23,064 nt of DNA from a virus. The translations under genes and the position numbers were made by a program. Below, one piece after another: positions 1 through 23,064 of the stretch. The DNA lies in IMG/VR virus record IMGVR_UViG_3300028146_000037, positions 1-23,064 of that record. One strand, 5' to 3'. The number at the start of each line of letters is the position of its first letter. Within the stretch, counting starts at the first letter, position 1. The notes under the pieces are model-generated. The model ran no database searches. It was not told the origin of the DNA and saw only the letters and a program-made list of their open reading frames with translations.

Positions 1-404
1 ATCAGATTGTCGGTGGTCGCACCCGCCGCCAGAAACTCGATGTCGTGGAACTGAACACCGTCTACGTCCACCGTGACCATGTTGGCGATGTTGGAGGTGA
101 TCTTGACCGTCGGGCGACGATAGGTCGTGATCGCTCCCCGAAAGATCGTGAAGGATTTCGGGTTGAGCACGCCTTCAGTGTAGGTGCCTGGTGCGATGAA
201 CACCGTGTCGCCGCGCCCTGCGGTGGTCGCTGAAATAGCCGCCGCGATGGTTAAAAACGCAGTGGAAGGCGACGTGCCGACGTTTGTGTCATTCCCCGCC
301 GTGCTGACGTAGAAGGCTGTAGCAAACGGGCTGACGAGCGCAGCCGAGGAACTGCTCGTGTAAACCGCCGCCGCTTGTACGCCGTGCTGAAATCTCGTTG
401 TCAT
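1..404 (-). CDS. Beta-helix / pectate-lyase-like virion protein, 3' end missing
   Basis: Open frame from ATG at 404 (GGAG Shine-Dalgarno just upstream) running off the left edge, so only about 134 N-terminal residues are visible. After a low-complexity Ser/Ala start, residues about 30-80 read FYVSTAGNDTNVGTSPSTAF, then AAAISATTAGRGDTVFIAPGTYTE. This is the usual opening of right-handed parallel beta-helix proteins of the pectate-lyase/DUF1565 type, where a 'GnD.n.Gts..aF.ti..A...a..GDtv.i.pGtYtE' pattern precedes stacked coils. In phages such proteins are usually tailspikes, fibres or surface decorations that bind host glycans. It is the last visible gene of the late operon, 15 bp after the capsid gene. 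The fold assignment is good; the role in the virion is inferred from context. Confidence 0.7.
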   Translation of the reverse strand, partial: MTTRFQHGVQAAAVYTSSSSAALVSPFATAFYVSTAGNDTNVGTSPSTAFLTIAAAISATTAGRGDTVFIAPGTYTEGVLNPKSFTIFRGAITTYRRPTVKITSNIANMVTVDVDGVQFHDIEFLAAGATTDNL

Positions 405-419
405 TGGTGATCTCCTTGC

Positions 420-1352
420 TTAGCCGCCGCTCGTGCCCCACAACCCTGTCCAGTCATACCACCCGTGGCTGAATCGCATCCAGCCGCCGGTCAGCAGCGA
501 ACGGGTGTAGAAATCCCGATCGCTAATCGTGTTGAACTTCTCGCGCCAGAAGAAACAGAGCTTGAGATCATCGGGATCGGCGGCAACAAACCACGCGTCA
601 GGGTCGGTCAGATAGCGCCAGCACATGAAGCTGGTAAGAGCCTGGAGCTTATCTCGGTGGCGAAACGCGTTGGTGGCATTCTCAGCGGTGTCACTGCGCA
701 TCGTGCTGTTGAGCACTTCGCTGACGGTGAACTCCAGGGCCGAAGGCACAATCACCCGCGTCGGTTCGACCATCCACAGCTTACCCGCGTCATCCGTCCA
801 CCCGGCAAAGTCAATCAGCGCGGACTGGAGGTTCGGGATGTCAAAATCCACATCCACGGTCGGTTTGTTGCGCTGGACCCCGCCCGCCTTGACTCGCGGG
901 TGGCTGACGCTGAACAGAGGCACCCCATCGTAGCCGTTGGTCGTGAAGCCGTTGATGAAGTCGGTGACAGCGTCATATTCGACCGTTAGCGCCGCCGAGC
1001 GCCCGAGTTCAGCAGCAAGGTTGCTGATGATGCGAAACTGGTCGTCATCAAAGAACTCCCGGCTCACCGAGTACCCTTTCTGCCAGGTGTCGTGCTTGAA
1101 GGTCTTGTCAAACATCTGCTTGACATCATCAAACGTCACCTGCTGGCCTTCTGCCGAGTTCTTGGTGAACAGACCGAAGCCCGAAACGCCGCTGAACTGC
1201 TCGATGCCCTTCGTGCTGTTCATCACGTTGAACACGCGGCTGTACTGCGTCGCGTACTTCTCAAACCGCGTGAAGGTGATGGCGTTTAAGCCGGGCAGGG
1301 CCGTCTCTAGCTGCGAGTCGGTAAACTGTGTGCGTATCATTGGGCTGGGCAT
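420..1352 (-). CDS. Major capsid protein (Mu gpT-like / HK97-type)
   Basis: 310 residues, ATG at 1352 with AGGAGG about 8 bases upstream. The layout resembles the Mu gpT major head subunit family: an N-terminal helical part (residues about 8-45), a central KGYSVSREFFDDDQFRIISN segment with the 'GysvsrEl.dDD.y..i' pattern, an alanine-rich helix (LAAELGRSAALTVEYDAV), then NGYDGVPLFSVSHP. The last pattern, 'DG.pLF...Hp', is typical of these head proteins. It lies directly after a decoration-type gene and downstream of a scaffold-like gene, the normal order for a head module. It should form the icosahedral shell lattice. No separate prohead protease is visible, and the length is normal for an unprocessed shell protein. 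Family naming is from remembered patterns, not from a search. Confidence 0.78.
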   Translation of the reverse strand: MPSPMIRTQFTDSQLETALPGLNAITFTRFEKYATQYSRVFNVMNSTKGIEQFSGVSGFGLFTKNSAEGQQVTFDDVKQMFDKTFKHDTWQKGYSVSREFFDDDQFRIISNLAAELGRSAALTVEYDAVTDFINGFTTNGYDGVPLFSVSHPRVKAGGVQRNKPTVDVDFDIPNLQSALIDFAGWTDDAGKLWMVEPTRVIVPSALEFTVSEVLNSTMRSDTAENATNAFRHRDKLQALTSFMCWRYLTDPDAWFVAADPDDLKLCFFWREKFNTISDRDFYTRSLLTGGWMRFSHGWYDWTGLWGTSGG

Positions 1353-1380
1353 AGTGGCCCTCCTTTGGTGTTATTGGCGG

Positions 1381-1902
1381 CTACACGCCAGCTGTTGCGA
1401 ATCCATATCGGTGCGCGTTGATCTTTACAACAATGCGCGCCCAGCTGCTGTGGGCGTTGTCCGGCACGGCTAAGAGCTCCAGCATGTGCAGGTCCAGCGT
1501 GTTGGTCGTGTTGGCTGTACTCTCGTCCAGCTCGTGGCCAGATGTGAGCTTGGTGGCTGACCCCGCATTGGCCTCGATGTTCACGTTCAGCCCGAGATCA
1601 GCTGCCGCAATCCCATCCGTGTCGTTGTTGTCCTGACCCTCAAACAACGCGTCGCTGGACACCAGGACCTCGTGGGTTGTCGCTGTCGAAGCAGCCCCCC
1701 AGCGCATATTCACCCCGGTGATCAGGGTAGTGCCAGGCGTGGTGATGATCTCGCAGGAACCATCCGCGACGCGCGAAACCACGTCACCGGGATAGAACGC
1801 CGTGCCGTAGCCCACCACCTTGGTAAGCCCCTGAATCATCGGGAAGCCCGGCCCGTCCATGCCGACGAACATCAGTCCGTGTGGATTATCAGTGTTTGCC
1901 AT
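1381..1902 (-). CDS. Putative head decoration / capsid-stabilising protein
   Basis: 173 residues, ATG at 1902 after a strong AGGAG. The start, MANTDNPHGLMFVGMDGPGF, leads into a glycine- and threonine-rich, probably all-beta protein (GYGTAFYPGDVVSRVADGSCEIITTPG, then ITGVNMRWGAAST). Small beta-rich proteins starting with 'MA...NP.Gl' directly upstream of the major capsid gene are commonly head decoration proteins or the DUF2190-type. The 'GD.V....DG' turn fits a barrel that seals capsid surface positions. No transmembrane or signal segment. It sits 28 bp upstream of the capsid gene in the same operon. Function is inferred from position and composition; no catalytic motif is visible. Confidence 0.55.
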   Translation of the reverse strand: MANTDNPHGLMFVGMDGPGFPMIQGLTKVVGYGTAFYPGDVVSRVADGSCEIITTPGTTLITGVNMRWGAASTATTHEVLVSSDALFEGQDNNDTDGIAAADLGLNVNIEANAGSATKLTSGHELDESTANTTNTLDLHMLELLAVPDNAHSSWARIVVKINAHRYGFATAGV

Positions 1903-1922
1903 AACTCCTTTGCCTCCTTAAC

Positions 1923-2585
1923 TTAACCCCGGTTAAATATCGGATGTGTCTTGTCCAACGCGCCGATTCGCCCGGTGCCTGCGTTGTCCTTGGCCATTCG
2001 CTCGACCGTGCTGTCCATTGCTTCACGAGCGGCGGCTGAGTTGCGCTGCCCGGCGGCGGCATACTCGCGCAGCTGGGCGTCGCGCACGTCGCGGGGCTTA
2101 TGCGCTAGATAGCGATTCTCGTTGAGATGCGTGACCTTCTTGCCGTTCTTGTCGTAGACTGGCTGATAGCCGCGCGTCCCTCGTTTGGCGCATTGCTCTT
2201 TGGTCATCCAGCGGAAAGCTCGGTCAGGGTTGGCCTCAACGTAGGGTGCAGCGATCTCGTCCGTGGGGATTGGCACGCCACTGCCCAGCTTGCGTAGGGC
2301 GGCCCGAGCTAACAAGTCACCTTCGTGGTCGCTGCGGATGACGTAAGCACTGGCTGTGTCTTTACCAGCTATTCGCGCTGCCTCACCCTCATCGGTGTAG
2401 CGATCAGGTAACCCACCGTGGCCGACAGCCGCGACAGCCGCAGCGGCCTTGCGCGAACCGGGCTTGGCTGCCTTGCTGGCGAGAAGTGCAGCAGCCTGTT
2501 CATCATCCAGGTCAGCGAGATCAGTATTTGTCCATCCGCGAAAGCGTAACGCGCGTTTCTCGCGATCGGTCAGCGTGTTAGCCAT
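1923..2585 (-). CDS. Hypothetical late-operon protein following the scaffold gene
   Basis: 220 residues, hydrophilic and charged, with an alanine-rich N-terminal third (LDDEQAAALLASKAAKPG) and an Arg/Asn-rich C-terminal half. I do not recognise a family. The centre, RAFRWMTKEQCAKRGTRGYQ followed by VYDKNGKKVTHLNENRYLAH, looks like a small beta hairpin domain with a 'GY.pv.d..Gk.v' pattern. ATG at 2585 lies inside the end of the scaffold-like gene (8-bp overlap), so translation is probably coupled. Between scaffold and decoration genes, a structural or head-assembly role is likely but unproven. No signal peptide, membrane segment or nuclease motif is visible. Confidence 0.6.
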   Translation of the reverse strand: MANTLTDREKRALRFRGWTNTDLADLDDEQAAALLASKAAKPGSRKAAAAVAAVGHGGLPDRYTDEGEAARIAGKDTASAYVIRSDHEGDLLARAALRKLGSGVPIPTDEIAAPYVEANPDRAFRWMTKEQCAKRGTRGYQPVYDKNGKKVTHLNENRYLAHKPRDVRDAQLREYAAAGQRNSAAAREAMDSTVERMAKDNAGTGRIGALDKTHPIFNRG

Positions 2586-3417
2586 TGTACTCCCTCATCA
2601 TCCGGTCGGCGGTCATCGCCGGGCCTAACGCACCAGGTTGCAGCAGGGCCTTCTTCTGCGCGAGATAATCCTTTTCAGCAACACCCAGCTTGCGCGCCAT
2701 GTCCTTTTCGGCAGAGCTAAGGCCGACTTCAGAGCTCGCCTGCCCGCGTCCGCGTGACCCCCCGCGCTGGTTGGCGATTCGCTCATAGCGATCATCGCTG
2801 GACTCGGTGTTGAGCTTGCCTGCCTCAAGCAAGGTGAGCTTGGCCTGCTGGGCGGCAAGTCGCTGCAGCACGTTGTCGGGCGCGCCATAATAGGTCGGAT
2901 CGTTGGCCAATGCTCCTAGTTGCTTCTGAGTTTCGGCAAAGAACTCGCTCTTGGGGTCGCTGAGTTGGGGAAAGTCGGCGACCAGCCGGTTGATCTCCGT
3001 TGCCGCACCAATCATGTTGGCCACGTAGCTCTCTGCTTCTTCGCGGCTGACGTAATTGCCGCGCTTCATCTCGGTAGCGATCTGCGATTTGACCGCTTTG
3101 GCAAACACCTGCTTAATTCGGGCCGGGTCTTTCTCTTCGGTGAGCAGGGTGAGCAAGTCGAGATCGTCAAGGGGGTCGGGATCGGCAGCTGGCGGCGGTT
3201 TTTGCTGTCGCAGCGGTCGCCCTTCGCGCTCCCGGCGCTCTATGAACTCACGGGTGACCTTGCGTTCCTCGGCAAGGGCTTCGGCGGCCTCGCGGCGGGT
3301 CTTTTCCTCGCGGAGCTGCGCTTTCAGTTCGTCAGCGGTTGGTTCAGCGGTGTCTTGCGGCTCGTCGAGCGGTGTGGTGACCGCTTCATCGGGCGCGGCG
3401 GCTGGTTTTGTGGCCAA
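2578..3417 (-). CDS. Putative scaffolding protein
   Basis: 279 residues. The N-terminus is Pro/Glu/Thr-rich and disordered (residues 1-30), followed by a long charged coiled coil (ADELKAQLREEKTRREAAEA to about residue 70) and a second acidic stretch (DPLDDLDLLTLLTEEKDP). The C-terminal quarter is basic and helical and ends AMTADRMMREYNG. Coiled coil plus a basic helical C-terminus between portal-side genes and the capsid gene is the usual signature of phage scaffolds, which guide procapsid assembly and bind the shell through the basic end. The start is TTG at 3417 with AGGTG 6 bases upstream; no ATG exists near the N-terminus. The next gene begins within its last codons. A minor head protein is the alternative. 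Confidence 0.6.
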   Translation of the reverse strand: MATKPAAAPDEAVTTPLDEPQDTAEPTADELKAQLREEKTRREAAEALAEERKVTREFIERREREGRPLRQQKPPPAADPDPLDDLDLLTLLTEEKDPARIKQVFAKAVKSQIATEMKRGNYVSREEAESYVANMIGAATEINRLVADFPQLSDPKSEFFAETQKQLGALANDPTYYGAPDNVLQRLAAQQAKLTLLEAGKLNTESSDDRYERIANQRGGSRGRGQASSEVGLSSAEKDMARKLGVAEKDYLAQKKALLQPGALGPAMTADRMMREYNG

Positions 3418-3558
3418 GCGTACACCTGTGTGGTTGGATTTTGTCAGGGTTAAGGCTTGACTAGCCTAAGTGCGGAGGGGTTGGACGGGCCAACACGCCT
3501 GTCGGTGCGCAGAATAATGCTTGCGCGCAATAAAGTCAACAACTATATTCGGCGACGG

Positions 3559-3665
3559 GCAGCAGGGCGGGATTTGAACCCGCGAACGGCACCGTATAAG
3601 GAGGCTCGGTCTCCACGGTCCCGTTTTATCCCGGCTTCAGGCTTCGGCCACTCGCCCACCTGCGG
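3559..3665 (-). tRNA. tRNA-like element, long form, anticodon not assignable
   Basis: The minus strand contains a perfect T-arm, GCGGG-TTCAAAT-CCCGC, followed directly by CCTGCTG. That strand pairs with CCGCAGG at the 5' end, with one C.T mismatch in 7; three further G-C pairs extend the stem to 10. After the 5' strand come TG at positions 8-9 and a D-arm-like GGC-GAGTGGCCGAA-GCC, as in Ser-type tRNAs. The span is 107 nt, longer than an ordinary class II tRNA. I could not place a clean 5-bp anticodon stem with a 7-nt loop and U33: GGAG-ACCGAGC-CTCC and GCCTC-CTTATAC-GGTGC both have defects. It may be a degenerate tRNA, an intron-bearing one or a tRNA mimic. It lies in the 261-bp gap between genes at 3417 and 3679. 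Confidence 0.42.
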
Positions 3666-3678
3666 CCCACAAACATGT

Positions 3679-4098
3679 TTACACTCGCCTTCTCGGCCCA
3701 AGTACAGCACGCCACTGCTGCCAAAGGCTGAGTTTGCGCTGCACCGGAGCTGCTGCGATAGCCTCCCGTGCGTCGGTGCTGCGGATAATCAGCGATTGGC
3801 GCTCGCTGCGCGCGGCGTCGATCTCGCTCGTCAATTTAGCTGCCCATCGCACGCGGCAGCCCTCGCACAACAGCATCGCGCCGGTGTCGCGGTAGATGTA
3901 GCTGAGCAGATCACCCGGTTGAGGAACCTCACCACACTCGTGGCAAAACACCAGTCCGCCGTTAAAAACCGCAACCAGCGAGGCCTGCATGTCGGCCAGA
4001 CAGTCCCCGCAGATGTCAGCCCGGGCGAGGCCGACGTGCGCACCCCTGCGCTTAGTCTTGAAGCGACAGGTTGGTGCGGTGATTATCGCTGGAGTCAT
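3679..4098 (-). CDS. Small zinc-finger-like protein, unknown role
   Basis: 139 residues with three CxxC-type pairs spaced through the middle: ICGDCLADM, VFCHECGEVPQPGD and MLLCEGCRVRWA. These should form one or two treble-clef or zinc-ribbon sites. The basic, proline-containing C-terminus (QWRAVLGPRRRV) could contact nucleic acid. ATG at 4098 overlaps the preceding stop as ATGA, so it is translated with the two small genes downstream of the portal. Its stop at 3679 lies 13 bp from the tRNA-like element. Nothing identifies a specific function; zinc-ribbon micro-proteins next to terminase or portal genes sometimes act as regulators, but that is only a possibility here. Confidence 0.6.
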   Translation of the reverse strand: MTPAIITAPTCRFKTKRRGAHVGLARADICGDCLADMQASLVAVFNGGLVFCHECGEVPQPGDLLSYIYRDTGAMLLCEGCRVRWAAKLTSEIDAARSERQSLIIRSTDAREAIAAAPVQRKLSLWQQWRAVLGPRRRV

Positions 4099-4340
4099 TC
4101 CTGTGCAGCCTTTCGCTCGCGCTCGATCAGCTCGCCAAGCATCTTGTCGCGGGCGTACAGAAACGCCTGATAAGCCGCTGAACGACTGACCGCGCTGATG
4201 GCGATTTCGTCGATGCTGCCGGTCACCATTGGTGGAATCCGCGCCTTCTCCATCTGTTCGGTGAAGGCAGCAATCACCAACTGCCAGCCCGGTGACTTGC
4301 GCAACGCTTCAAGGTCGGTAAGGTTGGTCGCCACGTTCAT
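4095..4340 (-). CDS. Hypothetical small helical protein
   Basis: 81 residues, mostly helical by composition, ending in a charged helix (MLGELIERERKAAQE). No cysteine pairs, membrane segment or known motif is visible. ATG at 4340 overlaps the stop of the 55-residue gene upstream (ATGA), and its own stop overlaps the next start (ATGA). This makes it the middle gene of three tightly coupled small genes after the portal. I do not recognise the family. Confidence 0.6.
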   Translation of the reverse strand: MNVATNLTDLEALRKSPGWQLVIAAFTEQMEKARIPPMVTGSIDEIAISAVSRSAAYQAFLYARDKMLGELIERERKAAQE

Positions 4341-4504
4341 TTGACTTTGCGGAGATAAGGATTCTGCTTCTTAGCTGCCGGTGACGCCTTGCGCGTGGCA
4401 TTGGCGAGGATTGCACCGGCGTTCTTAGCCGGTATTCCTTCCTTTGCTGCGATCTGCTGTTGTGCCGCTTTGAACCCCATGCCTTTGTGTGGTTTACCTT
4501 TCAT
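4337..4504 (-). CDS. Small basic portal-adjacent protein, 55 aa
   Basis: 55 residues starting MKGKPHKGMGFKAAQQQIA and ending KKQNPYLRKVK. The ATG at 4504 shares a base with the portal stop codon (TAATG) and its stop overlaps the next ATG (ATGA), which strongly supports translation despite the size. The pattern 'HKGF...Q..IA.keGi...nAgAILAnatRkAsp.Akk.NP.L.kV' is one I recall from short proteins found beside phage portal genes, where they are usually annotated only as hypothetical. It is highly basic and could bind DNA or the connector during packaging, but this is inference. Confidence 0.72.
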   Translation of the reverse strand: MKGKPHKGMGFKAAQQQIAAKEGIPAKNAGAILANATRKASPAAKKQNPYLRKVK

Positions 4505-6810
4505 TACTGTCCTCCTGTCATATCTGTTGGGGAGATCATACCGGGAAAGCCTGCTGCCTGGTCTGCTGCGCCCATCGCTGGCATACCGCCGCCGTTGCCT
4601 ACTGCGACACCACCGAGAATCTGGGCTAATGGATTGGCCTGCTGCGGCTGCTGACCCTGTTGAGGCCCGCCCTGAGGCTGGCCGCCACCAAACAGCCCAG
4701 CAATGCCCTGGTTGATGCTGGCTTGGGCAGCTTGGGCTTGAGCTTGCGCCTGCATAGCCATCTTCTGCTCCAACTGCGCCTTGTGCTGCATGATATGTGC
4801 AATCATCTTGGTCTGGGCGTCCTCATCCTGCTCGTCTGGGGGCAGGCCGCGCTGCTCGGCAAGGTGACCCATGTGGCTGCTGATATGCGCGTTGTCGTCA
4901 TCCATCACGCTGATCTGCGGCATAATCCCTTGTAAAGCCTGAACCCATTCAGTTTCAGGGTCAAGCGGCACGTTGGTGTCGGGTACCGCCGTGAGACTCG
5001 GCAGCAAACCGTCTAATTGCAACTCTTTTGCAATAACTTTCAGCCAGTCACGCTGGAGATTGGGGTTCTGGATGAACAACGGTAAGGGGGCTGCTGCCTG
5101 TAGAAACGCTATCGCCCGCTCTTTTCGGGCCTCACGAGACTGCGCCGAGGTCGCAAACTTCAGCTTGAAGTCATACTTGCCCTGGCGTTCACGTGCGGTG
5201 ATCTTGGTGAAGCCGCTGGCGTCGAAGTACCCGGAAGGGGTCTGTTCGGTGACCCGAAACTCCTCTTCGGGGGGGCCATATTCATCCACCAGCATCTTAA
5301 TCTGGTCGAATATCTTGCTCCAGTCCTCGGTCATGAACAGCATTTCCAGAGACTGCCTGAGGTCGGATTGACCGAGGGCGAGGGCTTGGCCTCTGAACGT
5401 CTTCGGCTGGTTCGGCCTGTCATCATACCGGCCTGTTGTCGCAGCAGGAAGCCCTGAGACACCCTCCGCGATGGTCGTCAACAACTGGTTGCGAATGATG
5501 CAGAAGTTGACATCGCCCTTGGTGTCGGCGAAATACACGCTTTTGGGGTCAGGGGTCGGATACAGCATCCCCGGCTCGATCTTCTGGCGTTCCTCCCCTA
5601 TCCCAAAGCCCGGAATATAGAAGCCGGGCGGGCTAACCAAGCGTTCACCAGCCTCATTCATCAGATTATGGTTCACGCTCATCTCAATTTCGACATCTTC
5701 AAGCATTTCTGGGAGTGCCGGCGGCCAATAGCTGCCATCCTTGAGGAAACTGGCACTGACAATAGGCCGCCGATTCGCCGTATGCGGGTACATTTCGGCT
5801 AGGTCACGTACCCCGATGATCAAGCCTCCTGCGGAACCGTCCGCGACGTTCAAATCGGGGATATACGCCACACACCACTCACTTTCACGGGCCTGACGAG
5901 CCTTAAAGTTGTCATATTCAGCGTCCGCCGAGCCTTTCAGCGCCCGCCACCGGCAATAGTGCTTGCGGACCTCCACGCGACAGCGATCCGTGGCCGCGTA
6001 ATCGCTCACCACGCCCTCAAATCCGGCCTGTTCGGTACGAATCTGGTCGGTTCGCTCGTTGAACTGCCGTTCACTGGCTGCGTGGCGATAAATAGCCTCG
6101 GCATTATCAGCGATGTTCTCGCAATAGCCCTCATCTTCATCCGCTAACAGTTGATCCAGCGTCTTCCACTCACGAGTGCAGACCCACGCGAAGTCCTGTG
6201 GCGTGGATTCGCCGGCTGACGGAGGAACAACGAAGCAATCCACCGGCAAAGTCCTGAACACCGGCCCATCATACAGCAAATCGCCCTTCACACCCCCAGC
6301 CCCGTAGAGCCACTGCGCGTCCCAATAGAGTTCAGCGTGTGCCCGCCCGAAGATAATCTCCTGAAAGATGAACTTGGCCAGCTCTTCAGTGATGTCCATG
6401 TGGTTGAACACCTGCCAGGTCATGTATCGGCTCACCTTTTCGGCAGTGATGCGGTCAACCGGTCCTGTGGGCAGCGCGATAATCTCGCGATCATCCCCTA
6501 ACAGCGCATCCAAGGTCTTGGCCCACTTGATTAGCGTTTTCTCCACAATCAGCGGCACGCGGAAGTTGCTCTTGCCTGCTAAACCGCCCGCCATACCGAT
6601 TTTATTGCGCCACGACCGAAAATGCCGCCGAAATCGCGTGATCCGCTGGTCGTTGTCCGCCCACGCATCGCTGTAGTCGCCGGTGATCTTGCTGAGCAGC
6701 CGCGCGGCTTCGGGTGTAGGCAGTTCGATCAGCGAACCAGCGACCCGGCGGCGGGGCGCGGGCTGAGCAGGCGGGGCGACGGGTGGCAATAGCTGTGGCG
6801 GATAACCCAT
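4504..6810 (-). CDS. Portal protein (P22-like head-to-tail connector)
   Basis: 768 residues from ATG at 6810, chosen because it forms a TGATG overlap with the gene upstream; a GTG four codons earlier also exists. The portal is the dodecameric ring at one capsid vertex through which DNA enters and leaves. The N-terminal 'W..n..F.vPlivek' region (KSNFRVPLIVEKTLIKWAKT), followed by LLGDDREIIALPTG and an EEIIFGRAHAELYWD-like helix, matches long portal proteins of P22-like phages. The centre has MSVNHNLMNEAGERLVSPPG and PNQPKTFRGQALALGQSDLR, the latter typical of these portals. The last about 90 residues are a Gln/Ala/Gly-rich disordered tail (AQAQAAQASINQG then QPQGGPQQGQQPQQ). Length suits the large-portal class. 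Assigned by pattern and by neighbouring terminase and scaffold genes. Confidence 0.82.
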   Translation of the reverse strand: MGYPPQLLPPVAPPAQPAPRRRVAGSLIELPTPEAARLLSKITGDYSDAWADNDQRITRFRRHFRSWRNKIGMAGGLAGKSNFRVPLIVEKTLIKWAKTLDALLGDDREIIALPTGPVDRITAEKVSRYMTWQVFNHMDITEELAKFIFQEIIFGRAHAELYWDAQWLYGAGGVKGDLLYDGPVFRTLPVDCFVVPPSAGESTPQDFAWVCTREWKTLDQLLADEDEGYCENIADNAEAIYRHAASERQFNERTDQIRTEQAGFEGVVSDYAATDRCRVEVRKHYCRWRALKGSADAEYDNFKARQARESEWCVAYIPDLNVADGSAGGLIIGVRDLAEMYPHTANRRPIVSASFLKDGSYWPPALPEMLEDVEIEMSVNHNLMNEAGERLVSPPGFYIPGFGIGEERQKIEPGMLYPTPDPKSVYFADTKGDVNFCIIRNQLLTTIAEGVSGLPAATTGRYDDRPNQPKTFRGQALALGQSDLRQSLEMLFMTEDWSKIFDQIKMLVDEYGPPEEEFRVTEQTPSGYFDASGFTKITARERQGKYDFKLKFATSAQSREARKERAIAFLQAAAPLPLFIQNPNLQRDWLKVIAKELQLDGLLPSLTAVPDTNVPLDPETEWVQALQGIMPQISVMDDDNAHISSHMGHLAEQRGLPPDEQDEDAQTKMIAHIMQHKAQLEQKMAMQAQAQAQAAQASINQGIAGLFGGGQPQGGPQQGQQPQQANPLAQILGGVAVGNGGGMPAMGAADQAAGFPGMISPTDMTGGQ

Positions 6811-7070
6811 CAGGTTCCCCACGCAAGGCCGGAATAGGTCAGCGCCCCGCCCGCGTTGTTGATCGTGATAACATTAGTAGCTAGACCTATTGATGTCGGC
6901 AGCGTGCCATTCGCTTGCGACAGGTAAGCCCCCACCACGGTGGTCAGATCACTGACCGTCAAGGTATCCCCGGTCGCGGCGGTTGTCCCTTTGATGTAGA
7001 CAAGCCGTACCTGTGACCCCGCGAGATTCGGGGCCAGCTCCTGCACGGTTTTTGCCGTCACTTCTGCCAT
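6810..7070 (-). CDS. Small beta-rich virion-type protein
   Basis: 86 residues from ATG at 7070, which overlaps the preceding stop as TAATG; an in-frame extension nine codons upstream is not needed. The protein is rich in Thr, Val, Ala and Gly (TTAATGDTLTVSDLTTVVGAY then NVITINNAGGALTYSGLAWGT), lacks cysteine and has no membrane segment. It looks like a compact all-beta surface protein. It is coupled to the portal by TGATG. The C-terminal 'sN.iTi...g...tYsGl.wGt' is common in short proteins of virion gene clusters, but I cannot name a family. Confidence 0.62.
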   Translation of the reverse strand: MAEVTAKTVQELAPNLAGSQVRLVYIKGTTAATGDTLTVSDLTTVVGAYLSQANGTLPTSIGLATNVITINNAGGALTYSGLAWGT

Positions 7071-7753
7071 TAGCTCAGTTGCACCATCTCTTCCCACAAC
7101 AGGGCGCTGGCGGCGCTGACCGCAACAGGCGTGGTTGTCGCCAGCAGCGCGATGACCCCGCCGGGGGGGATCACGAACCCGCCGTCGATGTGGTCAATGC
7201 CGCCCGGAGCAGCAGGCATAAACCCGGCAGCAGTCTCCGCAGCGGTTGTGTTGGTCGGATAGGTGGTGAATCCGCTTGCCTCCTGCACGACAAGGTTGCC
7301 GGACAGACCCGACAGCGCCGTGCCCGCGAACCCTTTGGCGATTGAACCCGAGGCTGCCAGCGTGAACCTGTTCAGCGGTACAATCCCGGTCGAAATAGCG
7401 GATTGGTTCACCGCCGTGCACCAGACAAGCCCGCCCGGGCCGGTTGGTGTTGACAGTGCCGTGGTGACCAACTGCAACCGCGCCTGAAGAATCAGACAGT
7501 TGCGGCCACTACCAAACGGGTTCCACAGCCCGATGATCGGCGTGGCCGTCGCGCCTAACGTGCCCGTCGTGAAGGTGACGTTTGAGATGGAGGTCAGCGT
7601 CATCCCGGCGGAGAACAGAGTCTGTCTGAGCGCGAGTTCGGCAAAGCGCCCGTGGGACTGGATCATCCGCTGAGCGCCGGTAACATCAGCAGTGAAAGGT
7701 GTTGAGGTGCCGGTGCCGCCTAGAATCGGGCCTACACGCTGCAAGTCGGACAT
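7070..7753 (-). CDS. Putative virion structural protein, 227 aa
   Basis: 227 residues from ATG at 7753 with GGAG six bases upstream. Low in charge, rich in Gly, Thr, Ala and Ser, with alternating hydrophobic strands (MTLTSISNVTFTTGTLGATA, GGFVIPPGGVIALLATTTPV), pointing to a jelly-roll or beta-sandwich fold. The ending ALLWEEMVQLS resembles short virion proteins that encode a repeated shell or fibre subunit. It sits between the LTDTQL-repeat protein and the portal-coupled small gene, inside the unusual block between terL and portal. No enzyme motif is seen. Possible roles are decoration, head fibre or adaptor; the sequence does not decide. Confidence 0.6.
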   Translation of the reverse strand: MSDLQRVGPILGGTGTSTPFTADVTGAQRMIQSHGRFAELALRQTLFSAGMTLTSISNVTFTTGTLGATATPIIGLWNPFGSGRNCLILQARLQLVTTALSTPTGPGGLVWCTAVNQSAISTGIVPLNRFTLAASGSIAKGFAGTALSGLSGNLVVQEASGFTTYPTNTTAAETAAGFMPAAPGGIDHIDGGFVIPPGGVIALLATTTPVAVSAASALLWEEMVQLS

Positions 7754-7762
7754 GTTGTTCTC

Positions 7763-8512
7763 CTATAGCCACGCGGTGTCAAAGAATTGGTCGTCGGCAC
7801 TCATTGTGTCAAGCATCGTGACGGAATCGGGGGCAAACCAAGGCACATCCTCACCGTTGACGCTGACCGAAAGCTGCCCAAGGGAGGTCACGGCCAAGGG
7901 TTGAATAATGTTGTCGGGGCGAAGTCCCTGGATCATCGGGCCGGTAGCCGAGGTGCCGCTGGCTCCTTGAGCTAGAGTCAGAGCCGCCAGCGTGGTCTGC
8001 GTTGCGAAGTCTTTAGCCGTGAGGGTAGCCAGATTGCCGCCAGTCTCAAGAGCAAAGCCGCTGATAACATTGGTGGTTACGCTGCCACTGATCGGCACCG
8101 GCGTTGCTCGCAGCTGAGTATCAGTCAAGCCACCCGTCGTGACCGTGCCGCTAACTGGCACAGGCGTAGCTCTTAGCTGGGTGTCGGTTAGCCCTCCGGT
8201 TGTCACTGACCCGCTGACAGGAACCGGCGTGGCTCTCAACTGTGTGTCCGTCAGTGGCCCGGATGCCGTCACCGTGCCCGATACCGGTACTGGTGTGGCC
8301 CGTAGCTGTGTGTCCGTTAATCCACCAGTTGTAGCAGTTACCGTGCCGCTGACCGGAACAGGTGTCGCGCGGAGTTGAGTGTCGGTGAGACCGCCGGTGG
8401 TTGCTGTGACAGTACCGGAGATCGGCACCGGGGTAGCCCGGAGCTGGGCATCTGTCAGCCCGCCGCCGCCGACTGCCCCGCTAGGTGGTAAAGTTGACCG
8501 GTTGCTAGACAT
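7763..8512 (-). CDS. Virion protein with six LTDTQLRATPVPVSGTV repeats
   Basis: 249 residues from ATG at 8512 (GGTGAG upstream). Residues 19-147 are six tandem units of 21-23 residues with core LTDTQLRATPVPVSGTVT, separated by ATTGG, ASGP or TGG linkers. After the repeats comes a non-repeated domain (FALETGGNLATLTAKDFATQ to the end), closing DSVTMLDTMSADDQFFDTAWL. The repeat core is one I recall from many phage virion proteins, usually annotated hypothetical or tail protein; it probably forms a shaft of short strands joined by Pro-containing turns. DNA copies differ widely at synonymous positions. A fibre, stalk or head-surface role is inferred. The gene follows a hypothetical protein by 3 bp and precedes the 227-residue gene by 9 bp. 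Confidence 0.68.
   Translation of the reverse strand: MSSNRSTLPPSGAVGGGGLTDAQLRATPVPISGTVTATTGGLTDTQLRATPVPVSGTVTATTGGLTDTQLRATPVPVSGTVTASGPLTDTQLRATPVPVSGSVTTGGLTDTQLRATPVPVSGTVTTGGLTDTQLRATPVPISGSVTTNVISGFALETGGNLATLTAKDFATQTTLAALTLAQGASGTSATGPMIQGLRPDNIIQPLAVTSLGQLSVSVNGEDVPWFAPDSVTMLDTMSADDQFFDTAWL
8072..8458 (-). repeat. Six-unit tandem coding repeat, 63-69 bp per unit
   Basis: Six in-frame tandem units encode LT(D)(A/T)QLRATPVP(V/I)SG(T/S)V and lie within the virion protein gene. Unit lengths are 69, 69, 66, 63, 63 bp and a final partial unit. Amino-acid identity between units is very high, while third codon positions vary freely. The array is therefore old or selected to stay divergent at DNA level. 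Confidence 0.85.
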
Positions 8513-8515
8513 TGC

Positions 8516-8962
8516 TCACCATAGCCAAGCTCTAAGAGCCGCCCCAGCGCGAGCCCAATAACCGGGTTCAGGTGCGGGCGGCGCAACTTCTGCCGCTGGC
8601 TCAGGCGGCGCGTGGCGTAACAACACCCCAAGAGCCGTGTAGACCCCTTCGGCAACCGCCTCCTGAATCTCGCCAATCTCTGACGCGGTGATCTGGATAG
8701 CCCGGTCGCTACCCGCCGCGCGTTTGATGATCACCGGACACCGGGCGTGCTGCGCGACGAACTGATAGATGTTAGCCTCTAAGGGCGAGTCAACACTGTC
8801 CAGCGTGATAATCGTGTCCTTGCAGGTGGCGAGCGTAACTGTATAGAACGGCGTGACCTCCAGCGCGGGCGGCTGAGCGATCACCACAACGTTGTCGAGG
8901 TGCAGAAGCCTGCCGCGCAGATCGCGGGCCGCCTCACAGTCGCCTTGCACTAGGATTCTCAT
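8516..8962 (-). CDS. Hypothetical protein, alpha/beta N-terminus and Pro/Ala linker
   Basis: 148 residues, ATG at 8962 overlapping the upstream stop (ATGA). Residues 1-60 alternate strands and turns (MRILVQGDCEAARDLRGRLL, then VVVIAQPPALEV), followed by a helical segment (ASEIGEIQEAVAEGVYTALG). A proline/alanine-rich linker (HAPPEPAAEVAPPAPEPG) leads to a short amphipathic tail WARAGAALRAWLW. The tail could touch a membrane or another virion protein. No family is recognised. The DNA is 3 bp from the repeat-protein gene, so it belongs to the same cluster. Confidence 0.58.
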   Translation of the reverse strand: MRILVQGDCEAARDLRGRLLHLDNVVVIAQPPALEVTPFYTVTLATCKDTIITLDSVDSPLEANIYQFVAQHARCPVIIKRAAGSDRAIQITASEIGEIQEAVAEGVYTALGVLLRHAPPEPAAEVAPPAPEPGYWARAGAALRAWLW

Positions 8963-9156
8963 TCAGGCTCCTCGCCTGCCAGCTTCTTCAGACGCTCATA
9001 CTCTTCACGCGGAATCACCGCATAACCGTCGAGACGAGCAAAAACACCTTGGCTCGTCTTGATAAAGAGCGTTTCAGCGTCTCTACCAACCGTGCTGATT
9101 AAACAATTCTTGACAAAGGATTCGGGTATGCCTTTAGTCTGATAAGCAATGGTCAT
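8959..9156 (-). CDS. Hypothetical small protein, 65 aa
   Basis: 65 residues, ATG at 9156 and ATGA overlaps at both ends, which argues for real translation. A short beta segment (AETLFIKTSQGVFARLDGYA) is followed by an acidic helix, IPREEYERLKKLAGEEPE. 'yavIPReEYErLkkla' resembles the C-terminal ends of some small regulatory or antitoxin-like proteins, but the similarity is too short to use. No function is assigned. Confidence 0.58.
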   Translation of the reverse strand: MTIAYQTKGIPESFVKNCLISTVGRDAETLFIKTSQGVFARLDGYAVIPREEYERLKKLAGEEPE

Positions 9157-9443
9157 GTTAGTTCATCCTGAAAGCCGGTAATTGTCGAGCTGGCCGCCTG
9201 AACATAGAACAGCGTCCGGCCCGCCCTTAACCTGTAGCCCTTCGTGCCAACCGCCTCGATCCTTACCTCGTTGCCCGGCGTGATGACCTCCTGGCTGGTC
9301 GCGTCGGCGCTATCGCTGCGTTTCAGCAGATTGATAGCCGTGTCGTCGTTGCGCAGCTTCAGCGAGTGACAGTCACCGACCGGAGCAATGGCCGTCCAGC
9401 TTAAGTTGTTCACCGTCACCTGTTTGCTGCGATAGACGCTCAT
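9153..9443 (-). CDS. Small beta-rich virion-type protein, 96 aa
   Basis: 96 residues, ATG at 9443; the stop overlaps the next start by ATGA. Sequence is beta-rich: VTVNNLSWTAIAPVGDCHSL, LRNDDTAINLLKRSD, PGNEVRIEAVGTKGYRLRAG. The 'l.n...a.ilr.sd..d....i.pG.e..i........r..aG.tlfyvqa.ss' pattern is typical of short phage virion or fibre-accessory proteins with a beta-sandwich. No signal or membrane segment. Function is inferred only from position in the late cluster. Confidence 0.6.
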   Translation of the reverse strand: MSVYRSKQVTVNNLSWTAIAPVGDCHSLKLRNDDTAINLLKRSDSADATSQEVITPGNEVRIEAVGTKGYRLRAGRTLFYVQAASSTITGFQDELT

Positions 9444-9448
9444 ATTAG

Positions 9449-9685
9449 TTACTCAAAGCGGTTATCGCACAGCAGAGAGGGACGATCAACCGTAATCTGA
9501 CCCCTGATACGCAGATTCAGCGCGACAGCTTGCTTACCGACCAATTTGCGAATCAGCCAGTTACGGAATGAGAGACGCCGAACATAATAGAAGGTAGCAG
9601 GACGAACAACAGGCCCATCAGCTGTCAGCCATGTCCCGCCTTCGCTCCATTCTTTGCGATAGAAAGGCCGTTTCCAAGGTTTCAT
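9449..9685 (-). CDS. Hypothetical small basic protein, 78 aa
   Basis: 78 residues from ATG at 9685, chosen because AGGAGA lies upstream and the longer frame to 9826 would overlap the next gene over most of its length. The protein is basic and aromatic (MKPWKRPFYRKEWSEGG, then TFYYVRRLSFRNWLIRKLVG). No cysteine pairs or known motif are visible. It lies 5 bp upstream of the beta-rich 96-residue gene. I do not recognise it. Confidence 0.5.
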   Translation of the reverse strand: MKPWKRPFYRKEWSEGGTWLTADGPVVRPATFYYVRRLSFRNWLIRKLVGKQAVALNLRIRGQITVDRPSLLCDNRFE

Positions 9686-9698
9686 TAAAGTCAGTCTC

Positions 9699-9890
9699 CT
9701 ATTTCCAGTAGCTGTCGCCCCGGTGAGACTTGTCAAATAGACCGTAGCCGCGTAGCTTACCATCATCGTCGGTGCGGTACCCGGCTTCGCCGAACTTGAA
9801 TCGTATTCGCTCGCGCCGCGCCGCATCAGCCAGCATGATAATAATGATAGCGGCGAGCGCGGCTAGCCCTATAAGCGTTGCGATTAGCAT
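9699..9890 (-). CDS. Small single-pass membrane protein, 63 aa
   Basis: 63 residues from ATG at 9890, with an unusually strong GGAGGGGG site. Residues 2-20 form one clear transmembrane helix (LIATLIGLAALAAIIIIML), followed by a basic cytoplasmic-type segment ARRERIRFKF and a short soluble tail ending GDSYWK. The N-out or N-in topology cannot be fixed. In a late operon a tiny membrane protein could be a holin or spanin component, but no endolysin is visible nearby, so the role stays open. It overlaps the end of the 31-residue membrane ORF upstream. Confidence 0.6.
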   Translation of the reverse strand: MLIATLIGLAALAAIIIIMLADAARRERIRFKFGEAGYRTDDDGKLRGYGLFDKSHRGDSYWK

Positions 9891-9979
9891 AACCCCCTCC
9901 AGCGTTTAGCGATCAGGACACAATTCGCCGCAATCACAACCGCGTTGATGACCAGCGTGATAACCGAGATGGTTTGCAT
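9884..9979 (-). CDS. Possible 31-aa membrane micro-protein
   Basis: A 31-codon frame, MQTISVITLVINAVVIAANC then VLIAKRWRGLC, from ATG at 9979. Residues 4-23 are a plausible membrane helix followed by a basic RWR anchor. Its end overlaps the start of the next membrane gene by 7 bp and contains that gene's strong ribosome site. Its own ribosome site is weak: GGGGAAAG lies about 20 bases upstream, in the loop of a 6-bp hairpin at 9988-10007. Nested tiny membrane genes recall holin pairs, but the evidence is only the reading frame and hydrophobicity. Confidence 0.32.
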   Translation of the reverse strand: MQTISVITLVINAVVIAANCVLIAKRWRGLC

Positions 9980-10082
9980 ATAAAGCAGCAGACTTTCCCC
10001 GGTCTGCCAGCGGGTCGTCAGGTTGCAGGAGTTACCCCGGCGCTAGACTACCACGGGTTACAGCAGCTTACAACAGAAATCG

Positions 10083-10241
10083 CTAACGGTAGTCAGCTTC
10101 TCTGCGCCACCGATCATACCGCCGACACTGGCGATTGATGCACTTGATCAGATAGTTGCGTCGGGGATTGGTTCGCTGTACGCCCGCTCGCAGCTTGCGA
10201 AACATCGCGCAGCCGCATACCTGACAATAGATGTTGGTCAT
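10083..10241 (-). CDS. Zinc-ribbon micro-protein coupled to terL, 52 aa
   Basis: 52 residues starting MTNIYCQVCGCAMFRKL and ending RYDRWRREADYR. The cysteine pattern CQVCGC with CINRQC 25 residues later fits a small zinc ribbon, and the protein is strongly basic. ATG at 10241 overlaps the terL stop as ATGA, so it is translated with the packaging ATPase. Size and Cys spacing recall the Com-type translational activators found near phage head or modification genes, though sequence identity cannot be claimed. Nucleic-acid binding is the likeliest activity. Confidence 0.6.
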   Translation of the reverse strand: MTNIYCQVCGCAMFRKLRAGVQRTNPRRNYLIKCINRQCRRYDRWRREADYR

Positions 10242-11914
10242 CGGTAGCCCTCGCGCATCGCCTGGCGCTTGTCAACCGCGTATCGCAGGGGTTTAGCCCG
10301 GTCAGTCTTAGCTGCGAACACGGTGGCCGCCTGCTTCATCGCCTCAACCGCGTGGGCCGCGCTGAAGATGCAGTCGTCATGCTCGCCGCTGGTCGCCTGA
10401 GCTTTGCCCCGCAGGATGTGAAAGGTGTACAGCTCGTTGAGGGTCTGTTGGCTGCGGATGATGATCCCGCCGTCACCCGGCGAGCCAAGCGCCGTCTCAA
10501 GCCCGCTGATGAATATCTCCTCGCGGTTGGTGCCCTTGACCTTGAACCCCAGCTTCGCGCCCACCGGCTTACCCTCGCCATCATATATCATGCGCTTGGC
10601 GATCCGATCGCGGGGATACTGCCGATCGAGCAGGACCTGCAACGCCGCCTGACCCCAGCCGCCATTCACCTCGATCCCGATCAGCGCCCAGTTGTACCAG
10701 CGGCCCAAGTCGAAGAGATAGTGACCCAGTTCGGTCGGGGTGTAGCGGTCGCGGAGCTGGGCGACCTGCAACCCGACAGGCCAACTAAAGACATCAGCAA
10801 CAGCATAGTCAAGATCACTGCCATCTAACTGATCGGAAGCTTCTTCGCCCTCGACCACATCGCAGCCGATGACATAGTTGCGTTCCGGCTCGGGCTGGTT
10901 CCAGAGGTGCAGGCTGCCATACGGCGTCTCGGTGATGAGCGGCGTCTCACGCCGGCCAACAGCTTGGTACTTCAGCTCCGCGCGATCAGCCGGCTTAGCC
11001 TTATGTAAGGCTATTACATACGCCGGGATGCGCATCTTGCCGGATGCCTGGAAGGCCTCATCAGGCGTAGCGGGATACTCCTGTCTGAACCGCTCGATCT
11101 TGCCTTCACACTTGTTGCGAATTGCCCAGCGTCGCCAGTTCAGCTGGTCGAGCTGCACGCCCTCGCGCTGAAGCGCCGTCTCGTCGTTGTCAAGACTCGT
11201 CTGGAAGATCGCAGGGTCAACATCGAGAGGCCGGGCATACTCTGGGTGCTCATGCCAGGCAAAGAAGATCGGCAGGTAGTCATTATCCCCGGCAACCGCA
11301 GCTTTCCAGAGATCGTGAAACGCGCCGCCCATACCGTTGGCGGTTGATTCCACCACGATCATAGTGTCGGGGTCATCGGGGATCGACTGCAGCAGCCCGG
11401 TCATCAGCGCTTCGGCGTCGGGCCAGAAGGCGTATTCGCTGAGGTGAAGGCGGCGAGTAGTTCTTGAGCGGCCACCTCGAACTGAACCAGCAGTTCTAAC
11501 TTCGATTGCCGATCCATTGTTATATTGAATACCGTCACTCCGATTGCGTCGAGTAATCGCTGGCAACGGTTGAGGCCCGCCATAATGGTCGTTGAATCGC
11601 TCATAGTATTCAAAGATTCGCTGAGCTGAGTCATCGTCGTGGGCATAAACTTGTGTCCTTTGCCCAGCTTGGAAAGCTGTAGCTCTAAAGAAAGCCATAG
11701 CTGTTCCTGTCGAGACAAACACCTGCCGGGCTTTGAGGTAGACGATGCGCACAGGCTGGTTGCGCGCACGCTGTTTAGCTATAGCGTCAAAGAGCTTTAC
11801 TTGCGCTGGGCCCCAGGTTGCGGGGATCAGCTCGCCCTGCTTCGTGCGGACGCGCAGATAGGCTGCGCACCAGTTAGCTTCATCCGCGAAATCAACTAGG
11901 GGTTCAGTTGACAA
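10238..11914 (-). CDS. terL: Terminase large subunit (DNA-packaging ATPase/nuclease)
   Basis: 558 residues from a TTG at 11914 that overlaps the end of terS by 11 bp; the open frame continues 82 codons further, but that part lies over terS and does not look like terminase. Numbering from the TTG: a Walker A-type loop YLKARQVFVST at about 59-69, a Walker B-type LHLSEYAFW with Glu near 160, and the coupling motif VVESTANGMGG near 188-198. The nuclease half has YVIGCDVVEG (Asp about 352), IGIEVNGGW (Glu about 415) and HDDC (about 513). The enzyme cuts concatemeric DNA and pumps it through the portal. The usual KARQ-x-G-x-ST loop has Phe where Gly is expected. Confidence 0.88.
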   Translation of the reverse strand: MSTEPLVDFADEANWCAAYLRVRTKQGELIPATWGPAQVKLFDAIAKQRARNQPVRIVYLKARQVFVSTGTAMAFFRATAFQAGQRTQVYAHDDDSAQRIFEYYERFNDHYGGPQPLPAITRRNRSDGIQYNNGSAIEVRTAGSVRGGRSRTTRRLHLSEYAFWPDAEALMTGLLQSIPDDPDTMIVVESTANGMGGAFHDLWKAAVAGDNDYLPIFFAWHEHPEYARPLDVDPAIFQTSLDNDETALQREGVQLDQLNWRRWAIRNKCEGKIERFRQEYPATPDEAFQASGKMRIPAYVIALHKAKPADRAELKYQAVGRRETPLITETPYGSLHLWNQPEPERNYVIGCDVVEGEEASDQLDGSDLDYAVADVFSWPVGLQVAQLRDRYTPTELGHYLFDLGRWYNWALIGIEVNGGWGQAALQVLLDRQYPRDRIAKRMIYDGEGKPVGAKLGFKVKGTNREEIFISGLETALGSPGDGGIIIRSQQTLNELYTFHILRGKAQATSGEHDDCIFSAAHAVEAMKQAATVFAAKTDRAKPLRYAVDKRQAMREGYR

Positions 11915-12290
11915 GTTGCGTTGTTTCCGCGACTTCCTCGATTGGTTCAAGCGCGGCGAGAATGCGAACTGTTTTGTCGGCGAGGACTCCGTGGAGAACG
12001 GCAAGCTCGGAGGCGGATTGCTTTTGTACATACTGGGCTCGGCCAGCTTCGATGGATTGAGCTTTAAGCGTTCGGAGATTCGTCTGTACATAATCCAGTA
12101 GCAACCATTCGAGCGTTTCACCCTTTTCTGTTGCAACGCGTTGCAGCTGTTCGGGGTCAATCTTGCGACGCCAGCGGCTAACTACTGATTTATCAAGGTG
12201 ATAGGTAGTTGCAACTTGTGCAACGGTCTGGCCGGTCAGGAGCGCCGCCATAACCGCCGCTCTCGTCTCGTCGCTGTGTCGGCTTGCCAC
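11904..12290 (-). CDS. terS: Terminase small subunit-like HTH protein
   Basis: 128 residues from GTG at 12290. Residues 1-42 form a helix-turn-helix of the Hin/transposase-like type: DETRAAVMAALLTGQTVAQV, then ATTYHLDKSVVSRWRRKI. The remainder is helical (EWLLLDYVQTNLRTLKAQSI, KTVRILAALEPIEEVAE) and may oligomerise. Small terminase subunits use such a domain to recognise packaging sites and stimulate terL. Position directly upstream of terL, overlapping it, supports the call. A -10 box (TAGAAT, minus strand) ends only 6 bp from the GTG, so the message may be leaderless. A transcription factor is the alternative, less likely in this position. Confidence 0.72.
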   Translation of the reverse strand: MASRHSDETRAAVMAALLTGQTVAQVATTYHLDKSVVSRWRRKIDPEQLQRVATEKGETLEWLLLDYVQTNLRTLKAQSIEAGRAQYVQKQSASELAVLHGVLADKTVRILAALEPIEEVAETTQLVN

Positions 12291-12296
12291 GGCGCG

Positions 12297-12324
12297 ATTC
12301 TATCACAAATCGCCAATAGCGCAA
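12297..12324 (-). promoter_or_regulatory. Sigma70-type promoter for the late minus-strand operon
   Basis: On the minus strand TTGCGC (12324-12319) is followed after 16 bp by TAGAAT (12302-12297), preceded by TGA to give an extended -10. The GTG start of terS lies 6 bp beyond the -10, so transcription would begin at or next to the start codon. Confidence 0.5.
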
Positions 12325-12339
12325 GCGTAATTCGCGGCT

Positions 12340-12377
12340 GATAAGACCAGCTTATCTAATTGCTCAGCGTGATAAGC
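12340..12377. promoter_or_regulatory. GATAAG inverted repeats, candidate operator
   Basis: GATAAG (12340-12345), CTTATC (12351-12356) and GATAAG (12371-12376) lie between the two divergent promoters. The first two form a perfect palindrome with a 5-bp spacer. The second and third extend to GCTTATC/GATAAGC with a 14-bp spacer. Three half-sites in 37 bp suggest a dimeric regulator controlling both arms. Confidence 0.4.
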
Positions 12378-12386
12378 ATTATTGTG

Positions 12387-12414
12387 TTGACACTGAATAC
12401 GAATATGATAATAT
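12387..12414 (+). promoter_or_regulatory. Strong sigma70-type promoter for the early genes
   Basis: Consensus TTGACA (12387-12392), a 16-bp spacer and TAATAT (12409-12414). An ATG occurs 9 bp downstream at 12424, and a second with an excellent ribosome site at 12448. It opens the run of small plus-strand genes. Confidence 0.6.
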
Positions 12415-12447
12415 GTGGGCACGATGAACAGCAAGGAGGACGCAGCG

Positions 12448-12642
12448 ATGACGCATCTAACGCACACGGGAAACGTAGCAGGCAAGCTGGTTTGTTCGGC
12501 GAACAAAGTTGAGCGAATGAAAGCTGGTGATCAGTTTGTACATTACCAGTACGCTGATGACCTGGAGGCGCGGCCTCAAGTATATCAGCCGCCTTGCACC
12601 GAATGCTTGGCGATCTACAACGATGAAAGCAACTGGGAATAG
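12448..12642 (+). CDS. Hypothetical early protein, 64 aa
   Basis: 64 residues starting MTHLTHTGNVAGKLVCSANK and ending CTECLAIYNDESNWE. ATG at 12448 is chosen because AAGGAGGA lies 7 bp upstream; an in-frame ATG at 12424, almost at the predicted transcription start, would add MNSKEDAA. One CxxC pair (PPCTEC) and an earlier Cys suggest a possible zinc site. It is the first gene after the early promoter. Family unknown. The sequence around its start is nearly repeated before the gene at 12796. Confidence 0.6.
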   Translation: MTHLTHTGNVAGKLVCSANKVERMKAGDQFVHYQYADDLEARPQVYQPPCTECLAIYNDESNWE

Positions 12643-12647
12643 AACTA

Positions 12648-12767
12648 ATGAACAAACTAACCTGCAAGCGATGCGGCTATACCTGGACGGCGCGAACGGT
12701 GCACCCGGCAGCGTGTCCGCGATGTAAGAGTTACCAGTGGGACAAGGCGAAAACAGCTACAGCGTAG
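12648..12767 (+). CDS. Zinc-ribbon micro-protein, 39 aa
   Basis: 39 residues: MNKLTCKRCGYTWTARTVHP, then AACPRCKSYQWDK and a short tail. CKRCGYTW...CPRCKS..W is a classic two-knuckle zinc ribbon, with tryptophans placed as in rubredoxin-like ribbons. A clear relative lies at 17300 (CFKCGHRW...CPHC...KWDK). Starts 5 bp after the preceding stop with a modest GGGA ribosome site. Role unknown; likely nucleic-acid or protein binding. Confidence 0.62.
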   Translation: MNKLTCKRCGYTWTARTVHPAACPRCKSYQWDKAKTATA

Positions 12768-12795
12768 CACGATGACAAGCAAAGGAGACAAAGCG

Positions 12796-13011
12796 ATGAC
12801 AGCAGAATTTGGCAAGTTTGGAGTTAAGCACGATTATCGCGGCGCGCATGTGACCCTCGATTGGCAAGGGCGCACGCTGTTGGGCGAAATCAAAGAGATT
12901 TACCGCAACGAGCAGCGCGGCGTCCTACTTTGCAAGGTTCAGCACTTCTGTGGCGACTTCTGGCCGATTGAACCAGCATTGATCGCTTTGAACATTCTTG
13001 AGCGAAACTAG
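12796..13011 (+). CDS. Hypothetical early protein, 71 aa
   Basis: 71 residues from ATG at 12796 after AAAGGAGA. The protein looks like a small beta barrel: KHDYRGAHVTLDWQGRTLLG, EIKEIYRNEQRGVLLCKVQH, then FWPIEPALIALNILER. The pattern 'g..vtl.w.grtl.G.I.ei.r.e..g.llckVqhf.g..wPiePa..aln.lE' suggests an SH3- or OB-like fold. No family recognised. The bases around its start echo those of the gene at 12448. Confidence 0.62.
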   Translation: MTAEFGKFGVKHDYRGAHVTLDWQGRTLLGEIKEIYRNEQRGVLLCKVQHFCGDFWPIEPALIALNILERN

Positions 13012-13052
13012 TTGTCAAAGACCCAGAAGATATTAGCATAAAGGAGCGGCAA

Positions 13053-13265
13053 ATGATAGAACTAACCGACATCAAGAGCGCGATGGGCGAGCAGACGCCG
13101 GCCTATATCCCGGACTGGGTGGGCAAAGAATACGTCTCCGACTTTATGCTCGGCGCGGCCAGCACACTCATTGACCAGCTATTGCACGATCCTGAATGGG
13201 TGCAACCTGGTAACCGAGCGCGGGCCGAAGAATGGCTGGCAGAGTATCAACGGAGGAAAAAATGA
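13053..13265 (+). CDS. Hypothetical early protein, 70 aa
   Basis: 70 residues from ATG at 13053, preceded by AAAGGAGC. Mostly helical (YVSDFMLGAASTLIDQLLHD, then RARAEEWLAEYQRRKK). The stop overlaps the next ATG (ATGA). No motif or family recognised. The 41-bp gap before it contains only the ribosome site. Confidence 0.6.
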   Translation: MIELTDIKSAMGEQTPAYIPDWVGKEYVSDFMLGAASTLIDQLLHDPEWVQPGNRARAEEWLAEYQRRKK

Positions 13266-13456
13266 ACGCAACAATGGTGCCGGTGACGGTCAAGGTCCAG
13301 CATACCGATGACCACGCCGAGGACTGGATCGCCACGCTACACGCTGAGGACGATACAGGTGCAAGTATCAGCCTGTTATTGAGCAATGATGTTTTTCAAC
13401 AGCTCTGGGCGGCTTGTGAGCACCCGGAAACAGCAGATGAGGCAGATGATGAGTAG
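13262..13456 (+). CDS. Hypothetical early protein, 64 aa
   Basis: 64 residues from ATG at 13262, chosen for the GGAGGAAAAA ribosome site and the ATGA overlap. A beta-rich first half (MVPVTVKVQHTDDHAEDWIA, ASISLLLSNDVFQQLW) is followed by an acidic tail ending ADEADDE. Such small acidic early proteins often bind host proteins or DNA-binding factors, but nothing specific can be said. Confidence 0.58.
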   Translation: MNATMVPVTVKVQHTDDHAEDWIATLHAEDDTGASISLLLSNDVFQQLWAACEHPETADEADDE

Positions 13457-13685
13457 AACATACGACGAATGGAAAACCACGGAACCAGTTGACGACTATG
13501 CAAACGAGCAGGAGTGGCTTGAGCGCGAGGAAGAACGCGAACGCGACGAGCATCCTGAGCGGTACGTAACTGTCGGGACTGATCGCATTCAGCGGCTCTA
13601 CTGCGGCGATTGCGGTGCGGAGATTGGCATTGATGACCAGCACGAATGCGCCCAGATGCGCAAAGCAAACAGGAGGCGGCGATGA
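13449..13685 (+). CDS. Acidic/zinc-finger early protein with ERERDEHPERY motif
   Basis: 78 residues from ATG at 13449 (an ATG one codon earlier is equally possible), overlapping the end of the preceding gene by 8 bp. An acidic helix (YANEQEWLEREEERERDEHP) leads to ERYVTVGTDRIQRLYCGDCG and a CxxC...HxC zinc site (CGDCGAEIGIDDQHEC). The same acidic motif followed by CxxC and HEC occurs in the gene at 13936, so the two are partial paralogues. Its stop overlaps the next ATG. Function unknown. Confidence 0.62.
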   Translation: MSRTYDEWKTTEPVDDYANEQEWLEREEERERDEHPERYVTVGTDRIQRLYCGDCGAEIGIDDQHECAQMRKANRRRR

Positions 13686-13939
13686 ACGAACTATGCCAAG
13701 TCTGTACACATACTCGACGATTTCATTGGGATGACGGCAAATGTCGCGATGCTTGCCACTGTCCGCGATTCGTATCACTAATCGACCGCCTCGGTATGTG
13801 CACTGACCTGCTAGCGATGGCAGAACGGGCAGAGTATTTACGCCAATCAGGTGTGATCTTCATCGCTATGGAGAATCACCAGTATTACTACTTCGCACAA
13901 GCCTGCCGTGCCTTTGCCGCAGAACTGGAGGAACGATGA
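13682..13939 (+). CDS. Cys/His-rich zinc-binding early protein, 85 aa
   Basis: 85 residues from ATG at 13682 (AGGAGG upstream, ATGA overlap). The first 30 residues hold CQVCTHTRRFHWDDGKCRDA followed by CHCPRF, giving six Cys plus two His, enough for one or two zinc sites. The 'CxxCgH...H.....C...C.C..F' pattern is frequent in short actinobacterial and phage proteins of unknown role. The rest is helical (LAMAERAEYLRQSGVIFIAM). No enzyme motif seen. Confidence 0.62.
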   Translation: MNELCQVCTHTRRFHWDDGKCRDACHCPRFVSLIDRLGMCTDLLAMAERAEYLRQSGVIFIAMENHQYYYFAQACRAFAAELEER

Positions 13940-14430
13940 GCACCACCGACGACGCCCGCGCTATTGCGGAGATGACCGATGCGGAGTTTGAGCAAGGGAT
14001 GGAGCGATTAGAGCGAGCCACCATCGGCAGCGACGAATGGCGCAAAGGTGAGCGAGTCCGCGCTGAGATTGCCCTATACCAGGCATTCGAGACGGCACTA
14101 GAGCGACTTGGCTACCAGCCGGCGATAGAGCTGCTTGCCCGGATGATTGCCGACCGGGGCGAGGAAGAACGCGAGCGCGATGCACACCCTGAACGCTATG
14201 CCGACCTCTACCAGTGCGACGGCTGCGGCTTGATGAAGCCAAGCGATGAGGTCCTCACGATAATAGTCTACGGCTGCGAGGGTGACTTCTGCGCTGAGTG
14301 TCGCGGCGAGCGGCCAGTTCACCAACACACCTTCGGGATCGACGGTGCCCTGCGCTGTGCTGATTGTCACGCTCTTATTAACCCAAAGCAGGATCACGAA
14401 TGCGGAGGCGATAATGTATCAAAGAACTGA
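13936..14430 (+). CDS. Two-zinc-finger early protein, 164 aa
   Basis: 164 residues from ATG at 13936 (GGAGGAA, ATGA overlap). The N-terminal 80 residues are helical (MTDAEFEQGMERLERATIGS, YQAFETALERLGYQPAIELL). The motif GEEERERDAHPERYADLYQC begins the second half, with Cys pairs CDGC, CEGDFCAEC and CADC followed by HEC near the end. The motif and the final CxxC-NPKQDHEC are shared with the 78-residue gene at 13449. It looks like a modular protein with two treble-clef zinc sites. Function unknown. Confidence 0.62.
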   Translation: MSTTDDARAIAEMTDAEFEQGMERLERATIGSDEWRKGERVRAEIALYQAFETALERLGYQPAIELLARMIADRGEEERERDAHPERYADLYQCDGCGLMKPSDEVLTIIVYGCEGDFCAECRGERPVHQHTFGIDGALRCADCHALINPKQDHECGGDNVSKN

Positions 14431-14659
14431 GACACGCGAAGAACAGCTACAAGCTGAGTATGTCACAACTTACGGCGAAAAGATGGAAGAAACGATCATC
14501 GAGTCGTGGCTTGACGGCTCGCAGCTCTGGAATAACGCCGAGTTCAAATCAGGACTACGGGCGCTGCTTGCCTCCCAGGATGCGCTTGAGATCGCCCAAC
14601 TTGCAGCCTCACTGGTTGGGAATCCCGGCTTTGAGGAATATGTGGAGCTAAGATCATGA
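14414..14659 (+). CDS. Hypothetical helical early protein, 81 aa
   Basis: 81 residues from ATG at 14414, where GGAGGCGATA gives a good ribosome site; it overlaps the preceding gene by 17 bp. Helical throughout (EEQLQAEYVTTYGEKMEETI, LRALLASQDALEIAQLAASL). The stop overlaps the next start (ATGA). No family recognised. Confidence 0.58.
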   Translation: MYQRTETREEQLQAEYVTTYGEKMEETIIESWLDGSQLWNNAEFKSGLRALLASQDALEIAQLAASLVGNPGFEEYVELRS

Positions 14660-14808
14660 GCAGCGAGTATCTGATTGAAGCAACAGCAGAAACAGCTACC
14701 GGCATCCTCTGCGAAACGTGCGAGACGTTCTACATGGGCGAAGCTGGTAAGCAGCACGTTGCGGAGACGGACCATGTTGTGAGTTACGTTAGAAGCGAGA
14801 TCGCCTAA
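14656..14808 (+). CDS. C2H2-like micro-protein, 50 aa
   Basis: 50 residues from ATG at 14656, overlapping the preceding stop (ATGA), with its own stop overlapping the next ATG (TAATG). ILCETCETFYMGEAGKQHVA followed by ETDHVV gives CxxC...H...H spacing close to a classical C2H2 finger. A zinc-dependent nucleic-acid or protein-binding role is likely; nothing more can be said. Confidence 0.52.
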   Translation: MSSEYLIEATAETATGILCETCETFYMGEAGKQHVAETDHVVSYVRSEIA

Positions 14809-14966
14809 TGGACAGCGAAGCCGCAGACTACGTTACCGCTGAGGAGTTTGCGAAGATTTGGCGCAACATACAAATCGCCTGCAAACAGGTAGACCAAGCT
14901 GAGGCCGAGGAACTAATCGACGCCCTTAACCGCTGGTGCAAGGCGAATGAACGGGAGGACTTATGA
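14808..14966 (+). CDS. Hypothetical helical micro-protein, 52 aa
   Basis: 52 residues from ATG at 14808, coupled by TAATG upstream and ATGA downstream. One predicted helical hairpin: YVTAEEFAKIWRNIQIACKQ and VDQAEAEELIDALNRWCKAN. Two Cys, two Trp, acidic overall. No family recognised; the tight overlaps are the main support. Confidence 0.52.
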   Translation: MDSEAADYVTAEEFAKIWRNIQIACKQVDQAEAEELIDALNRWCKANEREDL

Positions 14967-15163
14967 CCGCGAGGCTTCAGATTTGCCGAGATGACGGCAC
15001 GCTCTTAATTGAGACTATGCTGGCGAGAGTAGAGCAAGGCGGAGGCTATGCGTGGCAAGCGCATCCCGCAGAAGGTCCGATTATTGAAAACGGCATGTAC
15101 GTGTACGGAATAAGGATCGTAACAGATTGCAAGGCGAGCGGTGATGGCAACAATCTGGGATGA
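14963..15163 (+). CDS. Hypothetical early protein, 66 aa
   Basis: 66 residues from ATG at 14963 after GGGAGGAC. Beta-rich: MTARLQICRDDGTLLIETML, then ENGMYVYGIRIVTDC. It overlaps the next start by 20 bp. It looks like a small soluble domain; no family recognised. Confidence 0.5.
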   Translation: MTARLQICRDDGTLLIETMLARVEQGGGYAWQAHPAEGPIIENGMYVYGIRIVTDCKASGDGNNLG

Positions 15164-15419
15164 TACCGGCTATCCAATGGCTACCTCAGCCGTCCCCCGG
15201 CGAGTGGTCGTGCTGCGCGGAAGGTGGCGCGCCAAGCGTCAGAATTGCCCTGAGACGAATCGGGGGTCTGATAGTACGGACCAAGGGCTAAAAACCGCAC
15301 AGGAGCCAACAGGCTTTCACGGCGATGTATCAGGCTCACCGTCTGAGACTATCAACTACGATCATTACGGCGCGGTGATGGCTGAGCGTCGGCGGCGAGA
15401 GGCGGGAGGGGGCGAATGA
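15144..15419 (+). CDS. Hypothetical early protein, 91 aa
   Basis: 91 residues from ATG at 15144 (a GTG lies one codon earlier). Basic N-terminal half (AVPRRVVVLRGRWRAKRQNC), low-complexity centre, and a C-terminus MAERRRREAGGGE that contains the usual ribosome-site-like codons for a following gene. Composition is less protein-like than its neighbours, so it may be a fast-evolving or decaying gene. It ends just before the leader promoter. Confidence 0.42.
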   Translation: MATIWDDTGYPMATSAVPRRVVVLRGRWRAKRQNCPETNRGSDSTDQGLKTAQEPTGFHGDVSGSPSETINYDHYGAVMAERRRREAGGGE

Positions 15420-15438
15420 GCGGCCAGCAAGATTCTCG

Positions 15439-15467
15439 TTGAACCTATCGCCCGGCTGTGCTAGTAT
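15439..15467 (+). promoter_or_regulatory. Extended -10 promoter upstream of the structured leader
   Basis: TTGAAC (15439-15444), exactly 17 bp, then TAGTAT (15462-15467) preceded by TGC, a complete extended -10 element. Predicted transcription start is near 15474, about 190 nt before the ATPase start codon. Confidence 0.62.
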
Positions 15468-15473
15468 CAGCGC

Positions 15474-15664
15474 GACTCAGTTATAGCGGGTCAGTCAAGC
15501 GGGACAATTTATTGAAGGTTGCAGCGGCTACCACGAAGGCTGACGCAGCCGTGTACTGAAGCGAAGCCTCTCGGTGAGGTTGTTCACGGTTGTTTTTTCG
15601 CGCTTGTCGCGTCGGAATATTCGTGGGCAATCGGGACAACCTCACCTAGGGGCTTTTGCTTTCT
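15474..15664 (+). ncRNA. Structured non-coding leader / possible attenuator RNA
   Basis: No credible reading frame fills this stretch. It contains competing stems: CGGCT (15525-15529) with AGCCG (15547-15551); GGCT (15538-15541) with AGCC (15547-15550); and the terminator stem 15546-15553/15585-15592. Both upstream alternatives would capture the 5' arm of the terminator. Further on, GGTGAGGTTGT (15573-15583) pairs perfectly with ACAACCTCACC (15636-15646). This is the layout of an attenuator upstream of the replication ATPase, or of a roughly 125-nt independent small RNA ending at the T-run. Confidence 0.5.
15546..15598 (+). terminator. Intrinsic terminator within the leader
   Basis: CAGCCGTG (15546-15553) pairs with CACGGTTG (15585-15592) over 8 bp with one G.U. 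Inside is a second hairpin, AGCCTC/GAGGTT around TCGGT (15565-15581). The outer stem is followed at once by TTTTTT (15593-15598). Confidence 0.62.
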
Positions 15665-16669
15665 ATGCCACCACGTATTCTGACGCTGACGCAGCTGAGA
15701 AGCCTTCCGCCTCCTTCGCTTCTTGATGGTACTCATTTGGTTTCGCGCGGCTTAAACATCATCTTTGGCCCGAGCGGTATGTATAAGAGCTTCTACACGC
15801 TGCACCAGGCGTTGATGATTGCTCGTACGCTGCCGGTCGTCTACGTTGCCGCTGAAGGGTCATCAGGCTTTATGAAGCGTATTGATGCCTGGTGTGAGTA
15901 TCACAAGCTGCCGCTGCCTGATGAGCACTTATGGTTCATTCCCGAAGAGGTAAACCTGCTGGACTCGAAAGCGATGATCGAAACAACAAAGGCGATTCAG
16001 GCTAAGACCAGACAAGCAGCCCTCGTGGTGCTCGATACCTATGCCCGCTGTCTGCTTGGTGGTGATGAGAATGCCGCAAAGGATACCGGCATAGCGATTC
16101 ACCAGTGCGCTATGGTTCAGCGAGCATTAGGCGGCGCGGTTGCGCTGATTCACCACACCAACAAGGCCGGCGCAAGCGAGCGTGGCTCTGGAGCGCTACG
16201 CGGTGGCGCGGACCTGATGATTGAGATGAACGCGGATGACGAAGGGCTGATTCAGGTCAAGTGCTCAAAGGTAAAAGACGATGCTGCGTGGCCTCAGGAG
16301 TTCTATCGCTTTTACCCGGTTGGCACATCGGGCGTGCTTGAACCATGTGACGAAAGCTCGCTCGCCTTTATCACCGATCCGCTATCTGAACGCCAGCTGG
16401 AAATACTCAAGTTTCTGGCCCTGCCGGTCTTCACCGAAGCTGGCGCAAGAGCTATTCAGATAGAAAAGGCGCTTAACTTGCCTCATAAGAGCACTTTCCG
16501 CCTGCTAAGTTCACTTAAAGAACGAAGTGTCATCAGTCAAGGAAAATCAGGCGATCCGTATCGCATAAGTGACACTGGTTTATTCGAGCTGGAGTGTCAT
16601 CGCAAGGGAAAAGTGACACAGCGGGTAAATGGTTCAGCAAGCGTGACTACATCGGAAACAGTGTCATAG
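15665..16669 (+). CDS. AAA_25/RepA-like replicative helicase ATPase
   Basis: 334 residues from ATG at 15665; TTG at 15656 is too close to the AGGGG site. RecA-fold core: Walker A GPSGMYKS at residues 35-42, Walker B ALVVLDTY around 119-126, then a sensor HHTNKAGASERGSGALRGGA from 163. The 'HHt.k....RGSgaL.ggaD' signature is that of AAA_25/RepA-type hexameric helicases and KaiC-like phage ATPases. The C-terminal 90 residues resemble a winged helix (LPVFTEAGARAIQIEKALNL then PHKSTFRLLSSLKERSVISQ). It probably unwinds or remodels DNA at a replication start. Tyr replaces the last Gly of the P-loop, as I recall is common in this subgroup. The 3' end of the gene carries several GTGTCA motifs. Confidence 0.78.
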   Translation: MPPRILTLTQLRSLPPPSLLDGTHLVSRGLNIIFGPSGMYKSFYTLHQALMIARTLPVVYVAAEGSSGFMKRIDAWCEYHKLPLPDEHLWFIPEEVNLLDSKAMIETTKAIQAKTRQAALVVLDTYARCLLGGDENAAKDTGIAIHQCAMVQRALGGAVALIHHTNKAGASERGSGALRGGADLMIEMNADDEGLIQVKCSKVKDDAAWPQEFYRFYPVGTSGVLEPCDESSLAFITDPLSERQLEILKFLALPVFTEAGARAIQIEKALNLPHKSTFRLLSSLKERSVISQGKSGDPYRISDTGLFELECHRKGKVTQRVNGSASVTTSETVS

Positions 16670-16769
16670 TGTCAGAGCAGTGTCACGGTGTATTTGACAC
16701 TTGGGTTATGGGCAGTGTCACACAGTGTCACACTCCTTAGGAGTGACACTGTGACACCAACCCTGACAC
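16527..16769. repeat. Cluster of 13 GTGTCA/TGACAC motifs, candidate origin or operator array
   Basis: GTGTCA begins at 16527, 16594, 16661, 16669, 16680, 16715 and 16725; its complement TGACAC begins at 16570, 16614, 16695, 16744, 16752 and 16764. Most copies extend to AGTGTCA(C/T). The cluster starts in the 3' end of the helicase gene and fills the 115-bp gap after it. A 14-bp imperfect hairpin (16721-16753, TTA loop, 2-nt bulge) lies inside and is not followed by a T-run. Confidence 0.7.
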
Positions 16770-16784
16770 CAGGGAGGATACTGA

Positions 16785-17006
16785 ATGCGTGAAATCAGCG
16801 AATATATGATTCTGACGAGTGTGATGCTGGGAGATGTGCATAGCGAGAATGATACGGCTGAGACAACCTTAGCCAATCAGGTTGAAATAGCTTTGGGTGA
16901 CGGATGGCAACCGTTCGGTGCTCCCTGGACTTGGAAGGTGACTAGCCAGTTGAGAATGTCACAGGCGATGGTCAAGTATGCTGACGCAGGACAGGCAACC
17001 AAATGA
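16785..17006 (+). CDS. DUF1737-like small protein
   Basis: 73 residues from ATG at 16785 after GGGAGGAT. The pattern 'L...V..aL.dGWQPfGaPw.........QAMVKY' matches the small DUF1737 family as I recall it, a short beta-alpha protein of unknown function common in phages and bacteria. Here it reads LANQVEIALGDGWQPFGAPW and MSQAMVKYAD. It follows directly on the motif array. The stop overlaps the next ATG (ATGA). Confidence 0.65.
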   Translation: MREISEYMILTSVMLGDVHSENDTAETTLANQVEIALGDGWQPFGAPWTWKVTSQLRMSQAMVKYADAGQATK

Positions 17007-17224
17007 CCACCCCCGAACCCCACTGCCCCGGTGAACCAAACATCTCCCCCTGGCGGGAGAGTAGTCACGGAACCGTATTCGCCGTCAGTGTTTGCGCATG
17101 TGGCGCACAGATGAACTATGTCGAGCTGGAGATAGCTGAGGGTCACCTTGAGGCTGAAAATGCGCCCAGCGTCAATCTAGGGCCACCACGGGGCACTATA
17201 GCAGCAGAGGAGGATCACCAGTGA
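17003..17224 (+). CDS. Hypothetical early protein, 73 aa
   Basis: 73 residues from ATG at 17003 overlapping the preceding stop. His/Pro-rich start (MTTPEPHCPGEPNISPWRES), then GTVFAVSVCACGAQMNYVEL, with a CACG pair, and an acidic tail. A partial zinc site is possible. No family recognised. Confidence 0.52.
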   Translation: MTTPEPHCPGEPNISPWRESSHGTVFAVSVCACGAQMNYVELEIAEGHLEAENAPSVNLGPPRGTIAAEEDHQ

Positions 17225-17259
17225 GCAGTAAAATAAGTGGCGGGGTAAGCAGATTTCTC

Positions 17260-17289
17260 TTGACACCACCACCACCACCAGCGTATGAT
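17260..17289 (+). promoter_or_regulatory. Near-consensus sigma70 promoter with (CCA)n spacer
   Basis: Perfect TTGACA (17260-17265), an 18-bp spacer made largely of CCA repeats, and TATGAT (17284-17289). The next ATG is at 17300, only 10 bp after the -10, so the first transcript would have almost no leader. Confidence 0.65.
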
Positions 17290-17299
17290 CGGTCCCGCT

Positions 17300-17422
17300 A
17301 TGAAGAAACAACCAAACGGAAATAAGAATCTAAGGTGCTTCAAGTGTGGGCACCGATGGGTTAGTCGCGTAGAGAAACCAAAGCGGTGTCCTCATTGCTT
17401 TAACGTAAAGTGGGACAAGTAA
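17300..17422 (+). CDS. Zinc-ribbon micro-protein, 40 aa
   Basis: 40 residues: MKKQPNGNKNLRCFKCGHRW, then CPHCFNVKWDK after a short linker. It is a relative of the 39-residue protein at 12648 (C.(R/K)CG..W..R......CP.C.....WDK). ATG at 17300 lies 10 bp after a strong -10 box and no good ribosome site precedes it, so translation may be leaderless. It is followed by the Sak4-like gene after 8 bp, with AAGGAGC in the stop region. A role in regulating the recombination module is possible but not shown. Confidence 0.66.
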   Translation: MKKQPNGNKNLRCFKCGHRWVSRVEKPKRCPHCFNVKWDK

Positions 17423-17430
17423 GGAGCATA

Positions 17431-18246
17431 ATGACGACAAAAGCACAACCTGAACTCCCCACAGCACCAGCCGCAGCAACCCCGCTGAAGATATGCTGCT
17501 ACGCGCAGACGACGCGGCGCAAGACGCTCCAGATAGCCCATCTGATCGAGATGTGTGGTGCGGAGAATGTGCTGGTGGTGTCAGCGGAAGAAGGGTTGAA
17601 TACTATCGCCAGTCGGCTGACCGTGCCTGCGAATGTGATCGCCGTGGCCAACCTCGATGAGTTTCGTGCTGGCTTTCCGCGATTGACGGAGTTTGCGAAA
17701 GGTGACCCTAGCCGATGGATCGCAATCGACGGCGGCACTCAGATAGCCGATTGGGTTGGCAACAACCAGCTTGCTAATGCTGACCGATTCTATGAAAACT
17801 TTGCACGGGGGTTGCCCGCACCCGCCGGCCTCGAAGCTTACAAGCGCTATGTTGGCCGCGATGGTGAACTCAACACGATGCAGATATATGGCCGCATTGG
17901 CCGTGATATGGAGAATATGCTGGCGGCTTGGAAGACGCTGCCGTGCAACCTGTACGCCAACTTCTGGGAAGATTGCACGGTCAACAACGGGTTCAAGGCT
18001 GAGCCGCCCTATGGCCCCGACGTGCCTGGCAAGGTTGGACTCAAGGCCGTGATCGGTGCGTTTGACTTCGTGCTGCGCCTGACCCTGAACGCAAATGACA
18101 AGCTCTGCGCCCAGACCCGCACATCACCGATGGCCCTATGTAAGACCCGCGAGGACCAATTTGCAGGTGTTATTGTACCGCCGGAGATAGTTGACTTCCG
18201 GCTAGATGATTTTATCCGGCTGGTAAAGCCGCAAACTAACGACTAG
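17431..18246 (+). CDS. Sak4/AAA_24-like RecA-fold recombinase with degenerate P-loop
   Basis: 271 residues from ATG at 17431 after AAGGAGC. The fold markers of phage Sak4-type single-strand annealing ATPases are present: VLVVSAEEGLNT at about 47-58, Walker B WIAIDGGTQ with Asp near 100, and the end region PDVPGKVGLKAVIGAFDFVL. The P-loop reads YAQTTRRKT (24-32): Lys and Thr remain but all glycines of GxxGxGKT are gone. It may bind nucleotide weakly, rely on a partner, or act as a filament protein without hydrolysis. Its neighbours, an SSB-like protein and two nucleases, support a role in recombination or concatemer formation. A plain AAA_24 phage nucleotide-binding protein is the alternative label. 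Confidence 0.7.
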   Translation: MTTKAQPELPTAPAAATPLKICCYAQTTRRKTLQIAHLIEMCGAENVLVVSAEEGLNTIASRLTVPANVIAVANLDEFRAGFPRLTEFAKGDPSRWIAIDGGTQIADWVGNNQLANADRFYENFARGLPAPAGLEAYKRYVGRDGELNTMQIYGRIGRDMENMLAAWKTLPCNLYANFWEDCTVNNGFKAEPPYGPDVPGKVGLKAVIGAFDFVLRLTLNANDKLCAQTRTSPMALCKTREDQFAGVIVPPEIVDFRLDDFIRLVKPQTND

Positions 18247-18257
18247 GAGAGAAAACG

Positions 18258-18740
18258 ATGTCAACCAACTACGATGATCCAATCTTCGATGAGCTTGGCA
18301 AGGATGACCGGCTGGGCTCCCACGACTGGTATGTTACCGAAGTGCGCCACGATAGCTGGCCGAGTGGCGATCCCCGCACCAAGATCGTCGGCAGCATACT
18401 TGACGCTGCCGCTGACCAGAGTGGCGGCAAACCCAAGGCTGACCTGACCATCTCACCGCTACCCAGCGTTGAAGTCATCAAGGCCGAATCCGCGCAATGG
18501 ACCAGGGGCAAGCGAATGGCAGTGTCGTCAGCCCGCAATATCTACAAGCAGCTTGCGGAACTTTACAAGAAATCGCCTGACGAGCCGCCGCCTGACGGCC
18601 TGTCGCCAATCGCGGCTGGTGATGTGTTCCGCGTGCACATCGAGAAGAATCGCGAAGGGTTCTGCCGGGTCGTGGCGTTTAAGGCACCAGGTGAGGGCAC
18701 CAAGGCCAGCGGCGCAGCAATGTCAGACATTCCATTTTGA
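18258..18740 (+). CDS. SSB-like / recombination accessory protein with DIPF tail
   Basis: 160 residues from ATG at 18258 (AGGAGAG upstream). The body has the look of a beta-barrel protein with strands around SHDWYVTEVRHDSWPSG and GDVFRVHIEKNREGFCRVVA. The end, GAAMSDIPF, matches the C-terminal tip of bacterial and phage single-stranded-DNA-binding proteins (consensus ...D-D/S-IPF), which docks repair and replication partners. Position directly after the Sak4-like gene agrees. The family of the body cannot be fixed by eye; it may belong to the phage DUF669/DUF2815-type ssDNA-binding group. The gap after it holds a strong hairpin. Confidence 0.6.
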   Translation: MSTNYDDPIFDELGKDDRLGSHDWYVTEVRHDSWPSGDPRTKIVGSILDAAADQSGGKPKADLTISPLPSVEVIKAESAQWTRGKRMAVSSARNIYKQLAELYKKSPDEPPPDGLSPIAAGDVFRVHIEKNREGFCRVVAFKAPGEGTKASGAAMSDIPF

Positions 18741-18750
18741 CCATCCACAG

Positions 18751-18789
18751 TTGCGAGCTCGCGAAGCAGCGTAAGCTGCGAGCGAGCAA
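18751..18789 (+). other. Intergenic hairpin with GTAA tetraloop
   Basis: TTGC-GA-GCTCG (18751-18761) pairs with CGAGC-GA-GCAA (18779-18789), with a symmetric tandem GA/GA internal loop. Above it, CAGC-GTAA-GCTG (18667-18678 shifted by 100, i.e. 18767-18778) is closed by a GNRA tetraloop after a 5-nt bulge. There is no T-run, so it is more likely a message-processing or stability element than a terminator. Confidence 0.5.
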
Positions 18790-18804
18790 ACTTACAAGGT
18801 CACC

Positions 18805-19590
18805 ATGCCGATAGCTAAATGGCGATGTCCCAACTGTCTATTACCGCAGGAGCTTGACCACTTTGCGGCCACGCCCTGCGGTAATAGTGTGCACCCGGAT
18901 TATGCTGCTGCTGTCTTAGCAGATGATCGCGGCAAGGATCGCGCTGGTAAGATTGGTGTGACCGATGGGCTGAGCTGCCCGCGTCGCAAGATAATCAGCG
19001 ACACCGAGCAGCTGACCATTGATCCACTGGCCGCCAACAGCCCGCTCACCGGCACCGCTTGGAACGAGAAGCTTGACGCGCATAGCGACTCGCCTGAGCA
19101 GTGCCAGGTTGAAGTGGCTGGCACGATCCTCGGCCTGACCATCGTTGGCCACATTGACCGCGTGCGATTCGTTGGCGGCGACACGGTGATTGACGATCAC
19201 AAACACCAAAACGATTGGTCATTCAAATACACCGCTAAAGGTGAAATCAAGCCCGAGCACGATTGTCAGGTGTCCATTTACGCGGAGCTGTACCGCCAAA
19301 CGTTTGGCCAAGAGGCCGCCTATGCGATGATCTGGACGCACGCTACGGCTGGTGGCTTTGTTGCCCGCCGCGTCGAGCTGTGGCCGCTGGAGCGATGCCT
19401 GAGCTTCAAACCGCACGGCGGCGAGTTCTGCGTGGCTGATCTCTGGCTGCAAGTCGCTGGCGGACTGGCGGGCGATTGGCACAACCTGCCGCTCGCTGGT
19501 GAAGCAATGAGCTTTGGTAGCAAGAGCATGTGCGACTATTGCAGCGTGCGAGAACTGTGCTGGACGACAGCACGCGGGGCAAGCTTTTAA
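18805..19590 (+). CDS. Cas4-like PD-(D/E)XK exonuclease with Fe-S signature
   Basis: 261 residues from ATG at 18805 (AAGGT upstream). Catalytic motifs of the RecB/Cas4 superfamily are visible: GHIDRVRF (Asp 118), VIDDHKH (Asp 131, Lys 133) and QVSIYAELY (Gln 155, Tyr 159). Cys 58 (SCPRRK) together with Cys 243, 246 and 252 (CDYCSVRELC) forms the four-Cys iron-sulphur pattern of Cas4/AddB-type enzymes. An extra N-terminal ribbon-like site is present: CPNC at 8-11, Cys 25 and His 30. It should degrade DNA ends with polarity to give single strands for the Sak4-like recombinase. No other CRISPR genes are nearby, so a phage recombination role is favoured. Confidence 0.8.
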   Translation: MPIAKWRCPNCLLPQELDHFAATPCGNSVHPDYAAAVLADDRGKDRAGKIGVTDGLSCPRRKIISDTEQLTIDPLAANSPLTGTAWNEKLDAHSDSPEQCQVEVAGTILGLTIVGHIDRVRFVGGDTVIDDHKHQNDWSFKYTAKGEIKPEHDCQVSIYAELYRQTFGQEAAYAMIWTHATAGGFVARRVELWPLERCLSFKPHGGEFCVADLWLQVAGGLAGDWHNLPLAGEAMSFGSKSMCDYCSVRELCWTTARGASF

Positions 19591-19613
19591 TCGTGGTAGG
19601 CAGATAGGTTGTT

Positions 19614-20135
19614 ATGAGCCGGAACGTAGTAACAACTGAAGCGGCGGGTCGCGGTGGCACACGCCACCGTCCGCCGCACCTACCCGCTGTGTTCATCATC
19701 GACACCCGCGAGCAGCGACCCTTTGCACTGGACGGCTATGAGACGCGACGGGCTACTCTCGGTGCTGGTGACTACTCACTTGCCGGATTCGAGCACTGTG
19801 TTGCCGTTGAGCGCAAGAGTCACGCGGATGCTTGGGGATGTGTGGCCGGTTCGCGCGAGCGGTTCGAGCGCTGCCTCGCGCGACTCGCCGCACTGGATCG
19901 CGCCGCCATCGTCATCGAGTGCAACCTGCGCGACTTCGCCGTGCGTCCGGCGCAGGTGCAGCGCGTCACGCCGGCAACCGCCGTGGGCAGCTTTGTGAGC
20001 TGGAGCGTGCAGTTCGGCATCCCGGTGTTCTGGTGCGACAACCGCCGCTACGCCGAGCGGATCACCGTGCGCTATTTGCTATCCTATCTTAAGCATCGAG
20101 GAGGACCAACCAATGGAGACTCGCACCTGGCATAG
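19614..20135 (+). CDS. ERCC4-domain nuclease
   Basis: 173 residues from ATG at 19614. The ERCC4/XPF nuclease core is clear: IIDTREQRPF at 28-37 (Asp 30, Arg 32, Glu 33), GAGDYSLAG at 50-58 (Asp 53), and VERKSHADAW at 65-74 with the ERK-xxx-D signature (Glu 66, Lys 68, Asp 72). RERFERCLARL follows as the usual helix. Such phage enzymes cut branched or flap DNA in a structure-specific way and here probably resolve intermediates made by the upstream recombination proteins. The first 23 residues are a poorly conserved extension; a helix-hairpin-helix domain is absent. Its last codons overlap the next gene by 23 bp. Confidence 0.85.
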   Translation: MSRNVVTTEAAGRGGTRHRPPHLPAVFIIDTREQRPFALDGYETRRATLGAGDYSLAGFEHCVAVERKSHADAWGCVAGSRERFERCLARLAALDRAAIVIECNLRDFAVRPAQVQRVTPATAVGSFVSWSVQFGIPVFWCDNRRYAERITVRYLLSYLKHRGGPTNGDSHLA

Positions 20136-20247
20136 CGGCCACCTATACGTCGGTGGCAAGCACTATATTCACGACTGCCCAACCTGCACCGCGCTAGTCG
20201 CCAAGGCCGACGCGATTGCAGCGGCTACCAAGGAGGACCAGCAATGA
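20113..20247 (+). CDS. Cys/His micro-protein, 44 aa
   Basis: 44 residues from ATG at 20113, inside the end of the ERCC4 gene but with a full AGGAGGA site 7 bp upstream. METRTWHSGHLYVGGKHYIH followed by DCPTC gives His and a CxxC pair for one metal site. The stop overlaps the next ATG (ATGA). Function unknown. Confidence 0.55.
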   Translation: METRTWHSGHLYVGGKHYIHDCPTCTALVAKADAIAAATKEDQQ

Positions 20248-20414
20248 ATAAACGCACGCTGATAGTAACGCTAGAGCTCGAAGCTGACCTGACCATCAAG
20301 CAGCTCGCGGATAAGGCCAACTGGCAGCAGGCCGTGGCTGAGTTTTCGCCTGACAGCGACATAACCGTGCGGCAGGTGCGGGCACAGGTGGCGCAGGCCG
20401 TTGAGGAAGAATGA
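20244..20414 (+). CDS. Hypothetical early protein, 56 aa
   Basis: 56 residues from ATG at 20244, preceded by AAGGAGGA and joined by ATGA overlaps on both sides. A beta strand (KRTLIVTLELEADLTIKQLA) is followed by helices and an acidic end AQAVEEE. No family recognised. Confidence 0.55.
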   Translation: MNKRTLIVTLELEADLTIKQLADKANWQQAVAEFSPDSDITVRQVRAQVAQAVEEE

Positions 20415-20668
20415 GCGCGCGCGCTGGCCGTCTCGCTGTCGGCGGCGCTTGGGGGTGGATGGTGAAGCTGAGTAGAAAGCCGCATCGAGTACATCCACAC
20501 CGTAATCATGGCGATGAAGCGTGGTGGTATGAGAACGCTAAGAGCATTGACGTGTATATCCGCGATAGCAGGATACCGACGACGTTAGCTGTCAGAATCC
20601 CGCGTAAAACATTAAAAGCGTGGCTGGAAAAAACGAAGGACAGCAATGACAACCCCAACCCCCGATAA
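20411..20668 (+). CDS. Hypothetical early protein, 85 aa
   Basis: 85 residues from ATG at 20411, which overlaps the preceding stop; a start at 20460 (MVKLSRKPHR) is the alternative. The core, WWYENAKSIDVYIRDSRIP followed by VRIPRKTLKAWLEKT, suggests a short beta-hairpin and helix of a kind often seen in phage early proteins ('wyen..sidvyi......i.iPrk.L..wl'). It overlaps the next gene by 23 bp. Unknown function. Confidence 0.52.
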   Translation: MSARAGRLAVGGAWGWMVKLSRKPHRVHPHRNHGDEAWWYENAKSIDVYIRDSRIPTTLAVRIPRKTLKAWLEKTKDSNDNPNPR

Positions 20669-20942
20669 CCAGCAGGCCGCAGAGGATTGGGCGAGCGGTA
20701 AAGCTCGTGAACTGATTACGGAGGAATGGCCGTTTCTACGTGAGAACGTAGCCGCCGCCCTACGCGAAGCCCGCGCCGAGGCGTTAGAACAAGCAGCACG
20801 AATCAACGAAGACACCGTGACCTTTACCGAGGATCATCTGAACCGCGACGGTCTTGACCCTTGCGGTTGGTGTACTGGATTAGAGACGGCGGCAGCGAAG
20901 ATCAGGGCACTCGCAGCCCGTGGGGAGCATAGCGATGAGTGA
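20646..20942 (+). CDS. Hypothetical helical early protein, 98 aa
   Basis: 98 residues from ATG at 20646 with AAGGA upstream. Mostly helical (FLRENVAAALREARAEALEQ, LETAAAKIRALAAR) with one Cys pair, CGWC, near residue 73. The layout (long helix, 'eqaA..i', then a short loop and 'aA.kIRala') is common in phage proteins of unknown role near replication genes. Ends with an overlap to the next gene. Confidence 0.55.
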   Translation: MTTPTPDNQQAAEDWASGKARELITEEWPFLRENVAAALREARAEALEQAARINEDTVTFTEDHLNRDGLDPCGWCTGLETAAAKIRALAARGEHSDE

Positions 20943-21147
20943 ACGATGTCGGCATAATCGCTGTTGGCTAATGTGCGGCGGATGGCTTGCTTGGTGTTAT
21001 GAATGCGGGGCAGTTAGACGAATGCAATGGGTTGATGAAGACAACGTGGTAACGCCGATGGATAAACATTGGACAAGGCCAGTTGGTCAAGGTGGTATTA
21101 ATCCAGCGAAATCTGACGCGCCGACAACCCGTGGGGAGGCGCGATGA
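20935..21147 (+). CDS. Cys-rich early protein, 70 aa
   Basis: 70 residues from ATG at 20935 with GGGGAGC upstream. MSERCRHNRCWLMCGGWLAW then CYECGAVRR gives five Cys and a His in 25 residues, compatible with a treble-clef zinc site around WCYECGAVR. The tail is soluble and low in motifs. The stop overlaps the next ATG. Confidence 0.58.
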   Translation: MSERCRHNRCWLMCGGWLAWCYECGAVRRMQWVDEDNVVTPMDKHWTRPVGQGGINPAKSDAPTTRGEAR

Positions 21148-21590
21148 GTGAGCAAAAGGATGAGGCGTTTGAGGCTTGGCAGAACAAAAGGCGCGACAAT
21201 CTGCGTGCAGCGGGAGTGACGCCTTACAAACCCGTCGAGGAGGCTATCGCATATTCCGCTTGGCAAGCCGCCTTCGCAGCCGGTCGCGCCGCCGAGCGGA
21301 AAGTGTGCTTGGAGGCGGTTGAGGCGGTCAAGAATAGATGGACGAATGAGAGCGGGCGTTATGCCTGCATCGAGATTGCCAACCGCATCAGCGGCAGCGA
21401 TGACCGAGGGCCGGAGATTATTCATAGGGGTAGACAGCACGACCTGAAGAAGCGAGCTATCGCCGCAATAGATAAACATCTCGCAGAGATTCTGACCAGC
21501 GATGAGTTGGACGATGACGCTATTGAGGAAGATATAACGCAGATGCAGAGGCGAGCGGCCCGCCGCATCGAGCAGGGCGGAAAGCAGTGA
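21144..21590 (+). CDS. Hypothetical early protein with AW..AF.AGR motif, 148 aa
   Basis: 148 residues from ATG at 21144 (GGGGAGG, ATGA overlap). Residues 9-12 (FEAWQ) and YSAWQAAFAAGRAAERKVCL resemble a motif found in many phage early proteins ('feaW......aW.AAw.aGr...'). The C-terminal half is a charged helix (SDELDDDAIEEDITQMQRRA). No enzyme motif; function unknown. Confidence 0.56.
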   Translation: MSEQKDEAFEAWQNKRRDNLRAAGVTPYKPVEEAIAYSAWQAAFAAGRAAERKVCLEAVEAVKNRWTNESGRYACIEIANRISGSDDRGPEIIHRGRQHDLKKRAIAAIDKHLAEILTSDELDDDAIEEDITQMQRRAARRIEQGGKQ

Positions 21591-21595
21591 CGACG

Positions 21596-21724
21596 ATGAC
21601 GTGGATCAATCTAATAAGCTGGCTCTTGGCGGTCTTCGTGGGATTCTGCACCGGAGGATTATTGCGCGACATCTTCGATGACATCTTCGATGACTGGAAG
21701 CGGCAAGGCGGAAAGAGGGAGTAA
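21596..21724 (+). CDS. Small membrane protein, 42 aa
   Basis: 42 residues from ATG at 21596. Residues 4-23 (INLISWLLAVFVGFCTGGLL) form one transmembrane helix, followed by an acidic repeat IFDDIFDD and a basic end. A 12-bp tandem repeat GACATCTTCGAT (21668-21679, 21680-21691) encodes DIFD twice. The stop shares a base with the next ATG (TAATG), supporting translation. Function unknown. Confidence 0.58.
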   Translation: MTWINLISWLLAVFVGFCTGGLLRDIFDDIFDDWKRQGGKRE

Positions 21725-22221
21725 TGTCAGCTAGCGATGAACTGAGAGCGGCAGCGTTCACGTCAGATACCAGGGGGATCGAGAAGGTCGTGCCCCTCGA
21801 CACCGCGCTTGAGAAGTGCGGGGCGCTGGAGCGGGAGAATGAACGGCTACAGCGTCAACTGTCTGACGCCCACGAAACTCTATCTGAAATTATCATAGAT
21901 CATCCTAATGACCCCGGCGTGATGGGGTTTGATGAGGGTGTAGGATTGGACGGCGTGATCTTGCGTGGTAGTCCAAATCTTCGGGGCATCGTATTGCATA
22001 TTCTCAAGGATTGGGAAGTTGCCAGCGATAATATGATGAAGTTACAAGGGAAAGCTACCGCCCTCTCCCGCGCCCTCCAGACCGCGAGACACGCGCTAGA
22101 ATGGATCGCCAATGGCGCATCTCATGATCCTCAGAGATATGCCAAGAGTGCGATTGCAGACCTTGACCAGCCTGAACCGGCCCGCGAGCCGAGGGAGAAG
22201 TCATTGTGCGTGAAAGAGTAA
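21724..22221 (+). CDS. Coiled-coil early protein, 165 aa
   Basis: 165 residues from ATG at 21724 after AGAGGGAG. CGALERENERLQRQLSDAHE is a clear coiled coil near residues 32-51, followed by a loop rich in Gly/Asp, then LSRALQTARHALEWIANGA and an end DQPEPAREPR. The ALEREN block and the ALSRALQTAR block recur in the next coiled-coil gene (22455), with near-identical DNA. It may be an oligomeric accessory protein; no family can be named. Confidence 0.56.
   Translation: MSASDELRAAAFTSDTRGIEKVVPLDTALEKCGALERENERLQRQLSDAHETLSEIIIDHPNDPGVMGFDEGVGLDGVILRGSPNLRGIVLHILKDWEVASDNMMKLQGKATALSRALQTARHALEWIANGASHDPQRYAKSAIADLDQPEPAREPREKSLCVKE
21820..21841 (+). repeat. ALEREN block, copy 1 of 3
   Basis: A 22-bp block beginning GGGGCGCTGGAGCGGGA recurs at 22593-22614 (one base different) and 22698-22719 (identical). 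All three encode GALEREN in frame. Confidence 0.8.
22060..22101 (+). repeat. Copy 1 of a 42-bp direct repeat
   Basis: Forty of 42 bases match 22827-22868, encoding ALSRALQTAR and following residues in both coiled-coil genes. Even silent positions are kept, which points to recent duplication or gene conversion. Confidence 0.8.
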
Positions 22222-22436
22222 AGATCGGCACTTCGGCAATCAGGGCCGAAGCTATCGGTGTCGGGGCAATTCTAAGGCAGATGCGTACCGAACTGGACAT
22301 AGAGAAGGTATCCAACACGGCTATCTTTTTCTTCCTCGATTCGGTTGGCAAGTATCAGTTAAGACGACTGCACGGCGATTGTGATGTTTGTGGCAAGCAA
22401 GATTGCGGTAGTCAATATGGCGGGCACGATCATTAG
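22206..22436 (+). CDS. Hypothetical early protein, 76 aa, Cys/His-rich end
   Basis: 76 residues from GTG at 22206, with GAGGGAG 8 bp upstream, overlapping the preceding gene by 16 bp. Helical N-terminus (AIGVGAILRQMRTELDIEKV), then a basic stretch and a metal-site-like end: GDCDVCGKQDCGSQYGGHDH. Three Cys and two His could bind one zinc. No family recognised. Confidence 0.52.
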   Translation: MRERVKIGTSAIRAEAIGVGAILRQMRTELDIEKVSNTAIFFFLDSVGKYQLRRLHGDCDVCGKQDCGSQYGGHDH

Positions 22437-22454
22437 AGCGGAAAGGGGGAGTGA

Positions 22455-23064
22455 GTGAGCGACACGACTGATCGCATCGAGCTAATCAAGCAGCGACAAA
22501 AGGCGGCGCGTTCGAGCGCTGGTACAAAGGCACTTCTGATTCAGACGTTCAGCGAAGACTTACCGTGGCTCATCGAACAGGCTGAGAAGTACGGGGCGCT
22601 GGAGCGGGAAAATGCAGCCCATGTTGCTGAGGTAGATAACCTGACAGGCATCATTGCCGATCATATAAATAAAGCTGATGTGGCGGAAGAACGAATTGGG
22701 GCGCTGGAGCGGGAGAATGCAGAACTGGCGAGCAATATCGAAGTGTTGCGCCATCTTCGCGAGAGCGGCAGCGAATTTCTAGTTCGCGAGCGGGCAGACA
22801 AATTCGAAGCGCGGCAACAGATCGTCGCCCTCTCCCGCGCCCTCCAGACCGCGAGAGAGGCGCTAGAACAAGTTGCGGCAGAAGGAAATATCCACACGGA
22901 CCTTATAGTGCTTAAAGCTCTCGCCCAACTCGACCAGCCGGCCAGCGGGGATGGATTGCACGATGCTGAGAGTGCTTATCAGTATCTCTCACGATTGCTC
23001 AAAGCAGTCGCACCGCAATGTGAGCCGCTACCGTCCCTATTAGGACTGGCAACGCAGATCGACA
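22455..23064 (+). CDS. Coiled-coil early protein, 3' end beyond the window
   Basis: Open frame from GTG at 22455 (AAGGGGGAG upstream) to the window edge, about 203 residues visible: MSDTTDRIELIKQRQKAARS, then two ALEREN coiled-coil blocks (KYGALERENAAHVAEV and RIGALERENAELASNI), then IVALSRALQTAREALEQVAA and LDQPASGDG. It is a partial paralogue of the protein at 21724, with one extra ALEREN unit and a longer C-terminus. No domain of known function is visible. Confidence 0.55.
   Translation, partial: MSDTTDRIELIKQRQKAARSSAGTKALLIQTFSEDLPWLIEQAEKYGALERENAAHVAEVDNLTGIIADHINKADVAEERIGALERENAELASNIEVLRHLRESGSEFLVRERADKFEARQQIVALSRALQTAREALEQVAAEGNIHTDLIVLKALAQLDQPASGDGLHDAESAYQYLSRLLKAVAPQCEPLPSLLGLATQID
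22827..22868 (+). repeat. Copy 2 of a 42-bp direct repeat
   Basis: Partner of 22060-22101, in the same reading frame position of the next coiled-coil gene, 767 bp downstream. Confidence 0.8.

Follow-up and report, generated by a model that had tools for sequence, protein, structure and literature searches.

The question raised by this locus is whether the 245-nt gap (15420-15664) lying directly before a helicase ORF acts as a regulatory leader, and at which level such control would operate. The window, i.e. the whole stretch of DNA that was analysed, is a virus record of 23,064 bases from a tailed phage, in which terminase and capsid-like genes occupy the left strand and genes for replication and recombination run rightward. 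The ORF behind the gap was initially annotated as a replicative helicase, an assignment that was confirmed here as RepA-like (AAA_25) by its match to the Pfam profile PF13481 (E 1e-24), together with matches to PHROG primase/helicase families and conservation of the Walker A sequence GPSGMYKS and of other motifs. Many relatives of this helicase are part of longer proteins, in which 100-500 residues precede the helicase domain; here it is a stand-alone protein with its own leader upstream. Its Shine-Dalgarno (SD) sequence, AGGGG, is located at 15648-15652, i.e. 12 nt before the ATG, which is a long spacing. The features discussed below are collected in Table 1.

Table 1. Coordinates of the leader elements and of the helicase gene in the window.
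Feature	Position	Strand	Description
Promoter-like site, extended -10	15439-15467	+	TTGAAC-17-TAGTAT, TGC before the -10
Predicted short RNA	15474-15598	+	About 125 nt; inferred from the promoter-like site and the terminator
Segment A	15496-15519	+	CAAGCGGGACAATTTATTGAAGGT; pairs with B, competes with the terminator
Possible leader ORF, 15 codons	15512-15559	+	TTG...TGA, MKVAAATTKADAAVY; weak GGGA (15501-15504) upstream
Intrinsic-terminator-like hairpin and T6	15546-15598	+	8-bp stem, inner hairpin 15565-15570/15576-15581
Segment B	15559-15592	+	5' arm of the inverted repeat; loop and 3' arm of the terminator hairpin
Segment C	15630-15661	+	3' arm of the inverted repeat, complementary to B; holds the SD
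RepA-like (AAA_25) replicative helicase gene	15665-16669	+	ATG at 15665, 334 aa

Several other features of the gene layout were recorded. Promoter-like sequences are found where the leftward structural and rightward early genes diverge (12387-12414, TTGACA-16-TAATAT with TG, 10/12) and, in a strong form, at 17260-17289 (TTGACA-18-TATGAT, 11/12), ahead of a Sak4-like gene at 17428. Behind the latter gene, genes for a PD-(D/E)XK (Cas4-like) nuclease and an ERCC4-type nuclease are adjacent (18805-20135). A minus-strand gene at 7763-8512 encodes a probable structural protein containing tandemly repeated units of about 17-20 residues (GLTDTQLRATPVPVSGTVT). No hexamer of the window is more strongly clustered than GTGTCA/TGACAC, with 9 copies within 120 nt; 13 of its 20 copies lie, in both orientations, in the 243 nt of 16527-16769, where the helicase gene ends and in the gap that follows, and this cluster may be a replication origin or a set of operators.

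Segments B and C form the highest-scoring inverted repeat of the window, with a score reached in 2 of 1000 block-shuffled windows. Its ungapped core is a 22-nt inverted repeat (15564-15585/15634-15655), and in the predicted fold the stem, lengthened by G-U pairs and interrupted by small bulges, spans 15558-15595/15625-15662. The B-C duplex has an energy of -53.6 kcal/mol, and C is the best non-self partner of B on the plus strand within the window. A perfect 11-bp repeat had been pointed out in the initial annotation (GGTGAGGTTGT, 15573-15583, with ACAACCTCACC, 15636-15646); its coordinates are correct but its extent was under-described, the 11-bp match being the core of a 34/32-nt complement. 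In the predicted ensemble of the full leader the SD positions are 0-3% unpaired. Folding a segment that lacks B still leaves them mostly paired, so that freeing B may not be enough to expose the SD.

Segment B belongs at the same time to a terminator-like hairpin, whose 8-bp stem pairs CAGCCGTG (15546-15553) with CACGGTTG (15585-15592) and is followed by T6 (15593-15598); stem, inner hairpin and T run are all present as first described. The hairpin thus shows the arrangement of an intrinsic terminator, a GC-rich stem placed directly before a U run, and is predicted to act as one. The T6 is the only six-T run on the plus strand of the window, and among the three such runs of both strands it is the only one immediately preceded by a stem. 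Considered alone and by fold energy, the terminator (about -18.9 kcal/mol) is ordinary and does not stand above chance, the fold of 15510-15600 having a z of -0.18; a pattern scan that allowed only loops of 3-8 did not list it. As B consists of the terminator's loop and 3' arm, the terminator fold and the B-C fold are mutually exclusive, and once C is transcribed B-C is favoured by a wide margin in the predicted fold, the terminator hairpin being dissolved.

Transcription of the leader could begin at the promoter-like site of Table 1, whose TTGAAC (15439-15444), 17-nt spacer, TAGTAT (15462-15467) and TGC had been reported earlier and proved correct on sequence check. It has 8 of 12 consensus matches plus TG and is the only site of this quality on either strand within 15350-15850. 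Sites with at least 8/12 plus TG number 5 in the window versus 2.4 +/- 1.4 in shuffles, and the site thus carries little weight alone; on its own it is weak and not above chance. A transcription start near 15474 is predicted from it.

In the minimum free energy fold of the short RNA predicted between this start and the T6, 15496-15519 (segment A) is paired with 15566-15592. The beginning of A, CAAGCGGGACAA, is identical at 11 of 12 positions to the beginning of C (over CAA[GT]CGGGACAA; direct repeat D2), the part of A that is similar to C being 15496-15510, and the A-B pairing is weaker than B-C. The A-B fold of the short RNA (-40.6) and its terminator fold (-38.3) are close in energy, and termination may thus be partial. 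Two upstream segments, CGGCT (15525-15529) and GGCT (15538-15541), had been proposed as competitors for the 5' arm of the terminator. These pairings of 4-5 bp do exist but are of minor importance, the competitor preferred by the fold being 15496-15519 with 15566-15592. Another direct repeat (D1, 15527-15551/15667-15691, 76%) might have mimicked the gene start, an idea that was rejected as the frames differ.

Our preferred explanation, to which we attach roughly even confidence, is a self-inhibiting leader RNA by which helicase synthesis is kept low. Transcription starting from about 15474, or arriving from upstream, would enter the leader and have two outcomes: a stop at the T6 (15598), which would yield the short RNA of about 125 nt, or read-through into the helicase gene, upon which the terminator hairpin would refold. 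In the read-through RNA, B and C would pair and bury the helicase SD, such that termination and SD burial would both hold helicase synthesis down. A short RNA with a free copy of B could also bind C of other transcripts in trans, in the manner of IsrK or P4 CI, and relief would require B to be occupied, e.g. by a ribosome on the leader ORF or by a protein. The attenuation or small RNA of about 125 nt suggested in the initial annotation fits this anatomy, but the switch was placed there in the short upstream stems, with the 11-bp match as a side point, whereas the solid element is the read-through hairpin. Because this statistically solid element is a long hairpin that buries the helicase SD, translation control is considered at least as likely as termination control. 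Regulation by this leader most likely takes place in the RNA. The complementarity, its rarity and the burial of the SD in the predicted fold are seen in this one sequence, while promoter use, termination, the short RNA, its action in trans and the relief signal are inferred. Counting against the explanation, the energy computed for pairing between the short RNA and its target reaches only the top 1% of shuffles (19/2000) and the top 1.7% of real segments.

Control by self-complementary RNA from one transcript operates on replication genes in P1/P7 and P4-like elements and on another gene in Gifsy-1. Plasmid rep genes, as in pT181 and pIP501, are attenuated by antisense RNA; a fold sequestering a terminator or SD in the leader of a replication gene is common to these plasmids and the present locus. 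In the plasmids the opposite strand encodes this antisense RNA, whereas here the opposite strand of the leader holds only weak promoter-like sites (8/12, without TG), and an antisense RNA from that strand was rejected for want of a convincing promoter. In Gifsy-1, the IsrK read-through RNA is translationally silent, the middle of IsrK pairing with about 30 nt downstream, and translation is restored when short IsrK is supplied in trans; CI RNA silences the P4 replication genes via premature termination, and P4 SeqA is considered by the authors as a structural homologue of IsrK (PMC4825925). The layout of isrK-orf45-anrP (Salmonella prophage Gifsy-1, RF01394) is the same as the one predicted here, a short RNA with a terminator followed by a complementary read-through target, and the predicted fold agrees with a short RNA and a silent, paired read-through form. 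Fold energies are comparable, with -85.66 kcal/mol for the 180 nt of the IsrK leader (PMC4825925) and -86.9 for 207 nt here. The locus differs from IsrK in that the SD itself lies within the paired region and its partner is taken from the loop and 3' arm of the terminator, in that the target gene is the helicase instead of orf45/anrP, and in the effect of the RNA in trans, which activates in IsrK whereas binding to C is here predicted to block. The C4/CI antisense RNA and SeqA (P1, P7, P4; RF01695) likewise rely on RNA-RNA pairing within the leader, upstream of replication or antirepressor genes. As in C4, an upstream and a downstream segment are both complementary to one central segment, and the mRNA that would be controlled has leader segments complementary to the putative RNA (B-C over 34/32 nt, A-B weaker); the P4 isrK-C4 duplex reaches -53.9 kcal/mol versus -53.6 for B-C. 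No second processed RNA is apparent here, unlike in C4/CI, and no sequence relation was found.

A true C4/IsrK-like action in trans, whereby a stable antisense short RNA would bind C on separate helicase transcripts and set replication on or off (e.g. for immunity or copy control), is considered as unlikely. The order of the parts is that of P4, i.e. short RNA and terminator, complementary read-through segment, then replication genes (PMC4825925), and A and C are each complementary to B. Against this, neither the C4 (RF01695) nor the isrK (RF01394) model of Rfam matched the locus at gathering score, or at E<=10 on 15380-15760, while the P4 leader used as control matched both (isrK 60.8 bits, C4 74.9 bits). 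By this covariance-model test the locus is not a member of either family, and it may, by analogy, work like them. An Rfam sX12 match (E 9.9, opposite strand) was attributed to chance. Moreover, pairing of B with C in cis would form faster, B is largely paired with A or inside the terminator in the short RNA, and the phage is without evidence of being temperate.

That the inverted repeat is fortuitous and the leader simply non-coding appears rather improbable. The full leader (207 nt) has a minimum free energy of -86.9 kcal/mol (z = -4.67), a stability reached by 0 of 2000 dinucleotide shuffles and by 37 of 6000 (0.6%) GC-matched real segments. The latter figure, which speaks for chance, is a rough guide only, since the segments, taken from other phage and plasmid loci and partly redundant, are likely in part functional themselves. 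The self-complementarity of the leader is real and non-random; the scarcity of the B-C score among block shuffles of the whole window also argues against chance, and placement over both SD and terminator is an additional argument.

Conservation, which could not be shown, leaves chance some room. Searches of IMG/VR, GTDB genomes, INPHARED phages and PLSDB plasmids yielded no close relative of the phage. Proteins searched in IMG/VR were the helicase, terminase, capsid, portal and Sak4; the helicase was also searched in genomes, the leader DNA in phages and plasmids, and the gapped B-C core in IMG/VR and genomes. Helicase identity reached about 38% at most among the relatives searched, and no homologous leader was found in IMG/VR, genomes, phages or plasmids. 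The gapped core gave 4 genome matches, which showed no further leader similarity on inspection, and the 3 of these genomes that were searched gave no helicase match. Two further matches, at L087 3194-3218 (22/25, within an open coding frame) and in a Shinella plasmid piece (E 0.2), were discarded as chance. At 7 loci with a distant helicase relative (about 30-37%) whose start is close to the domain, upstream inverted repeats scored at most 9 versus 17 here. The B-C feature is thus not general to the helicase family, as far as these sequences indicate, and relatives at about 30-37% are too distant to weigh strongly against the model of a self-inhibiting leader.

It is doubtful that the locus combines an ordinary terminator of the upstream operon with an inverted repeat acting at the DNA level (an origin element or protein-binding site), without any RNA switch. 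The locus does adjoin the helicase gene and lies about 0.9 kb from the GTGTCA cluster. However, one arm falls on the SD and the other on the terminator loop plus 3' arm, a placement that a DNA element would not require; the stem is lengthened by G-U pairs, and the leader is without the GTGTCA motif.

Leader-peptide attenuation, in which a ribosome translating the 15-codon ORF would mask the 5' arm of the terminator together with the half of B that pairs with the SD and so give antitermination and translation, is very unlikely: the stop codon falls at the edge of B, 4 nt past the terminator 5' arm, a geometry that would fit ermC- or trp-like coupling, but the ORF, which does overlap the right region, has a TTG start, a weak SD, and neither a stalling motif nor diagnostic codons, and ORFs so short are common by chance, as this one may be; the coupling is attractive but statistically weak. 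This reading and that of action in trans are elaborations of the self-inhibiting leader, and the confidences given here partly overlap.

At low confidence, we propose that the self-inhibiting leader is an independently evolved self-targeting leader of the IsrK/CI type, in a phage outside the groups that the known families cover, in which the terminator's loop together with its 3' arm would serve as the antisense that seals the helicase SD. If true, such a sequence-unrelated case, directed at a helicase SD, would suggest that such a design evolves repeatedly and that family models fail to detect it; a terminator arm that is also the anti-SD arm would offer a simple anatomical signature for searching.

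Follow-up and report, generated by a model that had tools for sequence, protein, structure and literature searches.

The helicase locus and its repeat array

The window analysed here, the whole stretch of 23,064 bases, is an IMG/VR virus contig that is classed as linear, and the record is thus possibly a fragment. Head and terminase-like genes lie to the left of a RepA-like helicase gene on the opposite strand (terminase-like gene at 10238-12160). On the helicase's own strand follow genes for a small DUF1737 protein, a Sak4-like ATPase, which belongs to the helicase's replication/recombination module, and PD-(D/E)XK and ERCC4 nucleases, all downstream of a dense array of the hexamer GTGTCA and its reverse complement TGACAC that straddles the 3′ end of the helicase gene. 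A near-consensus sigma-70 promoter (TTGACA, 18 bp, TATGAT) is found at 17260-17289, upstream of the Sak4-like gene.

15656..16669, + strand: RepA-like (AAA_25, RecA-fold) helicase gene, 337 aa counted from the first TTG
16388..16603, + strand: winged-helix DNA-binding domain of the helicase, residues 245-316, predicted by AlphaFold
16527(+), 16570(-), 16594(+), 16614(-): outlying hexamer copies inside the helicase gene
16661..16700: left group of putative iterons, beginning at the stop codon; direct copies at 16661, 16669 and 16680 (+), inverted copy at 16695 (-)
16701..16714: spacer of 14 bp separating the two groups
16715..16769: right group of putative iterons; direct copies at 16715 and 16725 (+), hairpin, inverted copies at 16744, 16752 and 16764 (-)
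16721..16753: bulged dyad CACAGTGTCACACTCCTTAGGAGTGACACTGTG; motif (+), 2 nt, stem, TTA loop, stem, motif (-)
16785..17006, + strand: small DUF1737 protein, the first gene past the array (Pfam E 2e-5)
17410..18246, + strand: Sak4-like ssDNA-annealing ATPase (PHROG 124 E 8e-12; AAA_24)
18805..19590, + strand: PD-(D/E)XK nuclease (Pfam E 2e-8; PHROG 1706)
19614..20135, + strand: ERCC4-type nuclease (Pfam E 3e-10; PHROG 3490)

The sequence-only reading had described thirteen copies of the hexamer in both orientations within 243 bp, where chance predicts fewer than one, and the count bears this out. Thirteen copies, all exact, lie at 16527-16769 (7 GTGTCA and 6 TGACAC), against about 0.11 expected in 243 bp from the shuffled mean of 10.4 over 23,064 bases. 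The proposed count over the whole record returned 20 copies and a single cluster, the 7 copies outside the array being at or below chance (about 10 expected). Scanned in 400-bp windows, the record offers nothing close: the runner-up hexamer has 7 copies, all in one orientation, and across 100 dinucleotide-preserving shuffles of the array segment no two-orientation hexamer exceeded 5 copies. Nine of the 13 copies fall between the stop-codon region (16661) and 16769, directly 3′ of the helicase gene, while the in-gene copies alternate in orientation and occupy two reading frames, and so do not represent a protein repeat. The array contains two sets of repeats, and the 14-bp spacer between them is not AT-rich; no AT-rich melting region was found between the groups, and the least stable 40-mer of the stretch starts at 16506, within the gene. 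The spacings of the hexamer sites show no clear helical phasing. GC skew, suggested as a further check, tracks the orientation of the genes, with no switch at the array.

A 14-bp hairpin had also been placed in the middle of the array. A hairpin is indeed present there, but its size is better described as two perfect 11-nt arms (16721-16731 and 16743-16753) with 11 nt between them, where the inner stem is CACTCC-TTA-GGAGTG. Folded as single-stranded DNA, the segment 16655-16775 gives z = -3.3.

The claim that the neighbouring gene encodes a RepA-like helicase is upheld by both profile and fold. The protein, whose start codon may be the ATG at 15665 instead of the first TTG, matches AAA_25 in Pfam (E 9.6e-25) and polymerase/primase and helicase families in PHROG; the closest solved helicase by PDB profile is RSF1010 RepA (1g8y/1nlf/1olo, E 4e-18), which is also among the closest structures by fold comparison. 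The AlphaFold model of the whole protein consists of a RecA core followed, after residue 244, by elements in the order H-E-H-H-E-E-H, which is that of a winged helix. Modelled alone, this predicted domain has a pLDDT of 95, and Foldseek matches it best to winged-helix regulators, those of MarR type among them, several of which are DNA-bound. The 337 residues comprise AAA_25 and the winged helix only, without a fused TOPRIM primase, and no primase was recognised among the record proteins scanned. The N-terminal extension carried by helicases of relatives, annotated as primase in several, is absent from the record's helicase. A single-sequence search of viral contigs returned no close relatives of the helicase.

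Arrays and dyads beside related helicases

Relatives of the helicase were gathered from viral contigs and annotated phages and clustered at 80% identity into 38 clusters, and a motif-blind scan recorded the commonest two-orientation hexamer around each helicase stop. At least 7 copies of one such hexamer were present within -150..+300 of the stop in 16 of the 38 clusters, a level reached by none of 100 shuffles and by no other windows of the same loci. Conservation of the motif in relatives had been expected; instead, the word is exchanged between lineages, and it is the layout that stays conserved. The words used by relatives are CGTAAC, CGCAAC, CGCACC, CGTACC, CGTAGC, GGTAAC, AGTACG, GGACAA, CGGATA, AACGGA, GGTTCA and GGTCCA, where GGTTCA forms the arrays at the helicase stop of the cultured Alteromonas phages XX1924 and PB15. 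The common order is 3-4 direct copies, 1 inverted copy, a spacer, 2-3 direct copies, the hairpin, and 2-3 inverted copies about 8 bp apart, as in the following arrays, with positions relative to the stop.

Record (GTGTCA): -9+ -1+ 10+ 25-, spacer, 45+ 55+, hairpin, 74- 82- 94-
L375 (GGTCCA): 10+ 19+ 30+ 46-, spacer, 66+ 74+, hairpin, 97- 105-
L432 (CGTAAC): -5+ 4+ 14+ 24+ 33-, spacer, 58+ 63+ 68+, hairpin, 88- 96- 116-

The remaining 22 of the 38 clusters, including mycobacteriophage, Gordonia, Nocardia and Caulobacter relatives, fall short of this array level. A separate check found no array in Salmonella and E. coli phage relatives, or in isolated Kagunavirus, Jerseyvirus and Corynebacterium phage relatives. 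With the actinobacteriophage, Salmonella and E. coli relatives lacking it, the feature is confined to part of the helicase family.

Several loci depart from this position or host. In L392 (+234..+548 of the helicase stop) and L439 (+850..+976), array and dyad of this kind lie several hundred bases farther downstream, as an insertion between the helicase stop and the array would leave them. Manatee Spring phage ctyzp037 carries a GGGACA array (L363:4901-5300; 6+/4-) in a region of small genes more than 1 kb past its RepA-like gene. The 38-kb plasmid p1 of Caenibius sp. WL, possibly a phage-plasmid, has a CGGAAG array directly 3′ of an AAA ATPase gene (L459:3543-3914), and shares this word with EBPR siphovirus 5 (L364).

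The dyad at the centre of the right group recurs in relatives in a constant form: a direct copy and an inverted copy enclose a stem-loop, with 2-3 unpaired bases setting the stem apart from the direct copy. The stem varies from phage to phage, while the loop is usually TTTA and sometimes TATA; in the record it is TTA. In a search that was independent of the word, 37 of the 91 family loci, from 12 of the 38 clusters, had this dyad at the helicase stop and 2 further family loci had it farther downstream, with 0 matches in 2.93 Mb of other loci. The record passes this bulged-dyad criterion at its own helicase stop (16721-16753), with TTA for TTTA; the TTA loop was admitted to the search because of the record, which is its sole user among the arrays examined. 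When the loop was left free, TTTA was by far the commonest tetraloop, with 34 dyads against 7 for the next. The Polaromonas plasmid pPNAP03 shows a helicase RepA gene followed by the hairpin CCACCCCCTTTAGGGGGTGG (L458:3598-3617), without an evident iteron array.

How the word relates to the protein was assessed across a small sample of 17 aligned relatives. With the helicase core corrected for, word similarity correlates with similarity of the C-terminal domain (partial r 0.23, permutation P 0.014), while the reverse comparison, of word with core, gives a partial r of 0.12 (P 0.12). The word thus follows the C-terminal domain somewhat better than it follows the core, which lends modest support to the domain being what reads the hexamer. 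The C-terminal sequences are of two types, with a recognisable winged helix in the record, L375, L376 and L372, and a domain of the other type, without a Pfam name, in most array-bearing relatives.

The word GTGTCA itself was followed by a pattern scan for clustered GTGWCAC across other phages, so that the arrays recovered were selected by motif. The scan returned many GTGTCA arrays, many of them one-orientation coding repeats. Two-orientation arrays adjoin DnaB, VapE-like, PrimPol-D5 and DUF3987 helicases and also occur inside HTH_36 O-like initiator genes; being motif-selected, they show the word recurring at replication genes and not its frequency. Two-orientation arrays of at least 6 copies numbered 36 of 120 with the motif and 9 of 119 with a reversed-motif control, a contrast that is itself motif-selected. 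At DnaB, PrimPol-DUF3987, VapE-like and PrimPol-D5 genes, such arrays lie at L087:4522-4807, L093:7769-8005, L044:5213-5506, L076:3048-3284 and L096:3968-4250, and the bulged TTTA hairpin was not found at any of these five. Genes annotated HTH_36 'replication initiation O-like' hold internal two-orientation arrays, in the manner of lambda-type origins, in L120, L074, L027, L147, L106, L125, L073 and L039. The idea of GTGTCA as a universal iteron was rejected, given the motif-selected scan, the many one-orientation coding repeats and the other words used by the helicase relatives.

A candidate replication origin and its alternatives

Taken with the sequence comparisons and the structural model, the array is very probably the origin of replication of this phage, with the hexamer serving as an iteron bound by the C-terminal winged helix of the adjacent RepA-like helicase. 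Since distant relatives keep the layout at this place but spell the word differently, the arrangement looks like a lock-and-key origin with a changeable key. In the mechanism we propose, the winged-helix domain would bind on both sides of the dyad, to direct copies on its left and to inverted ones on its right, with the consequence that helicase assemblies would face opposite ways on the two sides of the hairpin. Crowding on the iterons would then melt or extrude the bulged hairpin, and the pre-positioned helicase rings could unwind outward, with primers being made on the exposed strands. We infer each of these steps: binding, melting, loading, bidirectionality and priming.

The alternative closest to this reading keeps the origin but assigns the hexamer to another protein, which may be a host factor or a phage initiator that went unrecognised; the helicase would be recruited later. 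There is precedent in RSF1010, where iteron binding falls to a separate RepC and the role of RepA is confined to unwinding (PMC4234260), and several open reading frames of the record are of unknown function. However, the helicase carries a predicted winged helix of its own, the word varies with the C-terminal domain across relatives, and no RepC-like match was recognised among the record proteins scanned, which together leave another binder improbable, at roughly one chance in eight. The sequence-only reading had left the choice between an iteron-type origin and a large operator. As an operator, the hexamers would be the target of a phage regulator, perhaps the helicase, that controls transcription of the downstream recombination genes, and the position of the array after the helicase gene and ahead of the next genes on that strand, the MarR-like fold of the winged helix and the promoter-like TTGACA-18-TATGAT at 17260 would all suit such a role. 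Yet the hexamer elsewhere in the record is at or below chance, and at the helicase stop of distant relatives the array recurs in a shared syntax, spelled in other words but with its central dyad conserved; the origin half of the choice is thereby favoured, and an operator is very unlikely. The overlap of TGACAC with the -35 boxes at 12387 and 17260, which had hinted at a shared regulator, does not revive it, with the 7 copies outside the array set against about 10 expected. The sigma-70 -35 consensus is TTGACA, of which TGACA is a part, so these overlaps need no regulator.

Some partition systems use clusters of short direct and inverted repeats, and a centromere-like partition site or a packaging site could in principle resemble the array. 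No ParA/ParB-like gene was recognised among the record proteins scanned, the terminase-like gene (10238-12160) is far from the array, and in many phages the array keeps its place beside the helicase gene, making either role a distant prospect. Least credible of all is that the hairpin, which does sit 3′ of the helicase gene, is a mere transcription terminator amid hexamers that arose by coincidental local repeat expansion: no T run follows the hairpin, the copies are irregularly spaced, run in either direction and, within the gene, fall in two frames, and the comparison already contradicts it, with the same arrangement built from other words in relatives and no dyad in the 2.93 Mb of other loci.

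Whether the origin reading extends beyond the record to a distinct and widespread class of phage origins is, in our estimate, evenly balanced. In such a class, a replicative helicase of RSF1010-RepA type would double as the initiator by means of a winged helix fused at its C terminus. Its origin would have a fixed syntax, with two iteron groups around a bulged TTTA-type hairpin, and a word that lineages exchange freely along with changes in the C-terminal domain. We found no description of such an origin in the literature searched, which consisted of papers available without subscription. The origins of most environmental phages are unknown, and a recognisable layout beside an easily found helicase gene would allow origins to be predicted in many uncultured phages, while the pairs of word and domain would form a natural data set on how winged helices choose a DNA word.

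Comparison with known initiator-helicase origins

The nearest parallels are the SaPI Rep and SCCmec Cch2 proteins, whose C-terminal domains bind short iterons that directly follow the genes encoding these proteins (PMC7581432), and the PICI origins, where an AT-rich region is flanked by two iteron sets (PMC6092414). The record resembles these in having a putative initiator helicase with a predicted C-terminal DNA-binding domain, and candidate iterons in two sets 3′ of the helicase's own gene. It differs in its helicase, which is of the AAA_25/RSF1010-RepA/RecA type and not of the SaPI Rep/Cch2 type; in its centre, which is a short bulged hairpin between convergent iterons and not an AT-rich region; and in its carrier, a phage with head and terminase-like genes.

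P4 alpha is a replicative helicase whose C-terminal winged helix binds origin repeats (PMC4234260), a combination that the record, with its predicted winged helix, would share. In contrast to the record's protein, P4 alpha contains a fused TOPRIM primase, and both its helicase type and its origin layout are different. At RSF1010 oriV, iterons and hairpins are served by the RepA helicase and a separate iteron-binding RepC (PMC4234260); the record has a RepA-type helicase and putative iterons plus a hairpin as well, whereas its predicted winged helix is fused to the helicase and its hexamers run in both orientations. Plasmid pRN1 has an essential stem-loop directly 3′ of a primase-helicase-winged-helix gene (PMC4234260), similar in placement to the record's hairpin, but this stem-loop is ~100 nt long, is without iterons and belongs with a different helicase. 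Lambda O is likewise a winged-helix initiator whose iterons overlap the coding region; however, O is not a helicase, while the record's gene encodes one, and most of its copies lie past the stop codon. In essence, the array would work like the SaPI/PICI, P4 and RSF1010 origins yet fails one defining feature of each, namely the helicase type, the fused primase and the separate RepC, and it is therefore counted as a variant of the initiator-helicase origin, which would be a parallel to the known ones built on another type of helicase.
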